From Corallococcus coralloides DSM 2259 (GTDB lineage Bacteria; Myxococcota; Myxococcia; Myxococcales; Myxococcaceae), in the NCBI RefSeq assembly GCF_000255295.1, contig NC_017030.1, forward strand, positions 5,146,001 through 5,210,000: DNA of 64,000 nt, given 5' to 3'. The translations under genes and the position numbers were made by a program. This document shows, in pieces, positions 1 through 64,000 of this stretch (positions within the stretch are counted from its first letter, which is position 1; each line of letters starts with the position of its first letter). A model generated the notes under the pieces. The model ran no database searches, was not told the origin of the DNA, and saw only the letters and a list, made by a program, of their open reading frames with translations.

Positions 1-1
1 C

Positions 2-853
2 ATCGAGGAGGACTCGGACGACAACGACAGCGTCCCGGACCTCCAGTCCTCCTTCGAGAAGCTGCTCGCCAAGAGCCGCAACCTCTCCCCGGACCGCATC
101 CGCACGGTGCTGGAGAGCGTGCTCTTCGTCGCCGAGCGCCCCCTGTCCGTGGACGAGCTCTACCAGGCCACCGGCATCCCCAGGGATCCCATCCTCCAGG
201 CGCTGGATCAGCTCTCCGGCATCCACCGCGAGGGCATCAGCGGCGTCGTCCTCTACGAGGTGGCGGGCGGGTGGCAGTTCCGCACGGACCCCCACTCCGC
301 GGAGTATGTCCGGCGCTACCTGCGGGTGAAGCCGCAGCGGCTCACCCGCGCGGCGGTGGAGACGCTGGCCATCATCGCGTACCGGCAGCCCGTCACCCGG
401 CCGGAGCTGGAGGACATCCGCGGCGTGGACTGCGGCGCGGTGCTCAAGGCGCTGATGGACCGCAAGCTGGTGAAAATCCTGGGGAAGCGGGAAGAAGTCG
501 GCCGCCCCATCCTTTATGGAACCACGCGCGAGTTCCTGGAGTTCTTCGCGCTGAAGGACCTCTCCGCGCTGCCCACGCTCCGGGAATTCCATGAGTTGAC
601 CCAGGAGCACCGGGAAATCGTGGAGAAGGAAGCGGCGCCGCCGCCTCCGAAGGCGGAGGGGACGGTGGCGGCGCTGTCGGACCCGAACTTCACGAAGCGG
701 ATGGAGAAGAACGAGGCGGCCAGCGAGGCCGCTTTGGAAGAGCTGGAGGAGGCCATGGCGGCCGCGGAGCGGAGCCAGAAGGTCAGCGCCAGCATCCTGG
801 AAAGCCCCCCATCGCCCGAGAAGGGTGATAGCGAGGGGCCCAAGCCCGAGTGA
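2..853 (+). CDS. scpB: Segregation and condensation protein B, 5'-truncated by the window edge
   Basis: ScpB is the winged-helix partner of ScpA in the bacterial SMC condensin, acting on the nucleoid in chromosome compaction and segregation. The reading frame is open from base 2, so the true start lies upstream. The GTG at 107 is internal to the family domain (it sits inside the first helix of winged helix one, TVLESVLFVAERPLSVDEL), so I do not use it. The two winged helices run to about codon 195 of the visible part; the second contains RLTRAAVETLAIIAYRQP and GRPILYGTT, both family hallmarks. The remaining ~85 residues are a charged, Ala/Glu-rich tail not typical of short ScpB proteins. A pseudouridine synthase follows 27 bases later, a common scpB-rluB arrangement. 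The identification is firm; only the N-terminus is missing. Confidence 0.95.
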   Translation: MEEDSDDNDSVPDLQSSFEKLLAKSRNLSPDRIRTVLESVLFVAERPLSVDELYQATGIPRDPILQALDQLSGIHREGISGVVLYEVAGGWQFRTDPHSAEYVRRYLRVKPQRLTRAAVETLAIIAYRQPVTRPELEDIRGVDCGAVLKALMDRKLVKILGKREEVGRPILYGTTREFLEFFALKDLSALPTLREFHELTQEHREIVEKEAAPPPPKAEGTVAALSDPNFTKRMEKNEAASEAALEELEEAMAAAERSQKVSASILESPPSPEKGDSEGPKPE

Positions 854-880
854 TGGGCGGCAACTGGAAGAAGGCACGGA

Positions 881-3541
881 ATGGCGGCGGAACGTTTGCA
901 GAAGTACCTGGCTCGCGCGGGAGTTGCTTCGCGCCGGCACGCGGAAGAACTCATCACCTCCGGTCGCGTCGGAGTGAACAACGAGACGGTGACGGAGCTG
1001 GGCAGCCGGGTGGAGCCCGGAGTGGACCTGGTGACCGTCGATGGGAAGCTCGTCACGCCGCCCGAAGAGTCGTCCTACTACCTGCTGTACAAGCCCGTGG
1101 GCGTCGTGACGACGCTGTCGGATCCGCAGGGCCGGCCCACGGTGGCCAGCTATGTGGAGGAGACGGGCCGCCGCTTGTTCCCCGTGGGACGTCTGGACTA
1201 CGACGCCGAAGGAGCGCTGCTCTTCACGGATGACGGCGCGCTGGCGCACAAGCTCACGCATCCGAGCTTCCAGGTGCCGCGCACGTACCTGGCGAAGGTG
1301 AAGGGCGCGCCGGACATGCCCACGCTGGAGAAGCTGCGCGGGGGCGTGCGGCTGGAAGACGGCATGGCCACGCCGGTGTCCGTGGACGTCTTCGAGAAGG
1401 CCGAACGCAACACCTGGCTGAAGATCGTCGTGGCGGAAGGCCGTCCGCACCTCATCAAGCGCCTGTGCGCGGCGGTGGGGCACCCGGTGGTGCGCCTGTT
1501 CCGTCCGAACTACGCGGGCGTGGGCGTGGAGGGGCTGCGCCCTGGCGAGCTGCGGCCGCTGAAGACCGCGGAAGTGATGCAGCTGACGGAGGTGGCGGAA
1601 GGCCGTGCGCAGCCGAATGCCTCGGACCTGAAGCTGCCGCCGCGCCGTCACGGCCGTTCGGCGCCGGGCTTCGGCGGGGCGGATGACGACGACATCGAGC
1701 TGTCGATGGACGACGACGCGCCGGTGGCGCCGCGCAAGACGGAGCGCGCGGCGAAGAAGGCTCCTGCGACGGGGCCCAAGACCCGCGAGGCGCGTCCGGA
1801 GCGCAAGGAGTGGAAGGGCGTGCAGGACGGTGGCACGCGTCCGCCGAAGTTCGCGAAGCGCGGGGCGACGCTGGCCGCGGACGACGACGCGGATCTGGAT
1901 GACGTGCCGACGTTCGACGACGAAGGTGACGAGACGGAGTCGGACGCCGCCGAGGGAGCCACCTACGGCAAGGCCGCGCGAGGCGCGGGCCGTGGCGGTA
2001 AGTCCGAGGGTGAGCGTGCTCCCCGTGGCGCCGCGCGGTTCGGCAAGCCGGCCGGTGCGGGCCGCTCCGAGGGTGGTGCGTCGCGCGGTGGTGGCCGGTT
2101 TGGCGCCGAGGGCGGTGCCTCCCGTGGCGGTGGCCGGTTCGGCGCCGAGGGCGGTGCGTCGCGCGGTGGTGGCCGGTTCGGTAAGCCGGCCGGCGCGGGT
2201 CGTGGTGGTGACGAAGCGCCGCGCGGTCGCTTCGGCAAGCCGGCCCGTGCTGGCGCAGAGGGCGATGCTCCCCGTGGCGGTGGCCGCTTCGGCAAGCCGG
2301 CGGGCGGCAGCCGCTTCGGTGGCGAAGAGGGTGGCGCTCGTGGCGGTGGCCGTTTCGGCAAGCCCGCGGGTCGCTTCGGTGACGAGGGTGGCGCTCGTGG
2401 CGGTGGCCGCTTCGGCAAGCCCGCGGGTCGCTTCGGCGGTGAAGAGGGCGGCGCTCCTCGTGGCGGTGGCCGCTTCGGCAAGCCCGCCGGTGCGGGTCGT
2501 TCCGAGGGTGGCGCGAGCCGTTTCGGTGGCGAAGAGGGTGGCGCTCGTGGCGCGGGCCGTTTCGGCAAGCCGGCCCGGGCAGGCCGCGGTGGTGATGAGG
2601 CTCCGCGCAGCGGCTTCGGCAGGCCGGCCCGTGCGGACGCCGAGGGTGGCGCGTCGCGAGGCGGCGACCGCTTCGGCAAGCCTTCGAGCCGCTTCGGAGG
2701 TGAAGAGGGAAGTGCGCCGCGCGGTGGCAGCCGGTTCGGAAAGCCGGCGGGCCGTGGCGGTGACGAAGGCGCCCCGCGCGGTGGCGGTCGCTTCGGCGCC
2801 GAGGGTGGCGCGTCGCGCGGCGGTGGCCGTTTCGGCAAGCCTTCGGGCCGCTTCGGTGACGAGGGTGGCGCGCCTCGCGGTGGTGGTCGCTTCGGCAAGC
2901 CCGCGGGTCGCTTCGGTGACGAGGGTGGCGCTCGTGGCGGTGGCCGTTTCGGCAAGCCCGCGGGTCGCTTCGGCGCCGAGGGCGGTGCTCCTCGCGGCGG
3001 TGGTCGCTTCGGCAAGCCGGCGGGTGGCAGCCGCTTCGGCAAGCCGGCCGGTGCGGGCCGTGGCGGTGACGAAGGCGGCGCTCCTCGCGGCCGCTTCGGC
3101 AAGCCGGCGGGTGGCAGCCGCTTCGGCGGCGAAGAGGGTGGCGCCCGTGGCGGTGGCCGCTTCGGCAAGCCCGCCGGCGCGGGTCGTTCCGAGGGCGGCG
3201 CGCGCGGTGGTGCCCGCTTCGGCAAGCCTGCTGGCGCGGGCGGTGACCGTCCGGAGCGCCGTGAGTGGAAGCCGCGCGGCGAGTCCGCCGGCCGTCCCGA
3301 GCGGAAGCCCCGTGGCGAGGACTCCGGCAGCCGGTCTCGCGGCGGCGGTGAGTCCTCGTCCAGCGCCTCCGGCGAGCGCATCGTCCGCGCGGGCGTGAAG
3401 AAGGCCCCTCCGGGCGAGCGCGGCGGCGGCTACCAGGAATTCAAGGAGCGCAAGACCCGCGCCTCGGAGCCGCGCTGGAACAGCAAGGCGCCTCGGGGAG
3501 GGGCAGGCCGTCCGCCCCCTCGTGGTGGCCGCTCCCGCTGA
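881..3541 (+). CDS. rluB: RluB/RsuA-family rRNA pseudouridine synthase with very long RFG-repeat tail
   Basis: The family isomerises a specific uridine in rRNA (23S for RluB) to pseudouridine. Residues 1-60 form an S4 RNA-binding domain (RLQKYLARAGVASRRHAEEL). Residues 65-245 form the RsuA/RluB catalytic domain, with GRLDYDAEG holding the expected catalytic Asp at about residue 106. From about residue 250 to 886 the protein is low-complexity: an acidic/basic linker, about thirty RFG units in GGGRFGKPAG-like repeats, then a basic end. The usual family length is 240-300 residues, so the tail more than doubles the protein. The tail stays in frame with no stop, and its repeats vary at codon level, so it is likely expressed. 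ATG at 881 begins exactly at the S4 domain. Whether this copy modifies 23S (RluB) or another rRNA site cannot be told from sequence alone. Confidence 0.92.
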   Translation: MAAERLQKYLARAGVASRRHAEELITSGRVGVNNETVTELGSRVEPGVDLVTVDGKLVTPPEESSYYLLYKPVGVVTTLSDPQGRPTVASYVEETGRRLFPVGRLDYDAEGALLFTDDGALAHKLTHPSFQVPRTYLAKVKGAPDMPTLEKLRGGVRLEDGMATPVSVDVFEKAERNTWLKIVVAEGRPHLIKRLCAAVGHPVVRLFRPNYAGVGVEGLRPGELRPLKTAEVMQLTEVAEGRAQPNASDLKLPPRRHGRSAPGFGGADDDDIELSMDDDAPVAPRKTERAAKKAPATGPKTREARPERKEWKGVQDGGTRPPKFAKRGATLAADDDADLDDVPTFDDEGDETESDAAEGATYGKAARGAGRGGKSEGERAPRGAARFGKPAGAGRSEGGASRGGGRFGAEGGASRGGGRFGAEGGASRGGGRFGKPAGAGRGGDEAPRGRFGKPARAGAEGDAPRGGGRFGKPAGGSRFGGEEGGARGGGRFGKPAGRFGDEGGARGGGRFGKPAGRFGGEEGGAPRGGGRFGKPAGAGRSEGGASRFGGEEGGARGAGRFGKPARAGRGGDEAPRSGFGRPARADAEGGASRGGDRFGKPSSRFGGEEGSAPRGGSRFGKPAGRGGDEGAPRGGGRFGAEGGASRGGGRFGKPSGRFGDEGGAPRGGGRFGKPAGRFGDEGGARGGGRFGKPAGRFGAEGGAPRGGGRFGKPAGGSRFGKPAGAGRGGDEGGAPRGRFGKPAGGSRFGGEEGGARGGGRFGKPAGAGRSEGGARGGARFGKPAGAGGDRPERREWKPRGESAGRPERKPRGEDSGSRSRGGGESSSSASGERIVRAGVKKAPPGERGGGYQEFKERKTRASEPRWNSKAPRGGAGRPPPRGGRSR
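1981..3243 (+). repeat. In-gene tandem array encoding GGGRFGKPAG / RFG(D/G/A)EGGA units
   Basis: This stretch of the pseudouridine synthase gene encodes about thirty RFG motifs. They come mainly as alternating RFGKPAG and RFGDEGGA, RFGGEEGGA or RFGAEGGA blocks joined by RGGG. At DNA level the units share long near-identical segments around cgcttcggcaagcc, with synonymous and small indel differences. Because the array is so biased in composition, other frames on both strands are also open here and should not be taken as genes. The encoded tail mixes Lys/Arg with Asp/Glu, has Phe as its main aromatic residue, and resembles RGG/FG-type RNA-binding disordered regions. Confidence 0.9.
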
Positions 3542-3638
3542 ACCAACCTTCCTCCTGGGTCGCTCCGTCGGTGGGCGGCCCGGGAGGGCGTTGATATAAC
3601 CGCCGCCTACCTCCAGCGTCCGCCGCTCCGGGAGAACG

Positions 3639-5756
3639 ATGCGAATCCGCGTGCGACCCCTCTTCCTCGCCCTGACCCTGCTCGTCGGGTGCAACGGCAA
3701 CCGGGATCAGCTCCTCGCGGAGATCCAGGACCCCCGTCCCGAAGTCCGTGCCGCGGCCGTGAAGAAGCTGGCCGATCAGAACAACGCGGACGACCTGGTC
3801 CTCTTCACCCGCGCCGCCAAGGACCTCTCCGCCATCGTCCGCGGTGAAGCCGCCAGCGCGCTCGGGGAGAGCCAGGATCCGCGCGTCGTGGACCTGCTCG
3901 GAGAGCTCCTGGAGGATCCCGACGAGGCCGTGCAGGGCCAGGCCGCCCTGGCGCTCGCCAAGGTGAAGAACGACAAGGCCAAGGCGTACCTCACGCTCCA
4001 GTACGGACGGCGGGGCCGCGCCACGCGCCGGGTCATCGTCCAGGCCCTCAAGAGCGCCAACGTCCCCGGCGCCATGGCCACCGTCGTCGCCGCCGAAGCC
4101 AAGGGCCTCTGGGACCGCAACCTCCTGGCCCTCACCGAAGGCGCGCTCCCGGAACGCGTGGGCGCCGCCGAAGAGCTGGGCAAAAGCGGCCGCGTGGAGG
4201 CGGTGAACCGGCTGCTGCCCATGGTGCGCGACAGCCAGGTCATCCTCGCCGCCGCCGCCGTGCGCGGACTGGGCGACGCGGGCGACACGCGCGCGGTGGC
4301 CCCCATCGCGCTGCTCCTCGACGAGAGCTTCCCGGAGCTGCGCGAATCCGCCATCGGCGCGCTGATGAAGCTGCAGGACCCGACGGCCGCGACGAAGCTC
4401 CAGGCGGTGGCCGTGGAGAAGAGCGCGGTGAGCCCGCTGGCCACCGATGCCATCCTGACCTTCCCGCGCACGCCCGTGACGGACGCCGCGCTGTGCGCCA
4501 TCGCGCTCGACGGCGCCCGGGCCGAGGCCCGCGACGCCGCACGCGCCATGCGTTCGCGAGGCGGCTGCCCGGCGGACCCCATCGCGGACCGGCTGTCGCG
4601 TCCGGCCTCCGCGGCGTCGGGGCTTCAGGCGGTGACGGGCCTGGGCCCGGCGGCGCAGGCGCTGCTGCCCAAGGTGACGCCGTGGCTCAACCAGCCGGAC
4701 GTCGGGCTGCGCACGCTCGCGGTGGAAGCGGTGACGCACGTGGGCGACGCCTCCGTGGTGCCCGTCATCCAGAAGCTCTACGAGCAGGAGGTCGCCGGGC
4801 TCACGGCGCTGCGCGCGGACTGGATCCCGCAGGCGCTGCCGCGGAAGTACGCCGCGGACCTGGATCCGTCGGCCCCGCGCCCGGAAGCGGCGAGGGGAAA
4901 GGAAGATCCCCGGTCCGGTAAGCACGCGCAGCTCTTCGAGCGACTCCAGGCGCTCAACGCGGCCCGCGCCAAGGAGGCCGGGCGCGTGGTGGTGCCGCCG
5001 CGAGTCCCCTCGGAGCTGAGCGACGACGTGGAGCCCGCGAAGCTGCAGCCGCTGGCCACGTTGCTCACCGCGATGGGTGCGCTGAAGGCGCCCGGAGCGC
5101 TGGAGATCCTCAAGGGCTACGCGGACGACGTGAGCCCGGTGCTGCGCGCGGCGGCGCTGGTGGGGCTCGCCTCCGTGGGGCCCGAGGGCATGGAGGTGAC
5201 CCGCGCGGCGCTGCTGGAGCCCGACCGCGAGCTGCAGAAGACGCTGGCGCTGGCGCTGGCGGAGCAGGGTGAGGCCGGGCAGCTCGCGCTGATCGCGTCG
5301 CTGCCGAAGATGGGCAGCGAGAAGCTGGTGGTCCTGGATGCGCTGACGCGCGTGGGACCGCCGCCCGCGTCCGCGTCGGAGGCGTTGCAGGGCGTGGTGA
5401 AGGAGGGTGGGGCGGAGGCGGCGCTCGCGGCGCAGCTCCTGGGGCGGATGGGCGCGAAGGACGCGGTGCCCACGCTGCTCAAGGCGCTGGATGACTCCAA
5501 CAGCGTGGCCCGGCGCGACGTGCTGCTGGCGCTGGGGGCCATGGGCGACGCGAAGTCCGCGGAGGTGGTGGGGCGGGACCTGTACCACGACCTGCCGGAG
5601 ATCCGCGCCGCGGCGGCCACGGCGCTGCGCAAGATGAACACCGGAGCGGAGGCCGAGCCGCTGGACGCGCTGAAGGGCGACTACTTCCGCGAGGTCCGCG
5701 TCGCGGCGGGGGCCTCGCTGACGAAGGAAGGCACGGCGGCTGGCGGAGCGCGGTGA
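3639..5756 (+). CDS. HEAT-repeat lipoprotein
   Basis: A 705-residue protein starting with a lipoprotein signal (MRIRVRPLFLALTLLVGC), so it is predicted to be lipid-anchored through Cys18. The rest is a run of two-helix HEAT/PBS-type repeats, such as DPRPEVRAAAVKKLADQ, DPDEAVQGQAALALAKVK and DDSNSVARRDVLLALGAM, spread over almost the whole length with a less regular stretch around residues 400-450. Such solenoids usually bind proteins; no catalytic motif is visible. Its TGA stop is directly followed by the ATG of the next gene (no intervening base), implying translational coupling. An AT-rich TATAAC at 3595-3600 may be a -10 element, but no matching -35 is clear. The biological role is unknown. 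Confidence 0.85.
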   Translation: MRIRVRPLFLALTLLVGCNGNRDQLLAEIQDPRPEVRAAAVKKLADQNNADDLVLFTRAAKDLSAIVRGEAASALGESQDPRVVDLLGELLEDPDEAVQGQAALALAKVKNDKAKAYLTLQYGRRGRATRRVIVQALKSANVPGAMATVVAAEAKGLWDRNLLALTEGALPERVGAAEELGKSGRVEAVNRLLPMVRDSQVILAAAAVRGLGDAGDTRAVAPIALLLDESFPELRESAIGALMKLQDPTAATKLQAVAVEKSAVSPLATDAILTFPRTPVTDAALCAIALDGARAEARDAARAMRSRGGCPADPIADRLSRPASAASGLQAVTGLGPAAQALLPKVTPWLNQPDVGLRTLAVEAVTHVGDASVVPVIQKLYEQEVAGLTALRADWIPQALPRKYAADLDPSAPRPEAARGKEDPRSGKHAQLFERLQALNAARAKEAGRVVVPPRVPSELSDDVEPAKLQPLATLLTAMGALKAPGALEILKGYADDVSPVLRAAALVGLASVGPEGMEVTRAALLEPDRELQKTLALALAEQGEAGQLALIASLPKMGSEKLVVLDALTRVGPPPASASEALQGVVKEGGAEAALAAQLLGRMGAKDAVPTLLKALDDSNSVARRDVLLALGAMGDAKSAEVVGRDLYHDLPEIRAAAATALRKMNTGAEAEPLDALKGDYFREVRVAAGASLTKEGTAAGGAR

Positions 5757-7742
5757 ATGGAGTCGCGCGCACTCAAGGACAAGGCGACAGAGGCCTTCGG
5801 CAAGGGCCGCTTCGCCAAGGCCGCCGAGCTGTACGAGGACTACTGCCAGGCGGAGCCGAAGGACCACCAGAGCCGCTTGCGCATGGGGGATGCATGGTCC
5901 AAGGCCGGTCAGCGTGACCGCGCTGTCTCCGCTTACCAGTCCGCGGCGGAGGGCTTCGCGAAGGAGGGCTTTCTTCCGCGCGCCATCGCCGCGAGCAAGC
6001 TGATCCTCGAGCTGGATCCGTCCCACCAGGGCGTGCAGCAGATGCTCGCGGACCTGTACGCGCGAAGGGGCACGCCGGCCACCTCCAGGCCGAAGCCGAA
6101 AGACGCCGCGCCCACGTCCACCTCCGCGAGCCTCATCTCCCAACGGGAGGCCCCACCCGAAGCCACCAGCCCCAAGGCCGCGCCCCCGAAACCATTGGAG
6201 GCCGGTGGAGCACCAGTGGACCTGTCGGATGCGCTCCCGCCCGAGCTCGCACTGTCCAACGCGCCCGCGCCCGTCGCGGACGACACCGAGGTGGTCCTCT
6301 CCGTCGAGGTCGAGCTCGAGCCCACGCAGGACGAGCCCAAGGCGCCAGCGGTGTCCCAACCCGCCGCGCCTGCGACCGCGAGCCCTCCCGCACCGCCAGC
6401 CGCCGGATCCGCGCCGCCCGAAACACCCGCGGTGCCTGTCGCCGCCACGCCACCCGCCGCCCCCGCACCGACGAGCCAGTCCGTCCGGGTCGCACCGCCG
6501 TCCCCATCTCCCATGCCCGAGCATCCCCAGATCCGGACGCCCAGCGGACGCTGGCAGGCGCTCGCGCCGCCCATCACGGGCCCCGACACCGCGCCGGCCC
6601 ACACCGAGCCGAAGCCTCCTATCCAAGCCGCGCCCCCGGGCCTGCGCCCCCGCCGCGTCGACACGCCCTCCAGGCCCACGGCCACGGTCGCCGTGGGTGC
6701 CTCCGTGGTGCCCACCTCCGCCGGAGCCCCGGAGCCCTGGCGTGCGTCCCTGCGCGTCTCCAGCTTCACGGAGCTGGAGATCGAAGCAGACTCGCTGCTG
6801 CACGCGGTGGAGCTGGCGGCCCAGCGGGGACTGGCCGAACACGCGCCGGAAGAGGAGCCCGTCTACGAGCTGACCGAAGAGGCCGGGCCCGGCAGCTGGG
6901 ACGCGCTGCCGTCCATCCCGCTCTTCTCCGACCTGCCGCGCGACGCGTTCATCCAGCTCTTCGAACGCTGCCCGCTGCGGCGCTTCGGCCCCGGCGAGCG
7001 CATCCTCGCGCAGGGCACGCACGGCGACGCCTTCTACGTCATCTGCGAAGGCAGCGTGCGCGTCTTCCGAGAGGAGGACAGCCACCGCCAGGACCTGGCC
7101 ACGCTGGAGGTCGGCGCCTTCTTCGGCGAGATGGCGCTCCTGTCCGGAGCCCCGCGCGCCGCCTCCGTGGAGTCCGTGTCCGACGACACGCAGGTGCTCG
7201 AAATCTCCGCAGCCGTGCTCGCCACGCTCTCGCGCAGCCATCCGCCCGTGGCCAAGGCCCTCAAGAAGTTCTGCCGCGAGCGGCTCCTCGCGAACGTGAT
7301 GAACAGCTCCGCGCTGTTCCGCCCCTTCAACCGCAAGGATCGCCGCAACCTGGTGGAGCGCTTCCGGGCCCGCGACGTGGAGCGCGGTGACGTCATCATC
7401 CGAGAAGGCGACGCCACGGACGGCCTCTACGTCGTCCTCTCCGGAGAGGTCGAGGTCCACAAGAGCGGGCAGCGGCTGACGAGCCTGAAGGAAGGGGACC
7501 TGTTCGGAGAGATCTCCCTCCTGCAGAAGACCCCGGCCACCGCCACCGTGGAGGCCACGCGCCACACCACGCTGCTGCGCCTGCCGCGCGAGGACTTCGA
7601 CTCGCTCATCTCCAGCCACCCGCAGGTCCTGATGCTCGTCTCGGACCTGAGCGACGAGCGCCTGCGCCGCACGCAGCACGTGCTGGACAGCCAGGCCGGG
7701 ACCGCGATGGACGACGAGGAGGAAGACCTCATCCTCGTCTGA
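5757..7742 (+). CDS. TPR protein with two cyclic-nucleotide-binding domains
   Basis: A 661-residue cytoplasmic protein. Residues 1-100 look like TPR repeats (AKAAELYEDYCQAEPKDHQ, MGDAWSKAGQRDRAVSAYQ). Residues ~105-345 are a Pro/Ala-rich linker. Two cNMP-binding (CAP_ED-type) beta-barrels follow, about 380-500 and 510-640. The first has the phosphate-binding cassette FGEMALLSGAPRAASV with the Arg that usually contacts the cyclic phosphate. The second reads FGEISLLQKTPATATV, where that Arg is Ala, so it may not bind cAMP/cGMP. No DNA-binding helix-turn-helix follows, unlike CRP. It starts immediately after the stop of the HEAT lipoprotein gene. The output of the protein is unknown; a scaffold or sensor role is an inference. 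Confidence 0.85.
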   Translation: MESRALKDKATEAFGKGRFAKAAELYEDYCQAEPKDHQSRLRMGDAWSKAGQRDRAVSAYQSAAEGFAKEGFLPRAIAASKLILELDPSHQGVQQMLADLYARRGTPATSRPKPKDAAPTSTSASLISQREAPPEATSPKAAPPKPLEAGGAPVDLSDALPPELALSNAPAPVADDTEVVLSVEVELEPTQDEPKAPAVSQPAAPATASPPAPPAAGSAPPETPAVPVAATPPAAPAPTSQSVRVAPPSPSPMPEHPQIRTPSGRWQALAPPITGPDTAPAHTEPKPPIQAAPPGLRPRRVDTPSRPTATVAVGASVVPTSAGAPEPWRASLRVSSFTELEIEADSLLHAVELAAQRGLAEHAPEEEPVYELTEEAGPGSWDALPSIPLFSDLPRDAFIQLFERCPLRRFGPGERILAQGTHGDAFYVICEGSVRVFREEDSHRQDLATLEVGAFFGEMALLSGAPRAASVESVSDDTQVLEISAAVLATLSRSHPPVAKALKKFCRERLLANVMNSSALFRPFNRKDRRNLVERFRARDVERGDVIIREGDATDGLYVVLSGEVEVHKSGQRLTSLKEGDLFGEISLLQKTPATATVEATRHTTLLRLPREDFDSLISSHPQVLMLVSDLSDERLRRTQHVLDSQAGTAMDDEEEDLILV

Positions 7743-7814
7743 CGTGCCCTCACGGGTCCCCTGAGCCGAAGCCCACCCCGCGAGTCGCCTGACGCAACCC
7801 GACAGGGCGCCAGG

Positions 7815-7843
7815 TTGTGACGCCCGGAAGCGCCCGCTATCCT
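7815..7843 (+). promoter_or_regulatory. Candidate sigma-70-type promoter of the T6SS locus, leaderless geometry
   Basis: TTGTGA at 7815-7820 and TATCCT at 7838-7843 are separated by exactly 17 bases. The ATG of the next gene begins at 7851, about seven bases after the -10 hexamer, so the transcript would start at or very near the start codon. No Shine-Dalgarno sequence is visible before that ATG, which fits a leaderless mRNA. This is a pattern match only. Confidence 0.45.
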
Positions 7844-7850
7844 CCCCGGC

Positions 7851-8768
7851 ATGGCTGGAGGCCAGCACGCGACAGCGGGATTGGGGCCCGACGACATCGC
7901 CGAGCTGGAAGCCATTGGCTCCGAGCCCGGCTATGACGTGTTCCTCGTCCCCGCGCGTGCCCTCGAAGGGGCCGTGGAGGAGTGCCGCTCCAACATCGCG
8001 CTCGCCTTCCACAACACGAAGCGCGGGGTGGAGAGCGTCCTCGCCCGTGAGGCGGAGGTCGCCGCGCTCCCGGGCGTGAACGTGGAGGAGCTGCGCGAGC
8101 TGCCGCTGCTCGCCCAGGGCCTGGCCTGGGCCGCGCTGCGCGTCCAGCGCGACATGCGGGCCAGCTCCTTTGGAACCCTCTTCGACCGCGCCCAGCAGCT
8201 GCGCCGCAAGCTGCTCAAGACCGCGGAGGCGCTCGCGGAGGCTTCCTTTCTCACCGCCGCGGACGTGACGGCCGCCCACGGAGAGGGCCACCGCGACGTG
8301 GTGGGGGACTGCCTGGGACTCGTGGCGCTGTTCCGCAGGCACGAGGAGAAGCTCGCCGGCCGCTCTCCCGTCACCCCCGAGGACGTGAACGAAGTGGAGC
8401 GCGTGGCGCAGCAGCTGCGCGCCCTGCTCGCGGCCCCCGGCGAGGCCCGCGACGACGGAAACTCACCGCTGCTCTTCGAAGCCACGGAGACGCGGGACCG
8501 CTTCTGGACGCTGCTCACCCGGCGCCACGACGTCCTCTGGCGCTGTGGCGCGTGGCTCTTCGGCCGGGACGTGGACATGCACGTGCCGCCGCTCCTGGCC
8601 CGCCACCCGCTGGTGCGCGCCGTCGAGCCCACGTCCATCGAACGCGCGAAGCAGCAGCAGACGCCAGCGAAGCGCGGGGCGACTCCCATCGACTACGCCC
8701 CGGACAGCAACGTGCGCTCCAAGGTCCGCTTCATGGTGAAGGTCGGCTTCGACTTTCCCTCCCGCTAG
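7851..8768 (+). CDS. T6SS-locus protein of unknown function
   Basis: A 305-residue, mostly helical soluble protein with no signal peptide or membrane segment. I do not recognise its family. It contains a long run of amphipathic helices (for example RAQQLRRKLLKTAEALAEA and VERVAQQLRALLAAPGEAR) and ends with a short basic/aromatic stretch (VRSKVRFMVKVGFDFPSR). It is the first gene of a plus-strand run that leads into tssG and the rest of a type VI secretion system, with six bases between its stop and the next ATG, so a role in that system is likely from context. Possible alternatives are a TssA-like cap or baseplate accessory, or a chaperone, but nothing in the sequence decides this. Confidence 0.75.
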   Translation: MAGGQHATAGLGPDDIAELEAIGSEPGYDVFLVPARALEGAVEECRSNIALAFHNTKRGVESVLAREAEVAALPGVNVEELRELPLLAQGLAWAALRVQRDMRASSFGTLFDRAQQLRRKLLKTAEALAEASFLTAADVTAAHGEGHRDVVGDCLGLVALFRRHEEKLAGRSPVTPEDVNEVERVAQQLRALLAAPGEARDDGNSPLLFEATETRDRFWTLLTRRHDVLWRCGAWLFGRDVDMHVPPLLARHPLVRAVEPTSIERAKQQQTPAKRGATPIDYAPDSNVRSKVRFMVKVGFDFPSR

Positions 8769-8774
8769 ACACCC

Positions 8775-10490
8775 ATGCCTTTCGACGTGAAGGACATCCT
8801 CCGGCAGCTGGAAGCCGGCTTCGCCCCGGAATCAGGCGCCCCGAAGTGGTGGCAGGAGAGCTGGGAGGATCCGGAAGGGTTCGCCGTGGCGCTCGCGGAG
8901 GCCCACGCGGGCCGGGGCGTCCCGCCGCCCAAGAGCCGCCCGGGCCAGCAGTACGACTTCTTCCATGATCTCATCGTGCGCCACGTCGCGCTGGAGCGCC
9001 CCGCGTTCCGCACGCACCAGCGCATCCAGGGCTGGCAGGCCGTGGGCTACCGCGCGCTGCACGACCTGGCCTCGCGCCGCGCCAGCGAGTGGGCGGATCA
9101 GGGCGTGGAGCCGGGCATGAAGGTCTGCCTGGTCCACGGCGTGGGGCAGGAGCTGCTCGTGTCGCTCCTGGCCACGCTGAAGCTGGGCGGCTGCTTCACG
9201 CTCCTGCCGCCCATGGGCCCGCGCGCCATGGCCACGCGGCTGGAAGCCCTGACGCCGGACTTCATCGCCGCGGAACCCCACCAGCTCCCGCTCCTCAAGG
9301 GCCACGAGCCATTGCTGCTCAAGAGCCAGGGGAGGGGAGCGCCGGGCTTCACGTCCCACACGTACAAGCCCACGGACGTGGTGGGGCTGCTCTTCTCGCC
9401 GCTGGTGGATCCGCCGCACACGCCCGTGCCCCTCACCGCGGAGAACGCGTGGAAGGGCGCCATCGGCGACGGGATGCTCACCTTCGGCCTGTCGCCGGGG
9501 GACCTCCTCGCGGCGCCGGACTTCCCGGTGCTCCAGCACCTGCCGGCGCTCCTCTTCACCACGCTCCTGCGCGGCGCCACCTACCTGCACCTGGAGATGG
9601 CGGACCTGGCGCTCAACCCGGCCCCGCTCCTGGAGCACCCGCTGCGCGCCCTGGGCGTGACGCCGAAGCTGCGCGACCTGCTCCTGCGCCACCGCGCCAA
9701 CCTGCGCAACGTGCAGCACTGGTTCCGCAGCCCGGAGGAGCCCTTCGACGCCCAGGCGTGGCGCGCGTGGGTGAAGCAGTGCGGCCTCCAGTCCGTGCCG
9801 TCCTCCAACATCCTCATCGACGCGTCCGCGGGCGGCGCGGTGCTGATGTCGTCGCGCGGCGTGAACGAGCCGGCCACGGACGTGCACACGGACGTCTTCC
9901 CCGTGCCGGGCCGCGCGTGGACGCTGAAGGATCCGAACGAGAGCGGGCAGGGTGCTCCCACGGACGTGGGCGTCTTCACGCTGCTGCCGGATAAGGAATA
10001 CCCGCCGGGCCACGTCCTGCTCGCGCGGATCCGTCAGCGCTACCACTACGCGGGCACGCTGGGCTTCCGGCACGACGGCCGCACCTACTCCGCGAAGGAG
10101 GTCACCGCCGCGCTGGAGGGCCTTCCGTTCCTCGCGGGCACCAGCGTGGTGCCGGTGTCCACCGGCGGCCTCGCCAGCCACTCCCGCTTCATCCTCCTGG
10201 CCTTCACGGGGGCCACGCCTGCTCCCTCGTCCGGCGAGCAGGAGATCCACCGGCGCATCGAAATGCTGCTCGGCGGGGATTTCCTGCCCGACCGCATCGA
10301 GTTCTTTCCGCTCTTTCCCCACCGGGTGAAGGGCGCGGTCGACGACGCGTGGTGCGCCTCGCAGTTCTTCACCGGCGCGCTGCACAAGAAGGCGAAGGAC
10401 CCGATGTTCCAGGCCCTCACCGCCCTGCGGGGACGACTGCTGGAAAGCGCTGCCGCTTCGGGCGAAGATGACCCGTCGCCAGCGCGCTGA
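8775..10490 (+). CDS. Degenerate adenylate-forming (ANL) enzyme-like protein in T6SS locus
   Basis: A 571-residue protein with the overall layout of acyl/aryl-CoA ligases. An N-terminal segment (VGYRALHDLASRRASEW, GVEPGMKVCLVHGVGQELL, LATLKLGGCFTLLPP) matches the early ANL core. A central part (LTFGLSPGDLLAAPDFP, LLRGATYLHLE) matches the middle. A late segment (LGFRHDGRTYSAKEVTAALE) resembles the hinge and C-terminal domain. The Ser/Thr/Gly-rich ATP phosphate-binding loop expected near residue 210 is absent; the chain there reads VVGLLFSPLVDPPHTPVPL. The usual YRTGD motif is also not found. I infer a non-catalytic relative reused within the T6SS locus. Members of this superfamily normally activate carboxylates with ATP. 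It lies between the unknown first gene and the PAAR-like gene, all on one strand. Confidence 0.7.
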   Translation: MPFDVKDILRQLEAGFAPESGAPKWWQESWEDPEGFAVALAEAHAGRGVPPPKSRPGQQYDFFHDLIVRHVALERPAFRTHQRIQGWQAVGYRALHDLASRRASEWADQGVEPGMKVCLVHGVGQELLVSLLATLKLGGCFTLLPPMGPRAMATRLEALTPDFIAAEPHQLPLLKGHEPLLLKSQGRGAPGFTSHTYKPTDVVGLLFSPLVDPPHTPVPLTAENAWKGAIGDGMLTFGLSPGDLLAAPDFPVLQHLPALLFTTLLRGATYLHLEMADLALNPAPLLEHPLRALGVTPKLRDLLLRHRANLRNVQHWFRSPEEPFDAQAWRAWVKQCGLQSVPSSNILIDASAGGAVLMSSRGVNEPATDVHTDVFPVPGRAWTLKDPNESGQGAPTDVGVFTLLPDKEYPPGHVLLARIRQRYHYAGTLGFRHDGRTYSAKEVTAALEGLPFLAGTSVVPVSTGGLASHSRFILLAFTGATPAPSSGEQEIHRRIEMLLGGDFLPDRIEFFPLFPHRVKGAVDDAWCASQFFTGALHKKAKDPMFQALTALRGRLLESAAASGEDDPSPAR

Positions 10491-10505
10491 AAAAGGGAGC
10501 GGCAC

Positions 10506-10892
10506 ATGGGTGCTCAGGTCGTGATGGGAGCGATGCTCCAATGCAGCTTCGGGATGGCGCCCTCGTCGCTGATGGTGCTGCCCGTGAACCGGATCATGGC
10601 CACCACGCCCGCGGCGAACATCATGGACAACAAGCCGTTCCTGAACGTGCTGCCCTTCGGCATGTGCCAGTCATTGGCCAACCCCATGGTGGCGGCGGCG
10701 ACCGCGGCGGCCTTCGGCGTCCTCACCCCCATGCCCTGCATCCCCGCCACCGCGGCCCCCTGGGTGCCCGGGTGCCCCAAGGTGCTCATCGGCAACATGC
10801 CGGCGCTGGAGAGCAACTCCAAGTGCATGTGCAACTGGGGCGGCGTCATCCAGGTCGTCTCCCCCGGACAGATGGTGGCCATCGATGGGTAG
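10506..10892 (+). CDS. DUF4280 PAAR-like spike-tip protein
   Basis: A 128-residue protein matching the DUF4280 (PAAR-like) family, thought to cap the VgrG or phage-like spike in contractile systems. Family features seen are the opening GAxLxCSFG pattern (GAMLQCSFG), PFGMCQSLANP in the middle, PMPCIPATAAPW, and the ending with Cys-rich KCMCNWGGVIQVVSPGQ. The spaced Cys residues probably bind a metal or form the tip. The ATG has AAAGGGAGCGGCAC just upstream (AGGGAG). The gene overlaps the next by eight bases (10885-10892). In a T6SS setting it would sharpen the spike and may carry effectors. Confidence 0.85.
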   Translation: MGAQVVMGAMLQCSFGMAPSSLMVLPVNRIMATTPAANIMDNKPFLNVLPFGMCQSLANPMVAAATAAAFGVLTPMPCIPATAAPWVPGCPKVLIGNMPALESNSKCMCNWGGVIQVVSPGQMVAIDG

Positions 10893-11961
10893 CCCCGCAC
10901 AGGTGTTGGAGCCCGTGGACTTCACGCTGCTCGACGTGGAGTTCACCACCGCCCCCGTCCCCCTCGACGAGTCCGAGGGCCCGGATCCGCGCCTGGAGGC
11001 CATCACCGGCCTCGTCGCCAAGAGCGAGTACGCGGACGCGGCCCGTGCCGCCGCGGGGCTGTTGCGCCAGGGCGTGCGCGACGTGCGCGTGGTGGGGCCG
11101 TACCTCTTCGGCCACTTCTTCGCGGACGGCATGAAGGCGCTGCCCGTCCTGTTCCGCTCCCTCAAGCGCACGCTGACGGAGAACTGGGACTTCTTCGGCC
11201 CCATGGAGAAGAAGCTCGTCTTCGCGGACACCGGCCTGCGCTGGCTGCTGAAGATGATGGGCAAGCACCTGGAGCACCATTCGCGCCTCAAGGACGCGCA
11301 ATGGCAGACATGGAGCGCGCCCGGCAACCGCGAGCCCATGGAAGAGGCCCTGGCCCTGGGCGACCCGCTCATCGCCGCCCTCGCCATCCTGCAGAAGAGC
11401 GCGTGCATGGACGCCATGCGCACGCTGCTCGGCGCGCTGCGCTCCCACGCCCAGAGCGTGCCCTTCCTGCCCCCGCCGGAGGAGCCCAAGGCCGCCGCGG
11501 CCCCCGAGCCCGCGCTCGCCGCCGCTCCGGACGATGACGAGGAGGACGACGAAGGGGAGGAGGAAGAGGAGGTCCGCCCCGCGCGCAGGAAGAAGGCCGC
11601 CCGCCAGGAGGAACAGGACTCAGGGCCCAGCGTGCCCATGTCTCCCGCGCTCGCGCAGCTGGTCCGCAAGCTGTCTGCCTTTGAGGCGCTGGTGGAGCGC
11701 GAGGACTACGCCAAGGCGAGCGTCATCGCCGTGGACGTGCTCGCCACCGTGGAACGCTTCGACCCTCGCGTGTACCTGCCGCAGCTCTTCTCCGGCTTCT
11801 TCAATGGCCTGGCACAGCACGCGGAAGCCATCGAGCCCATGCTGCACAACACGGAGACGCTGTCCTTCCGCGCCATGGATCAGCTCTACCGCGTGGACCT
11901 GGACGCGTTCCTCGTCGCTCAAGCGCGCCAGTCGCGCGGCGGCTCGGAATACGACGAATAG
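10885..11961 (+). CDS. T6SS-associated protein, possibly TssA-like
   Basis: A 358-residue helical soluble protein. Residues ~30-180 are paired helices in an ImpA/TssA N-terminal-like pattern (repeats of the type ...KSEYADAARAAAGLLRQGVRD...). A strongly acidic, then basic linker follows (about residues 190-245, DDDEEDDEGEEEEE). A second helical domain (about 250-350) contains another EYADAA-like unit, VEREDYAKASVIAVDVL, so the two halves look like a duplicated repeat. TssA proteins prime the baseplate and sheath in T6SS, and no other TssA candidate is seen nearby. The match is by pattern rather than a clear motif; a TssA-unrelated accessory protein remains possible. It overlaps the PAAR-like gene by eight bases, and the stop is five bases before tssG. 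Confidence 0.5.
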   Translation: MGSPAQVLEPVDFTLLDVEFTTAPVPLDESEGPDPRLEAITGLVAKSEYADAARAAAGLLRQGVRDVRVVGPYLFGHFFADGMKALPVLFRSLKRTLTENWDFFGPMEKKLVFADTGLRWLLKMMGKHLEHHSRLKDAQWQTWSAPGNREPMEEALALGDPLIAALAILQKSACMDAMRTLLGALRSHAQSVPFLPPPEEPKAAAAPEPALAAAPDDDEEDDEGEEEEEVRPARRKKAARQEEQDSGPSVPMSPALAQLVRKLSAFEALVEREDYAKASVIAVDVLATVERFDPRVYLPQLFSGFFNGLAQHAEAIEPMLHNTETLSFRAMDQLYRVDLDAFLVAQARQSRGGSEYDE

Positions 11962-11966
11962 CCCCC

Positions 11967-12863
11967 ATGGCACTGGAGCGCGAACAGCCGGGCCGCAAGC
12001 TCACCGTCGAGGAGCGCATCAGCGAGCGCATCCGCAGCTTCGACGTGCCGGCCCTCCTGGACCTGCTCGCCAAGGAAGGCTACGGCGAGGCGGAGGTGGA
12101 GTTCCGCAGCCACCGCAGCACCGTGCACCAGCCCCACCTGGTGCATGCCATTGAATTCACCCGCCACCCGCGCAAACGCGTGGTCATCACCGTCAACCTG
12201 GGCCTGCTCAGTCTGCAGACACCCCTGCCATCCTTTCTCTTTCAGGCCATGGACCGCCTGGAGCAGGACACGATGGCTGACTTCCTGGGTTACTTTGACC
12301 ACCTGCTGCTGCGGACCCGGTTCGCGGGCCAGTTTCCTGATCGCGACGAATCCCTGCTGCCCGGCTGGGAACACTCCACCGCGCACCGGCTGCGCCTGCT
12401 TCGCCTCGCGTGCCCCAGCAGCCTGCACTGGCTGTTCGCCAAGGTCTTCCCGGAGGCGGAGGTGGTGGTGCGCCGCGAGACGCGCCGCCAGCGCATCGAA
12501 GCCAAGGGCATCCGCCTGGGCGCCGCCGCGCTCGGAGACGGCAGCGCGGTGGGCGGCTTCGCCACCGTTCCCACGGGCGGCGTCGAAGTGCGGCTGTTCC
12601 TCAACGAGCCGCACTCCGGCACCGGCACCCCCTGGGCCGTGGAGGCCCGCCGGCGCCTCAACACCCGCATCCTCCCGAGCCTCGCGGAGACCCCGCTCGC
12701 GCTCGCCGTCATCCTGTGCCTGCGTGATCAGAGCAGCTACGCGCGGCTGATCGACGGAAGCCACCTGGGCTACGAACCGTTGGTAGGCGGTCCGGAACAG
12801 ACCCAGGAGGTCCTCCTGTTCACGGGGGACACCGCTCAACTGCGATCATCAGAACCCCGCTAG
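11967..12863 (+). CDS. tssG: T6SS baseplate protein TssG
   Basis: TssG pairs with TssF, TssE and TssK to form the T6SS baseplate wedge. This 298-residue protein shows the TssG core: VEFRSHRSTVHQPHLVHAIE, then ITVNLGLLSLQTPLPSFL, then DTMADFLGYFDHLLLR, corresponding to the family's F-hGL-G-GPLP and DFLDhFNHR patterns. The length is normal to slightly short. Unusually, tssG lies upstream of tssB/tssC and apart from tssF, which is some 8 kb downstream; in most loci tssE, tssF and tssG are adjacent. The start ATG at 11967 follows the preceding stop by five bases. Downstream is a 136-base gap with a candidate promoter. Confidence 0.8.
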   Translation: MALEREQPGRKLTVEERISERIRSFDVPALLDLLAKEGYGEAEVEFRSHRSTVHQPHLVHAIEFTRHPRKRVVITVNLGLLSLQTPLPSFLFQAMDRLEQDTMADFLGYFDHLLLRTRFAGQFPDRDESLLPGWEHSTAHRLRLLRLACPSSLHWLFAKVFPEAEVVVRRETRRQRIEAKGIRLGAAALGDGSAVGGFATVPTGGVEVRLFLNEPHSGTGTPWAVEARRRLNTRILPSLAETPLALAVILCLRDQSSYARLIDGSHLGYEPLVGGPEQTQEVLLFTGDTAQLRSSEPR

Positions 12864-12881
12864 ACCTGACATGTCGGCTGG

Positions 12882-12911
12882 TTGACGGGAATTCCTGATC
12901 GCGCCTAGGCT
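12882..12911 (+). promoter_or_regulatory. Candidate promoter for the tssB-tssC-hcp part of the T6SS locus
   Basis: TTGACG at 12882-12887 and TAGGCT at 12906-12911 are spaced by 18 bases, in the only sizeable gap (12864-12999) in this part of the T6SS locus. The implied leader is about 80 bases and ends in an AGGGAG ribosome binding site at 12989-12994. The -10 match is weak. A separate promoter here would let the sheath genes be expressed independently of the five upstream genes. Confidence 0.35.
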
Positions 12912-12999
12912 GTAAATGTTCACTCGGCAGGGCGTACTCCCGGAGCGGCAAGGGCAGTACGGGGGGCATCAAACGCACTGCGATTGTCAGGGAGTCACC

Positions 13000-13644
13000 G
13001 TGGCCATTCAGGACCAGCTTCCCAAATCCCGCATCACCCTCACGTACCGCACCACCATCAACGGCGAGCAGGAGACGGTGAACCTGCCGTTGCGCCTCCT
13101 GGTCATGGGCGACTTCTCCCTGGGCTCCTCCGAGGACCGCAAGACGGACCTGGAGACGCGCAAGCTGCGGTCCGTGGACGGCCGCAACCTGGACGAGTTG
13201 ATGAAGGACATGAAGATGTCCACCAACTTCCAGGTCGCCAATCGCATCAACCCGGACGTGGAGGAGGAGCTGAACGTCACGCTCCCCATCGACCGGATGA
13301 AGTCCTTCCACCCGGATGAGATCGTCAAGCACGTGCCGAAGCTCAAGGCGCTGCTGCTGCTGAAGACGCTCCTCGTGGAGATGCAGTCGAACATCGACAA
13401 CCGCAAGGATCTGCGCCGCGAGCTCTACGAGCTGTTCTCCAAGCCGGAGGCGCTCAAGGAGCTGCTCAACGAGCTGAAGGGCTACGAGACCATGCGCCTG
13501 CCCGCCGGTGAGACCGCGGCGAAGACGGACGCGCCCGCCGCCGGTGCCGCCGCCGCTGGCAAGCCCGCCGGGGGTGCCGCCGCCGCCACGGCCGCGGTCG
13601 CCGCCACCGTCGCCGCGGGTGCCAAGCCCCCGGCCGCTTCCTGA
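13000..13644 (+). CDS. tssB: T6SS contractile sheath small subunit TssB
   Basis: TssB (VipA/ImpB) interlocks with TssC to form the contractile sheath. The protein has the family signature KSRITLTYRTTINGEQETVNLP..LLVMGDFS followed by RKLRSVDGRNLDELMKDM and an all-helical C-terminal part. The usual length is 160-180 residues; here about 215, because residues from ~165 on form an Ala/Gly/Pro-rich tail. I set the start at GTG 13000 (MAIQDQLPKSRITLTYR) because AGGGAG at 12989-12994 sits five bases before it and the family begins here. An upstream in-frame ATG at 12916 would add an unrelated leader and has no such site. tssC follows after 41 bases. Confidence 0.93.
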   Translation: MAIQDQLPKSRITLTYRTTINGEQETVNLPLRLLVMGDFSLGSSEDRKTDLETRKLRSVDGRNLDELMKDMKMSTNFQVANRINPDVEEELNVTLPIDRMKSFHPDEIVKHVPKLKALLLLKTLLVEMQSNIDNRKDLRRELYELFSKPEALKELLNELKGYETMRLPAGETAAKTDAPAAGAAAAGKPAGGAAAATAAVAATVAAGAKPPAAS

Positions 13645-13685
13645 TCCGACTTCCCAACCCCTTCGACTTCTAAAAGGACTCCGCC

Positions 13686-15173
13686 ATGGCTGAGACCACC
13701 TACCTGAAGCGCCTGTTCACCAGCGTCCGGCTCGATCCGCCCCAGGAATCGGCGCCGATGATCACCACCAACTTCGCGCCCGCCGGCGACGAGCAGCAGG
13801 TCACCCTGGAGAGCCGTTTCCTCTCCAGCGTCGCCGCGCTCCTGCAGAACGTGGCCCCCGTGGAGGGCCCGGACAACACCGCCCGCTTCGACAAGGGCCA
13901 GGTGCTGGACGTCATCAGCCGCATCGATCGCATGATCGACGCGCAGATGAACGAGATCCTCCACAACGAGACCTTCCAGAAGCTGGAGTCCACGTGGCGC
14001 GGCCTGGAGGACCTGGTCGACCACACCAACTTCAAGGCCAACATCGCCATCGACATCCTGGACGTCGCCAAGGACGAGCTGGCGGAGGACTTCGAGAACA
14101 ACTCCAGCAACATCTTCGCCGGAGCGCTGTTCGACAAGGTCTACATCCAGGAGTACGACCAGTACGGCGGCCGTCCCTTCGGCGCCATCGTGGGCCTGTA
14201 CGACTTCTCCTCCACGCCCGCGGACCTGACCTGGCTGCAGCGCATGGCCAAGGTCTCCAACGCCGCGCACGCGCCGTTCATCTCCGCCGTGAACCACAAG
14301 TTCTTCGGCTGCGAGACCATCGAGGAGATGGAGGCCATCAAGAACCTGGAGGGCGTGCTCGCCCACCCGCGGTTCGGCCGCTGGAACGCGTTCCGCGACA
14401 CGGAGGAGGCCGCCTACGTGGGCCTGACCTTCCCGCGCTACGTGCTGCGCCTGCCCTGGCATCCGGACAAGAACCCCTGCGACGTCCTCAACTTCACCGA
14501 GACGGCGCGCGGCGACTCCGACAAGTACCTCTGGGGCAACTCCGCCATCCTGCTCGCGCGCAACATGGTGAAGGCGTTCGAGATCTCCGGCTGGTGCCAG
14601 TCCATCCGCGGCCCCAAGGGCGGTGGCCTCATCTCCGGCCTGCCCGTGGACACCTTCTCCCTGCGCGGCCAGGAGGAGATCAAGGCCCCGGTGGAGATCG
14701 CCATCCCGGACTACCGCGAGTACGAGTTCGCGCGTAGCGGCTTCATCCCGCTCGTGTACCGCAAGGGTTCCAGCGACGCGACGTTCTTCAGCACCCAGTC
14801 CGCCAAGGTCGCCAAGACGTTCAAGGACCCCAAGGACTCGGAGAACTCGCAGCTCGTCACCAACCTGGCCTACACGTTCTCCATCACGCGGCTGGCGCAC
14901 TACGTGAAGTGCATCATGCGCGACAACATCGGCAACACGGCGGACGCGCCCTACATCCAGCGCCAGCTGGACTCGTGGCTGTCCAACTACGTCACGACCG
15001 TGGCCAACCCGGACGACCTCACGGTGCGCCGCTTCCCGTTCAAGGCGAGCAGCGTGACGGTGTTCCCGCGCCCCGGTGAGATCGGCTGGTATGACTGCAA
15101 GCTGGCCGTGCTCCCGCACATCCAGTTCGAAGGCCTCAACGTGGAGCTGATGCTCGAGTCGCGGCTCGGTTAA
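13686..15173 (+). CDS. tssC: T6SS contractile sheath large subunit TssC
   Basis: TssC (VipB/ImpC) is the main sheath protein, forming with TssB the tube-wrapping polymer whose contraction drives firing. The 495-residue length is normal. Family features include FDKGQVLDVISRIDRMIDAQ, NEILHNETFQKLESTWRGL, the strongly conserved GRPFGAIVGLYDF, and the C-terminal WLSNYVTTVANP with the handshake-domain end YDCKLAVLPHIQFEGLNVEL. ATG at 13686 is preceded by AAAAGGA. It is followed by a hairpin and the putative hcp gene. The identification is firm. Confidence 0.97.
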   Translation: MAETTYLKRLFTSVRLDPPQESAPMITTNFAPAGDEQQVTLESRFLSSVAALLQNVAPVEGPDNTARFDKGQVLDVISRIDRMIDAQMNEILHNETFQKLESTWRGLEDLVDHTNFKANIAIDILDVAKDELAEDFENNSSNIFAGALFDKVYIQEYDQYGGRPFGAIVGLYDFSSTPADLTWLQRMAKVSNAAHAPFISAVNHKFFGCETIEEMEAIKNLEGVLAHPRFGRWNAFRDTEEAAYVGLTFPRYVLRLPWHPDKNPCDVLNFTETARGDSDKYLWGNSAILLARNMVKAFEISGWCQSIRGPKGGGLISGLPVDTFSLRGQEEIKAPVEIAIPDYREYEFARSGFIPLVYRKGSSDATFFSTQSAKVAKTFKDPKDSENSQLVTNLAYTFSITRLAHYVKCIMRDNIGNTADAPYIQRQLDSWLSNYVTTVANPDDLTVRRFPFKASSVTVFPRPGEIGWYDCKLAVLPHIQFEGLNVELMLESRLG

Positions 15174-15187
15174 GCCGCATCCCACTT

Positions 15188-15209
15188 GGGGCAGGTGAGT
15201 GCCTGCCCC
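15188..15209 (+). promoter_or_regulatory. Hairpin between tssC and the putative hcp
   Basis: GGGGCAGG at 15188-15195 pairs perfectly with CCTGCCCC at 15202-15209 around a six-base loop. No T-run follows, so it is unlikely to be a full terminator. The next gene's Shine-Dalgarno-like CTGGAG lies just beyond (15217-15222). It may mark mRNA processing or protect the 5' end of the hcp-like message. This is seen only in sequence. Confidence 0.45.
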
Positions 15210-15228
15210 CCTTACCCTGGAGTGACAG

Positions 15229-15813
15229 ATGCCCCAGTTTTCGCGCAACCTGGACGTGTATCAGGGTTTCAACTTCAAGAAGGACAAGCAGAACCCCGTG
15301 GGCTACATCACCGCCATCACCATTGGCGGCGAGGCGCTGGCGGCGGACCAGGAGACCATCAAGGATCCTGAGAACCCGGACGCGCCCATCGCGGACAAGG
15401 TCGTCGCGGTGCTCAACCACTACCTGTGGGAGACGGGCGTGACGGACGCCATGTACTTCTCCGGCCAGGTGTCGGTGGCGAACAAGCAGAAGATCGCGGA
15501 GATGCTGCTGGGCAACTTCAGCAACATTGAAGTCAACTTCAAGTACGTCATCTACGAGTACGACCCCATCGGGAAGAAGTACTTCAAGTCGAACTTCCTC
15601 GACGCGGAGATGAAGGGTCTGCTCGAGAAGAACGGCGACGACCTGAACATGTCCATCGCGGACAACGAGTCGCGTGAAGTGCAGTCGCCCAAGAACTTCA
15701 CGTTCCAGATCGGCATCAAGCCGCAGGCGGCCGAGCAGTCGCTGAACCTGGCCACCTCTTCTTCGAAGAAGATCGCGAAGAAGTGGGGCATCACCGAAGC
15801 GGCCGCCAAGTAG
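15229..15813 (+). CDS. Putative T6SS tube protein (Hcp/TssD-like)
   Basis: A 194-residue protein, beta-rich in pattern, with no signal peptide or membrane segment. It sits directly after tssBC, the classic hcp position, and between two hairpins, as expected for a gene made in high amounts. The sequence does not show an easily recognised Hcp signature. Segments such as SNIEVNFKYVIYEYDPIGK and PKNFTFQIGIKPQAAEQSL fit alternating beta strands, and a short lysine-rich helical tail ends the protein. It is longer than standard Hcp (about 160-170 residues). I call it Hcp-like from position, size and strand pattern. Other choices are a tail-tube-initiator or an unrelated sheath accessory. If it is not Hcp, the tube gene lies outside the window. 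Confidence 0.5.
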   Translation: MPQFSRNLDVYQGFNFKKDKQNPVGYITAITIGGEALAADQETIKDPENPDAPIADKVVAVLNHYLWETGVTDAMYFSGQVSVANKQKIAEMLLGNFSNIEVNFKYVIYEYDPIGKKYFKSNFLDAEMKGLLEKNGDDLNMSIADNESREVQSPKNFTFQIGIKPQAAEQSLNLATSSSKKIAKKWGITEAAAK

Positions 15814-15835
15814 CATCGGCCGCGGTCCGGGTCTA

Positions 15836-15872
15836 AACCGGGCCGGGAGCAGGATTCGCTCCCGGCCGGGTT
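15836..15872 (+). promoter_or_regulatory. Strong hairpin after the putative hcp (attenuator or processing site)
   Basis: The arm at 15836-15850 pairs with 15858-15872 over 15 bases with one mismatch, closing a seven-base loop. There is no following T-run. It stands 22 bases after the stop of the hcp-like gene and 28 bases before tssK. A structure here could partly terminate transcription or stabilise the upstream message, giving more sheath and tube than baseplate. That effect is an inference. Confidence 0.6.
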
Positions 15873-15899
15873 CAGGCGGGTGGAAGGAAAGAACGTCGC

Positions 15900-17150
15900 A
15901 TGCAGCGGTACAAGCTCGCACGGGTCCGCTGGCACGTCGGCCAGACGCTTCTTCCGGAGCATTTCGTCGCGCAGGAGGACGCGCTGGACGCGGAGATCCG
16001 CCTCCACTCCACGCTGTCCGGCCTGCCGTCCTACGGCGTCGCGAACCTGGCCTGGAACGAGTCGCTCCTGCAGAGCGGCAGCCTGTCCATCTCCGCGCTC
16101 ACCGTCGTCACCAAGTCCGGGGACCTGCTGGACGTCCCGGGCAACTCCGTCATCTCGCCCCTGTCGCTGGAAGCCGTGGGCAAGACGGAGTTCATCGTCT
16201 ACCTGCACGTGCTCAAGGAGACCGTCAGCGCGGAGGGCATCCGCCTGTACGCGGATGATCCGCCGGTGCTCCAGCGCGTGCTGCACAAGCTGCAGCTGTC
16301 CACGGAGCCGGTGCTGGACGGGACCATTGGCTCCCTGGGGCTGGCCGCCGTGTCGCAGGACGAGGACGGCGCGTGGCACACGTCTCCGGACTGGGTGCCG
16401 CCGCTCTTGCTCGTGGGGCCCAACCCCTTCCTGGAGAAGCTGCTCTCCACGCTGGACGACCTGCTGGATCAGGTGCGCCAGCAGTTGCTCACCAACATCT
16501 CGGACACGTACCTGCGGACGGACCGGCTCACCAACGCGCGCCGGGCGCTCTTCGAAGTGCAGCGGCTCATCGCGCTGCGCCGGGACATGTTCCGTCAGGT
16601 GTACGTGCACCCGTACCACCTGTTCGACGCGCTCCGCCGGCTGTACTTCGAGGCCTGCTGCTACCTGGAGATGCTCCCGGACGAGCAGATGCCGGTGTAC
16701 CAGCACGAGGGGCTCAACGAGGCCCTGGGCGGGTGGATCCGCCTGCTCACGCGCAGCTTCCAGCCGGAGGCCACGCGCTCCACGCACAAGGCCTTCCAGG
16801 CGAAGGAAGGGCAGTTCCAGATGACGCCGCTGCCGCCGGAGATCCGCTCCGCCAGCGAGGCCTACCTGCTGGTGCAGCGCACCCAGCCCGGGGAGCGCAC
16901 GCCGCTGGACGGCGTGAAGCTGGCGAGCCCCTCGCGGCTGCCGCTGGTGCGCCGCCAGGCCCTGAAGGGCGTGCCCTTCAAGCACGTGCCGTATCCGTCC
17001 TTCCCTCACGCGCTGGGGCCGGAGATTGACTGGTACCTCCTGAGCAACGGCGAGGAGTGGCAGCACGCGCTGCGCGAGGACGGCCTGGCCTTCTACGTGA
17101 CTCCCGCGCTCCGGGGCGCCCAGACCTCGCTGTTCTGGCGGAGGAGCTAG
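15900..17150 (+). CDS. tssK: T6SS baseplate protein TssK
   Basis: TssK is the trimeric baseplate adaptor that links the wedge (TssE/F/G) to the TssJLM membrane complex. The N-terminus has the family signature W-x-G-x-x-L-x-P-x-H-F (RWHVGQTLLPEHFVAQEDAL, residues ~10-29), followed by the beta-rich shell domain and a helical middle (DLLDQVRQQLLTNISDTYL). The C-terminal head (SASEAYLLVQRTQPGERT onward) is the receptor-binding-like part. The 416-residue length is slightly shorter than typical (about 440-450). The end of this gene carries GAGGAG at 17141-17146, which serves as the ribosome binding site of tssE. Confidence 0.92.
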   Translation: MQRYKLARVRWHVGQTLLPEHFVAQEDALDAEIRLHSTLSGLPSYGVANLAWNESLLQSGSLSISALTVVTKSGDLLDVPGNSVISPLSLEAVGKTEFIVYLHVLKETVSAEGIRLYADDPPVLQRVLHKLQLSTEPVLDGTIGSLGLAAVSQDEDGAWHTSPDWVPPLLLVGPNPFLEKLLSTLDDLLDQVRQQLLTNISDTYLRTDRLTNARRALFEVQRLIALRRDMFRQVYVHPYHLFDALRRLYFEACCYLEMLPDEQMPVYQHEGLNEALGGWIRLLTRSFQPEATRSTHKAFQAKEGQFQMTPLPPEIRSASEAYLLVQRTQPGERTPLDGVKLASPSRLPLVRRQALKGVPFKHVPYPSFPHALGPEIDWYLLSNGEEWQHALREDGLAFYVTPALRGAQTSLFWRRS

Positions 17151-17155
17151 ACGCC

Positions 17156-17545
17156 ATGGCGCGCGCACCCTTCCTGGACAAGTTCGCGACCCGCAGGGAG
17201 CGCACCAACACGCGCGACAGCCTGGAGCACGTGATGCGCAACATCGAAGCCGTGCTCAACACGAAGAAGGGCTACGGCTTCTTCATGCACGACTTCGGGC
17301 TGGGCGGGTACACGGAGAAGCTGGGCACGCGCGAGCTGGTGGAGGCGCTCACCGCCGAAATCCAGCAGGAAGTCACCCAGCACGAGCCCCGGCTGGTGGA
17401 GCCGGAAGTGAAGCTGCGCGGCCGTGACAGCTCGCTGTGGCTGTACTTCGACTGCAAGGGCACGTTCGACGGACAGCCCTGCCACCTGTCGCTGATGTTC
17501 CACTCCACCACCGGCCGGGTGCGCGTGCAGGCGGAGGACACCTGA
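17156..17545 (+). CDS. tssE: T6SS baseplate protein TssE (gp25-like lysozyme-family wedge protein)
   Basis: TssE corresponds to phage T4 gp25 and sits at the sheath-baseplate junction. I set the start at ATG 17156, giving 129 residues beginning MARAPFLDKFATRRERTN, with GAGGAG nine bases upstream. A longer upstream reading (from 17057) overlaps tssK and is not needed. Family features are SLEHVMRNIEAVLNTKKGYGF, a match to the conserved R-hxNLxxLLNTR pattern, and a beta-rich C-terminal half (EPEVKLRGRDSSLWLYFDCK) resembling the gp25 barrel. The final base of its TGA is the first base of the next ATG (TGATG), indicating coupling to the VgrG-like gene. Confidence 0.88.
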   Translation: MARAPFLDKFATRRERTNTRDSLEHVMRNIEAVLNTKKGYGFFMHDFGLGGYTEKLGTRELVEALTAEIQQEVTQHEPRLVEPEVKLRGRDSSLWLYFDCKGTFDGQPCHLSLMFHSTTGRVRVQAEDT

Positions 17546-19239
17546 TGGCCTTCGCCGACCGCCTGGACCTGGGCCTGACGCTCACCATTGGCGGGACGGC
17601 GCACGCCATCCCTTCCGCGGACGTGCTCGCCTTCGAGCTGGATCTGCACGGCTGGGGGCACGAGGGGAGGGTGGAGTTCCGCGTGCTCGACGAGACGGGG
17701 CACGGCGGGCAGAAGCAGGACAAGCTGCTGGCGGACTTCCTCAAGCCGGACCTGGCGGAGGTGGCGCTGGAGCTGAAGGCCGTGCACTCCGACACGGCGA
17801 CGAAGCCCACCTTCACGTCTCTGAAGGTGAAGGGGCTGGTGCAGGAGAAGTCGCTCACGGAGGAGGCCGTCGCCCAGGCCAAGGGCGCGGGCATCACCTA
17901 CCGGCACTACACCGTGCGCTTCGTGGACCCCGCGCGGCTCTTGTGGACGCAGCATTACCCGTGCGTGCTCTACACGCAGAAGACGCTGCAGAACGTGCTG
18001 GACGCGCACAAGGGCGACAAGATCGCCCTGGCCAATGACTGGGCCGCGCAGCTGGACAAGACGCTGCCGCTCATCTTCCTGGGCCTGGCCCCGGAGTCCG
18101 GCGCCAGCTTCTACGACTGGGCCATCTGGTTCACGCACACGCGCAACGGCGTGCTGGCGTACGACTACACGTCGCAGGGCTACCAGTTCCGCGCGACGAA
18201 GGACGCCACCGGCACCCCCATCACCTTACGCGCGGCGGACGTGGACCGGGTGTCGGTGGTGTTCCCGGAGGTGGCGCGCCACGACGTGGCCATCCTGAAT
18301 GCCGCCGCGGAGAGCCCCAAGAACCAGGCCATCACCAACGCCCAGGCCGTCACCGGCGTGCGCCAGGACGTGCTCCTGCGCACGGACATCGCGGACGACG
18401 TGCAGGCCCGCGTGACGCTGGAGACGGCACGCCTCAAGGTGCGAGGCCTGGAGGTGGAGCTGGACTGGAACCGCTTCCCGGCGGTGGCCTTCGCCCCGGG
18501 CGCGCTGGTGAAGCTGCCGGACACCGCCGGGTGGAAGGCCGCGGGCGTGCCGGCCACGGAGGACTTCCGGGTGCGCCGGATGAGCCTGCGCGCGGAGCCG
18601 CTGCCCGTTGAGGAGGGAGAGATCCCGGCGGGCGGGGACGCGTCCGGTCCCGGTCCCGGAGGAGACGAGCCCGTGCGGCGGCCGAAGCCGGAGAGCCGCT
18701 TCCTCATCTCGTTCACCACGCGGCTGGAGAAGAAGGCGGAAGCGCACGTGGACCTGCCGCCCTTCACCACGCCGGTGTATCCGCGCTTCGTGGAGGGGCT
18801 CATCGTCAGCGAGGTGGGCGAGAAGAAGGACGAGACCTGGCAGGCGTACACGGACGAGGCCACGTCGCTGGACAGCTACAAGGTGAAGCTGCCGCTCTTC
18901 GCCAATCAGATCGTCCAGGTGCCCTTCAACGCGAACCTGCAGCCGGGGCACTTCTACTTCCCGGCCTACAAGGGCGCCCGGGTGCTGGTGGCGCTGGACT
19001 TCCTGCGCGCGTGGCTCAAGCGCAACCTGGACTGGCGGGCGGGCGCACGGCTGCCCTCGGACGGGCAGGGCGTGCACCTGCTCGTCGGGAAGACCACGAC
19101 GAGCGGCACGTCCATGCGGCACTTCTACGAGGACAACAAGCCGCTGTGGCGCCTGCAGCGCACGAACGAGAGCGACACAGAGAAGGTCGAGCTCAAGGAA
19201 GGCAACCTGCTCATCCTGGTGAAGGAAGAGTCCGCCTGA
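17545..19239 (+). CDS. tssI: VgrG-like T6SS spike hub protein (first copy)
   Basis: A 564-residue protein that I assign as the spike hub (gp27/VgrG-like) on position and internal layout. Start ATG 17545 overlaps the tssE stop by one base. Residues 1-360 are beta-rich, with segments like FVDPARLLWTQHYPCVLYT and SFYDWAIWFTHTRNGVLAYDY that recur in the second copy at 29002-30927. Residues ~425-510 resemble an OB-fold: LPLFANQIVQVPFNA, then FYFPAYKGARVLVALDF. The C-terminus stops shortly after the OB-like part (LKEGNLLILVKEESA). The expected beta-helix spike is instead encoded by the next gene, so the spike is split between two genes. Standard VgrG signatures are only distantly recognisable. A linker at about 355-395 is Gly/Pro-rich. 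Confidence 0.75.
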   Translation: MAFADRLDLGLTLTIGGTAHAIPSADVLAFELDLHGWGHEGRVEFRVLDETGHGGQKQDKLLADFLKPDLAEVALELKAVHSDTATKPTFTSLKVKGLVQEKSLTEEAVAQAKGAGITYRHYTVRFVDPARLLWTQHYPCVLYTQKTLQNVLDAHKGDKIALANDWAAQLDKTLPLIFLGLAPESGASFYDWAIWFTHTRNGVLAYDYTSQGYQFRATKDATGTPITLRAADVDRVSVVFPEVARHDVAILNAAAESPKNQAITNAQAVTGVRQDVLLRTDIADDVQARVTLETARLKVRGLEVELDWNRFPAVAFAPGALVKLPDTAGWKAAGVPATEDFRVRRMSLRAEPLPVEEGEIPAGGDASGPGPGGDEPVRRPKPESRFLISFTTRLEKKAEAHVDLPPFTTPVYPRFVEGLIVSEVGEKKDETWQAYTDEATSLDSYKVKLPLFANQIVQVPFNANLQPGHFYFPAYKGARVLVALDFLRAWLKRNLDWRAGARLPSDGQGVHLLVGKTTTSGTSMRHFYEDNKPLWRLQRTNESDTEKVELKEGNLLILVKEESA

Positions 19240-19252
19240 GGCGGGAGGGACG

Positions 19253-19879
19253 ATGGGAGCTTCAGGACCGGGAGCGGCAGGCACGCTGGTCTGCAAGATC
19301 GAACTGGACAAGAAGGGCGGCATCACCGTCCAGGTCGACAACGGGGATGATCAGATCACCCAGACCATCGTGATGGACGGCACCAGCATCACCATCACGG
19401 TGAAGGGCCAGCAGGAGACGAGCACCATCGTGCAGAAGCAGGACAGCATCGTGGTGACGGTGAAGGACCTGACCTTCGACACCGACACCATCACGATGAA
19501 GTCCAAGGGCGTCTCCAAGTGGACCAGCCAGGACACGCTCACGGTGGAGAGCACCAAGGACATGACGCTCAAGACGAGCGCCAAGCTCACGCAGACGGCC
19601 ACCAGCGACGCGAAGCTGTCCTCCAGCGCCAACGTGAACATCGAGGCCACGTCCAAGCTGGCCATGAAGGGCAACATGGGCGCGGAGATGGTGACCTCCG
19701 GCGGTGAGGCGAAGGTGGACGGCGTGACGCTGAAGCTCGCCGGCAAGTCGCAGGCGGAGATGTCCGGCGCGATGACCAAGGTGTCCGGCACCGGCAAGCT
19801 CGATTTGGAGAGCTCCGGCATGGCGAACCTGAAGGGCTCCATCACCAGCGTGGGCGGCACCCTGGTGAAGCTGGGCTGA
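19253..19879 (+). CDS. Beta-helix spike protein, separate C-terminal part of a split VgrG
   Basis: A 208-residue protein made of short Thr/Ser/Lys/Asp-rich strands repeating about every eight residues (TIVMDGTSITITVKGQQETS, SIVVTVKDLTFDTDTITMKS). In the second half comes a run of Ser/Thr/Ala/Met-rich strands (LSSSANVNIEATSKLAMKG, VTLKLAGKSQAEMSGAMT). This matches the gp5/VgrG C-terminal triple-stranded beta-helix (needle). The ribosome binding site GGGAGGGA lies just before ATG 19253, and the gene starts 13 bases after the VgrG-like stop. I infer that it trimerises onto the upstream hub protein and carries the PAAR-like tip made from 10506-10892. Confidence 0.75.
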   Translation: MGASGPGAAGTLVCKIELDKKGGITVQVDNGDDQITQTIVMDGTSITITVKGQQETSTIVQKQDSIVVTVKDLTFDTDTITMKSKGVSKWTSQDTLTVESTKDMTLKTSAKLTQTATSDAKLSSSANVNIEATSKLAMKGNMGAEMVTSGGEAKVDGVTLKLAGKSQAEMSGAMTKVSGTGKLDLESSGMANLKGSITSVGGTLVKLG

Positions 19880-19931
19880 AGACGGCTGACTCACACATGG
19901 CAACGACAGACGTACGGCGGGAGAGCGGGCG

Positions 19932-21578
19932 GTGAAGGACTTCTCCGAGAAGATCTACCTGGATTTCCTGTCGGAACTGGACGGGCTGGAGCGCTTCCGT
20001 CAGCGCTTCCAGGAGCGGCACCCGGCGGCCCCGTTGGATCGCGAGGACCCGGACGTGCGCCGCCTCATCGAGGCGATGGCGTTCTTCTCCGTGCAGACGC
20101 GGCACGCCACGCTGCACAACCTGCGCTCCACCTGGCGCCGGCTGTTCGCGGGCTTCTTCGACTTCCTCCTGGAGCCTGTGCCCGCCGCCGCCATGGCGCA
20201 GGCCGTGCCCACGGAGAAGATGGTGGAGCCGGTGCTCCTCACCCGGGGCACGGAGCTGCGCCTGACGCCCGCGGAAGGGGTGTCCGGCTCCTTCCGGCTC
20301 CAGCGCGACCTGCGCGTGATGCCCATCTTCCTCAAGGGCACGGACGTGGTGCCGCAGGTGAGAAGCGGCCACCGGCTCATCCTCCGCTTCGAGTCCCGCT
20401 TCGCGCGCAAGGACCCCATCGACGTGCTCAGCCTGCACGTGCGGCACCTGGACGACTACCGCTCGTCTCTGGCGGTGTTCCATGCGCTGCGCAAGCACGT
20501 GAAGCAGGTGAGCGTCGTCTACGACGAAGAGGCGGATGAGCACTCCGTGGGCAGCCCCTGCGAGGTGTCCTTCAACCGCGACCCGCCCGCGCCGGACGAC
20601 AGCGGCCTCTACGCGCACCCGTTCCAGCGCCTGCGCGCGTTCTTCCAGTTCCCGGAGCAGCAGCTCTTCGTGCACGTGAAGGTGCCGCCGCCGCGTGGCA
20701 GCTCCTGGATGCGGTTCTGCATCTGCCTGGACCTGGACAAGGACTGGAACATCGGCCGCTCGCTGCACCCGGACTTCTTCCAGCTCTTCACCGTGCCGGT
20801 GGTGAATCTCAAGGCGGAGCCCGCGCAGGTGGTGGTGGCGGACGGAACGCGCGCGGAGCACCCCATCATCAGCATGAGCGCGGGGCGCGAGTTCACCCTG
20901 CACTCGGTGACGGGCGTCTTCGAGATGACCAAGGCGGGCCTGGCCCCGCTGCGGCCCGCCTTCCTGCCCGGCAAGGGCCCCAGCTACGAGGTGGACGAGA
21001 CCTTCGACGAGAAGCTCGCCTCCCGGCAGAGCCTCATCGTGCGCATGCCGGAGGCCTTCACCGCGCCGCGAAAGATTGTGTTGGAGGCGCTGTGGCACCA
21101 GCCGCAGTTCTCCGCGCAGGCGGCGGGCAGGGTGGAGGTGTCCGTGCCGGGCCGCCACATCGAGGGCCTGAAATGGCAGACAGTGGGCAGCCTCCAGCCC
21201 CACCGCGACAGCGTGCTACGGGATGATGTCGAGGCGTTGACCCAATTCCTCGCGTGGAAGGCAAAGCCCACGCTGGGCCGCGACGAGGTGGTCGCCCTGT
21301 TGGGTCACCTGGGGACCCCCGCGGAGAGCCCGTTCCGCCGCGTCCTTCCATGGCTCAAGGAGTTGAAGTTCAGTGTGGTGCCCGACAGCGCGCTCAAGGG
21401 TTCGGGGATCCGCCACGCATACGAAGCCGTGATGGAGCCCTTCGACCAGAGCTTCGAGCCTGTCGTCATCTGCTTTCTTGAGCAGTTGAGGGACCTGCTT
21501 GATGCTTGGAACAACGAGGCGACTGTTGATCTCAAGGCCTCGGTGGCGGGTCTGGGGCCGCTACAGCTTCCAACATAG
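19932..21578 (+). CDS. tssF: T6SS baseplate protein TssF
   Basis: TssF is the largest wedge component and binds TssG in a 2:1 complex. The 548-residue protein shows the family N-terminus (FSEKIYLDFLSELDGLERFR, then DPDVRRLIEAMAFFSVQTRH), which precedes the paired N-terminal helices, and the beta-rich middle with RGTELRLTPAEGVSGSFRLQ and LRARFESR-like segments. The family usually runs near 590 residues, so this one is a little short. The start is GTG 19932; no closer ATG fits. The end is 12 bases before tssL. Separation from tssG is unusual (see tssG). Confidence 0.88.
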   Translation: MKDFSEKIYLDFLSELDGLERFRQRFQERHPAAPLDREDPDVRRLIEAMAFFSVQTRHATLHNLRSTWRRLFAGFFDFLLEPVPAAAMAQAVPTEKMVEPVLLTRGTELRLTPAEGVSGSFRLQRDLRVMPIFLKGTDVVPQVRSGHRLILRFESRFARKDPIDVLSLHVRHLDDYRSSLAVFHALRKHVKQVSVVYDEEADEHSVGSPCEVSFNRDPPAPDDSGLYAHPFQRLRAFFQFPEQQLFVHVKVPPPRGSSWMRFCICLDLDKDWNIGRSLHPDFFQLFTVPVVNLKAEPAQVVVADGTRAEHPIISMSAGREFTLHSVTGVFEMTKAGLAPLRPAFLPGKGPSYEVDETFDEKLASRQSLIVRMPEAFTAPRKIVLEALWHQPQFSAQAAGRVEVSVPGRHIEGLKWQTVGSLQPHRDSVLRDDVEALTQFLAWKAKPTLGRDEVVALLGHLGTPAESPFRRVLPWLKELKFSVVPDSALKGSGIRHAYEAVMEPFDQSFEPVVICFLEQLRDLLDAWNNEATVDLKASVAGLGPLQLPT

Positions 21579-21590
21579 TCAAACACTCTC

Positions 21591-22232
21591 ATGAAACTGG
21601 AGCATTGGAACGCACTCCTGGCCACGCAGCGTCGCGTGCGCCAGCTCCTCGACCGGGCCCTGCCCGCCGAGCCCGCCCCGGGTGCGCGCCGGCCGCAGGG
21701 CAGGGTGGGGCAGGAGGCGCTGGGCCACCTGGAGCAGGCGCTGATGGTGGAACTGGAGCGCCTGCGCGCCGCGTTCGGCGCGGACTTGCGCCCGGACGAA
21801 GTGGAGGATCTGATCCGCCCCTTCGTCTTCTTCCTGGATGAGTGGGTGCTGCGGCGGTTGTCGGACGCGGAGCAACATCTCTGGCCGCTCCTGCAGCAGA
21901 ACCTGTTTCAGGTTGATGCAGGCGGAGACCTCTTCTACGAGTTCGTGGAAGAGAAGTTGCGTCGCAACGATACGCCCTCCATCGTCTTCGAGATGATCCG
22001 CTTCTGCCTGGCTGCGGGCTTCACGGGCCGCCTCGTGGGGCAGCCGGAGCGCATCCGCGAACTCAAGGACCGCATCTCGCAGCGCATCCCGCAGCCGGCC
22101 GCCATGGCGCCGCCCGCGCCGGTGGTGCCCGCGACGGTGCCCACCGTCTATGACTTCCCGGTGCACTACTACGCCGTGACGGCGGCCATCGTGCTGGGGC
22201 TGCCCGTCTTCCTGTGGTGGGTCTCCAATTGA
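21591..22232 (+). CDS. tssL: T6SS inner-membrane protein TssL (DotU-like)
   Basis: TssL is the cytoplasmic hook of the TssJLM membrane complex. The 213-residue protein has a helical cytoplasmic domain with the family's acidic/aromatic pattern (LIRPFVFFLDEWVLRRLSD, LLQQNLFQVDAGGDLFYEFV, VFEMIRFCLAAGFTGRL) and a single C-terminal membrane segment (HYYAVTAAIVLGLPVFLWWV, residues ~190-211). No peptidoglycan-binding OmpA-type extension is present. The ATG has no strong Shine-Dalgarno site but follows tssF by 12 bases. Its TGA overlaps a possible TTG start of the next small gene. Confidence 0.9.
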   Translation: MKLEHWNALLATQRRVRQLLDRALPAEPAPGARRPQGRVGQEALGHLEQALMVELERLRAAFGADLRPDEVEDLIRPFVFFLDEWVLRRLSDAEQHLWPLLQQNLFQVDAGGDLFYEFVEEKLRRNDTPSIVFEMIRFCLAAGFTGRLVGQPERIRELKDRISQRIPQPAAMAPPAPVVPATVPTVYDFPVHYYAVTAAIVLGLPVFLWWVSN

Positions 22233-22546
22233 GGCCGTTCCCGACACACGACAGCCGGCCTCCCGCGCCGGCCCCCAAGGCTCCGCCCAGGACGCTCGCG
22301 CTGCTGGACGCGCTGGAGCAGCAGGTGGGCGCGGAGCTGGGGTCGCTGAAGGAGGGCGTGCAGCCGCTGCTGGACTCCGTGCGTGAGGGCCTGGTGGCGC
22401 TGGATCCGCCCGGGGACGGGATGCTTCCGTCGCCGCAGGAGCAGGAGAAGCTGCGCGCCAGGCTGACCTCCACGCTGGAGGAGGCGGAGGACGTGCTGGA
22501 AGCGCTCCAGCTGGCCGTGAAGCCGGGCGGAAGGAGCGGCGGCTGA
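22229..22546 (+). CDS. Small Pro-rich/helical protein between tssL and tssM
   Basis: About 105 residues, start uncertain. TTG 22229 overlaps the tssL stop (ATTGA); in-frame GTG codons at 22214 and 22217 are alternatives. The first ~20 residues are Pro-rich (PPAPAPKAPPRTLALLDALE), followed by two amphipathic helices (EQQVGAELGSLKEGVQPLL, EQEKLRARLTSTLEEAEDVL). It has no signal peptide or membrane span. It lies one base before tssM, so it is co-translated with the membrane complex. I do not recognise a family. A TssM- or TssL-binding accessory is plausible from context only. Confidence 0.6.
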   Translation: MRPFPTHDSRPPAPAPKAPPRTLALLDALEQQVGAELGSLKEGVQPLLDSVREGLVALDPPGDGMLPSPQEQEKLRARLTSTLEEAEDVLEALQLAVKPGGRSGG

Positions 22547-22547
22547 C

Positions 22548-25500
22548 GTGGGCGCGCTCCAGTCCATGCTGGCGGCCTTGAAGGCCCACTGGGTGCTCGT
22601 GCTGGGCATCGTGGTGGTGCTCGCGGCCATTGGCGTGGGCGTGACGCTGTGGTGGCGCAAGCGGCAGCAGCGCGGCCCGGCGCTCGGGAGCGAGCAGAAG
22701 CCGCTCGGGTCGGGACAGCTGCTGGCCATCCGCAAGCAGTTCCTGGCGAAGCTGCCGTGGCGCTTCCGCGCGTCCGTGCGGGACTTCCCCACGCTGGTGG
22801 TGCTGGGTCCGGCGGGCAGCGGCAAGTCGGACCTCATCGAAGCGGAGGTGGACTGGGAGCGGCAGCAGCGCCAGTTCATGCCCAGCTACACGGACGACCC
22901 GCTCCTCAAGGTGTTCCTGGGGCCGGAGGTCGTGGTGCAGGAGCTGGCCGCGCCCGTGCTGGAGGACGACTCGCTCCATGCGCGGCGCGCGCTGCGCAGG
23001 TTGTGGAAGGCCACCTTCGGGCGCCGGCACGTGGGCCGGGCCGTCATCGTCCTGAAGGTCAACTGGCTGCTGGAGACGTCTCCGGACGAGGTGAAGCGCG
23101 TCACCCAGCTCTTGCGCGGCAAGGTCAACCTCCTGTCGGAGGTGTGCCAGTCGCCCGTGGAGACGCGGCTGGTCCTCACGCACATGGACACGCTGGACGG
23201 CTACGCGGATTTCGCGCAGCTGCTCCGGAAGAACGGCGTGCCGCTGGAGCTGACGGTTCCGCCGCCCGGCAGGGAAGGGGAGCTGGGCGAAGCGCTCCAG
23301 CCCATGGAGAAGTACCTGGCGCTGGGCCTCACCTCGCTGTCGCCGGACGCGTTCGAGCGGCTGGCGTCGTTCTACTCTCGCGGCGGAGAGGCCTTCGCGG
23401 CGCTGGGTCGCTTCGTGTCCACGCTGCTGGAGGGCGGCTCGCTGGCGTACCCGCTGAAGCTCCAGCGCGTGTTCCTGTCCTCGGGCGGAGCGGATGCCCA
23501 GCCCACGGGCGCGCTGGCGGTGCAGGCGGATCAACCGGCGGAGGTGCTCGTCCGGGACTACCGCTGGACGCACCTGCGCCGGTGCGCGGTCATCCTCGCG
23601 GTGGGGTGCCTGCCGGTGCTGCTGGCGTACGCGCACTTCTACCGGCTGCTCCTGCGCGCGCAGGACAAGCTGGACGCGTTCCAGGTCACGGTGCAGCGGC
23701 TGGAGGAGCGCAACCAGAGCGTGTCCGGCTCCGTGGTGGAGTCCCAGACGGGCGACGCGGTGAAGGCGATGGAGGACCTCTGGAGCGCCACGCGCTACTG
23801 GCCGCCCCTGGAGCACAGCTTCACCGACGAGTGGGCGGAGCTGCGGGCGCGGCTCGCGCGCAGCATCCGGATGTCCTACTTGAAGCCGATGCTGGAGAAG
23901 TGCCAGGACCAGTGCCGGCGCTGCCCGGGCCAGATTCCCGGCTGCCAGCCCGCGCCCGCCTTCGCCAACCGGGGCACGCGAGCCACGCCGCTCGTCCCGG
24001 CGCCCTCGGCGGATGACAGCTGCCACATGGAGACGCTGTGCCGTCCGGAGCAGGTCCTCTACACGCTGGGCGTACTCTACGCCTCGCGCAACGAGGACCT
24101 GGGCCAGTTCGTGCTGCGCAGCGTGCACGGGACGCACAAGAAGCAGCTCGGGTGGACGGCGGAGGCCTTCGGCTTGAGCCTGGCCAGCACCGACCAGGAG
24201 CACAACTGGCTGGAGGCGATGGGCCTGGCGGAGCCGATGATCGCCAACTACGTCATCGCCAGCGACAAGCCCTTCGACGAGAACGTCCCCTGGACGCGCT
24301 GGCCCTTCGCCTGGCTGACCATGGACGGCCTGCTGGGCCCGTGGCGCGACCACTTCATGCAGCTGCAGGAGACGCTGTCCGCGAAGGAGCTGGACCTGGC
24401 CCGGTGGCGCGCGCTGGCGGACGACCGTGAGCGCCTGCGCGCCTCGCTGGCTGAGAGCGCGCCGTACAGCTCCGCCCGCAAGGTGATGGACCTCATCAAC
24501 GCGTCGGACGCCGAGCCGGACGCCAGCCAGCTGAAGGGCGTGGGCAGCCTGTTGGACTCGCTGGACTGGCTGCGCCAGAACCGCCAGACGCTGGAGGCCA
24601 TCCTGCGCATGGAGGACGAAACGGACGCCGCCCTGCGCGCCGCCGCCCGCATGACGCCCGCGGAGCTGCTCACCCGCGCGGACGGCCTCTTCGCCCCCAG
24701 CGACGGGGATGCGCGCTACCAGGTGGAGGTCCTCCGGCGCGACTTCGAGTTCCGCCCCATGGACGTGTCGCGGCAGCTGCTGGACAAGGTGCTGCGCTCG
24801 CTGAAGGAGACGGGCCGCACGCCGTTCAACGCGGATTCGTTCAACCCGCGCGCGGGCGAGACGACGTCGGAAGTGGCGACCGAAGGGGCGGGGGACGACG
24901 ACACGGAGTTCACCAGCGGGACGGCTCCGGTGGTGGGCAAGGTGCTGGGCAAGGCCGCCTTCGAGGCGCAGCTGAGCCCGCTGGTGGACGAGTTCACGGA
25001 GCGGCTCGCCAAGTCCAGCCTGTCTCGCGAGGAGGCCGTGGAGCGCGCCACCTTCGTGCAGGGCAAGGTGCAGACCTTCGCGAAGCGCTACGGCCAGGAC
25101 CTCTACGCGACGTACCGGGGCTACCGCTTCCGCACCACGCCGCGAGGCTCGCTGGCCAGCGACCTGTCCGTGCTGCTGCAGCCGTCGTCGCCGCTGGAGG
25201 CAATGCTGCGCGACGTGGCGGTCCGCGCCAGCGTGGGCCCGCTGGAGAGCGAGTACTACGCGCCCATGCGCGACGCGGTGGCGCCCTTCAAGCCGGTGGT
25301 GCAGCTGATGACGCCGGACAAGAGCGGCGTGCTCGTGGAGCTGGCGGCCTACACCACGCTGGTGTCGCAGCTTCAGCAGGAGCTGTCCGGCGCGAAGCCC
25401 GCGGCCGCGAAGCCCGCCGCTCCCAACGCGGCGCCCGGGGCCGCTGGCGCGACGGTGTCCTCGGCGGGCTCGCAGCTGGCGGAGATGCTGACGCCGGTGG

Positions 25501-26369
25501 GGCGCGTGGCGCTGAGCATGCTGCTGGAGGAGGAGGACTCGTACCTGCGCCGGGTGGACGCGTGGCTGGATCAGCACGGCCTGGTGGGCGAGTTCCGGCA
25601 GCCGTTCCGCCAGCCCTTCATCATCGTGCGCAACCGGGGCCGCGCGGAGCTGGAGCGCCTCATCGCGGAGCAGTGGACGTACCAGGCCCGCCGCACGCTG
25701 GACCCGCTGGTGAAGCGCTATCCGTTCAATCCCAGCGCGTCGCAGGAAGTGGATCCGGTGGAGCTGGAGGTGCTGCGCCGCAAGGACGGGGCCTTCTGGG
25801 GCTTCGTCACGCAGGTGCTGGCGCCGGTGGTGGAGGAGCGCGGGACGGACTGGACGCTGCGCTATCCGCTGAAGTCCCGGCTGCTGCTGCCGCCGCGCAT
25901 GCTCTCCGCGCTGGGCCAGCTGGGCCGCCTGTCGAAGCTGTTGTGGGATGACGAGGGCAAGCCCCGGCCCATCCCCATGCAGGTGCGTCCGCTGCCGCTG
26001 CCGTCGGCGCCCACGCCGGACAGCTTCGTGACGCTGTCGTACCTGAAGTGCGGCGGGGCGGCGTCGTTCGGCTTCAACCAGCGGCCCGCGTGGGGTGAGT
26101 TCCCGCTGAGCTGGTGGAGCCCGCAGCCGTCGTCCATCGGCGTGGAGCTGCGCTCGCCGCAGCGGGATGGGAAGCGCTACCGCTCCATGGAGATGTCCGA
26201 GTCGTCATGGAACTGCTTCCGCCTGCTGGAGTCCGCGACGCTGACGGATCAGTCCAACGTGGTGTGGGTGCTGCCGGGACGCGGACTGGCGGCGAACGAG
26301 AAGGTTCTGGAGATCAGCTTCGGGTTGCGCGGCGAGCCTTGGGCGCCATTCCGTGGGGTGGTGCCATGA
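22548..26369 (+). CDS. tssM: T6SS inner-membrane protein TssM (IcmF-like)
   Basis: TssM is the large inner-membrane/periplasm protein that, with TssL and TssJ, anchors the T6SS. The 1273-residue length is typical. A transmembrane segment spans about residues 14-36 (VLVLGIVVVLAAIGVGVTLWW). An NTP-binding domain follows, with Walker A GPAGSGKS at 87-94. A second membrane segment lies about 345-370 (CAVILAVGCLPVLLAYAHF). A long periplasmic part ends with a beta-rich C-terminus that docks TssJ. The Walker A motif is intact, so this belongs to the TssM set that keeps the nucleotide site. Only one hydrophobic segment precedes the P-loop domain, against the two usual ones. The last four bases overlap tssJ. 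Confidence 0.93.
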   Translation: MGALQSMLAALKAHWVLVLGIVVVLAAIGVGVTLWWRKRQQRGPALGSEQKPLGSGQLLAIRKQFLAKLPWRFRASVRDFPTLVVLGPAGSGKSDLIEAEVDWERQQRQFMPSYTDDPLLKVFLGPEVVVQELAAPVLEDDSLHARRALRRLWKATFGRRHVGRAVIVLKVNWLLETSPDEVKRVTQLLRGKVNLLSEVCQSPVETRLVLTHMDTLDGYADFAQLLRKNGVPLELTVPPPGREGELGEALQPMEKYLALGLTSLSPDAFERLASFYSRGGEAFAALGRFVSTLLEGGSLAYPLKLQRVFLSSGGADAQPTGALAVQADQPAEVLVRDYRWTHLRRCAVILAVGCLPVLLAYAHFYRLLLRAQDKLDAFQVTVQRLEERNQSVSGSVVESQTGDAVKAMEDLWSATRYWPPLEHSFTDEWAELRARLARSIRMSYLKPMLEKCQDQCRRCPGQIPGCQPAPAFANRGTRATPLVPAPSADDSCHMETLCRPEQVLYTLGVLYASRNEDLGQFVLRSVHGTHKKQLGWTAEAFGLSLASTDQEHNWLEAMGLAEPMIANYVIASDKPFDENVPWTRWPFAWLTMDGLLGPWRDHFMQLQETLSAKELDLARWRALADDRERLRASLAESAPYSSARKVMDLINASDAEPDASQLKGVGSLLDSLDWLRQNRQTLEAILRMEDETDAALRAAARMTPAELLTRADGLFAPSDGDARYQVEVLRRDFEFRPMDVSRQLLDKVLRSLKETGRTPFNADSFNPRAGETTSEVATEGAGDDDTEFTSGTAPVVGKVLGKAAFEAQLSPLVDEFTERLAKSSLSREEAVERATFVQGKVQTFAKRYGQDLYATYRGYRFRTTPRGSLASDLSVLLQPSSPLEAMLRDVAVRASVGPLESEYYAPMRDAVAPFKPVVQLMTPDKSGVLVELAAYTTLVSQLQQELSGAKPAAAKPAAPNAAPGAAGATVSSAGSQLAEMLTPVGRVALSMLLEEEDSYLRRVDAWLDQHGLVGEFRQPFRQPFIIVRNRGRAELERLIAEQWTYQARRTLDPLVKRYPFNPSASQEVDPVELEVLRRKDGAFWGFVTQVLAPVVEERGTDWTLRYPLKSRLLLPPRMLSALGQLGRLSKLLWDDEGKPRPIPMQVRPLPLPSAPTPDSFVTLSYLKCGGAASFGFNQRPAWGEFPLSWWSPQPSSIGVELRSPQRDGKRYRSMEMSESSWNCFRLLESATLTDQSNVVWVLPGRGLAANEKVLEISFGLRGEPWAPFRGVVP

Positions 26370-26878
26370 AGGGCAGGAGCGTGAGGCTGGCGGCGGGGCT
26401 GGTGACGGCGGTGGTGGCGGGCAGCTGCGCGGCGCCCAGCCTGACGGTGAACGTCAAGGCTCCGGCGGGCACCAACCAGGGCCGGCCGCTGTACATGCTC
26501 ATCCGCACGGTGTCGAAGACGTCGATGACGGAGGGCTACGCGGACGTCGCGGCCAAGGTCATCAGCCCGGACGAGTCCGTGCTCCAGACGGTGGTCATCT
26601 ACCCGAGCCGCACGAAGCAGGTGAAGATCCCCCTGCCGCCGGAGCAGGCGGTGGCGGTGAGCTTCCTCTTCACCACGCCCAACGGCGCGTGGCAGGCGCT
26701 GCTGGACGTGCCGGTGCCCAAGACGGTGGATATCGAGCTGCAGGAGAGCCGCATCCGCACGGACCTCCCGAAGGGCGTCCCGGCCCAGGAGTCCACGCCA
26801 GCCGTGCCGGAAGCCCCCAAGGCCCCGGCCGCGCCCAAGGCTCCCGAGCCGCCGATCTCCGTCGCCTCGCCCAAGTAG
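26366..26878 (+). CDS. tssJ: T6SS outer-membrane lipoprotein TssJ
   Basis: TssJ is the outer-membrane lipoprotein that holds the periplasmic end of TssM. ATG 26366 overlaps the tssM stop by four bases (ATGA). The 170-residue product starts with a signal ending in a lipobox (LVTAVVAGSC). Residues ~25-130 form the beta-sandwich (SLTVNVKAPAGTNQGRPLYM, VIYPSRTKQVKIPLPPEQAV), and the C-terminal 40 residues are Pro/Ala-rich and likely disordered. It is the last gene of the plus-strand T6SS run and stops three bases before the end of the converging coiled-coil gene. Confidence 0.88.
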   Translation: MKGRSVRLAAGLVTAVVAGSCAAPSLTVNVKAPAGTNQGRPLYMLIRTVSKTSMTEGYADVAAKVISPDESVLQTVVIYPSRTKQVKIPLPPEQAVAVSFLFTTPNGAWQALLDVPVPKTVDIELQESRIRTDLPKGVPAQESTPAVPEAPKAPAAPKAPEPPISVASPK

Positions 26879-26881
26879 GAC

Positions 26882-29005
26882 TCAGGACGCGAGCGCGTCC
26901 AGCTTCGGCCCCAGCGCGTTGAGCGCGGACGTCACCCGGCCGTTCGCCGCGGACACCGGCTTGGCGAAGGCGCCGGCCTGGAGCTGGGCGCCAATCGCGT
27001 CGAGAGGGGAGAGGAGCTGGGGCTTCTGTCCCGTGGCCTGGGTGGAGACGGAGTCCACCTGCGTCTGGGCGCCCGACTTCAGGCCCTCCGCGCGCTGCTT
27101 GAAGGCCGCGAGCACCTGATCCGCCTGGGAGGTGAGGGACGTCTCCGCGCTGCCGCGGGCCTGCTCCAGCGACGTCAGCCCGGCCGTCACGGACGTCTTC
27201 GTGCCGCCCAGGTGCGAATCCAGCCGGCCCTTCGCGGACGTCACCTGGCCCTCCGCCGTGTCGCGCGCGGTCTGCATGGCCTGCACCGCCGCGTCGATGC
27301 CGGAGCCCACCTGGGCGTCCAGGGCCTCCAGGCGCTGGGGCACCTGCGTGTCCAGCGGCGTCACCCGGGCGGCGACCTGCTGCTTCATGGCCTCGATCTG
27401 CTGCACGCCCTGGTCCTTCACGGTGCCAATCTGCGTGACGGCCGCGGCGACAATCTGGCCCACCTGCGCGGTGGCCTGCTCGATGCCCTGGAGGACGGAC
27501 TGGGTGAGCGTGCCCATCTGCGTCACGGCCTGCGTCGTGGCCGTGTCGATCTGCGTCTGAGCCTGGGTCTGCACCGTCTCCACCTGAGAGACGATGGTCT
27601 TCTGCACCGCCTGGAGCTGCGTGCCCACCTGGGAGGAGAGGGTGCCCAGTTGCGTGGTGATCTGCCCCACCACCTGGCTGATGCCCTGCACTGCGGGGCT
27701 CACCAGCGGCTTGGGCAGGTCCGCGGCCGGGATGGCGTCCAGCAGGCCCATGGCCCGCTCCAGCAGCGACTCCAGCGAACCGACGATCTGCTGGAAGAGG
27801 GTCTGGAGCTGCTCCAGCATCTGCGGCAGCGCCTCGAACAGCGCCATCACCTGTTGCTTCAGGGCGCTGATGGTCGCGACCAGGGTGTCCATCGTGGTGA
27901 AGGCCGCCTCCAGCGTGGCCTTCAGCGGCGCCTTGAGGGTCTCCACCGCCGTGAGCGCGCCCTGCACCACGCCGTCGATGGTGCCGCTCACCGTGGTGAT
28001 GGCGGTCTCCACCTGCTTCTGCACCTGGTCGATGAGCTTCTCCACCGCCGTGAGCTGCGCCGTGACGCTGGCCACCTGTCCGCCAATCGTCTTGCCCAGC
28101 GTGTCCAGCGCCGTGTCCGCCTGCGTCTTGCCCGCCGTCAGCGACGGAGCCACCTGGGTGTCCAGCGGATCCACGATGGCGGCCGACGCCGACGCCGCGG
28201 CCATCAGCTGATCCACCAGCGTCTTGCGCTGGCCCGCCAGCACGGACTGCTGCTGCTGGTGGGTGTCCTTCGCCGTCGTGCCCGCGCTGACGATCTCCTG
28301 GTGCAGAGCCTTCAGCGCGCTCACGGGGTTCTTCACCGCGCCGTCCAGGGTGGTGGTGAGCTGGGTGCTCCGGCCCGTCGCCGCGTCGCGCGAGGTGGCC
28401 AGCCGCACCAGCACCGCCGCCAGCGCCGCCGCGAGGGTCGACCCCACGCCCGTGAGGTCCTGCGTGAGCTGCGAGCGCGTCTGATCAATCAGCGCGTAGC
28501 CCTGCACGCGGCGGGCCTCCGTCTCCTCCTTGGAGCCCTTGCGCTTCGCGAGCTTCGCGTCGAACGACTTCTTGTCCGCGTCGCACTTCTGGGCCACCTG
28601 CTGCTGGAGCGCGGTGAGCTGTCCCTGCGACGACTCCGCGGACGACTTCGCCTGTGCCTCCAGCCCCTGGCTCTTCGCCGTCGCCTCCTGGCCCAGCGAC
28701 TCCGCCTTCGTGCGCGCCGTGGTGCTGGAGGCAGTCAATGCCTGCTGGTGGCCCTCCACCTCCGAGGCCAGCGCGTCGAAGCGAGGGGAGGGGTCCGCCA
28801 GCGTCACGTTCGCCGCGTTCACCTGCGTGAGCAGCGCCCCCAGCGACGCGCTGATGGAGGGCCGGAGCGCGGCGACCTGCTCCACGACGCCTTGAGCCAG
28901 CGTCTCCACCTCACCCTTCGCGGTGGCGAGGCGCGGCGTGATGCCGGAGCCGAAGCCCTCCACGGCCGCCTTGTGCTTCGCCACGGTGGCGCGCAGGTCG
29001 TTCAT
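26882..29005 (-). CDS. Large helical coiled-coil protein downstream of second VgrG-like gene
   Basis: A 707-residue, Gln/Thr/Ala/Val-rich protein without signal peptide or clear membrane segment. Nearly the whole length is amphipathic helix with short irregular repeats of about 11-15 residues (TQMGTLTQSVLQGIEQATAQ, TQLGTLSSQVGTQLQAVQK, TVKDQGVQQIEAMKQQVAAR). This resembles tape-measure or apolipoprotein-like helix bundles. Its ATG overlaps the stop of the VgrG-like gene (ATGA), so the two are translated together. That gene's own tail (29002-29300) has similar helices. I infer a cargo, tether or tape-type protein tied to that spike; no toxin or enzyme motif is visible. The two stops of this gene and tssJ face each other with three bases between. 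Confidence 0.8.
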   Translation of the reverse strand: MNDLRATVAKHKAAVEGFGSGITPRLATAKGEVETLAQGVVEQVAALRPSISASLGALLTQVNAANVTLADPSPRFDALASEVEGHQQALTASSTTARTKAESLGQEATAKSQGLEAQAKSSAESSQGQLTALQQQVAQKCDADKKSFDAKLAKRKGSKEETEARRVQGYALIDQTRSQLTQDLTGVGSTLAAALAAVLVRLATSRDAATGRSTQLTTTLDGAVKNPVSALKALHQEIVSAGTTAKDTHQQQQSVLAGQRKTLVDQLMAAASASAAIVDPLDTQVAPSLTAGKTQADTALDTLGKTIGGQVASVTAQLTAVEKLIDQVQKQVETAITTVSGTIDGVVQGALTAVETLKAPLKATLEAAFTTMDTLVATISALKQQVMALFEALPQMLEQLQTLFQQIVGSLESLLERAMGLLDAIPAADLPKPLVSPAVQGISQVVGQITTQLGTLSSQVGTQLQAVQKTIVSQVETVQTQAQTQIDTATTQAVTQMGTLTQSVLQGIEQATAQVGQIVAAAVTQIGTVKDQGVQQIEAMKQQVAARVTPLDTQVPQRLEALDAQVGSGIDAAVQAMQTARDTAEGQVTSAKGRLDSHLGGTKTSVTAGLTSLEQARGSAETSLTSQADQVLAAFKQRAEGLKSGAQTQVDSVSTQATGQKPQLLSPLDAIGAQLQAGAFAKPVSAANGRVTSALNALGPKLDALAS

Positions 29006-30927
29006 TTCAGCCCCGCGAGCGCGGCCTTGGCTTCAGCGGCGGCGCCGGAGAGCGCGCCCGTCTGGCCATCCACGCCGTTGAGCGCGCCGGTGAGTTTGGC
29101 GCGGGATTCGGCGGCCTTGCCCTTCACCTGGGCCTCCGCGGCGGCGAGCGCCGCGCTCGTCTCCTCCGTCGCCGCGTTCAGCTTCGAGTTCACCGCCGCC
29201 GAGGACTCCTTGTACGCCGCCGTCGCGTCGCTCACCGCGCCGTCCACGCCCGCGGTGAGGTCGCCCTTCGCCGTCTCCACCTGTGGCGTCACGTCGTACG
29301 TGGGCGTGGTGGCGGCGCCGCCGGGGTTCTCCTTCGTCTGGATGAGGAGGTGGCCCTCCGACAGGCGGATGATCTCCGTGTCGTTGGAGTTCACCCGCCC
29401 CAGGTTCCAGACCGGCTTGTTGTCCTGGAAGTCGTGCGTGAGCGCGGTCTGGTTCGTGCCGTTCTTGCCGAAGAGGATCTGATCCCCCTGGCTGTCCTGG
29501 GGCATGCGCACGCCTTCGCCCCAGTCCAGGAAGCGGTGCAGCGCCGCGTGGTCGAAGTGCAGCGCCACCAGCACGCGCTCGTTCTTGTACGGCGGGAAGT
29601 AGAACTCCCCCGGGAACTCACCGGGCTCCGCCGGCACGCTCACCGTCTTGTTCCACAGCGGAATCGCCACCCGGTAGTTCGTCACGGACGTCTTCTGATC
29701 ATCCACCTGCAGGTAGATGCGGTCCATGGCCTCGCCGCCGGGGCTGTGCATCTTGCCCTCGACGTAGATGGGGTAGCGGGGCGGCCGGTACGCGGGCAGC
29801 TCCGGCACCGGATCCGACTTCTGCTCCAGCAGCACGGACAGGGAGACCGTGTAGCCCTGCATCGTCTCCTGCTGCCCGTCGTGCGGACCGGCCTGGAGCC
29901 CCACGCCGTCGAAGGCCAGCTCCGCGACGCGATGGTCCTCCCCCAGGCCCGTGAGGTCCGGGCTCCAGCGCCCTCCGTCCAGCTTGATCAACGCTCCCGG
30001 GTGCAGCGCGATGGGCGGCATGTCCAGGAACGTCAGCCGCAGGCGCCGCTTGCGCACGCGCAGGCGTCCCTTCTCCAGGGACTGACGCTGCTCCGCCTCC
30101 GTCGCGATGGGCGTGCGCACCAGCATGTCGTGCTGGATGCCCGCCACCGCCTGGGACTGCTCCAGCGCCACCGTGGTCGCCCCGGCCCCGAAGCCGTTGA
30201 GCACCCGCGTGCTGTGACGGATGACGGGCGGCATCTCCACGTCCACGCGTGACACGTGCTTGCGGCTGAGTCCGGTGACGGTGCCCGTGGCCGGCTTCTT
30301 CGCGGAGAAGGTGTACGTGTCCTTGGGGCTGTCGTAGGTGAGCACGCCGCCGCGCGTGTCCACGAACCAGAGGACGAAGTCGTAGAAGCTCGCGGCCGCA
30401 TGGTCGTCGCCGATGCCCAGGCACACCATCGCGTGCTTCGCCTCCAGCGCGTCCCAGTCGTAGGTGAGCAGCAGGCCGCCGGGCTTGTGCGCGTCCAGCA
30501 GCTCCGACAGCTTCTTCGCCGTGTGCAGCTCCACAGGGCGGTGCTGCTTCCAGAGGACGCGCGCGGGGTCCTCGAAGGTCACCGTGTACTGGCGGAAGGC
30601 CACCGCCACGCTGTCCTTGTTGCCGTGCGCGGTTCCACCGACGCGCTTCTCCGTGACGATGCCCTGCACCACCAGCGGCGCGGGCGGCGGGTCGAAGACG
30701 CCGGACAGCGCCAGCCGCACCCGCACCAGGTCCGGCTTGCTGAACGCGGTGAACAGCGCCGCGTCCGCCTTCTCCAGCGCGGTCCAGAACGTCAGCTCGC
30801 AGCGGAAGCCGGTGGGCGTCATCCGCAGCGAGAAGTCCCGCACCTGGCCGCCCGGAATGGCGAAGGCCTGCTCGCCCGCGGTGACGGTCAGCTCCAGCTT
30901 CAGCTTTTCGGAGAAGGGGAGCGCCAT
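29002..30927 (-). CDS. VgrG-like spike hub protein (second copy) with helical C-terminal extension
   Basis: A 641-residue paralogue of the protein at 17545-19239. Shared stretches include FEDPARVLWKQHRPVELHT (against FVDPARLLWTQHYPCVLYT), SFYDFVLWFVDTRGGVLTYD, FYFPPYKNERVLVALHF and NKPVWNLGRVNSNDTEIIRL. Where the first copy stops, this one continues with ~100 residues of Ala/Glu/Lys-rich helix (AAVNSKLNAATEETSAALA) instead of a beta-helix. It is encoded convergently to the T6SS core, seven bases after the upstream MshEN-domain gene. A dedicated hub whose C-terminus binds the coiled-coil product encoded next is the simplest reading. Confidence 0.75.
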   Translation of the reverse strand: MALPFSEKLKLELTVTAGEQAFAIPGGQVRDFSLRMTPTGFRCELTFWTALEKADAALFTAFSKPDLVRVRLALSGVFDPPPAPLVVQGIVTEKRVGGTAHGNKDSVAVAFRQYTVTFEDPARVLWKQHRPVELHTAKKLSELLDAHKPGGLLLTYDWDALEAKHAMVCLGIGDDHAAASFYDFVLWFVDTRGGVLTYDSPKDTYTFSAKKPATGTVTGLSRKHVSRVDVEMPPVIRHSTRVLNGFGAGATTVALEQSQAVAGIQHDMLVRTPIATEAEQRQSLEKGRLRVRKRRLRLTFLDMPPIALHPGALIKLDGGRWSPDLTGLGEDHRVAELAFDGVGLQAGPHDGQQETMQGYTVSLSVLLEQKSDPVPELPAYRPPRYPIYVEGKMHSPGGEAMDRIYLQVDDQKTSVTNYRVAIPLWNKTVSVPAEPGEFPGEFYFPPYKNERVLVALHFDHAALHRFLDWGEGVRMPQDSQGDQILFGKNGTNQTALTHDFQDNKPVWNLGRVNSNDTEIIRLSEGHLLIQTKENPGGAATTPTYDVTPQVETAKGDLTAGVDGAVSDATAAYKESSAAVNSKLNAATEETSAALAAAEAQVKGKAAESRAKLTGALNGVDGQTGALSGAAAEAKAALAGLK

Positions 30928-30934
30928 GCCGTGT

Positions 30935-31687
30935 TCACCGGGCCTTCGCCTGGACCTCCTCGCGGGTCAACGCGCCCCGGGCCTCCAGCGCGTCCATCAT
31001 CGCGCGCATCACGCGCGCCTGCTGCGCCACCATGCGCTCCAGGTCCGCCACCTGCTGCGTGAGCGCCTCCACCTTCGACGCCAGCTCCACGTCGCGCACC
31101 ACGGGCGGCGGGGTGGGGGCTCGCGGCGGGGCCTCGGGCTGCTGCGGCGGGGCCAGCTCGAACGTGGCCTCGTCCATGCCGAAGCTCAGCGGCGTGGCGG
31201 CCGTGGAGGTGACCTCGCCGTGGTAGTGGTGCCGGATGGCGCGCTCGATGGAGGACGCCGTCGCCACCACGACCTGGAGCTTCTGGCCGGAGTGGAAGGC
31301 CAACTCCTGGAGCGACTCCACGTTGGTGGGATCCGACGTGGCCACGGTGAGCGTCTTGGTGCCGGGCTCGTAGGCGATGGGGAAGACGGTGTAGCGCTCG
31401 GCGATGTCCACGCGCAGCGCCTGGAGGGCGTTCGGCACGGGGACATGCGTGTCCAGGTTCACCGTGGGGATGGCCAGCTGCCGCGATAGGGCATGCACCA
31501 TGGAGCTTTCGTCCACGACGCCCATCTGCACCAGGGTGAGGCCCAACCGGCCGCCCCACTTGCGCTGCTCGGCGAGCGCCGTCCGCAGCTGGGTTTCAGT
31601 GAGCAGGCCGGCGTCCATCAGGATCTCGCCCAACCGCCGCTTGCGATTGGGGCCCGGGCCGGGAGGAACAGAAGGGGGAGGATTCAC
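30935..31687 (-). CDS. MshEN-domain protein (secretion ATPase N-terminal domain without the ATPase)
   Basis: A 250-residue cytoplasmic protein. Residues 18-41 and 47-70 form two consecutive copies of the 24-residue RLGxxLxxxGxxxxxxLxxxLxxQ motif (first copy RLGEILMDAGLLTETQLRTA...; second RLGLTLVQMGVVDESSMVHA...), the c-di-GMP-binding signature of MshEN domains; position 17 of the second copy is Met instead of Leu. Residues 75-150 fit the rest of the GspE/PilB N-terminal fold. Residues ~165-195 are Pro-rich, and the last ~60 residues form a coiled coil (VASKVEALTQQVADLERMVA-like). There is no Walker ATPase. I chose GTG 31687 as start because the frame upstream would run through the divergent lipoprotein gene. 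It heads a three-gene unit with the second VgrG-like gene and the coiled-coil gene. Confidence 0.82.
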   Translation of the reverse strand: MNPPPSVPPGPGPNRKRRLGEILMDAGLLTETQLRTALAEQRKWGGRLGLTLVQMGVVDESSMVHALSRQLAIPTVNLDTHVPVPNALQALRVDIAERYTVFPIAYEPGTKTLTVATSDPTNVESLQELAFHSGQKLQVVVATASSIERAIRHHYHGEVTSTAATPLSFGMDEATFELAPPQQPEAPPRAPTPPPVVRDVELASKVEALTQQVADLERMVAQQARVMRAMMDALEARGALTREEVQAKAR

Positions 31688-31778
31688 GGCCGGGCAGCAT
31701 ATCAGTGCTGGACGTTCCCCAGGCCTTTGGTGGGTCACAAACAGGCCAGGGGGACGGGGATGGGATAGCCTGGGTCCC

Positions 31779-32615
31779 ATGGTGCGAAGCCGAAGCGTCC
31801 TATTCGCCGCAGTCCTCGTCGCCTTCACCGCCGGGTGCGCCTCCCAGCGCCTGTCCGGCGCGGACCTGGACCGGGTCCACCGGCCCGCCTTCATCTCTCG
31901 CATCGAGGATGGCGCGGGCCCCAAGAGCAAGGTGTTCCAGGAGGACAGCGCGTACTCCGACAAGCTCAAGAAGCTGGAGCCCAAGGAGGCGGATCGCCGG
32001 CTCACCGTGAAGCTGCAGCAGGCGGTGACCCGCTTCGAGCTCTCCGAGCGCCTGCGCGTCACCACCCTGTCGCGCCTGCCGGAAGAGGCCCCCTGGACGG
32101 ACGCGGTGGACCCCGCCCGGGTGGCCTCCGCGCTGGAGAGCTTCCTGGTGGAGGAGGTGCCCGCCAACGCGCCGGACTATGACCTGATGGCCCCGCTGGG
32201 CGCGGACACCATCGTGGAGTTCGTCATCCAGGACTACGGCATGCGCAGCGATGACGGGCACGCCGGGGCCTACCTCAAGGGATACGGGCGCATGTTCCGG
32301 GTGGACGGGCGCTCGGAGCTGTGGCGCCGGCCGTTCAACCTGGACGCGGTGGAGCAGGGCGCGCAGCACCTGGATCCGTTCAAGGTCGGCAAGGAGCCGG
32401 AGCTGTTCCGCCTGGCCATGACGGACCTGCTGGACAAGGTCGCGGACATGTTCGTGAAGGACCTGACGCCCCAGAACCGCAAGGGCGCGGCTCCCGCTGG
32501 CAGCACCGCGCCGGACACCGTGCCCTCCGCCGTCACGCCCGAGCCCACTCCGGCGCCGCCCACTCCGCCCGAACGCCAGCTGCCCCCGGGCGAGCTGCCG
32601 GATCCGGATCCCTAG
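31779..32615 (+). CDS. Lipoprotein of unknown function
   Basis: A 278-residue protein with a lipoprotein signal (VLFAAVLVAFTAGC), so predicted to be lipid-anchored. The mature part is mixed alpha/beta (FELSERLRVTTLSRLPEEA, LGADTIVEFVIQDYGMRSDD, GRMFRVDGRSELWRRPFNLD), and the last ~45 residues are Pro-rich. I do not recognise the family; the central portion is compatible with a lipoprotein having a TolB-N/CsgG-like fold, as no catalytic motif is visible. The start ATG 31779 is chosen to begin at the signal peptide; longer readings overlap the divergent gene. It lies divergent from the MshEN gene with 91 bases between, and its TAG overlaps the stop of the following converging gene by four bases (CTAG). 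Confidence 0.8.
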   Translation: MVRSRSVLFAAVLVAFTAGCASQRLSGADLDRVHRPAFISRIEDGAGPKSKVFQEDSAYSDKLKKLEPKEADRRLTVKLQQAVTRFELSERLRVTTLSRLPEEAPWTDAVDPARVASALESFLVEEVPANAPDYDLMAPLGADTIVEFVIQDYGMRSDDGHAGAYLKGYGRMFRVDGRSELWRRPFNLDAVEQGAQHLDPFKVGKEPELFRLAMTDLLDKVADMFVKDLTPQNRKGAAPAGSTAPDTVPSAVTPEPTPAPPTPPERQLPPGELPDPDP

Positions 32616-33859
32616 AAGAGGGCGTGCTCGGCCAGGAGCACCCCCAGGCCCACCGCGAAGCTGATCAGCGTCACGGGCACGCCCACGCGCAGGTAGTCCA
32701 TGAAGCCCATGCGGACCTTGCCGCGTGCGGCTTCGAAGACGATGAGGTTCGCCACGCTGCCCACCAGCGTGAGGTTGCCCGCGAGCGTGGAGCCCAGCGC
32801 GAGCACGTGCCACGCCAGCTCCGGCTCCTGCATGGATGGCACCCACGCGCGTGCCAGCATCACGAACGGCACGTTGCTGAAGAGGTTGGACGCCACCAGC
32901 GTCAGGCCCGCGAAGCCCAGCGTCTCGCGCCACGGCGGCCCGGCCATCAGCGGGGAGAACACGTGGCGGATCTCCTCCGCCCAGCCCGCCTTGTGCACGC
33001 CGTGCACGACGACGAAGAGGCTGGCGAAGAAGAGCAGCAGCACCCAGTCCACGCGCTCCAGGGCCTCGCGCGGCTCGTGCCCGGACAGGGACATGACCAG
33101 CACGCCGCCCGCGAGCGCGCTCCAGCTCATGGGCAGGCCGGCGAAGAACGCCACCACCACGCCCAGCAGGCTTCCCAGTCCCAGCGCGAGCAGCCGGCGG
33201 TCCACCTCCAGCGGGGGCGGGTGCGTTTCGAAGCGCGTGGACGGCAGCTCCTTGCGGAAGAGGTAGAGCAGCGCCACGGCGACGATGAGCGTGGAGAGCA
33301 CCGCGGGCAGGGCCATGTACGCGGCGAACCGCGCGTAGCCCAGGCCGGACGCACCCTGGATCAGCATGTTCTGCGGGTTGCCGGTGAAGGTGGCCACGGA
33401 GCCGCTGTTGCTGCCCATGCACACCGCGAGCAGGTACGGCACGGGCGGCAGGCGGGCGTCCTCCACCACCACCAGCACCAGCGGCGTGAGGAACAGGCAC
33501 ACGGTGTCGTTGACGAGGAACGCGGACAGGAACGCGCTCACGAACGTCACGGCCACCAGGAGCAGCCGAGGCGTGTGCGCGACCTTGAGGGCCTTGGCCC
33601 CGGCGGCGCGGAAGAAGTTCGCCTGCGCCAGGTACACGGCCAGCAGCATCATCCCCAGCAAGAGGACGATGGTGTCCATGTCAATGGCCTGCTGGCCCCG
33701 GTCCGCGCTGTGGCCGAAGACCTCCGCGGGCGTGACGGCCCCGGCGACGACCATCAGCGTGGCGCCCAGCAGCGCGCCTCCGGGACGGTCCAGCTTGATG
33801 AAGGGCAGCCTCGCCCCGGCGATGAAGATGTATGTGAACAGGAAGATCGCGAGCGCCAC
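32612..33859 (-). CDS. SLC13/ArsB-type anion permease
   Basis: A 415-residue polytopic inner-membrane protein of the ion transporter superfamily that includes ArsB, NhaD and SLC13 carboxylate carriers. About eleven hydrophobic segments can be counted. Hallmarks include the paired hairpin-type segments with SNSGSVATFTGNPQNMLI (substrate and cation site) in the first half and ASNLFSNVPFVML plus GNLTLVGSVANLIV in the second half. The start is GTG 33859. Substrate (arsenite, sulfate, dicarboxylate or sodium-linked anion) cannot be told from sequence. No ars genes lie nearby. Confidence 0.85.
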   Translation of the reverse strand: MALAIFLFTYIFIAGARLPFIKLDRPGGALLGATLMVVAGAVTPAEVFGHSADRGQQAIDMDTIVLLLGMMLLAVYLAQANFFRAAGAKALKVAHTPRLLLVAVTFVSAFLSAFLVNDTVCLFLTPLVLVVVEDARLPPVPYLLAVCMGSNSGSVATFTGNPQNMLIQGASGLGYARFAAYMALPAVLSTLIVAVALLYLFRKELPSTRFETHPPPLEVDRRLLALGLGSLLGVVVAFFAGLPMSWSALAGGVLVMSLSGHEPREALERVDWVLLLFFASLFVVVHGVHKAGWAEEIRHVFSPLMAGPPWRETLGFAGLTLVASNLFSNVPFVMLARAWVPSMQEPELAWHVLALGSTLAGNLTLVGSVANLIVFEAARGKVRMGFMDYLRVGVPVTLISFAVGLGVLLAEHALF

Positions 33860-34043
33860 GGGCGCGGGACACTAGGGTCCCCCCCGGAACCCCGTCGAGG
33901 CCCCCCGGAGCCGCCTGCCCAGCAGGGAATCGGGCCGGCTACTGTCGGGTGGGAATGTGGGTGATGGGCCCCCAAAAGACCGCCGTGCCAGGTCCTGACG
34001 CGCGTTGTCCTTCCGGGTACACGTCTGTACAGTGGCCGGCCCT

Positions 34044-36464
<2,421 letters not shown>

Positions 36465-36480
36465 GGAGCACGGGCGCGGC

Positions 36481-38058
36481 ATGGACCTGAAGCGCAAGCT
36501 GTCCCGACTCACCAGCGCGGGCCCCGGCACTCAGGCCCGGGCGCCCGTGAACACCGTGGCGGTGGCTCCGGGGGTGGAGACACCGGCGGTGGAGGCGCGC
36601 GCGCAGGATGCGGCGGTGTCTCGGATTCCGCCGGTGGAAGAGGCGGGGACGACCACCCTCGCGGAGGTGCTGGTCCAGGCGCTGCGCAAGCGCATGTCCA
36701 TGGACGAGGAGGGTGAGCCTCCCCTCGAGGTGCCTCCGCCTCGGGATGTTCCCTCCCAGGAGGCAGGGCGCGCGGACGGCCTCGTGGACCTGCGCGAGGA
36801 GGCGCGGCGGCGGTTCGCGGCGAAGCGGGGCGGCGCGACGGAGCCCGGTGCTTCGGATCCCCGGGTGGAAGAGCTGCGCCAGATGCTGTCGTTCTGGGCG
36901 GAGCGTCAGGGCACGGCGTCCGCTCGGAAGGCGGTGGCGCCGGTCCCCGAGCCGCGGGCCCTGCCAGTGGAGGCGCGGGCGACGCCGCATGGCACGGTGC
37001 ACGTGGCCGAGCAGGTGTATGCGCCGGACCACCGTCACGGCACGGCGCCGGTGGCGGCGGCGCTCGACGTGGAGGCGCGGCTGGTCGCGGGGCTGGCGCT
37101 GCATCCGGAGCTGGAGTCGGTGGACTTCACGCGGATGCTGATGCTGGACACGGAGACGACGGGGCTCGCGGGCGGCACGGGCACGGTGCCGTTCCTGGTG
37201 GGCCTGGGCTGGTTCGAGGGCCGCTCGATGCGCGTGCAGCAGCTCTTCCTGCGGCGCATGGGAGAAGAGGCGCCCATGCTGCGCCTGCTGGCCGAGCGCA
37301 TGGCGTCGTCGTCCTGCCTCGTCACGTACAACGGCAAGAGCTTCGACTGGCCGCTGCTCCGCACGCGCTTCGTGCTCAACCGGGTGCCGGTGCCGAAGGA
37401 GCTGCCGCACCTGGACCTGCTGCACTGCGCGCGGCGCGTGTTCAAGCACCGGGGCGAGGGCGCCCGGCTGGTGCACCTGGAGTCGAAGGTGTTGGGGCAT
37501 CACCGGGTGGGGGACGTGGACGGCTCATTGATCCCGGAGCTGTACTTCCGCTTCCTGCGGGGCACGGACGGGTCGGAGCTGGTGCCGGTGCTGGAGCACA
37601 ACCAGAAGGACCTGCTGCTGCTGGCGGCGCTGATGGGCGATCTGGTGCGCCGCTTCCAGTCGGAAGGCACGGAGCGGCAGGACCCCCGGGATCTGCTGGG
37701 CTTCGCGCAGGTGGCGGAGAGGGCAGGGGATGCGGCGCGGGCGCTGACGTTCGCGAAGGCCGCGGCGGAGAGCGGAGGCCCGGTGGGAATCGAAGCGCTG
37801 GTGCTGGCCTCACGCCTCTGCCGTCGCTCGGGAGACTGCGAGACGGCGGTGGCGCACCTGCAGCGGGCGCTCACGTTCGCGAAGCCCGGGCAGGGCGCGG
37901 TGCTGCACCTGTCCCTGACGAAGCTCTACGAGCACTCCCTCAAGGACCTGCCCCGGGCCCTGTACCACGCCAGGCTCGCCGCCCCCGTGGAGCTGCCCGA
38001 GGACCACCAGCTCCGCCTGGAGCGCCTGGAGCGCCGGCTGTCGCGTCAGGGAGCCTGA
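36481..38058 (+). CDS. mrfB: MrfB/YprB-type 3'-5' exonuclease with TPR tail
   Basis: A 525-residue protein. Residues ~215-385 form an RNase H-like DEDD exonuclease domain: Exo I MLDTETTGLAGGTGT (D223, E225), Exo II TYNGKSFDWPLLRTRF (D289), and Exo III EHNQKDLL (D377). The C-terminal ~110 residues contain TPR-like repeats (GDAARALTFAKAAAESGG, GDCETAVAHLQRALTFAKP). The first ~200 residues are disordered and Ala/Pro/Glu-rich, unlike the shorter MrfB of Bacillus. Placement after the MrfA helicase supports the mitomycin-repair pair. ATG 36481 is chosen because it follows the upstream stop by 16 bases. The gene overlaps the converging lipoprotein gene by 13 bases. Confidence 0.88.
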   Translation: MDLKRKLSRLTSAGPGTQARAPVNTVAVAPGVETPAVEARAQDAAVSRIPPVEEAGTTTLAEVLVQALRKRMSMDEEGEPPLEVPPPRDVPSQEAGRADGLVDLREEARRRFAAKRGGATEPGASDPRVEELRQMLSFWAERQGTASARKAVAPVPEPRALPVEARATPHGTVHVAEQVYAPDHRHGTAPVAAALDVEARLVAGLALHPELESVDFTRMLMLDTETTGLAGGTGTVPFLVGLGWFEGRSMRVQQLFLRRMGEEAPMLRLLAERMASSSCLVTYNGKSFDWPLLRTRFVLNRVPVPKELPHLDLLHCARRVFKHRGEGARLVHLESKVLGHHRVGDVDGSLIPELYFRFLRGTDGSELVPVLEHNQKDLLLLAALMGDLVRRFQSEGTERQDPRDLLGFAQVAERAGDAARALTFAKAAAESGGPVGIEALVLASRLCRRSGDCETAVAHLQRALTFAKPGQGAVLHLSLTKLYEHSLKDLPRALYHARLAAPVELPEDHQLRLERLERRLSRQGA

Positions 38059-38627
38059 GTGTCAGGCCGCCCCGCGTCGGGGGCGACGCCAGCGTCCGAG
38101 GATGCGTCCAGGAACGGCAGGGGACTCCGATGCGCCGGGTCGAAGGAGGGTGAGACGCCAGGGGCGGCTTTCTCCATGACACCGCCATCCCAGGAGGGCG
38201 CGTACGGCTCCATCCCATCCAGAACACGGCGGAGAATTCGGCCATCACGGCTGATGGCATACCGGACCCCAGAGTCGAGTCCCGGCTGGACTCCGCCGCA
38301 CGCCGAAGGGTCCACATCGATGCGAACGAAGACGATGTCTTCACGCTGGATGACCCTGAAGACATGAGATGTGCGCCGTTCCGCACAAGGCGCATCAGAC
38401 GAGTCCGGAGGCAGATGGTCATCCGCCGCCAGGGTCAGGGCACGGAGCACGGCTCCATCCAGCACGACGGGCTGCTCGGATGTGCCGACCTGGATCGGCG
38501 CCTGTTCGAAGAACTGCGGGAAGACAAGCGAACGGTCATCCTCCACCGGGGCCGCGCCCGCCACGAACCCACGTGCACACCCGGCGGCGGCGATCCCCAG
38601 CAGAACCAATGACGCGCTTCGATTCAT
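38046..38627 (-). CDS. Small lipoprotein of unknown function
   Basis: A 193-residue protein. I start it at ATG 38627, which begins a lipoprotein signal (MNRSASLVLLGIAAAGC). The mature part is mostly beta, with two Cys (CAERR and SACGG regions) that could form a disulfide, and ends in an Asp/Ala/Pro-rich tail. No family is recognised. It is the last gene of a minus-strand group with the JAMM-like lipoprotein and the adaptor-like protein, following the former by 34 bases. Its last 13 bases overlap the end of mrfB. Confidence 0.7.
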   Translation of the reverse strand: MNRSASLVLLGIAAAGCARGFVAGAAPVEDDRSLVFPQFFEQAPIQVGTSEQPVVLDGAVLRALTLAADDHLPPDSSDAPCAERRTSHVFRVIQREDIVFVRIDVDPSACGGVQPGLDSGVRYAISRDGRILRRVLDGMEPYAPSWDGGVMEKAAPGVSPSFDPAHRSPLPFLDASSDAGVAPDAGRPDTQAP

Positions 38628-38661
38628 CTTCCGCGTTCCTCCATCGCGAAGGCCCCTGTCC

Positions 38662-39390
38662 CTATTCGCGCACGATGCGATAGCGCGCACTGTCCAGCCA
38701 CTCCACCCGACCGATGATCTGTCGGCCCCAGCCGTCATCGCTCCGCAACCATCGCAACAACTCTCCAGTCGCGGGGATGTACTGGAAGAACCCGTCACAA
38801 GGCGGGTGCTCCAGGCTATCGGAGCGGGAGAAGAAGGCGACGATGGAGAGAGGAATCTCGCCCGCGTGCGTCTTCACGGTCACCCCATGCTCGATCGCCA
38901 TGTCGACGATGAACCGGATGTCTCGGTCCGACAACACGTTGTCGTAGGGGTGATTGTGGAGGACGAAGACGTAGCCCAGGCTGTTTGGGGCATATCGCGC
39001 GTCGTCCACGCTCGACGGGAGGTTGCAAGTGCGCTTCTGGGGATCGTCGTGCAGCGCTCCCGCAGCGAGCATGCTCATCTCGTACTTCCGGTCCGGCGTG
39101 TAATACAGCCATGCGCAGTACTCGCGCGAGAGGCGCCAACGCAGCTGGAAGTTCTGCCCGGACGGTCTGCCCGCGGTGGCTTGCGGCTTGCCCAGGATCA
39201 GGGGACATGCGGCCTGTAGGGCATCCGAGAACGAATCGAATGGGCCGAAAGCGGGCATGGGGCCCGGGATGCTCGCAAGTGGAGCCCCGTTGGAGCCCTG
39301 AACGACTCCTGGAATGGGACGCGGGCTTCCACAGCCCAGCACCAGGGCTGTGAGGAGCGAGACAAAGTCCGCCTCACGGCAGTGCATCAC
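38662..39390 (-). CDS. Lipoprotein with JAMM/MPN-like HxH...SxxD motif
   Basis: A 242-residue protein with a signal ending in a lipobox (LLTALVLGC, Cys20). The middle region contains FVLHNHPYDNVLSDRDIRF, which matches the H-x-H-...-S-x-x-D zinc signature of JAB/MPN+ (JAMM) proteases and RadC-like proteins, at H145, H147, S154 and D157. The spacing between H and S is one residue shorter than the standard signature, so this is a candidate rather than a firm call. A Glu104 lies upstream at a plausible distance for the usual acidic residue. The protein would act outside the inner membrane. Its start overlaps the end of the upstream adaptor-like gene by 17 bases. Confidence 0.7.
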   Translation of the reverse strand: MMHCREADFVSLLTALVLGCGSPRPIPGVVQGSNGAPLASIPGPMPAFGPFDSFSDALQAACPLILGKPQATAGRPSGQNFQLRWRLSREYCAWLYYTPDRKYEMSMLAAGALHDDPQKRTCNLPSSVDDARYAPNSLGYVFVLHNHPYDNVLSDRDIRFIVDMAIEHGVTVKTHAGEIPLSIVAFFSRSDSLEHPPCDGFFQYIPATGELLRWLRSDDGWGRQIIGRVEWLDSARYRIVRE

Positions 39391-40144
39391 GCAAGCCCGG
39401 GAACCACGCGACGAGCAGCCGCTGTGTGCCCAGCTTCACCTGGACCCGGCCCCACTCGCCGTCCTGGTAGACGCGACTCTTGCCGTCCCGCTCGTAGTTC
39501 CGGGCCGGCACGTGCGCCCGGACCAGCACCGCGCCTTCCGGGTACGCCCCGGCTCGCCGCTGCGCCTTCGCGAACTGGAGCGACTCCTCCGGACCTTCCA
39601 CCTGCTCGATGACCGCTTCGAGCGGGTAGGGCATGTCCGGCAGCTGGAACTCCAACGGCATCCCCGGGGCCAGCTCCTGCCGGTACTCCTCCGGGAGCAG
39701 CACGGAGAGCGACGGCAGCACGTCCTTGTTCAGCAACGACACCACCGGCTGCCCCGCCTCCACCTGGGCGCCCTTCGTCACCTCCACCCGGCCCACGATC
39801 GCCTTCAGCGGCGCCACCACCTCCGCCGCCCCGGACGCCGTCTCCAGCCGCGCCACCACCTGCCCGGCCTTGACCGACGCGGTCAGCCCCACGTCCACCG
39901 ACATCACTCGCCCCGCGGCCGGGGCCGGGACGTCCACCCACTCGCCCTGCTGAATCAGCACCGGGCCACGCGCGGAACGGTCCACCCGGACCATTCCCGC
40001 GAGCACCCCCAGCGTCACCACCGCTCCCACCGCGCTCCAGGCCCATGCCCGCCGTGAAAAGCGGGACGTCGGCTTGGGGGAAGAGGGGACAGGCGGAGGA
40101 GAGGACTCGGGCCGTGGATCCATGCTTGGTACAGGATGATCCAT
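39374..40144 (-). CDS. HlyD-family-like periplasmic adaptor protein
   Basis: A 256-residue protein with a short basic Pro-rich cytoplasmic start, one membrane segment at about 34-54 (WSAVGAVVTLGVLAGMV), then a biotinyl-lipoyl-type split domain (GEWVDVPAPAAGRVMSVDV, VTKGAQVEAGQPVVSLLNKD) and a beta-barrel with a basic end. It matches membrane-fusion/adaptor proteins of ABC and tripartite exporters, although the coiled-coil hairpin is short or missing. No ABC transporter or outer-membrane partner lies next to it. Start ATG 40144 or 40123 (MDPRPESSP) are both possible. It heads a minus-strand group with two lipoproteins. Confidence 0.75.
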   Translation of the reverse strand: MDHPVPSMDPRPESSPPPVPSSPKPTSRFSRRAWAWSAVGAVVTLGVLAGMVRVDRSARGPVLIQQGEWVDVPAPAAGRVMSVDVGLTASVKAGQVVARLETASGAAEVVAPLKAIVGRVEVTKGAQVEAGQPVVSLLNKDVLPSLSVLLPEEYRQELAPGMPLEFQLPDMPYPLEAVIEQVEGPEESLQFAKAQRRAGAYPEGAVLVRAHVPARNYERDGKSRVYQDGEWGRVQVKLGTQRLLVAWFPGLRDALP

Positions 40145-40292
40145 CCCGGCCTCATCGCGCCAGGACTGGTTGGAACGCGGGATTCACCGCCAGGCCTTCA
40201 ACCGGGTTCCCGAAACTTGACGGACACGCACGCCTGCTCGCCCTACAGGGATGTATCCCTGCATCGTCCCGGGGCGCCTTGTGCCATGCTGC

Positions 40293-41615
40293 ATGCGCCT
40301 CGTGGATTCCTCCTTCCTCAAATTCGGGTCCCTGGTCCTCGCCGGACTCCTCGCCCCGGGCGCGTTCGCGGCGGAGCCGACGCGCGAGGAACAGGTGCGC
40401 GCGGAGCTGGAACGCCAGCTGCGCGACATGGTCCCCGAGTCCCCTTCCGAAGTGCAGGTGCTCTTCGCGGGCTTCAAGCCCGAGGACGGCTACCGGCTCG
40501 TGGAGACCGACTTCCTCCTGGATGGCGAACCGCTCGCCGTCCCGGGGCTGGACGAGCTCAACGCGCCCGGCGTCCACCGGCTCGCGAACCTGAAGGTCGA
40601 ACCCGGCGAGCACACCCTCGTCTCGCGCGTCACGTACACCAACGGCTCCTGGAGCCTGTTCAGCGAGACCAACGGCTTCCTCTGGAAGATCACCGCCTCC
40701 GTCGGCTTCCAGACCCAGCGCGGCCTGCGCGTCGTGGTGAAGGCCTCCCCCAGCGTGGTGCCCAACGCGCCGGATCCGCGCCTCAAGCTCAAGCTCACCC
40801 ACGCCGTCACCGCGGAGATGATCCAGCCGCTGAAGGACGAGCCCGCCGTCGTCACCGCGCCGCCCGTGAAGCCCGCGCCCGTGGATGCCGGCGCCCCGGT
40901 GAAGGTCGCCCAGCCCACGCCGCCGCCGGACGCGGGCGTGAAGCCCACGACGACCGTCGTCTCCGTGACGCCGCCCGTGGAGCGCCCGCCGGTGGCCGCC
41001 AGCCGCCTGCGCCTCCAGGTGACGTCGAAGAAGCCCACCTCCGCCACCGCCTTCGTGCGCGGTCCGGGCGAGCCCCTCAAGCTCACCGTGCCCGGCAAGA
41101 AGCCGCAGGACGTGCCCCTGTCCGCGGGCGCGTACACCGTGGACCTCATCGCCGACGGCTTCCTCGCGCAGACGCGCCAGGTGGTGCTGGCCGCCGGGGC
41201 GGACACGTCGCTCGCCTTCGCGCTGGTGCCCGCGCCCAAGGCCGCCAAGGCCGCCAAGGTGCAGGAGGGCCGCATCGAGCTGCCCCAGCCCCTGAGCTTC
41301 GACGAGAAGAAGCCCGTGCCCGCCAAGGCCTCGCTCGCGGGCCTGGACCTGGCGGTGGACCTGCTCGTACGCGACCCGAAGGCCCGCCTGCGCATCGAAG
41401 GCCACACCGACTCGAAGGAAGTCCCCGAGCCCGCGCGCCAGAGCCTCTCCGACGCCCGCGCCCGCGCCGTGGCCGACATGCTGATCCGCGCCGGCGTGGC
41501 CCCGTCCCGAGTGGAGGCCGTGGGCCTGGGCGACCGCAGCCCCAAGGCCCCCAACCTGATTCCTCGCGGCCGTGAGCTCAACCGCCGCGTGGAGCTGGTG
41601 CTGCTGCGCCCCTGA
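40293..41615 (+). CDS. OmpA-domain protein with beta-rich N-terminal part
   Basis: A 440-residue secreted protein. I use ATG 40293 because it begins a signal peptide (FLKFGSLVLAGLLAPGAFA); the upstream in-frame ATG at 40251 would add a leader with extra Cys residues. Residues ~25-180 are a beta-rich domain of unknown family. Residues 180-260 are Pro/Ala-rich with a PEGA-like segment following (LKLTVPGKKPQDVPLSAGAY). Residues ~330-440 are an OmpA-type peptidoglycan-binding domain (RLRIEGHTDSKEVPEPARQS, then LSDARARAVADMLIRAGV and NRRVELVLLR). The role is likely anchoring something to the cell wall. The gene stands alone, 148 bases after the divergent adaptor gene. Confidence 0.85.
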   Translation: MRLVDSSFLKFGSLVLAGLLAPGAFAAEPTREEQVRAELERQLRDMVPESPSEVQVLFAGFKPEDGYRLVETDFLLDGEPLAVPGLDELNAPGVHRLANLKVEPGEHTLVSRVTYTNGSWSLFSETNGFLWKITASVGFQTQRGLRVVVKASPSVVPNAPDPRLKLKLTHAVTAEMIQPLKDEPAVVTAPPVKPAPVDAGAPVKVAQPTPPPDAGVKPTTTVVSVTPPVERPPVAASRLRLQVTSKKPTSATAFVRGPGEPLKLTVPGKKPQDVPLSAGAYTVDLIADGFLAQTRQVVLAAGADTSLAFALVPAPKAAKAAKVQEGRIELPQPLSFDEKKPVPAKASLAGLDLAVDLLVRDPKARLRIEGHTDSKEVPEPARQSLSDARARAVADMLIRAGVAPSRVEAVGLGDRSPKAPNLIPRGRELNRRVELVLLRP

Positions 41616-41618
41616 GTC

Positions 41619-41647
41619 TTGAGGTTGCTGGAGGGCTCCTCTAGCGT
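41619..41647 (+). promoter_or_regulatory. Candidate promoter for the WGR/LRR and ATP-grasp-like genes
   Basis: TTGAGG at 41619-41624 and TAGCGT at 41642-41647 are spaced by 17 bases. A ribosome binding site AAAGGGA lies at about 41664-41670, eight bases before ATG 41678. The -10 match is weak, so this is only a candidate. Confidence 0.35.
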
Positions 41648-41677
41648 CCCGGGCGTTCTTCGCCAAAGGGACGCGCG

Positions 41678-43021
41678 ATGCCTCGCTACGAGTTCACGGA
41701 AGGCAGCTCCAGCAAGTTCTGGGAGATCACCCTGGAGGGCACCACGCTGACCAAGCGCTGGGGCCGCATCGGCACCGACGGCCAGGAGAAGGTCGAGGAG
41801 TTCGACTCCAAGGCCGAGGCGAAGAAGGCCTACGACTCGCAGATCCGCGAAAAGGAAGGCAAGGGCTACACGCTCGCCGAAGGCGGGGACAGCGACGGCG
41901 GAGAGGCCACCGCCGAGTCCGCCGTCAACCCGGACCTGGAGGCCGCCATCCTCGCGAAGCCCGACGACGTGAAGGGCTACCTCGCGTACGCCGAATGGCT
42001 CAAGGGCGAGGGTGACCCGCGCGCCGAGCTGATCCTCCTCCAGCACTCCGCGCTGGATGCGCCCGCGGCCACGCGCAAGAAGGTGGCGAAGCTCATCGAG
42101 GACCACGCCAACGAGCTGCTGGGCGAGTCGCTGATGGAGGCCGTCTCCGACGAGACCCTCAAGCTGGAGTGGCACCTGGGCTTCATCCGCGAGGCCCGCC
42201 TGGGTCAGGTGGACTACGACTCCACGGCGGACATCCCGGACCTGCTGGCCGAGCTGCTGGCCCATCCCTCCGCGCGGTTCCTGAGCCGTCTGACCCTGGG
42301 CATGGCCAGCTTCGACGGCGAGAACGATTACGACGAAACGCTGGCGGTGCTCGCGAAGGCGAAGCCCGCGCCGCCGCTGCGCTCGCTGTTCATTGGCGAC
42401 TTCGAGTTCCCGGACGAGACGGAGATCTCCTGGACGCAGGTGGGCGACCTCAAGCCGCTCTACAAGGTCTACCCCCAGCTCCAGGAGCTGCGCGTGCGCG
42501 GCGGTGAGATCGGGTTCGGGAAGATCGATCTGCCGGAGCTGCGCTCGTTCACCGTGGAGACCGGTGGCCTCCACGAGGGCGCGGTGAAGGAGATCGTGAA
42601 GGCGAAGTGGCCGAAGCTGGAGTCGCTGGAGATCTGGTTCGGCCAGGAGAACTACGGCGCGAGCGGCGGGGTGAAGGAGCTCAAGCCCCTGCTCGACGCG
42701 GAGGGCGTGCCGGCCCTGCGCAAGCTGGGGCTGCGCAACTCGGAGTTCACCGACGAGCTGTGCGCGGCGCTGCCCAAGTCGAAGATCCTCGCTCAAATCG
42801 AAGAGCTGGATCTGTCCATGGGCACGATGAGCGACGCGGGTGCGGACACGCTGGCCCAGAACGCCAAGGCCTTCGCGCACCTCAAGACGCTGGACGTCAC
42901 CCAGAACTTCCTCACGAAGGCGGGGCAGAAGACCGTGGCCAACGTCGCGAAGTCCGTGGCGAGTGGCAACCAGCGCACGCCCTACGACGAAGAATCGCGC
43001 TACGCCGCCGTGGGCGAGTAG
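41678..43021 (+). CDS. STM4015-like leucine-rich-repeat protein with WGR domain
   Basis: A 447-residue protein. Residues 1-70 are a WGR domain (KFWEITLEGTTLTKRWGRIG), a fold found in some DNA-damage proteins and myxobacterial repeat proteins. Residues ~85-140 match a short repeat-companion domain (LAYAEWLKGEGDPRAELILL). Residues ~170-430 are leucine-rich repeats with a recurrent pattern: IGDFEFPDETEISW, then LQELRVRGGEIGF, LRSFTVETGGL, LESLEIWFGQENYG, LRKLGLRNSEFTDE, LDLSMGTMSDAGA. This pattern and the direct neighbour (STM4014-type gene nine bases downstream) fit the STM4015 member of the STM4011-STM4015 set. The WGR part may be lineage-specific. The start ATG 41678 follows AAAGGGACGCGCG. 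The function is unknown; LRRs usually bind peptides or proteins. Confidence 0.82.
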   Translation: MPRYEFTEGSSSKFWEITLEGTTLTKRWGRIGTDGQEKVEEFDSKAEAKKAYDSQIREKEGKGYTLAEGGDSDGGEATAESAVNPDLEAAILAKPDDVKGYLAYAEWLKGEGDPRAELILLQHSALDAPAATRKKVAKLIEDHANELLGESLMEAVSDETLKLEWHLGFIREARLGQVDYDSTADIPDLLAELLAHPSARFLSRLTLGMASFDGENDYDETLAVLAKAKPAPPLRSLFIGDFEFPDETEISWTQVGDLKPLYKVYPQLQELRVRGGEIGFGKIDLPELRSFTVETGGLHEGAVKEIVKAKWPKLESLEIWFGQENYGASGGVKELKPLLDAEGVPALRKLGLRNSEFTDELCAALPKSKILAQIEELDLSMGTMSDAGADTLAQNAKAFAHLKTLDVTQNFLTKAGQKTVANVAKSVASGNQRTPYDEESRYAAVGE

Positions 43022-43030
43022 TCCGTCTCC

Positions 43031-44155
43031 ATGCCGCCGTTCCTGATCATCGGCAACCCCGGGAACCGGCGCGTCACGCTCTTTCAGGAGGCCCTGGTCC
43101 GCGCCGGGCTTCCTCCCGCGCACGTGGTGGCGTGGGAGACGGTGGCCCGCGCTCCCGACGTCCTCCTGGAGCTGCCCGACACGGAGCGCCTCGTCCGCAT
43201 CGACGCGGCAGGGGAGGAAGCGGCCGTGGAGCGGGCCTTCCTCCAGCGAGGCTTCACGGATGCGCTCGGCGCGGGCTGCGACACCGTGACGCCCGAGCAA
43301 CTGGATGCACTGCCGGATGAACACGGCCGCGTGTTGTGCCCCCGGCAGCACCACCTGGGCTTTCTTCGCGTTCTGGAGGACCTGACCCGGCGGTTCGCGC
43401 AGCGTCCCCACTGGCGCGTGCTGTCCGCTCCGGGCGCCATCGCGGACCTGTTCGACAAGCGGACCACTTCGCGCCGGTACGCGGGCCTGGGCATCCCCGT
43501 GCCGCCGTTCCTGGACGTGGCCCCGGGCACCCCGCCGGAGGCCCTGCGCCACGCTCTGCGCGAGGCGGGCTTCCGCGAGGCGTTCGTGAAGCTGTCCTGC
43601 GGTTCGTCCGCGTCGTGCCTCGCCGTGTACCGGCCGGGTCTGGCGCAAGGCTCGCTGCTCACCAGCCTGCACCGGGGCAGCACCGGCTGGTTCAACTCCC
43701 TCAAGGTGCGCCGCGTAACGGACGCGCGGGAGGTGGACGCGGTGCTGTCCTTCCTCCTGCGCGAAGGCTCTCAGGTGGAGGAGGCCCGGCCCAAGGCGCG
43801 GCTGGGTGGGGACATGTTCGACTGCCGCGTCCTCGCGGTGCGCGGCGAGCCCGTCTTCACCGTGGTGCGCCAGAGCCGCCTGCCCATCACCAACCTGCAC
43901 CTGGGCGGCTACCGGGGAGACCTGGACGCCTTCCACGCGGCGGTGCCACCCGGCGAACTGGAGGCCGCGATGGAGAGCTGCCGCGCCGTGGCCCGTGCGC
44001 ACGACTGCCTCCACGTGGGCATCGACCTGATGTTCGAGGACTTCTTCCACGGCCACCGTGTGCTGGAGGCGAACGCCTTCGGGGACCTGCTCCCCGGCCT
44101 CACGCGCGATGGCCTGTCCGTCTACGACTGGGAGATCCGCGAAGCGCTGCGCTGA
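43031..44155 (+). CDS. STM4014-like ATP-grasp-type protein
   Basis: A 374-residue cytoplasmic protein with the layout of an ATP-grasp ligase. Features are an N-terminal Rossmann-like segment (FLIIGNPGNRRVTLFQEALV), a middle domain with FDKRTTSRRYAGLGIPVPPF then FVKLSCGSSASCLAVYR, and the Mg-ATP end HVGIDLMFEDFFHGHRVLEANAFGDL, in which D-x-M-F-E and LEANAFGD supply the typical acidic metal ligands. It matches the STM4014 family on sequence pattern and on context next to the LRR and radical SAM genes. ATP-grasp enzymes usually join an amine and a carboxylate; the substrate here is unknown. Its last 34 bases overlap the end of the converging radical SAM gene. Confidence 0.82.
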   Translation: MPPFLIIGNPGNRRVTLFQEALVRAGLPPAHVVAWETVARAPDVLLELPDTERLVRIDAAGEEAAVERAFLQRGFTDALGAGCDTVTPEQLDALPDEHGRVLCPRQHHLGFLRVLEDLTRRFAQRPHWRVLSAPGAIADLFDKRTTSRRYAGLGIPVPPFLDVAPGTPPEALRHALREAGFREAFVKLSCGSSASCLAVYRPGLAQGSLLTSLHRGSTGWFNSLKVRRVTDAREVDAVLSFLLREGSQVEEARPKARLGGDMFDCRVLAVRGEPVFTVVRQSRLPITNLHLGGYRGDLDAFHAAVPPGELEAAMESCRAVARAHDCLHVGIDLMFEDFFHGHRVLEANAFGDLLPGLTRDGLSVYDWEIREALR

Positions 44156-45021
44156 GCCCCGCCCGTCCACAGCCGCGTCGCTGGCACGCGCTCCAGCAGC
44201 CCGGAGCCGAACACGCGATCCAGCTCCAGGTACTCCAGGTGCACGTAGCCGATGTGACACCCGCACGTGTCCTTCGAGCACGGACGCGGCTTCAACGCCG
44301 CGTCGAAGTCCGGCGCGTACACGTTGCCCAGCGGCTCCTTGATGAAGTGGCACCGGTACGCGGTGCCATCACCGTCCACCGACAGCACGGACTCGCCGCC
44401 ACGGCAGGCACGGCCCAGGCTGGGGTGGCGCGTGTTGTTCACCGGGAAGAGCGGGTCGATGCGGGTGAAGCGCTCCACGTCCTCGGGCGTGTACGCGTCC
44501 AGGCCGTCCTTCACCGCGTTGATCCACAGGTACGTATCCTCGGGCAGCTCGCGGCGCAGGGCCTCCGCCTCGTCCGCGAAGCGCCGGAAGCCCACCATGC
44601 CCGCGCTGTGCCGCACGCCTTGCTCCGACAACCGCTGGCACTGCGCGAGGAAGCGCGAGCGCTTCATCCACTCCGGATGGTACGTGGCCCAGATTCCCAG
44701 CTTCTCCGTGCGGCAGTCCGTCAGCCAGTCCAGCCGGCAGGAGAGGTTCGTCTGCACCGCCGCGCGCTCCACGTGGGGCAGATGCGTGAGGCGCGCCAGG
44801 GCCTGCTGGTACCAGGGCCAGATGAGCGCCTCGCCCCACGGCGTGAAGAACACGGACACGGTGTCCTGCGTGCGCGACTCCACCCACTGGAGGAACCGCT
44901 CCAGGTCCGCGCGGTCCTTCGTGAGCTCCTCCTCGCTCTGCTTCCACTTGCCGAAGGGGCAGTACTCGCAGCCGTAGTTACAGCCGGACAGCGGGCCCCG
45001 GTAGAGCACGGTGAGCTTCAT
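44122..45021 (-). CDS. STM4011-like radical SAM protein
   Basis: A 299-residue protein of the radical SAM superfamily, which uses a [4Fe-4S] cluster to make a deoxyadenosyl radical. The cluster motif C-x3-C-x2-C is at C14, C18 and C21 (CNYGCEYC). The C-terminal third has further Cys (RACRGGE, YRCHF, KPRPCSKDTCGCHIGY), suggesting one or two auxiliary clusters, as in SPASM-like peptide-modifying enzymes. It matches the STM4011 family by pattern and by its neighbours. Start ATG 45021 overlaps the end of the second radical SAM gene by four bases (ATGA), so the two are coupled. Its end overlaps the converging ATP-grasp-like gene by 34 bases. Confidence 0.88.
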   Translation of the reverse strand: MKLTVLYRGPLSGCNYGCEYCPFGKWKQSEEELTKDRADLERFLQWVESRTQDTVSVFFTPWGEALIWPWYQQALARLTHLPHVERAAVQTNLSCRLDWLTDCRTEKLGIWATYHPEWMKRSRFLAQCQRLSEQGVRHSAGMVGFRRFADEAEALRRELPEDTYLWINAVKDGLDAYTPEDVERFTRIDPLFPVNNTRHPSLGRACRGGESVLSVDGDGTAYRCHFIKEPLGNVYAPDFDAALKPRPCSKDTCGCHIGYVHLEYLELDRVFGSGLLERVPATRLWTGGAQRSASRISQS

Positions 45022-46331
45022 CGCCAGGCGTACTCCGCCTTGCGCGCGCGCACGGCCTCGGAGTCCAGCCAGGGGCCAATCAAGTCGGAGCGCTCCACGC
45101 CCGCCGGAGTGAGCTGGAACACGCCGTCCACGTCGCGCGCCAGTCCGTGCGCCTCCAGCTCCGCGAGCATCGGGAAGTCCGCCTTCGCGTCCGTGCCGAA
45201 GCGCTGGCGGTACACACCCGGGTCCACGCCCTCCGCCAGAAGTGACAGCACCAGGTGCCGGTGGCGCTGCTCGGCCGCGTCCAGCACGAAGCCGTAGCGG
45301 ACTTCACCGAAGGAGGCCGTGTCCCGTTCGCTGTACGCCTGGATGATGCCGCGCACCTCGCGCGAGGCCACCGCGTACTCGGACGAGTAGTGCACCGCGC
45401 CCGTGTACGAACGCGCCCCCACGCCCAGGCCCACCATGCCGTCCTCCTGGCAGCGGTACACCGCGCCGCGAGCAGCAGGCGCATGCGCCGCTCGGAACAT
45501 CCGCATGGACACCTGCGTGTAGCCGCGCGACAGGAGGAAGTCCCGGCCAGTCCGGTAGAGCGACAGCCGCAGGTCGTCCCACGCGCGCGACTTCTTGCCC
45601 AGGAAGGTGAGGGGCCGCACGTAGAGCGGGTAGAGGTACAGCTCCTCCGGCGCGTACCGCAGCGCCGCCTCCAGCGAGAGGAGGAACGTCTCCACCGTCT
45701 GGCCCTCGATGCCGTAGATGAGGTCCAGGTTGAGCGTGGGGAAGCCCGCGCCGCGCAGCAGGTCCAGTGTGGCCTCCACCTGCGCCGTCTGCTGCGGCCG
45801 CTTCACCGCGGCGACCTCCGACTCCAGGAAGCTCTGCACGCCCATGCTCACCCGGTCCACGCCCCGGGCCTTCAGCACCGCGACCTTGCCCGCGTCCACC
45901 GTCTCCGGCGACACCTCCACGGACATGGGCACGTCGCGAGGGTCCACGCCCAGCTCCGCCGCCAGGTCGAACACCGTCTCCAGCCCCGCGACGTCCAGCA
46001 GGGTGGGGGTGCCACCGCCAATCGCGGCCCGCGCGAACGTGGCCGGCCCCAGCGCTTCCTTCACCCGGCGGGCCTCGCGCTTCAGCGCGGCGAGCCACCC
46101 CTCAACGACGTCCTCCTTCGGGCCCGCGGCGGTGAAGAGGTTGCAGAACCCGCAGCGCATCTCGCAGAAGGGCACGTGCAGGTAGAGGAACAGCGCGTCC
46201 CGCCGCTCCTTCGCCCAGACGTCCTCCAGCGGCAGTGCGGGCGTGAGCGGGCGGTAGGCCGTCTTGTGCGGGTAGCCGTAGAGGTACGCCACGTACGGCG
46301 TCCCTTCGAGCATCGACTCCAGGCGCGTCAT
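45018..46331 (-). CDS. STM4012-like radical SAM protein (HemN-like)
   Basis: A 437-residue radical SAM protein. The cluster motif is at C56, C60, C63 in LYLHVPFCEMRCGFCNLF, the HemN/HemW-type form with the upstream HVPFC. Further HemN-like features are GGGTPTLL, VSMGVQSF and NLDLIYGIEGQTVETF, and a C-terminal winged-helix-like part. It is not ordinary HemN/HemW given its context and the altered second motif, and fits the STM4012 family. I choose ATG 46331 because it overlaps the stop of the upstream hydrolase by four bases (ATGA). This enzyme lies between the hydrolase and the STM4011-like gene, all coupled. Confidence 0.88.
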   Translation of the reverse strand: MTRLESMLEGTPYVAYLYGYPHKTAYRPLTPALPLEDVWAKERRDALFLYLHVPFCEMRCGFCNLFTAAGPKEDVVEGWLAALKREARRVKEALGPATFARAAIGGGTPTLLDVAGLETVFDLAAELGVDPRDVPMSVEVSPETVDAGKVAVLKARGVDRVSMGVQSFLESEVAAVKRPQQTAQVEATLDLLRGAGFPTLNLDLIYGIEGQTVETFLLSLEAALRYAPEELYLYPLYVRPLTFLGKKSRAWDDLRLSLYRTGRDFLLSRGYTQVSMRMFRAAHAPAARGAVYRCQEDGMVGLGVGARSYTGAVHYSSEYAVASREVRGIIQAYSERDTASFGEVRYGFVLDAAEQRHRHLVLSLLAEGVDPGVYRQRFGTDAKADFPMLAELEAHGLARDVDGVFQLTPAGVERSDLIGPWLDSEAVRARKAEYAWR

Positions 46332-47140
46332 GGCGCCGAGTCTACCGGCAGCACGAACTCGCCATAGGGCACCGTCCACACCACCGGGTGCCCCAGCCGG
46401 TGACCCGTGTAGCCGTCCTCGCCGTACGCCGTGCCATGGTCCGAGCACACGATGCAGAACGCCGGGCCGCGCCTGCGCAGCGCCTGGAACAGGGGTGGCA
46501 GCTGACGGTCCACGTACGCCAGCGCCGCCGCGTGCGTCGCCTTGGAGTCCTCCGTGGCCCCGGGGACGTAGTGGCGGTTGGGCTGGTGCAGCGCGGAGAC
46601 GTTGATGAACAGGAACACCCGCTGCTCCCGGGGCAATGCCCCCAGGATCTTCACTGCGAGTGATGCCTGATTTTCCGTGGATCGCGGGTCGGTGACGCCC
46701 AGCTCCGGGGCCCAGTGCGCCTCGGAGAAGAGGCCCGGGAGGACGCGGCCCAGGGGGTTCCGCTGGTTGAAGAACCCGGTCCCGCCAATGCACACCGTGT
46801 GATAGCCGCGCCCGGCCAGACCGGTGACGAGGTCCGGCGCGTCCAGCACGCAGGTGCCGGGGCCTGTCGTCTCGCTGCCCTCGAAGCGCAGGGCGAACGG
46901 GCGAGCGTGCCGCCCCGGAGTGACGGGGGTGGGGAGGAAGCCCGCGAAGAAGGCCTGGTGCGCGGCGTAGGTGAAGCTCGCCGGGGTGTGCCGTTCCTCC
47001 CACCGGCCGCCGGGTAGCAGCGCGGCCAGGGTGGGGGTGCGGCCTGCTTCCAGCTCCTCCCGGGCCACGTCGTAGCGGAGCGTGTCCAGCGTGAGGAAGA
47101 GCAGGTCGTGCGTGCCGACCATTGCATTCAGGTCATGCAT
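46328..47140 (-). CDS. STM4013-like hydrolase of the alkaline phosphatase superfamily
   Basis: A 270-residue protein with the alkaline phosphatase/sulfatase fold in short form. The N-terminal metal motif LTLDTLRYD gives D19 and probably D24. A Thr57 in TPASFTYAAHQAFFAG is placed as the likely nucleophile. The C-terminal motif CSDHGTAYGEDGYTGH gives D234, H235 and H247. It would hydrolyse a phosphate or sulfate ester, or transfer such a group. It matches the STM4013/SEN3800 family. There is no signal peptide, so it acts in the cytoplasm with the two coupled radical SAM enzymes. ATG 47140 or 47122 (MVGTHDL) may be the start. It is the first gene of the minus-strand trio and lies just past a hairpin. 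Confidence 0.88.
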   Translation of the reverse strand: MHDLNAMVGTHDLLFLTLDTLRYDVAREELEAGRTPTLAALLPGGRWEERHTPASFTYAAHQAFFAGFLPTPVTPGRHARPFALRFEGSETTGPGTCVLDAPDLVTGLAGRGYHTVCIGGTGFFNQRNPLGRVLPGLFSEAHWAPELGVTDPRSTENQASLAVKILGALPREQRVFLFINVSALHQPNRHYVPGATEDSKATHAAALAYVDRQLPPLFQALRRRGPAFCIVCSDHGTAYGEDGYTGHRLGHPVVWTVPYGEFVLPVDSAP

Positions 47141-47151
47141 GCGGACCTGCG

Positions 47152-47196
47152 GGGCGGGGAGGAGACCTCATCGATGAGAGGTCCCATACCCCGCCC
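47152..47196 (-). terminator. Long imperfect hairpin between the unknown gene and the STM4013-like gene
   Basis: The outer arms GGGGCGGG (about 47152-47159) and CCCCGCCC (about 47189-47196) pair, and inside them lies the palindrome CTCATCGATGAG at 47167-47178 with some paired flanks. No U-rich run follows in either direction. It is placed just past the 3' end of the minus-strand unknown gene (47209-48588), so it could terminate that transcript before the STM4013-like operon. It might equally be a regulatory leader element for the operon. Confidence 0.45.
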
Positions 47197-47208
47197 GGGA
47201 CGGCGGGA

Positions 47209-48588
47209 CTACGACATCGGCGCGGTCTCGGCCGGGGGACGCGGCTGCGCCGGGGGCGTGGAGTCCAGCGCGCGGCGCGGGGCGTTGGGGTTCCGCGTGT
47301 CCACCGTCGAGTTGTAGAGCGACGTCGCGAAGGTCTGCTGCCCGCCCTGCGACAGCCGGCGGAAGGCGTTGTCCAGCGCCTGCTGCCCGCCCTGGAGCCC
47401 CTCGCCCAGCGTGCGTTCCACCAGCGCGCGGGCCTGCGGCTCGCTGAGGCGCACCGAGTAGGGGGCGCGGTTGTTGGCCGCCGCGTCGTCGCTGGAGAAC
47501 GCTCCACGCGCCATCTGTGCCGCCGTGGGGTCCGTGAAGGTCAGCTCGTAGGAGGTCTCCGCCGGCTGGCCCGGGCGCCGATCGGTCGACGCCACCACGG
47601 AGTCGTTGATGCGCGTCCGGGTCTGGCCCTCGCCGTTCGCCCCCACCGTGGTCTCCGAGGACAGCGTGCTGCCCGAGATCTCCCGGTCCGACTGGCGCAC
47701 CGTGTGCCGCCCGTCGCCGTCCGAGCCCACTTCCGTCCGCCGCGCGCTGTCGGCCACTCGCGCGCCCAGCACGCGACCCTCGCGGGTCTGATCCAGCGTG
47801 TCCGTGCGGTTCACGTTGCTCACACCCGGGCCATTCGCCTGGGGCAGCTGGCCGGTGCGCATGAAGTCGTCATAGGCCGCGCGGCCCTCCGGCGAGCGGA
47901 TGTTGAAGTCCGCCGTATGCGTGCGCCCCAGGCGCTGATCCTGCCGGCCCTCCAGGCCACGGATGTTGGTGGCGTCCCGCTGGCGGCCGTCGCTGGTCAC
48001 CGTGGCGCGCACGGTGTCTTCCGACGTGCGCTGCACTTCATAGCGCTGCGTCTGGGTGCGGTCGTACGACGTGCTCAGCCCCAGCCGCTCGCCCAGCCGG
48101 CCCGGGCCCGCGCGCAGGCCCGCGTTGAAGCCCGCCTGCCCCTGGACCTCCGCCCGGGCGCGGGTGCCCACCGGCCACGTCTCCGGGGAGGCGGGGTTGG
48201 GCAGCTCACCGTTGCGGATGGCGTCCGTGGCGCCCTGGCGCGGCACCTCCACGCGCAGGCTGCCCTGCAGCCCGAACGAACCGCCCGCGCTCACCGGCCC
48301 CAGCCGCGTCGGCACGCCGCCCCGGGGCGTCGACCCGCGGTTGCCCACCTGGCCCTGGGCCTCCAGGACGAAGTTGTCACCCTGCGTCGTCACCCGCGCG
48401 CGGCCCGAGGGGCGCAGCGCGGCGGCGGGCGAGAACGAGTCTCGGTTGCGCTCCGCCGCGGCCTGAGCCTCGGGCGGCTGCTGCGCGGGGGCCTGCGTCT
48501 GCGGCGCGCTCGCGGGGCGGTTGGCGGGAACCGTCGACTGCGTCGGCTGGAAGGTCGGAGCGGGACGGTTCGGATTGATGGAAGTCAT
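47209..48588 (-). CDS. Unknown polar, Arg/Thr/Gln-rich protein
   Basis: A 459-residue protein from ATG 48588 (MTSINPNRPAPTFQPTQ), with longer upstream readings rejected because they lack any signal or family support. It has no signal peptide or membrane segment. Residues 1-70 are Pro/Gln/Ala-rich. Residues ~75-300 are rich in short Gly/Arg/Thr-containing strands (SGRARVTTQGDNFVLEAQG, RARAEVQGQAGFNAGLRAG). The last third has helices (ALVERTLGEGLQGGQQALD, ALDNAFRRLSQGGQQTFAT). I do not recognise any known domain. Polar, repetitive proteins of this type are common in myxobacteria. It diverges from the subtilase gene across an unusually AT-rich gap with a palindrome. Confidence 0.65.
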   Translation of the reverse strand: MTSINPNRPAPTFQPTQSTVPANRPASAPQTQAPAQQPPEAQAAAERNRDSFSPAAALRPSGRARVTTQGDNFVLEAQGQVGNRGSTPRGGVPTRLGPVSAGGSFGLQGSLRVEVPRQGATDAIRNGELPNPASPETWPVGTRARAEVQGQAGFNAGLRAGPGRLGERLGLSTSYDRTQTQRYEVQRTSEDTVRATVTSDGRQRDATNIRGLEGRQDQRLGRTHTADFNIRSPEGRAAYDDFMRTGQLPQANGPGVSNVNRTDTLDQTREGRVLGARVADSARRTEVGSDGDGRHTVRQSDREISGSTLSSETTVGANGEGQTRTRINDSVVASTDRRPGQPAETSYELTFTDPTAAQMARGAFSSDDAAANNRAPYSVRLSEPQARALVERTLGEGLQGGQQALDNAFRRLSQGGQQTFATSLYNSTVDTRNPNAPRRALDSTPPAQPRPPAETAPMS

Positions 48589-48776
48589 GGGTATTGAGGT
48601 TATCGACCTCTCAGACGGTTTGTTTCCGCTCAGTGTGTGGCTCTTACACTCCTGTACCCTGAGAGACTCCAGCCGCTTCCACTCCGTCAGAACCACCTGC
48701 ACCCACCCAAAGGACGCACTCCCAGCGAAAAAAGCACGCCCTATTGCAACTGAGTGGCAGGACTTGAAATACGGCA

Positions 48777-48790
48777 GTAATACGTATTAC
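48777..48790. promoter_or_regulatory. Perfect 14-base palindrome GTAATACGTATTAC in a divergent promoter region
   Basis: The sequence is identical to its reverse complement and lies in the AT-rich 234-base gap between two divergent genes (unknown protein and subtilase). TTGAAA at 48764-48769 lies just upstream, and TATTAC at 48785-48790 could be a -10 at an unusually short spacing of 15. A dimeric repressor or activator bound here could control the subtilase or both genes. Compositionally it stands out in a GC-rich genome. The subtilase ATG (48823) has GAGGGGAG at 48807-48814 as ribosome binding site. Confidence 0.55.
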
Positions 48791-48822
48791 AGGTTTTTCT
48801 CCTTTTGAGGGGAGTGCACGAC

Positions 48823-51123
48823 ATGCAGAACATGCGGAAGCGGTTCTCGACGTCTCGTGGTGGCTGGCGGCCGGTGACGGCGCTGGTGCTGGGCTGCACC
48901 CTGGCGGTTCCTGCTGGAGCGCTCGCGGCGGAGCGCACCCCTTCATCGGCCACTCGGGCTCCGGCGGCGCCGGGCGCGGCGGTGGCGACGGCGCTCAAGG
49001 CGGGGGGTACCACGCTGGCGACGCCGTCGGGACTGGTGTTCCACCAGACGGCGCGGCCGGTCAGCGGCCTGCGCACCCTGGACGTGGCGCGGGACACCGG
49101 CGTGCAGCTGCACGTCTGGCGTGAGCGGCAGGCGGACGGCACGGAGCGAGCCTTCTCCGCGTACACGCGCGGCGGCTCGGAGCTGCTGGGCCGCGTGCAG
49201 CAGGAGGAGTACCTCATCCGGCTGGCGGAGGCGTCGTTCGACCCGCTGGCGCGCACCGCGCCGCTGCTGGGCAACGCGCTGGTGGCGGACCGGGACAACA
49301 CCCTGTCGCTGGTGCAGTTCCACGGCACGCCGCTGCCGGAGTACCGCGAGACGATCGAGAACGCGGGCGGCAAGGTGCTGCGCTTCCTGTCGGACCACAC
49401 GTACCTGGTGGAGATGCCGTCGGAGGTCCGCGCTCGGGTGACGCAGCTCCCGGCCGTGCGCTGGGTGGGGGACTACCATCCGGAGTGGCGCCTGGAGCCG
49501 GTGCTGCGGGATGCGCTGCTCGGACGCGCGGCGGCGCTGGCGCCTCAGCGCTACTCCATCATGCTGGGTGAGGGCGGCGCGGCCCGCCAGGCCCGCGTGA
49601 CGGCGCTGGTGGAGCGGCTGGGCGGCAAGGTGGATCTGGTGGAGCCGGGCGGCCTGCGCGTGGAGGCCACGCTCAACCAGGAGCAGCTGGCCTCGGTCGC
49701 GCGCGCCAACGAGGTGCAGTTCATCGACCGCTGGGGTGGCCCCGGCGAGGTGGACATGGACATCGTGCGCGAGACGGGCGGCGCCAACTACGTCCAGGGG
49801 CTCAAGGGCTGGAACGGGCAGGGCGTGCGCGGGGAGATCTTCGACACCGAGCTGCGCACCACCCACCGCGAGTGGCCCACCCAGCCCATCATCCACAGCA
49901 CGGGCACGTCCTCCGGTTCGCTGCACGGCACCAGCTGCTACAGCCACAACTTCGCCAGTGGCGTGGATCCGCTGGCCAAGGGCATCCTGCCGGGCGGGCA
50001 GGGCATCTTCTTCCTCTACTCGGAGTCCACGCAGTTCGGCGGCACCAAGTCCCGCCTCGCGATGAACCAGGAGCTGCTCAACCCGAACGGCCCCTACCGC
50101 GCGGTGTTCCAGACCTCCAGCGTGGGCAGCACGCTGACGACGGCGTACACGACCATCTCCGCGGAGGTGGACGACTACCTGTTCAAGGCGCCCCTCCTCA
50201 GCACGCAGTCGCAGAGCAACAACGGCACGCGCAACTCCCGGCCGCAGGCGTGGGCGAAGAACATCGTCTCCGTGGGCGGCATCCGGCACTACAACACGCA
50301 GGCCCGCACGGATGACCGCTGGTCGTCGGGCGCGAGCATCGGCCCGGCGGCGGACGGCCGCATCAAGCCGGACCTGGCCTTCTACTACGACAACGTGCGG
50401 GGCGCGTACGGCTCGTCCGACAGCGCCTACACGGAGTTCAGCGGCACCAGCTCCGCCACGCCGCAGACCGCGGGCTACTTCGGCCTGCTGCACCAGATGT
50501 GGCACGAGGGCGTGTGGGCCGGCCACGGCAAGAAGGCGGACGTCTTCACCAGCCGCCCGAAGATGGCCACCGCCAAGGCGCTGATGATCAACGGCGCGTC
50601 CAAGTACAACTGGCTGGCCGGCGGCGCGAACGCGGACATCGACCGCAACAAGCAGGGCTGGGGCACGTCGGACGTCAAGCGCCTGTATGACCGCGCCGCG
50701 AAGACGTTCGTCGTGGACGAGACGGACGTCCTCGCGCCGCTCGGCTCCAAGACGTACGCCTTCACCGTGCCCACCGGTGAGACGGAGCTCAACGTCACGA
50801 TGGTCTACACGGATCCCATGGGCACGGTGGGCGCGGCCCGGGCGCGCGTCAACGACCTGTCCCTGCGCGTGACGGCGCCCAACGGCACCGTGTACTGGGG
50901 CAACAACGGCCTGACGGCGGGCAACGTGTCCACGTCCGGCGGTGTGTCCAACAAGGTGGACACCGTGGAGAACGTCTTCCTCGCGAACCCCGCCGCGGGC
51001 ACGTGGACGGTGACGGTCCTGGCGGACGAGGTGGTCCAGGACGCCCACACGGCGACGGCGGCCGTGGACGCGACCTACGCCCTGGTGGTGAGCGGCGTGA
51101 ACCTCAACACGAAGGCGCCGTAG
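48823..51123 (+). CDS. Secreted subtilisin-like serine protease (S8 family)
   Basis: A 766-residue protein. ATG 48823 begins a signal peptide (PVTALVLGCTLAVPAGALAA). Residues ~160-300 are an inhibitor/propeptide-like region in two similar parts (ETIENAGGKVLRFLSDHTYL and VTALVERLGGKVDLVEPGGL). The catalytic domain contains the Asp in GVRGEIFDTELRTTHREW (D341), the His in LHGTSCYSHNFASG (H368), and the Ser in FSGTSSATPQTAG (S543). A beta-sandwich (P-domain-like) region ends the protein, including TMVYTDPMGTVGAARARVND. The Asp-His spacing is short for the family, and the residues after HGT are not the usual ones. It probably degrades proteins outside the cell. A hairpin follows the stop. Confidence 0.9.
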   Translation: MQNMRKRFSTSRGGWRPVTALVLGCTLAVPAGALAAERTPSSATRAPAAPGAAVATALKAGGTTLATPSGLVFHQTARPVSGLRTLDVARDTGVQLHVWRERQADGTERAFSAYTRGGSELLGRVQQEEYLIRLAEASFDPLARTAPLLGNALVADRDNTLSLVQFHGTPLPEYRETIENAGGKVLRFLSDHTYLVEMPSEVRARVTQLPAVRWVGDYHPEWRLEPVLRDALLGRAAALAPQRYSIMLGEGGAARQARVTALVERLGGKVDLVEPGGLRVEATLNQEQLASVARANEVQFIDRWGGPGEVDMDIVRETGGANYVQGLKGWNGQGVRGEIFDTELRTTHREWPTQPIIHSTGTSSGSLHGTSCYSHNFASGVDPLAKGILPGGQGIFFLYSESTQFGGTKSRLAMNQELLNPNGPYRAVFQTSSVGSTLTTAYTTISAEVDDYLFKAPLLSTQSQSNNGTRNSRPQAWAKNIVSVGGIRHYNTQARTDDRWSSGASIGPAADGRIKPDLAFYYDNVRGAYGSSDSAYTEFSGTSSATPQTAGYFGLLHQMWHEGVWAGHGKKADVFTSRPKMATAKALMINGASKYNWLAGGANADIDRNKQGWGTSDVKRLYDRAAKTFVVDETDVLAPLGSKTYAFTVPTGETELNVTMVYTDPMGTVGAARARVNDLSLRVTAPNGTVYWGNNGLTAGNVSTSGGVSNKVDTVENVFLANPAAGTWTVTVLADEVVQDAHTATAAVDATYALVVSGVNLNTKAP

Positions 51124-51133
51124 TCGCTTCCGT

Positions 51134-51165
51134 GCGCGGGCTCCGGTGGTGTCCGGGGCCCGCGC
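51134..51165. terminator. Bidirectional hairpin between subtilase and lipoprotein genes
   Basis: The arm at 51134-51146 pairs with 51153-51165 over 13 bases with one G-U-type pair, closing a six-base loop. It lies in the 50-base gap between two genes that converge. No T-run is seen on either side, but GC-rich organisms often terminate without one. Placement makes termination in both directions the natural reading. Confidence 0.55.
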
Positions 51166-51173
51166 TGGTGCGG

Positions 51174-52634
51174 TCAGTGCCCGGCGGGCTTCGCGGGGGC
51201 CTGCTGGACCACGGGCTTCGAGGCGCGCTGGAGGACGGGCAGGGACGGGCTCAGCGTGCCCAGGTAGAGCCGGCCGTGGAAGCCCGTCTCGCCCGGCGCG
51301 TCGAAGAGGGCCACCTTGCGCGGCGTGTTGGGCTCCTGGCGCGCGTCCGCCGCCGGGTTGATGCCGTGTACGTCGCAGTCCACCTGCTGCCAGACGTTGA
51401 AGCGGCAGGCGTAGTGGGCGCCACGAGCGAAGCCCACGTCCAGCGCCCGCACGGGCGAGGAGGGCAGGGCGGTGATGAGGCGGTGGCCCATGGGTTCGAA
51501 CTTCGAATCCCAGTTCACGCCGCCGGTGCGCACGTGCACGTCGCCCGCGAGCACCAGCATCCACGCGTCCGGGTTCTCCTTGCGGAAGGCGAGGAGGTTC
51601 GCCGCCATCTCCTCCTCGCGCGCGTTGCCCGCCGCCTGCTTGGAGTCGAACGCCACCACCGACACGGCGTGGCCCTGGGCCCTCAAGCGCCGCGCGGTCT
51701 CCAGCAGGTGGATGACGCCCGCGCTGCTGCGGCCGTCCTGGTCCACGCGGCGGAAGAAGTCGCTCAGCACCAGCAGCCGCTCCAGATCCGCGTCCGTGCC
51801 GGCGCTGGTGAGGTACTCGTCCAGCGCGCCCTGATCCACGGACGGCACGGACAGGGCCAGCGCCACCGGCAGCTTCTTCGCCGTGGCGTCGCAGAGCATC
51901 CGAGCGGCGGCGTCCGGCAGCTCGCGCGTGCCCATGGGGTCCGCGACCAGCACGGTGCCGCCCTGCGTGAGCAGCGGGTCCACGCCCTCCACGGGGTCAC
52001 CGCAGCGGGGAGCGGCTTCGGGCGTCTCCGGGGTCCAGCCCGTGACCTTCACGTCGCGCACGGGGATGGAGGCCTTGCCTCCGACCAGCTCCAGGGACGG
52101 GACCATCTCCAGGCGCATGAGCAGCTTGCGCTCCTGGGGCAGGTCGCGGAAGCCGCGGCGCAGCTTGAAGCCCTCCATCTGCGGGACGCCTTCGAAGGTC
52201 TCGTGGGCGAACACCTCGCGGAAGTGGTTGTAGTAGTGGTCGTTGGCCCGCTGGCTGCCCGGCTCGGGCGTCTGCTGCGTGACGGCGTCGTCCGCTTCCC
52301 GGTACTGGAGGCGGAAGATGCGCACGATGGACTGGCGCGGGCCGACCTCTTCGGGTCGCACGAGGTAGCGTTCGAAGGTGCGGTTGCCGCGCACGTTCAC
52401 GCCGATCTCCCAGGACTGGGAGTACAGCTCATGCGTGGTGTTGTTCTCGAAGATGTCCAGGCGCTGCTCTTCCAGCAGGCGGCGCGCGACGAACATCGCC
52501 TCGTCCAGGGGAACCAGGTACACGCGCTCCACGGTGGGGATGGGCTCCGTGTCCAGCGGATCCCCATCCAATCCGCGCGAGATGCTCGTGCACCCCGTCA
52601 TGCACAGAAGCCCCAGCGTCCAGTGCCACCGCAT
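51174..52634 (-). CDS. ChaN/EreA-like lipoprotein (paralogue A)
   Basis: A 486-residue protein with a lipoprotein signal (WTLGLLCMTGC), starting at ATG 52634 (MRWHWTLGLL), which has GGGGCAGG just upstream. The C-terminal half resembles ChaN/EreA-type haem-binding or erythromycin-esterase-like folds: ELPDAAARMLCDATAKKLPV, then FDSKQAAGNAREEEMAANLL, and WMLVLAGDVHVRTGG, matching the aG(D/N)xHxR signature that usually carries the functional His. The N-terminal half is family-specific. It shares the whole layout with the next gene (for example VYLVPLDEAMFVARRLLEEQ against VYLVPLDEALFTMRRVFEEQ), so the pair came from tandem duplication. Confidence 0.8.
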   Translation of the reverse strand: MRWHWTLGLLCMTGCTSISRGLDGDPLDTEPIPTVERVYLVPLDEAMFVARRLLEEQRLDIFENNTTHELYSQSWEIGVNVRGNRTFERYLVRPEEVGPRQSIVRIFRLQYREADDAVTQQTPEPGSQRANDHYYNHFREVFAHETFEGVPQMEGFKLRRGFRDLPQERKLLMRLEMVPSLELVGGKASIPVRDVKVTGWTPETPEAAPRCGDPVEGVDPLLTQGGTVLVADPMGTRELPDAAARMLCDATAKKLPVALALSVPSVDQGALDEYLTSAGTDADLERLLVLSDFFRRVDQDGRSSAGVIHLLETARRLRAQGHAVSVVAFDSKQAAGNAREEEMAANLLAFRKENPDAWMLVLAGDVHVRTGGVNWDSKFEPMGHRLITALPSSPVRALDVGFARGAHYACRFNVWQQVDCDVHGINPAADARQEPNTPRKVALFDAPGETGFHGRLYLGTLSPSLPVLQRASKPVVQQAPAKPAGH

Positions 52635-52732
52635 GGTCCTGCCCCCTTTCGTGGAAGGGGACGGCCCAAGGCAGGCGCCATCCCCGGACACCTGAGTCTA
52701 GCACTCCGGGTGCGGGAATTGCGCTACTGGTA

Positions 52733-54211
52733 TCAGTGCTCCGCTTCCGCGGGCTTCGTGCCGCCATCCTGCTGCTGCTGGGCCACGGGCGGGGGGGTGC
52801 GCTGGATGACCGGCGGTGAGGCGTTGAGCGCTCCCACCCAGAGCCGGCCGTGGAAGCCCGTGTCGCTGGGCCTGTCGAAGAGGGCCACCTTGCGCGGCGT
52901 GCCCGGCTCCTGGCGCAGTTCCGCGGTCGGGCTGAGCGCGAAGACGTTGCAGTCCACCTGCTCCCAGACGTTGAACCGGCAGGAGAACTGCGAGCCTCGC
53001 GTGAAGCCCACCTCCAGCGCCTTCACCGGCGACGCGGGCAGCGCCTTCGTCAGCCGCCAGCCCAGCGGCTCGAAGTCCTTGTTCCAGCTCACCGGCTTCG
53101 TGCGCACGTGCACGTCACCCGCGAGCGCCAGCAGCCACGTGTCCGGATTCGCCTGGCGGTACGCGATGAGGTTCTTCGCCATCTCCGCCTCGCGCGCGTT
53201 GCCGGAGGCGCTGTTCGAATCGAACGCCAGCACCGTCACCGCGTTCCCCTGCGCGCGCAGCCTTCGGGCCTGCTCGATGAGGCGGAGCAGGGCGCCGCTG
53301 CTGCGGCCGTCCTGATACACGCGGCGCCAGAAGGAGCTCACCACCAGCAGCCGCTCCAGGTCCGGGCCGTGGCCCGCGCTGGCCAGGTACTCGTCCAGCG
53401 CGCCCTGGTCCTCCGACGGCATGGACAACGCCAGCGCCACCGACAGCTTCTTCTCCACCGCGTCGCAGAGCATCCGCGTGGCGATCTCCGGCAGCTCGCG
53501 CGTGCCCAGCGGATCTCCCACCAGCACCGTGTGCCCGGCCGTGAGCAGCGGCTCCACGCCCTGCAGCGGCTCACCGCACTTCACCGGCGGCGGCTGGGCC
53601 GTGTCGTCATCCCAGCCCTCCACCTGCACGGCGCGCACGGGCGCGTTCGTCCTGCCACCCACCAGCTCCAGCGACGGCACCATCTCCAGCCTCGCCAGCA
53701 GCTTGCGCTCCAGGGGCAGGTCGCGCGTGCCGCGCACCATCTTGAAGCCCTCCATGTCCGGCACGCCGTCGAACGTGAAGCGCTCGAACGTCTTCCGGGA
53801 GAGGTACTTCTCCTCGTCCTGGATGCGCTCGTTGAGCCACTTGGGCTTCACCTCGATGTTCGTGTCCTGCTCGCGGTAGCTCAGGCGGAAGACGCGGATG
53901 ACCGACTGGCGCGGCCCCAGCGACGCGCCCTTCACGAAGTAGCGCTCGTAGGTGCGGTTGCCGGGGAGGTTCATCCCGGGCTCGTGCGCGGACGTGTAGA
54001 GCTCGTGGTGGTCCGCGCGCTCGAAGACGTCGTAGCGCTGCTCCTCGAAGACGCGCCGCATGGTGAAGAGGGCCTCGTCCAGCGGGACCAGGTACACCGT
54101 CTCCTCGGTGGGGACCTCCTCGTCCTCCGGCGTGGTGTCATGGAGGTCCTTCGTCAGGCTCGCGCAGCCGCCGACGCACAACGACAGTCCCAGCAACCAG
54201 TGCAACCGCAT
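52733..54211 (-). CDS. ChaN/EreA-like lipoprotein (paralogue B)
   Basis: A 492-residue lipoprotein (LLGLSLCVGGC) that duplicates its neighbour. Shared stretches include ERKLLARLEMVPSLELVGG, GTRELPEIATRMLCDAVEKK, FDSNSASGNAREAEMAKNLI and WLLALAGDVHVRTK, with the GDVHVR motif retained. The last ~20 residues are Gln/Pro-rich and differ from paralogue A. Both genes point the same way with 98 bases between, and a TAGACT sequence occurs upstream of each (54301-54306 here, 52695-52700 for paralogue A), so each may have its own promoter. The function is unknown; the family includes iron- or haem-related and esterase-type members. Confidence 0.8.
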   Translation of the reverse strand: MRLHWLLGLSLCVGGCASLTKDLHDTTPEDEEVPTEETVYLVPLDEALFTMRRVFEEQRYDVFERADHHELYTSAHEPGMNLPGNRTYERYFVKGASLGPRQSVIRVFRLSYREQDTNIEVKPKWLNERIQDEEKYLSRKTFERFTFDGVPDMEGFKMVRGTRDLPLERKLLARLEMVPSLELVGGRTNAPVRAVQVEGWDDDTAQPPPVKCGEPLQGVEPLLTAGHTVLVGDPLGTRELPEIATRMLCDAVEKKLSVALALSMPSEDQGALDEYLASAGHGPDLERLLVVSSFWRRVYQDGRSSGALLRLIEQARRLRAQGNAVTVLAFDSNSASGNAREAEMAKNLIAYRQANPDTWLLALAGDVHVRTKPVSWNKDFEPLGWRLTKALPASPVKALEVGFTRGSQFSCRFNVWEQVDCNVFALSPTAELRQEPGTPRKVALFDRPSDTGFHGRLWVGALNASPPVIQRTPPPVAQQQQDGGTKPAEAEH

Positions 54212-54333
54212 GACATGACCTCCGGCCCACCCGTTGTGCTCGATGTTGCTCGCGACGGGGGTGCGGCGTCCCGGCTCCCACGGCCAGGACGACGGAATTC
54301 AGTCTACCGGGAAACGCACGGCAAACACGTCTG

Positions 54334-54828
54334 TCAGGCAGGCCGGGTGGGAGCGGCTCCCTGGCCCGTGAGCGAGCGGACGACATCCAGCGCGTGCTCG
54401 GCGTGCTTCTTCACCTGGATCTGCGAATCGAACGCGTAGCGGATGGTCCCGCCCTTGTCCGCGACGAACGTCACCCGCCCGGGCAACAGCCCCAGGAAGT
54501 TGGTGCCCACCCCGAAGGCCTTGCGCGCCGCGCCATCCGGGTCGCTGAGAAGCCGGAAGGGGAGGCGGTACTTCGCGACGAACTTCTCGTGGGACTCCGC
54601 GGAGTCGCTGCTGATGCCCACCACGTCCGCGCCCGCGTCCGTGAAGTCCTGGTACTGATCCCTCAGGCTGCAGGCCTGGACCGTACATCCCGGGGAGTCG
54701 TCCCTCGGGTAGAAGTAGATGACCATCGCCTTGTCACCCAGCAGGTCGCGCAGGCGCACCGGCGCGCCGCCCGGCCCCTGCAGGGTGACATCCGGAACCG
54801 CATCCCCTTCTTTCAGCATCTTGGCCAT
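54334..54828 (-). CDS. bcp: Thiol peroxidase Bcp (peroxiredoxin)
   Basis: Bcp reduces hydrogen and organic peroxides in the cytoplasm. The 164-residue protein from ATG 54828 (MAKMLKEGDAVPDVTLQG) has the expected length. The peroxidatic Cys48 and resolving Cys53 lie in SPGCTVQACSLRDQY, the classic atypical 2-Cys pattern. FGVGTNFLGLLPGRVTFVAD supplies the later conserved part. A longer reading from 54882 adds an unrelated leader. It diverges from the CocE-type hydrolase gene, 226 bases away; I see nothing definite in that gap. Confidence 0.93.
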   Translation of the reverse strand: MAKMLKEGDAVPDVTLQGPGGAPVRLRDLLGDKAMVIYFYPRDDSPGCTVQACSLRDQYQDFTDAGADVVGISSDSAESHEKFVAKYRLPFRLLSDPDGAARKAFGVGTNFLGLLPGRVTFVADKGGTIRYAFDSQIQVKKHAEHALDVVRSLTGQGAAPTRPA

Positions 54829-55054
54829 GAAAGTCCCAATCCTCCCGGGGGGAGCATGGACCGCGCATGGCCTGACCCGCAAATCAATCGGGACGCTTGG
54901 GGGGCCAGGGATTCAGGGCCGCGTGTGCCAACATTGCACGCTCCGCGCGCGGCGCGATGCGGCGGGCGTTCCAGCTTCCGTGCCCCGGCGGCATCGCCCA
55001 AGATGGCTTTCCTCCGCATCGTCCCCCGCGTTTTTTCCGCAAGAGGAGGGGAGC

Positions 55055-56989
55055 ATGTCCTTCCACCCCCGCGGCCTCCTGGCCGCGCTCGCGCTGTTCT
55101 CGCTGTCCGGACCCGCGCTCGCGCAGGCCCCCGCCGCGCCGCCCAAGCCGCCCGCGAGCCCGGAGGATGAGCGCGCCGCGTACATCCGGTCGCACTTCAC
55201 GAAGTACGAGGTGCGCGTCCCCATGCGCGACGGCGTGAAGCTCTTCACGACGTTCTACGTGCCCAACGACGCGAGCCCCCAGAAGCGCTACCCGGTGCTG
55301 CTGATGCGCACGCCGTACTCCGTGGGGCCTTACGGAGTCGGCCGCTATCCCAAGGCCCTGGGTCTGCCTGGCTTCGAGAAGGACGGCTTCATCTTCGCCT
55401 TCCAGGACGTGCGCGGCCGGTACATGTCCGAGGGCGAGTTCGTCAACGTGCGCCCCCACCGCGCCACCAAGCGCGGCAAGGACGTGGACGAGAGCAGCGA
55501 CACGTACGACACCATCGACTGGCTGGTGAAGCGCGTGCCCCACAACAACGGCAAGGTGGGCATGTGGGGCGTGTCCTATCCGGGCTTCTACACGTCCGCG
55601 GGCGCCATCGACTCACACCCCGCGCTCAAGGCCGTGTCACCGCAGGCGCCCATCGCGGACTGGTTCTGGGACGACATGCACCGGCATGGCGCCTTCAACC
55701 TGCAGCTGGCGTTCAGCTTCTTCTCCAGCTTCGGCAAGCCCCGCCCCGCGCTCACCGACGACACCGAGTGGAAGCCCTTCGACTTCGGCACCCCGGACGC
55801 CTACCAGTTCTTCCTGGACCTGGGCCCGCTGTCCAACGCGGACGCGAAGCACTTCCACGGCGACATCGCCTTCTGGAAGGACTTCGTCGCGCACCCCAAC
55901 TACGACGCCTTCTGGCAGTCGCGGAACCTGCTGCCGCACCTGAGGAACATCAAGGCGGCGGTGATGGTGGTGGGTGGCTGGTACGACACGGAGGACCTCT
56001 ACGGGCCGCTGCGCACGTACGCCGCCATCGAGAAGCAGAACCCCGGCATCGCCAACACGCTGGTGATGGGCCCCTGGCCCCACGGCGGCTGGACGCGCGC
56101 GGAGGGCACGTCGCTGGGGGACGCGGACTTCGGCTTCCCCACCGCCGCCATGTACCAGGACCTGGTGCTGGCCTTCTTCAAGCAGCACCTGAAGGGCGGT
56201 CCGGACGCGGCAGTGCCGGAGGCGTTCGTCTTCGAGGGCGGCGCCAACCGCTGGCGCCAGCTGGACGCCTGGCCGCCCAAGGGCACCAAGGAGACGCGCC
56301 TGTACTTCCAGCCCCAGGGCGCGCTGACGTTCCAGGCCCCCAAGGCGGCGGCGCCGTCGTTCGACGAATACGTGAGCGACCCGGCGAGGCCCGTGCCGTA
56401 CACGCAGGACCTGAGCCCCGGCTGGTCCAAGACGTACATGACGGAGGATCAGCGCTTCGCCTCGCGCCGGCCGGACGTGCTCACGTACCAGACGGAGCCG
56501 CTGACCCAGGACCTCACGCTCGCGGGCCCGCTGGAGGCGGAGTTGTGGGTTTCCACGACGGGCAGTGACGCGGACTGGGTGGTGAAGCTGGTGGACGTGA
56601 ACCCCGGGAAGGTGCCCGGCTGGACGAAGGAGCAGGAGCAGTCCGGCGAGCGCAACCGGGGCGCGCAGCAGACGCTGGTGCGCGGGGAGCCGTTCCGCGG
56701 CCGCTTCCGCGACAGCTACTCCCAGCCCAAGCCCTTCACGCCCAACGAGGTGACGAAGGTGCGCTTCGTCATCAACGACGTGTTCCACACCTTCCAGCGC
56801 GGCCACCGGCTGATGGTGCAGGTGCAGTCGAGCTGGTTCCCCTTCATCGACCGCAACCCGCAGACCTACGTGGCCAACATCTTCGAGGCGAAGCCCACCG
56901 ACTTCGTGCGCGCGATGCACCGGCTGCACCACACGGCGGCCCAGCCCAGTGCGTTGAAGGTGAACGTCCTGCCCGCGTTGGACGAGTAG
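55055..56989 (+). CDS. Secreted CocE/NonD-family alpha/beta hydrolase (alpha-amino acid ester hydrolase type)
   Basis: A 644-residue exported enzyme. ATG 55055 follows AAGAGGAGGGG and begins a signal peptide (LLAALALFSLSGPALAQ). The N-terminal X-Pro dipeptidyl-peptidase-type alpha/beta hydrolase domain has the nucleophile in WGVSYPGFY (S174), Asp311 in VVGGWYDTEDLYG and His343 in MGPWPHGGW. The C-terminal jelly-roll region begins about residue 490 (LTQDLTLAGPLEAELWVSTT). The family cleaves amino acid esters, beta-lactam side chains, cocaine-like esters or X-Pro dipeptides; the pattern SxYxG and length fit alpha-amino acid ester hydrolases best. It is a single-gene unit. Confidence 0.9.
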   Translation: MSFHPRGLLAALALFSLSGPALAQAPAAPPKPPASPEDERAAYIRSHFTKYEVRVPMRDGVKLFTTFYVPNDASPQKRYPVLLMRTPYSVGPYGVGRYPKALGLPGFEKDGFIFAFQDVRGRYMSEGEFVNVRPHRATKRGKDVDESSDTYDTIDWLVKRVPHNNGKVGMWGVSYPGFYTSAGAIDSHPALKAVSPQAPIADWFWDDMHRHGAFNLQLAFSFFSSFGKPRPALTDDTEWKPFDFGTPDAYQFFLDLGPLSNADAKHFHGDIAFWKDFVAHPNYDAFWQSRNLLPHLRNIKAAVMVVGGWYDTEDLYGPLRTYAAIEKQNPGIANTLVMGPWPHGGWTRAEGTSLGDADFGFPTAAMYQDLVLAFFKQHLKGGPDAAVPEAFVFEGGANRWRQLDAWPPKGTKETRLYFQPQGALTFQAPKAAAPSFDEYVSDPARPVPYTQDLSPGWSKTYMTEDQRFASRRPDVLTYQTEPLTQDLTLAGPLEAELWVSTTGSDADWVVKLVDVNPGKVPGWTKEQEQSGERNRGAQQTLVRGEPFRGRFRDSYSQPKPFTPNEVTKVRFVINDVFHTFQRGHRLMVQVQSSWFPFIDRNPQTYVANIFEAKPTDFVRAMHRLHHTAAQPSALKVNVLPALDE

Positions 56990-57092
56990 ATCCCCGGTCC
57001 GCTCGCGCGCGGTCTGCTAGGCTGCGCGCCCGCCACCACGCGTGCGGCCCCTCACCGGGCCGCGCGCCACGACACGCCATGACGGGAGGGAC

Positions 57093-58169
57093 ATGACCGG
57101 TCAGGACCGGCCCGACGCCGGGCGGGTGTTGCTCGACGGAGAGTTGGGGGAGGGGGGCGGCCACGTCCTCCGCTCCGCGCTGTCCCTGTCGCTCATCACC
57201 GGCCGTCCCTTCCAGTTCAGCGGGCTGCGCGCGCACCGCGACCCGCCGGGCCTGCGTCCCCATCACCTGGCGTACGTGCGCGGCGCGGAGGCGCTGAGCG
57301 GCGGCACCAGCGAGGGCGCCTCCGTGGGCTCCACGGAGCTGCGCTTCACCCCCGGCCCGGTGCGCGCGGGGGACTACCTGCTGGAGGCCGGCGCGTCCGG
57401 CAGCACGCCCCGGCTCTTCCAGTGCCTGGTGTACCCGCTGGCGCTCGCGGGCGGAGGACGGCTCACGCTGCGAGGCGCCACGCACCTGCGGGCCGGCCCC
57501 AGCTTCCACGCGCTCGTTGGCGCGTGGCAGTCGGTGGCGCGCGCGTACGGGCTGCCGGTGCAGCTGTCACTCACCCACGCGGGCTTCCTTCCGGAGGGCG
57601 CGGGCGAGTTCACCGCGGAGGTGGGCGCCCCGGCCGAACCGCCCGTGCGCGTGGATCTGCCCGCGCGCGGCGTGCTGCGGGAAGTGCGGGTGATGTCCTT
57701 CGTGGGCGGGCTGCCCTTCGCGGTGGCGGAGCGTCAGTCCCGCGCCGCGGTGGCCGCGCTGCGCGAGCGCGGCATCCTGGCGGAAGCGGACAACCGGCCG
57801 CTGGCGGTGACGCGCTCACAGGGCTCCGCGACCTTCGTGCTCGCGCAGTTCGAGCACACCGTGGCGGGCTTCACCTCCCTGGGCGAGCGGGGCCTGGACG
57901 CCGAAGGGGTGGGGCGCGAGGCGGCGGAGGCGCTGACCCGCTTCATGGAGACGGGCGGCGCGCTCGACGAACACCTGGCGGAGCAGCTGCTGCTGCCGGC
58001 GGCGCTCCTGGCGTCGGGGAGGCTGGGGGCGGTGACGCCGGGCACCACGCGCTTCACCGCCGCTCGCATCACCGACGCGCTGACGGTCCAGGCGGAGGTG
58101 CTGCGGCGCTTCCTGCCGGTGCAGCTCCAGGTGGAACCGGGCGGAAGCGTGGAGATCCGCCCGGCGTGA
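57093..58169 (+). CDS. rtcA: RNA 3'-terminal phosphate cyclase
   Basis: RtcA converts a 3'-phosphate on RNA to a 2',3'-cyclic phosphate using ATP, via an adenylated His. The 358-residue protein has the family start LDGELGEGGGHVLRSALSLS, RLFQCLVYPL, and the catalytic His294 in LDEHLAEQLLLPAALLASG. I use ATG 57093, which has GGGAGGG about six bases upstream and lies close to the family N-terminus; an earlier GTG at 57042 is less likely. The usual partners (RtcB ligase, sigma-54 activator RtcR) are not adjacent. A short T-rich inverted repeat (58182-58194) lies between its end and the converging gene. Confidence 0.92.
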   Translation: MTGQDRPDAGRVLLDGELGEGGGHVLRSALSLSLITGRPFQFSGLRAHRDPPGLRPHHLAYVRGAEALSGGTSEGASVGSTELRFTPGPVRAGDYLLEAGASGSTPRLFQCLVYPLALAGGGRLTLRGATHLRAGPSFHALVGAWQSVARAYGLPVQLSLTHAGFLPEGAGEFTAEVGAPAEPPVRVDLPARGVLREVRVMSFVGGLPFAVAERQSRAAVAALRERGILAEADNRPLAVTRSQGSATFVLAQFEHTVAGFTSLGERGLDAEGVGREAAEALTRFMETGGALDEHLAEQLLLPAALLASGRLGAVTPGTTRFTAARITDALTVQAEVLRRFLPVQLQVEPGGSVEIRPA

Positions 58170-58188
58170 GGGGGAAGGGCGGGGCTTT

Positions 58189-58542
58189 TTAAGCCTCGTC
58201 CTCGGTGGCGTTGCCGCGCGCGCCGAAGGTGTTGGCGTCCGACATCTCGCGCACGGTGCCGCGGTAGGCGCGGATGGCGAAGGGCGCGGCGACCAGGAAG
58301 ACGATGCCCACGAGGCCAATGGCCATCCAGGGGACAGGCGTCTCCTTGATCTGCACGTCCTTGCCGTAGCCGTTGAGGTTGTTGCCCATGGCGCGCGCCT
58401 TGGCGGCGTCCTTCTCTTCCTGGGTCAACTCCTTGCGGTTCTGGAACTCCTGGGGCTGCCGGCGCTGGGGCTGCGCCAGGACAGCGCCGCCCCAGACAAG
58501 GGCGAGGACGAGGACAAGCCGGGGGAGGGAGGGGGAGGGCAT
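58189..58542 (-). CDS. Small exported membrane protein of unknown function
   Basis: A 117-residue protein with an N-terminal signal (LPRLVLVLALVWGGAVLAQ), a Gln/Arg-rich stretch (PQRRQPQEFQNRKELTQEE), and one membrane segment at about residues 72-92 (WMAIGLVGIVFLVAAPFAI). A short acidic tail ends it. The middle stretch would lie outside the membrane. I do not recognise a family. It converges on rtcA with 19 bases between and diverges from sppA. Confidence 0.75.
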   Translation of the reverse strand: MPSPSLPRLVLVLALVWGGAVLAQPQRRQPQEFQNRKELTQEEKDAAKARAMGNNLNGYGKDVQIKETPVPWMAIGLVGIVFLVAAPFAIRAYRGTVREMSDANTFGARGNATEDEA

Positions 58543-58621
58543 GGGCCTTCAGCCTAACAGAGGCTCCCGGCGCGGGTGAACAGGGGTTGCTTCGCTCGGC
58601 GCGGGGCGTTACGCGCGCGGC

Positions 58622-60292
58622 ATGCTCCGCCTTCCCTTCCTCCTCCTGGCGAACCTTCTCCTGGGGCTTCGGCTACTCCTGGGCCTGCCCTTTCGTCTGA
58701 TGGCGGCGCGCAAACGACCCACGTGGATCCGCTTCCGCCTCTCAGGCGAGCTCCCGTACCGCCCACGCCCCGTGCAACGACTCCGTTTCGGCGGCGCCAC
58801 CGTGGAGCCCGCCACGGTGACCTCACTGGAAGCGTTGGGACGTGCACTCAAGGTGCTGGCCGCGGATCCCAAGGTCGAGGGCATCCTCCTGGAGCTGGAG
58901 GGGCTGGCCATCCCGGACGCCAGGCGCGAGGCCCTGCGCGCCCTGCTGTCGGACTTCCAGGCCGCCGGCAAGCGGGTGGTGTCCTGGGCGGTGATGGTGG
59001 ACACGGACGCATACCCCGTGCTGGGCGCGGCGGACGAGGTGCTGCTCGCCCCCATGGGCCGGGTGGAGCTGGTGGGCTACGCCGCCGAGGCCACGGTGCT
59101 GGGCGAGGCCTTCAGCCGGGTGGGCATCCATGCGCACTTCGCGCGGCGCGGTGACTACAAGACGGCGCCGGAGCTCTTCACGGACGGCAAGGTGTCCGAC
59201 ATCCAGCGCCAGACGCTGGAGTCCTTCCTGGACGAGCGCTACGCCGTGCTGGTGGAGGCCATCTCCAGCGACCGGGGCAAGACGCCGGAGGAGGCGCGGG
59301 CGATCATCGACTCCGGGCCCTACAGCGCGAAGCGGGCGCTGGAGGCGGGGCTGGTGGACGGGCTGGTCCACGAGGCGGACCTGGGCGCGCACCTGGGCCT
59401 GGAGGCGAAGAAGGACGAAGAGCCCCCGGTGCCCACCTATGACGCGTACCTGGCGACGCTCGCGTTCCCGCCGGTGAAGTGGCGCCAGCTGCGCCGCAAG
59501 CCCCGGCTGGCGGTGGTGGACGTGGCGGGCATCATCATCCCGGGCAGCGGCGGCGCGGGCCGGTTCGCGGCGGCGGACTCGGTGGTGAAGGCGCTGCGGA
59601 AGGCGGGGAGGGATCCGCGCGCGAAGGCGGTGGTGCTGGCGATCGGGAGCCCCGGCGGCTCGGCGCTCGCGTCCGAGCAGATCCTGGAAGCCGTGAAGCG
59701 CGTGGCGAAGCAGAAGCCCGTCATCGCGTACGTGGATCAGATCTGCGCGAGCGGCGGCTACATGGCTGCCATCGGCGCGAAGGAGATCTGGTCCGCGCCC
59801 CATGCCGTCGTGGGCTCCATCGGCATCTTCGTGGGCAAGTTCGAGTACGGCGAGCTGCTGGAGAAGCTGGGCATCCACCGCACCACGCTGGCGCGGGGTG
59901 AGAACGCGGCCTTCTTCTCCTCGTCGCGGGGCTTCACGCCGCATGAGCGCGCCGCCTTGGAGCGAGAGGTGGAGGAGGGCTACCAGTCCTTCCTGGAGCT
60001 GGTGGCCCAGGCGCGCGGCCGGACGAAGGAGGAGATCCACCAGCGCGCGGAGGGGCGCGTCTACTCGGGGCTGCGCGCGAAGGAGGCGGGGCTGGTGGAC
60101 CGCATCGGCGGCTTCGAGGAGGTCTGCCGCCACGCGCTGGACGAGGCGCGCGTCCCGTCGGACGACTTCGAGCTGGTGCGCTACGGCGGCGCTCGCGCGA
60201 AGCTGTCGCTGCTCAAGCTGCTGATGGGCGCGGCGCACCCGACCACGTATGCCTTCTGCGCCACGGCGTGGAGCCTCCAGCGCCGACGGTGA
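58622..60292 (+). CDS. sppA: Signal peptide peptidase SppA (S49 family, 67-kDa type)
   Basis: SppA cleaves leftover signal peptides in the membrane. The 556-residue protein has an N-terminal hydrophobic anchor ([19 protein letters not shown]) and two tandem S49 domains, like E. coli SppA. Catalytic Lys180 is in [13 protein letters not shown] (first domain) and catalytic Ser377 is in [10 protein letters not shown] (second). The family motifs [10 protein letters not shown] and [12 protein letters not shown] are present. The length is close to the E. coli type (about 618). The gene is single, with a 79-base gap to the divergent membrane protein gene. Confidence 0.92.
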
Positions 60293-60366
60293 GTTCGCGG
60301 TGCACGGGACAGCCGTTGCGGATCCCGGGCGAACGCTCCCCGCCCGGAAACCGCAGATTGCTGTTC

Positions 60367-60897
60367 ATGAAAACGAACCCGTACGCAGCACTCCCCGTGG
60401 TCCCGTCGTTCCACGTCACCAGCACGGACATCCAGGATGGACAGCCGCTGCACACCGACCACCGCGGCGCGCAGTCCGAGACGGGCGGCAAGGACATCTC
60501 GCCGCAGCTGAGCTGGTCGGGATTCCCGGCCGCGACCAAGAGCTTCGCGGTCACCGTCTTCGATCCGGACGCCCCCACGCCGAGCGGCTTCTGGCACTGG
60601 GCCGTGTTCAACATCCCGGCGAGCGTCAACGCGTTGCCGCGGAACGCGGGGAGCGCTGATGGAAGGCTCCTCCCGTCGGGTGCGGTGCAGCTCCCCAACG
60701 ATGCCCGCCTCGCGCAGTACCTGGGCGCCGCGCCGCCGCGAGGACACGGGCCGCACCGCTACTTCGTGGTCGTGCACGCCCTCGATGTGGAGGCGCTTCC
60801 CATCCCCGCGGAAGCCACGCCCGCGTACCTCTCCTTCGTGCTCTTGGGCCACACCCTGGCGCGCGCTACGATCGTCCCGACCTCCGTCACGCCCTGA
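60367..60897 (+). CDS. YbhB/YbcL-type PEBP protein
   Basis: A 176-residue member of the bacterial phosphatidylethanolamine-binding (PEBP/Raf kinase inhibitor) family. Features are [39 protein letters not shown] (the ligand-pocket D-P-D-A-P and W-H-W-x-V-x-N pattern), and [21 protein letters not shown] choose ATG 60367 because the domain begins soon after; upstream in-frame codons give an Arg/Pro-rich leader. No signal peptide is visible. It lies three bases before the regulator gene, so both are co-transcribed. Ligand and role are unknown. Confidence 0.88.
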
Positions 60898-60900
60898 ATC

Positions 60901-61722
60901 ATGCGCAGGCCCTCGCCCATCGAACGCACCGCCAGGCTCCTGGACACGACGGCGGCGATGTACCTCAAGATCCGCCAACGCGAGGCCGACCCCGTCTACG
61001 CAGGGGTGGAGTGGCTCTCGGCCGGTTTGATGTTCATCCAGCGGGGCGAGAAGGTGCTGCGCCAGGGCGATGAGCCGGTCCACGTCCGGGCCGGTGAGTT
61101 CGTGTGGATCTCACCGGGCACCCGCCTTGAGGTGCGCAACGTCCCGGACGAAGGAGGGGAGTACCAGGCCGAGGGCATGCTCATCGCCCCGGAGCTCCTC
61201 CTCCAGGCGGAGCCGAAGGCGACACCGGGCGCCTCGCGGGTCCAGCGGCTGCGCGCCGACGAGGCTCCCCGGCTCATTGACGCGCACCACCGATGCATCG
61301 AGGCGCTCACGGAGAAGTTCCCGGAAGGCGTCGTGCGTGCACGCGTGCTCGAGCTCATCGCCTGGCTGAGGGAGCTCCACATCGACGTGAGTGCATCCTC
61401 GAGCGCGCGCCTTGGCATGAAGCGCCTCGTGTCCCGGGATCCGTCGCGGGCATGGACGCTCACGGAGGTCGCCAGGAAACTCGCCATGAGCGAGGACACG
61501 CTCCACCGGAGGCTGACGGGCGAAGCGACGACGTTCAGCAAGCTCCTGACGGAGGTTCGGATGGACCACGCCGTGTCGCTGCTCTGGACGACCGACCTGC
61601 CGGTGGGCCACGTCGCCATCGAGGCGGGGTACACCTCCGCCTCGCGGTTCGCGACCCGCTTCCACGAGCGCTTTGGCGTGCTGCCCTCGAAGCTCCGCGC
61701 GAAGCGCCCCCAGGAGCGGTGA
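60901..61722 (+). CDS. AraC-family transcriptional regulator
   Basis: A 273-residue protein with a cupin-like N-terminal sensor (LSAGLMFIQRGEKVLRQGDE, HVRAGEFVWISPGTRLEVRN) and a C-terminal AraC double helix-turn-helix. The first HTH is WTLTEVARKLAMSEDTLHRR and the second VGHVAIEAGYTSASRFATRF with the typical FHERFGVLPSKLR end. Three bases separate it from the PEBP gene, so it probably regulates that gene in response to a small ligand. ATG 60901 is used; no strong ribosome binding site is seen, as expected for a coupled gene. Confidence 0.92.
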   Translation: MRRPSPIERTARLLDTTAAMYLKIRQREADPVYAGVEWLSAGLMFIQRGEKVLRQGDEPVHVRAGEFVWISPGTRLEVRNVPDEGGEYQAEGMLIAPELLLQAEPKATPGASRVQRLRADEAPRLIDAHHRCIEALTEKFPEGVVRARVLELIAWLRELHIDVSASSSARLGMKRLVSRDPSRAWTLTEVARKLAMSEDTLHRRLTGEATTFSKLLTEVRMDHAVSLLWTTDLPVGHVAIEAGYTSASRFATRFHERFGVLPSKLRAKRPQER

Positions 61723-61758
61723 GGCACTCCCTTTCACGGAGAGAGTCGGCCCTTTAGC

Positions 61759-62514
61759 ATGCGCGGCATGGCCCGCTCCTGCCCGGTCTGCCCCAGCCAG
61801 CCCATGAACGTCGTCCAGGCCTCCGACGTGGAGGTGGACGTCTGTCCGCGCTGCCACGGCCTGTACTTCGACCGGGGGGAGCTGGAGCGCTTTCCGGACC
61901 GGCCATCGCTCAAGCCGCTGCTGACCGCGGCGAGGCAGGCCGCGTCGCGCTGCCGCACCGGCGGGCACCTCATCCCGCGCGCGAATGCCCTCTGTGCCAC
62001 CTGCCACGGCGAGCCCATGGGCTGTCCCGGCTGCGGCGCGCGGCTGGCGATGGTCAATGCGCGCGTGTGCAACGTGGACCTGTGCACGCACTGCGGCGGC
62101 ACCTGGCTGGACGCGGGCAAGTTCGAGGCCCTGGAGAACGCCGCCGTGACGCACTCCAAGGCGCAGCCCGCGACGGCCAAGGGCTGGGAGGTCGCCGCGG
62201 CAACGGATGGAGGCGCGGACCCGTGGAAGGGTCCAGGCTCCACGGCCGCGCTGCCGCCGTCGGACTCGCCCACGGGCGGTCTGGGCGTGCGCTCCCCGCT
62301 GGCCTGCGTCCATTGCGGCATCCAGGTCTCCGTGGTGCACGCGTACGCATTCAACGGAGACCTCTACTGCCGCGAGCACCGCCCGAAAGGCGCCGTGGCG
62401 GGTGACAGCCTGCCCAGGAACCGCGACCCATCCAACATGCCGTCCATCGACGCGTCGGACGGCATCGACCTGGTGGAGATCGTGGTCTGGCTCTTCCGGC
62501 TGTTGCGCCGCTGA
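61759..62514 (+). CDS. TFIIB-type zinc-ribbon protein
   Basis: A 251-residue protein with several C-x2-C knuckles. CPVCPSQPMN and VCPRCHGLYFDRGELE form a first zf-TFIIB-type ribbon (residues ~8-45). CATCHGEPMGCPGCGARL then LCTHCGGTWLDAGKFE form a second set (~75-120). CVHCGIQ and YCREHRPK form a third pair near residues 180-210. The C-terminus has an amphipathic hydrophobic helix (GIDLVEIVVWLFRLLRR), perhaps a membrane association. ATG 61759 or 61768 (MARSCPVC) can be the start. The TFIIB ribbon is usual in small regulatory or membrane-related proteins; the role is unknown. Confidence 0.8.
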   Translation: MRGMARSCPVCPSQPMNVVQASDVEVDVCPRCHGLYFDRGELERFPDRPSLKPLLTAARQAASRCRTGGHLIPRANALCATCHGEPMGCPGCGARLAMVNARVCNVDLCTHCGGTWLDAGKFEALENAAVTHSKAQPATAKGWEVAAATDGGADPWKGPGSTAALPPSDSPTGGLGVRSPLACVHCGIQVSVVHAYAFNGDLYCREHRPKGAVAGDSLPRNRDPSNMPSIDASDGIDLVEIVVWLFRLLRR

Positions 62515-62594
62515 CCGTTCGTCCGCGGGAGCACCGACGGGGCGGACGTCCGGGCATTGCCGGCCCCGGAGCCGGCGTCTACCCTGCCGCGCCA

Positions 62595-63200
62595 GTGATG
62601 ACCCGCCTCGCCCCCCTGAGTCTCCTGCTTCTGGGCACCGCCTGTGCCACCACGTCCCGTGAACCGGCCTCGGTGGCGGAGGCGTACGCGAAGGCCCTGG
62701 AAGAGAACCGGCTGTCGGACGCCTACCGCCTGACGACCGGCACCCCGGAGGGCGAGGGGGCCTTCCTGGACGAGTACTCCGACGAGGCCGCCCGGAAGGA
62801 GCGCGCCACCGCCGTCCGGGCAGGCACGGGCGTGCTGGAGGCCCGGGCCCCGTCCGTCACGCTGGCCCGCCAGGGGGAGGACTGGCGCGTGGTGGAGTCC
62901 CGCCCCGCGGACGTGCCCCGCGCGGCGCTGAAGAAGTTCCTGGACGAGGTGGAGTCCCGCGACTGGAAGGGCGCCTGGGGCCTGCTCGCCTCGCCGCTGA
63001 GGGCCCGCTACACGCCGGAGCGCCTGAAAGAGGACTTCGAGCGCGAGCCCCTGGCGAAGGAGCGCCTGCGCCGCGCCCGGCTGGCCCTCAACACCCACGT
63101 GCGCGTGGCGGCGGGCGAGGCCCTGTTCCCCCTGGGCGGCGAGCGCGCCGTGCGGCTGGTGCTGGAGGATGGCGAGTACCGGGTGGCGGCCATCGAATGA
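62595..63200 (+). CDS. Small lipoprotein of unknown function
   Basis: A 201-residue protein. GTG 62595 or ATG 62598 begins a lipoprotein signal (LAPLSLLLLGTAC). The mature part consists of a helical region (SVAEAYAKALEENRLSDAYR) followed by a beta-rich DUF4878-like or NTF2-like layout repeated twice (ARQGEDWRVVESRPADVPRA and VRLVLEDGEYRVAAIE near the ends). I infer an NTF2-like fold from the strand and helix order, with no catalytic residues clear. A hairpin follows the stop. Confidence 0.75.
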   Translation: MMTRLAPLSLLLLGTACATTSREPASVAEAYAKALEENRLSDAYRLTTGTPEGEGAFLDEYSDEAARKERATAVRAGTGVLEARAPSVTLARQGEDWRVVESRPADVPRAALKKFLDEVESRDWKGAWGLLASPLRARYTPERLKEDFEREPLAKERLRRARLALNTHVRVAAGEALFPLGGERAVRLVLEDGEYRVAAIE

Positions 63201-63219
63201 CGGCCAGAAGCCGGGCGCG

Positions 63220-63255
63220 CTCCGGGGCCGGTGGAAGGCCGGGCGGGCCCCGGAG
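63220..63255 (+). terminator. Hairpin after the small lipoprotein gene
   Basis: CTCCGGGGCC at 63220-63229 is repeated exactly as an inverted copy at 63246-63255, with 16 bases between. There is no T-run. It stands 20 bases after the lipoprotein stop and upstream of the Mrp gene and its candidate promoter, so it is probably a terminator. Confidence 0.5.
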
Positions 63256-63272
63256 ATGTGCGTTAAACGACG

Positions 63273-63300
63273 TTGACAGCCCCCGGAGTGCTGGCAATCT
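63273..63300 (+). promoter_or_regulatory. Candidate promoter of the Mrp-type ATPase gene
   Basis: A perfect -35 hexamer TTGACA at 63273-63278 is followed after 16 bases by CAATCT (63295-63300), a weak -10. The start codon lies at 63355, giving a leader of about 48 bases. The preceding hairpin supports a transcription unit starting here. Confidence 0.45.
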
Positions 63301-63354
63301 CCGCCCCCCTTCGAGCGTGCAAACGCCCGTTTTCAAAAGGTTTCAGGTGTTCCG

Positions 63355-64000
63355 ATGAGCGTGTCCCAGGCCGATGTGATGACGGCCATGTCGAAGGTGA
63401 TCGATCCCGAGCTGCACGTCGACCTGGTGAAGGCCGGGATGGTGAAGGACGTGCGCGTCACCGGTGACACGGTGAAGCTTAAGATCGAGCTGACCACGCC
63501 CGCGTGTCCCATGAAGGGGAAGATCCAGGCCGACGCGGAGGCCGCGCTCAAGGCGGTGCCGGGTCTGAAGTCCTTCGACATCGAGTGGGGCGCCCAGGTG
63601 CGCGGCGTCGCCGGGGGCTCCGGCGGGGCACTGCTGCCGGGCGTGAAGAACATCCTGCTCGTGGGCGCCGGCAAGGGCGGCGTGGGCAAGAGCACGGTGG
63701 CGGTGAACCTGGCCACGTCGCTCGCGCAGCACGGCGCCAAGGTGGGCCTGCTGGACGCGGACTTCTACGGCCCCTCCGTGCCGCTGATGACGGGCACCGC
63801 GGACAAGCGCCCGGTGAGCCCCAACGGCAAGACGCTGGATCCGCTGGTCGCCCACGGCCTGAAGATCATGTCCATCGGCTTCCTGGTGGAAGCGGATCAG
63901 GCACTCATCTGGCGCGGCCCCATGCTCCACGGCGCCCTCATGCAGCTGGTGCGCGACGTGAACTGGGGAGAGCTGGACTACCTCATCCTGGACCTGCCCC
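63355..64000 (+). CDS. Mrp/ApbC-type iron-sulfur cluster carrier ATPase, 3'-truncated by the window edge
   Basis: The visible 215 residues start with a MIP18/DUF59 domain (residues 1-85, VIDPELHVDLVKAGMVKDV, then a CP motif at TTPACPMKGK), followed by a ParA/MinD-like P-loop domain with the deviant Walker A GKGGVGKS at 106-113 and LLDADFYGPSVPLMTG. This layout is that of Mrp (ApbC/NBP35) proteins that carry and deliver [4Fe-4S] clusters in the cytoplasm. The later CPxC motif that binds the cluster lies beyond the window. The start is ATG 63355 (MSVSQADVMTAMSKVIDPEL). The identification is firm; the C-terminal part is missing. Confidence 0.92.
   Translation, partial: MSVSQADVMTAMSKVIDPELHVDLVKAGMVKDVRVTGDTVKLKIELTTPACPMKGKIQADAEAALKAVPGLKSFDIEWGAQVRGVAGGSGGALLPGVKNILLVGAGKGGVGKSTVAVNLATSLAQHGAKVGLLDADFYGPSVPLMTGTADKRPVSPNGKTLDPLVAHGLKIMSIGFLVEADQALIWRGPMLHGALMQLVRDVNWGELDYLILDLP

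Follow-up and report, generated by a model that had tools for sequence, protein, structure and literature searches.

A candidate system for protein C-terminus modification in Corallococcus coralloides: the STM4011-STM4015 gene set and its putative LRR protein substrates

The amino-group carrier system includes downstream enzymes of the LysZ/Y/J/K type. Its carrier proteins are globular and have a C-terminal extension ending in Glu, as mentioned in PMC9303977. RimK adds Glu to the C-terminus of ribosomal protein S6, according to the title of a work cited in PMC8939145. In the biosynthesis of pearlins (TglA/TmoA), as outlined in parts of PMC9303977, the chemistry takes place at the C-terminus of a ribosomal carrier, a radical SAM enzyme participates in the tmo pathway, and aminoacyl-tRNA-dependent PEARLs as well as a protease belong to the cluster. 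For the STM4011-STM4015 families, no paper assigning a function was found in the literature searched.

The five open reading frames placed by a preliminary description at 41678-47140 of the window (the whole analysed stretch of 64,000 nucleotides from C. coralloides DSM 2259) were confirmed (Table 1). The 4013/4012 and 4012/4011 pairs are each joined by an ATGA overlap, and the genes for 4014 (+) and 4011 (-) share 34 bases at their 3' ends (44122-44155); the coupling of three genes and the overlap with the facing pair, both described before, are read directly from the sequence. Four of the five family names proposed earlier held above the curated NCBIfam cut-offs (bits/cut-off: STM4014, 362/175; STM4011, 408/200; STM4012, 593/380; STM4013, 426/250), but STM4015 reached 237.6 bits against a cut-off of 275 for NF038076, with residues 182-447 aligned up to the last position of the model. 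None of 118 related genomes passed this cut-off. Judged by its sequence, the STM4015 protein of the window is a clear homologue of its family (E 1.4e-70), which was not filed as a formal member because the cut-off was missed. WGR, TIGR02996 and STM4015/LRR models matched it in NCBIfam and Pfam, and no LysW model was among the matches. The WGR domain and the conserved C-terminal tail were absent from the preliminary description.

Table 1. Coordinates of the genes and sequence features of the locus (positions of the window).
Feature	Position	Strand	Evidence
STM4015-type LRR protein, 447 aa, proposed substrate	41678..43021	+	NF038076 E 1.4e-70, below cut-off
WGR domain, STM4015 residues 6-67	41693..41878	+	PF05406 E 4.1e-19
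TIGR02996 domain, STM4015 residues 85-124	41930..42049	+	NCBIfam E 4e-11
STM4015 C-terminal tail RYAAVGE and stop codon, acidic residues upstream	42998..43021	+	75 dereplicated homologues
STM4014 ATP-grasp ligase (predicted), 374 aa	43031..44155	+	NF038074 362 bits; model; nearest ArgX/RimK/LysX
STM4014 D332...E346-x-N348, putative ATP-grasp metal ligands	44024..44074	+	Invariant in 53 sequences; role putative
STM4011 radical SAM enzyme with auxiliary Cys motif, 299 aa	44122..45021	-	NF038073 408 bits
STM4011 CxxxCxxC radical SAM motif (C14, C18, C21)	44959..44982	-	Invariant in 54 sequences
STM4011 auxiliary Cys, C206-x12-G-x4-C224 and C248-x4-C253-x-C255	44257..44406	-	Invariant in 54 sequences
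STM4012 HemN/HemW-like radical SAM protein, 437 aa	45018..46331	-	NF006067 593 bits; PF04055, HemN_C
STM4013 alkaline-phosphatase-superfamily hydrolase, 270 aa	46328..47140	-	NF038075 426 bits
STM4013 T57, candidate nucleophile	46970..46972	-	Invariant in 45 sequences; aligned with NPP stretch SLTFPNH

Among the 118 relatives, 38, 38, 38 and 37 genomes exceeded the cut-offs for 4011, 4012, 4013 and 4014, respectively, and these were the same genomes but one. The presence of STM4014 was scored by the curated cut-off only, and matches below it (88 of the 118 genomes, E up to 0.001; 5 of 14 controls) were left uncounted because of their general ATP-grasp appearance. Since the four enzyme families co-occur in relatives, the five-gene set is more than chance. 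The preliminary description would have yielded to two of the five proteins falling outside their families or to a rare co-occurrence; one protein lies below its cut-off, and the co-occurrence is near complete in these relatives. Genes of the STM4011 family were also detected in records titled as Myxococcota, Cyanobacteria, Chloroflexota, Planctomycetota, Actinomycetota, Deinococcota, Bacillota, Bacteroidota and Pseudomonadota types.

Gene calls in the high-GC Streptomyces and Myxococcus neighbours were unreliable, and presence counts were taken from six-frame searches because of such gene-caller artefacts; an apparent "CysD N-terminal extension" and a "fused 4013 N-terminus" proved to be antisense readings of neighbouring genes. 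No virus-borne copies were confirmed in viral_contigs with a single 4014 protein as the query, which finds close relatives only. DUF6745 gave no match in relatives, but the control was equally silent. A role in anti-phage defence was discarded, the PADLOC matches being weak and partial.

The STM4015 proteins carry at their C-terminus an acidic stretch followed by R-Y-x-x-x-x-E at the exact end, in the window ...DEESRYAAVGE and the stop codon. The terminal Glu was present in 70 of 75 dereplicated copies and missing in five; of the 1303 other genes called in the loci, a background that includes unreliable gene-caller calls, 82 encode a terminal Glu. Arg at -7 and Tyr or Phe at -6 were each found in 63 of the 75 copies, and acidic residues made up 37% of positions -20 to -8 in comparison with 12%. 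Matches below 200 bits or without a stop codon were left out of this set, and the recruitment slightly favours tailed copies, as the 4015 models contain the tail columns. Counted by locus, at least one Glu-ended copy occurred in 65 of the 66 loci with a complete-ended 4015 match. The single miss was the "4015" of locus L111 (731 aa, 143 bits), by eye a WGR protein. Glu also ends divergent copies from Salmonella, Paenibacillus, Bacteroides, Deinococcus and Methylobacterium, but the R-Y pair is not universal, and the tails of Salmonella and of some Planctomycetota types keep little besides Glu.

The distribution of the tail was compared with that of the enzymes. In the 10.08 Mb genome, the stop-anchored pattern matched the window STM4015 only, the backward control likewise giving one match. 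Of the 38 relatives with the enzymes, 36 contained the pattern, as did 2 of the 80 without them, an association for which Fisher values overstate the evidence because the genomes are kin. Matches ending in TGG, which is not a stop, had been dropped before this count (one each in G114, G103, G091, G076, G022, G050, G041 and G062); with TGG ends included, the positive genomes gave 71 matches (backward control 18) and the negative ones 9 (control 29). Among paralogues not belonging to the set that reached 100 bits and had a stop codon, 33 of 42 in positive genomes were tailed, the nine untailed ones being mostly low-scoring, and none of six in negative genomes. The two best paralogues of enzyme-negative genomes end in GRTVAVVD and GRIVASLDES before the stop codon, which look like eroded tails. 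Retention of the tail is almost restricted to genomes with the putative modifying enzymes. A second copy with the tail is located some 1.76 Mb from the set in the single-contig genome G061, and one genome bin encodes, apart from its set, 13 proteins with the tail and a broken copy. Genome G062, in which no enzymes were detected, has a frame-broken LRR remnant ending in RYVAVGE; since G062 is 89% complete, the assembly may lack the enzymes, or their loss may be recent.

Several further pattern matches were set aside. Those in G059 and G052 (metallopeptidase-like by eye) and in G060 C338, considered as extra substrates outside the 4015 family, had no acidic stretch and were taken as chance, as was that of G062 C318. 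In G031, the match ends a frame next to a WGR-like open reading frame that scored 67 bits, over the WGR part alone; this match was left out of the 4015 count.

These patterns, together with the structure models and the analogy to described systems, suggest that the five genes probably constitute a protein C-terminus modification system with STM4015-type LRR proteins as the substrates, in which 4014 charges Glu and the radical SAM pair modifies the end. The folded repeat domain of STM4015 would present a stretch that is acidic, probably flexible and terminated by R-Y-x-x-x-x-E. STM4014 would use ATP to activate a carboxylate of the terminal Glu and couple an amine-bearing group to it, STM4011 and STM4012 would perform radical chemistry on the tail end or the attached group, and STM4013, with Thr at the nucleophile position, would remove or transfer a phosphate- or sulfate-type group. 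No release peptidase is present among the five genes. In some genomes, a single enzyme set would serve many tailed LRR proteins encoded elsewhere. The LRR protein had been proposed to be either a recognition partner or a substrate carrier; the second role gained support, the C-terminal tail being the likely site of action, and recognition alone is not the best reading because LRR proteins with the tail are numerous in some genomes. A tentative extension is genome-wide protein tagging, in which a LysX/RimK-type ligase and two radical SAM enzymes might put the same unusual group on the C-termini of an LRR repertoire, including members with WGR or HEAT-like parts, the shared tail being perhaps redox-active or an effector.

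The assignment of STM4014 as an ATP-grasp protein comes from its structure model, as no ATP-grasp family of Pfam matched it. In the AF2 model (pLDDT 95.9), the fold was confidently modelled as ATP-grasp nearest to the ArgX/LysX/RimK group, by a small margin. Foldseek ranked ArgX with LysW first and the graspetide ligase PsnB second, and VIA-align gave 3vpb (ArgX-LysW) a Z of 23.3 (rmsd 2.8, 270 aligned), RimK 22.8 and LysX 22.3. Because glutathione synthetase (Z 21.3), followed by D-Ala-D-Lac ligase and inositol-phosphate kinase (20.8), scores closely behind, the modelled fold similarity leaves the substrate unfixed. A profile of STM4014 searched against PDB sequences hit T. thermophilus LysX entries best, weakly (E 4e-4), and RimK at 0.014; short matches of the single protein (AlkB homologue) were dropped.

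Repeat domains are typical scaffolds. The tail could be a docking motif, with the enzymes assembling on LRR scaffolds and acting on a small molecule or another protein, which would explain the tail conservation and the association with the enzymes equally well. This is considered unlikely: the most conserved residue is the last one before the stop codon, a position that a docking motif would not have to reach, and the closest structures to the partner ligase are those of enzymes acting on a C-terminal Glu.

In STM4011, all eight Cys are invariant in 54 sequences, and the five auxiliary ones also in 59 when plasmid rows are included. The SPASM/twitch motif consists of CxxxCxxC with CX9-15GX4C and further Cys, a pattern found in STM4011, and no Pfam SPASM match was obtained for the window protein; Pfam Radical_SAM scored 23.4, below the gathering score of 29.5. 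In sequence and in its model (pLDDT 90.1, with only 65-71 for residues 11-30), STM4011 resembles SPASM/twitch radical SAM enzymes. Foldseek placed SkfB and anSME best, VIA-align gave BlsE 16.5, SkfB 16.4, MoaA 14.8, viperin-type 13.8 and anSME 13.7, and PqqE, SkfB, SuiB and EpeE were among the structural neighbours. BlsE, MoaA and viperin-type enzymes act on small molecules, and since BlsE heads the VIA-align ranking in a tie with SkfB and the other two are not below anSME, the fold does not fix a peptide chemistry for STM4011. Its identification as viperin was rejected, as viperin models match only weakly and other structures score above the viperin-type neighbours. STM4012 passed the cut-offs of PF04055 and HemN_C (PF06969) and missed the HemW and HemN equivalog cut-offs; by these profiles, it is classed as a HemN/HemW-like radical SAM protein. 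With PqqE, SkfB, SuiB and EpeE near STM4011, and with Tyr and Glu being, besides Arg, the most conserved reactive residues of the tail, the radical SAM enzymes could instead cross-link or oxidise the tail Tyr and Glu in the manner of PQQ or mycofactocin maturation, the ligase acting later or elsewhere. Such a route seems very unlikely: position -6 is occupied by a residue other than Tyr or Phe in 12 of the 75 copies and by Asn in the Salmonella tail, whereas the Glu is retained.

STM4013 scored 25.2 with the Pfam Sulfatase model, barely over the gathering score of 25. The formylglycine sulfatase motif is C/S-x-P-x-R. In STM4013, it is absent and the invariant T57, which lies in F-T-x-x-x-H and aligns with the Thr region of a solved NPP, takes its place, so a formylglycine sulfatase (4013) served by an anSME-type maturase (4011) was rejected. 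A pathway yielding a sulfated product made from PAPS was also considered, as sulfate-activation genes (a Sat-APS kinase fusion, CysD/N/C or a lone APS kinase) lie near 4013 in 9 of 16 myxobacterial genomes with the neighbourhood of the set examined, and in one Streptomyces a TauE/SafE exporter gene overlaps the 4011 end. This pathway is highly improbable: matches to Sat, APS kinase and CysN among 100 loci were confined to Myxococcota-type titles, the APS kinase copy near the set may be the housekeeping one because each of the 15 genomes tested has at least two matches, and TauE/SafE, rejected as a conserved partner, occurred in 1 of 106 loci, namely its own source. A graspetide-like macrocyclisation of the tail by 4014, to which its acidity and the Foldseek rank of PsnB could point, is hardly credible, as the last 12 positions of the 75 tails hold no conserved Ser, Thr or Lys (the commonest being Ser at -2, in 22 copies).

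The modification of the STM4015 C-terminus, the favoured reading, provides a candidate substrate end for an orphan five-gene set and suggests that modified repeat proteins may form a broad class in bacteria. A defined substrate end makes the question of the orphan set reachable by a single mass-spectrometry experiment. With the LysW/ArgX/LysX carrier system, as far as it is described in PMC9303977, the locus shares an ATP-grasp ligase of closely similar modelled fold and a Glu-ended protein extension, but here an LRR protein, frequently encoded more than once, would be the carrier, and a pair of radical SAM enzymes is added. STM4014 is of the same fold class as RimK, whereas its proposed substrate is not S6 and the ligase belongs to a multi-enzyme set. 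The C-terminus of a ribosomal carrier as the proposed site and the presence of radical SAM enzymes are common to the pearlins as outlined in PMC9303977; an ATP-grasp protein stands here in place of the aminoacyl-tRNA-dependent PEARLs, and the protease belongs to the pearlin cluster. STM4011 has the fold and the CX12GX4C auxiliary motif of the SPASM/twitch RiPP maturases (SkfB, anSME, PqqE, SuiB), but would act on an LRR protein of full size. As in the graspetides (PsnB), an ATP-grasp enzyme would act on a ribosomal precursor, here one whose tail is without their Ser/Thr/Lys acceptors. RiPPs in general stem from a ribosomal precursor that is modified and released; in STM4015, a precursor-like tail was observed.

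The five-gene set is real and already known by name; the new content is a C-terminal tail on the STM4015 protein, the association of this tail with the enzymes and the assignment of STM4014 as a ligase. The five neighboring ORFs placed in the STM4011–STM4015 families by the preliminary description were present as described, and the ATGA overlaps said to couple three of them were confirmed by direct sequence reading. Curated models accepted four of the five family labels (radical SAM enzymes STM4011 and STM4012, hydrolase STM4013, ATP-grasp protein STM4014); the label of the LRR protein STM4015 fell under its cut-off, the match being confined to residues 182–447, with WGR and TIGR02996 domains at the N-terminus. 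The window (bases 5146001–5210000) belongs to a single-contig genome of 10.08 Mb, and its STM4011 protein showed 98% identity to counterparts in Corallococcus sp. AS-1-6 and C. interemptor. Elsewhere in the window, two adjacent genes resemble tandem paralogues; a 154-aa piece of a relative matched both, with 94% and 65% identity.

Among 118 genomes of relatives, STM4011, STM4012 and STM4013 each exceeded the cut-off in 38 and STM4014 in 37, the genomes being the same for all four enzymes except G017 (78% complete), which had no STM4014. STM4015-like proteins (E up to 1e-10) were found in all 38 enzyme-positive genomes and in six others (G022, G032, G053, G062, G068 and G090). An STM4011 profile scan of species genomes gave at least 583 confirmed relatives, of which the best 80 cover many phyla, a lower bound of phylum breadth. 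These 80 loci and six plasmid stretches (86 broad loci) were searched in six frames with our own profiles, and all five families were detected in 61; many of the incomplete loci were short or cut contigs, yet not all (L083, L099 and L118, for instance, are about 20 kb). With tandem copies merged, the commonest order was 4015-4014-4013-4012-4011 on one strand (33 loci), followed by the window's own arrangement, split and convergent (12 loci). The convergent STM4014/STM4011 junction is an insertion spot: relatives carry unrelated genes there, which by eye look like a nuclease pair or like pieces of transposases. A Bacteroides plasmid copy (L143) kept STM4015, STM4014 and STM4011, and our profiles found neither STM4013 nor STM4012 there; an STM4012-like end fragment remains, as judged by eye. 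In two relatives, a second STM4012-type gene, lower in score yet over the cut-off, lies away from the set.

The STM4015 proteins of the broad loci were alike at their C-terminal ends, where an acidic stretch precedes R-Y-x-x-x-x-E at the exact terminus (RYAAVGE in the window). The 109 stop-terminated matches scoring 200 bits or more, the window copy and seven plasmid copies were dereplicated to 75 (global alignment score across the last 200 residues under 0.7). Glu was terminal in 70 of the 75, compared with 82 of 1303 for the other genes called in loci L041–L140; R occupied position -7 in 63 tails, Y or F position -6 in 63, and acidic residues made up 37% of positions -20 to -8 (versus 12%). 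Each of the five copies lacking the terminal Glu came from a locus that also has a Glu-ended copy, and divergent copies retained the residue (Table). In the whole window genome a stricter tail pattern matched once, at the STM4015 stop; since the same pattern read backwards also matched once, a lone match has a non-negligible probability of arising by chance. In some tailed proteins, HEAT-like repeats stand ahead of the LRR part.

A stop-anchored DNA pattern for R-Y-x-x-x-x-E matched 71 times across the 38 enzyme-positive genomes, where its backward control matched 18 times, and nine times across the 80 negative genomes, against 29 for the control. With matches ending TGG dropped before genomes were counted, the pattern occurred in 36 of 38 positive genomes (69 matches) versus two of 80 negative ones (three matches). 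Because the genomes are related, the p-values for this comparison and for the out-of-set ORFs below cannot be counted as independent support. Two positive genomes, G020 and G056, had no match, yet they carried Glu-ended tails (RYSVLGE, RYTSIAE) in codons missed by the pattern. On the negative side, the G031 match lay outside any LRR-type stretch, and G062 had one unrelated match and one STM4015-like frame-broken remnant ending RYVAVGE.

Every STM4015-like place (E up to 1e-10) off the set's contig stretch was also fetched and its ORFs with a stop were scored. At a threshold of 100 bits, 33 of 42 such ORFs from positive genomes ended in R-(Y/F)-x-x-x-x-E, compared with 0 of 6 from negative genomes; at 200 bits the counts were 30 of 31 versus 0 of 3. 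In drafts, "outside the set" means another contig, and the copies in fragmentary G017 may belong to the set. The enzyme-negative G062 and G068 are of the same genus as three positive genomes, and the ends of their best LRR copies look eroded. The draft G060 (about 740 contigs) held 13 tailed ORFs scoring 100 bits or more off the set's contig, plus one broken copy, and single-contig G061 an extra tailed copy about 1.76 Mb from the set.

The AF2 model of STM4014 (pLDDT 95.9, pTM 0.93) retrieved with Foldseek ArgX with LysW first and PsnB second, then RimK, D-Ala-D-Ala ligase and LysX; VIA-align gave Z 21.9–23.3 for ArgX (3vpb), RimK and LysX, 21.3 for glutathione synthetase and less for others. 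Its invariant residues (K143, K187, D264, R266, R280, D332, E346 and N348) are compatible with an ATP-grasp. The STM4011 model (pLDDT 90.1; 65–71 around the radical SAM Cys loop) was nearest to SkfB and anSME in Foldseek and to BlsE (Z 16.5) and SkfB (16.4) in VIA-align, with MoaA and viperin-type enzymes somewhat below; all eight Cys are invariant. STM4012 is HemN-like and keeps CxxxCxxC in more than 93% of 80 aligned rows. In STM4013, D19, T57, D234, H235 and H247 are invariant, and its profile weakly matched sulfatases and NPPs, T57 falling on the NPP stretch that holds the nucleophilic Thr.

HAD phosphatases adjoin STM4013 in a Myxococcus/Pyxidicoccus-type group and three non-myxobacterial loci (L091, L129 and L132) and STM4011 in Salmonella; by eye, one forms the C-terminal part of a Bacteroides STM4011 protein. 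Sulfate-activation genes stood near STM4013 in 9 of 16 relatives' genomes fetched, with further APS kinase matches elsewhere in 15 of 15 genomes tested. In 20 of the 86 broad loci, which come from several phyla (Chloroflexi-, Planctomycetes-, Streptomyces-, Deinococcus- and Methylobacterium-type records), the neighbors of the set include a DUF6745 (PF20530) protein and a conserved small protein, about 100 residues long, that carries TGHSH and VHxEH-like motifs; the pair was found in none of the 20 stretches L041–L060 of relatives.

Table. Features in the window, at fetched loci (L) and in relatives' genomes (G).
Feature	Position	Detail
HAD hydrolases	L042:15064-15747; L141:8834-9568; L143:7965-9530	differing subfamilies, coupled to STM4013 or STM4011
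Routes to PAPS near STM4013, myxobacterial relatives	L055:11489-13156; L048:4547-7725; L049:6389-6886	Sat-APS kinase fusion, CysD/N/C, lone APS kinase
DUF6745 and ~100-aa proteins near set	L144:8884-10181; L145:2316-3641; L146:1424-3046	and 17 other loci
HEAT-like repeats	L172:2-2275; L169:132-2246	L169 match weak
Junction inserts	L041:9086-14244; L042:7504-11369; L044:9108-11921	
STM4012-like end fragment	L143:7600-7965	
Second STM4012-type gene	G044:C1:7716023-7717315; G058:C68:34284-35573	
Paralogue-like gene pair	window 51174-54211	minus strand
Divergent tail, Salmonella		...YMNAMYTE
Divergent tail, Paenibacillus		...RYPSLTE
Divergent tail, Bacteroides		...YYPMITE
Divergent tail, Deinococcus		...RYVALGE and ...RFVALGE
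Divergent tail, Methylobacterium		...RSIAVSE

The tail is likely to serve as a substrate, with the enzymes acting on or through it. Ligation of a group at its terminal Glu by STM4014, a plausible reaction, would be the best first step because the Glu is exactly C-terminal, the stretch leading up to it is acidic and the ligase is nearest to enzymes that target the LysW and S6 C-terminal Glu; by family chemistry, STM4011 and STM4012 would contribute radical steps and STM4013 a hydrolysis. A lasting modification is slightly favored over release because some genomes hold many putative substrates. Searches for STM4011–STM4015 or SEN3800 returned a single table mention in each of two papers, and those for combinations of the features returned no description of such a system in the titles and abstract beginnings of the best matches, in both cases from a literature with most subscription journals outside its coverage. 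In VIA-align, the enzymes nearest to the modeled STM4014 ligase are ArgX, LysX and RimK, whose target is the Glu at the C-terminus of LysW and S6.
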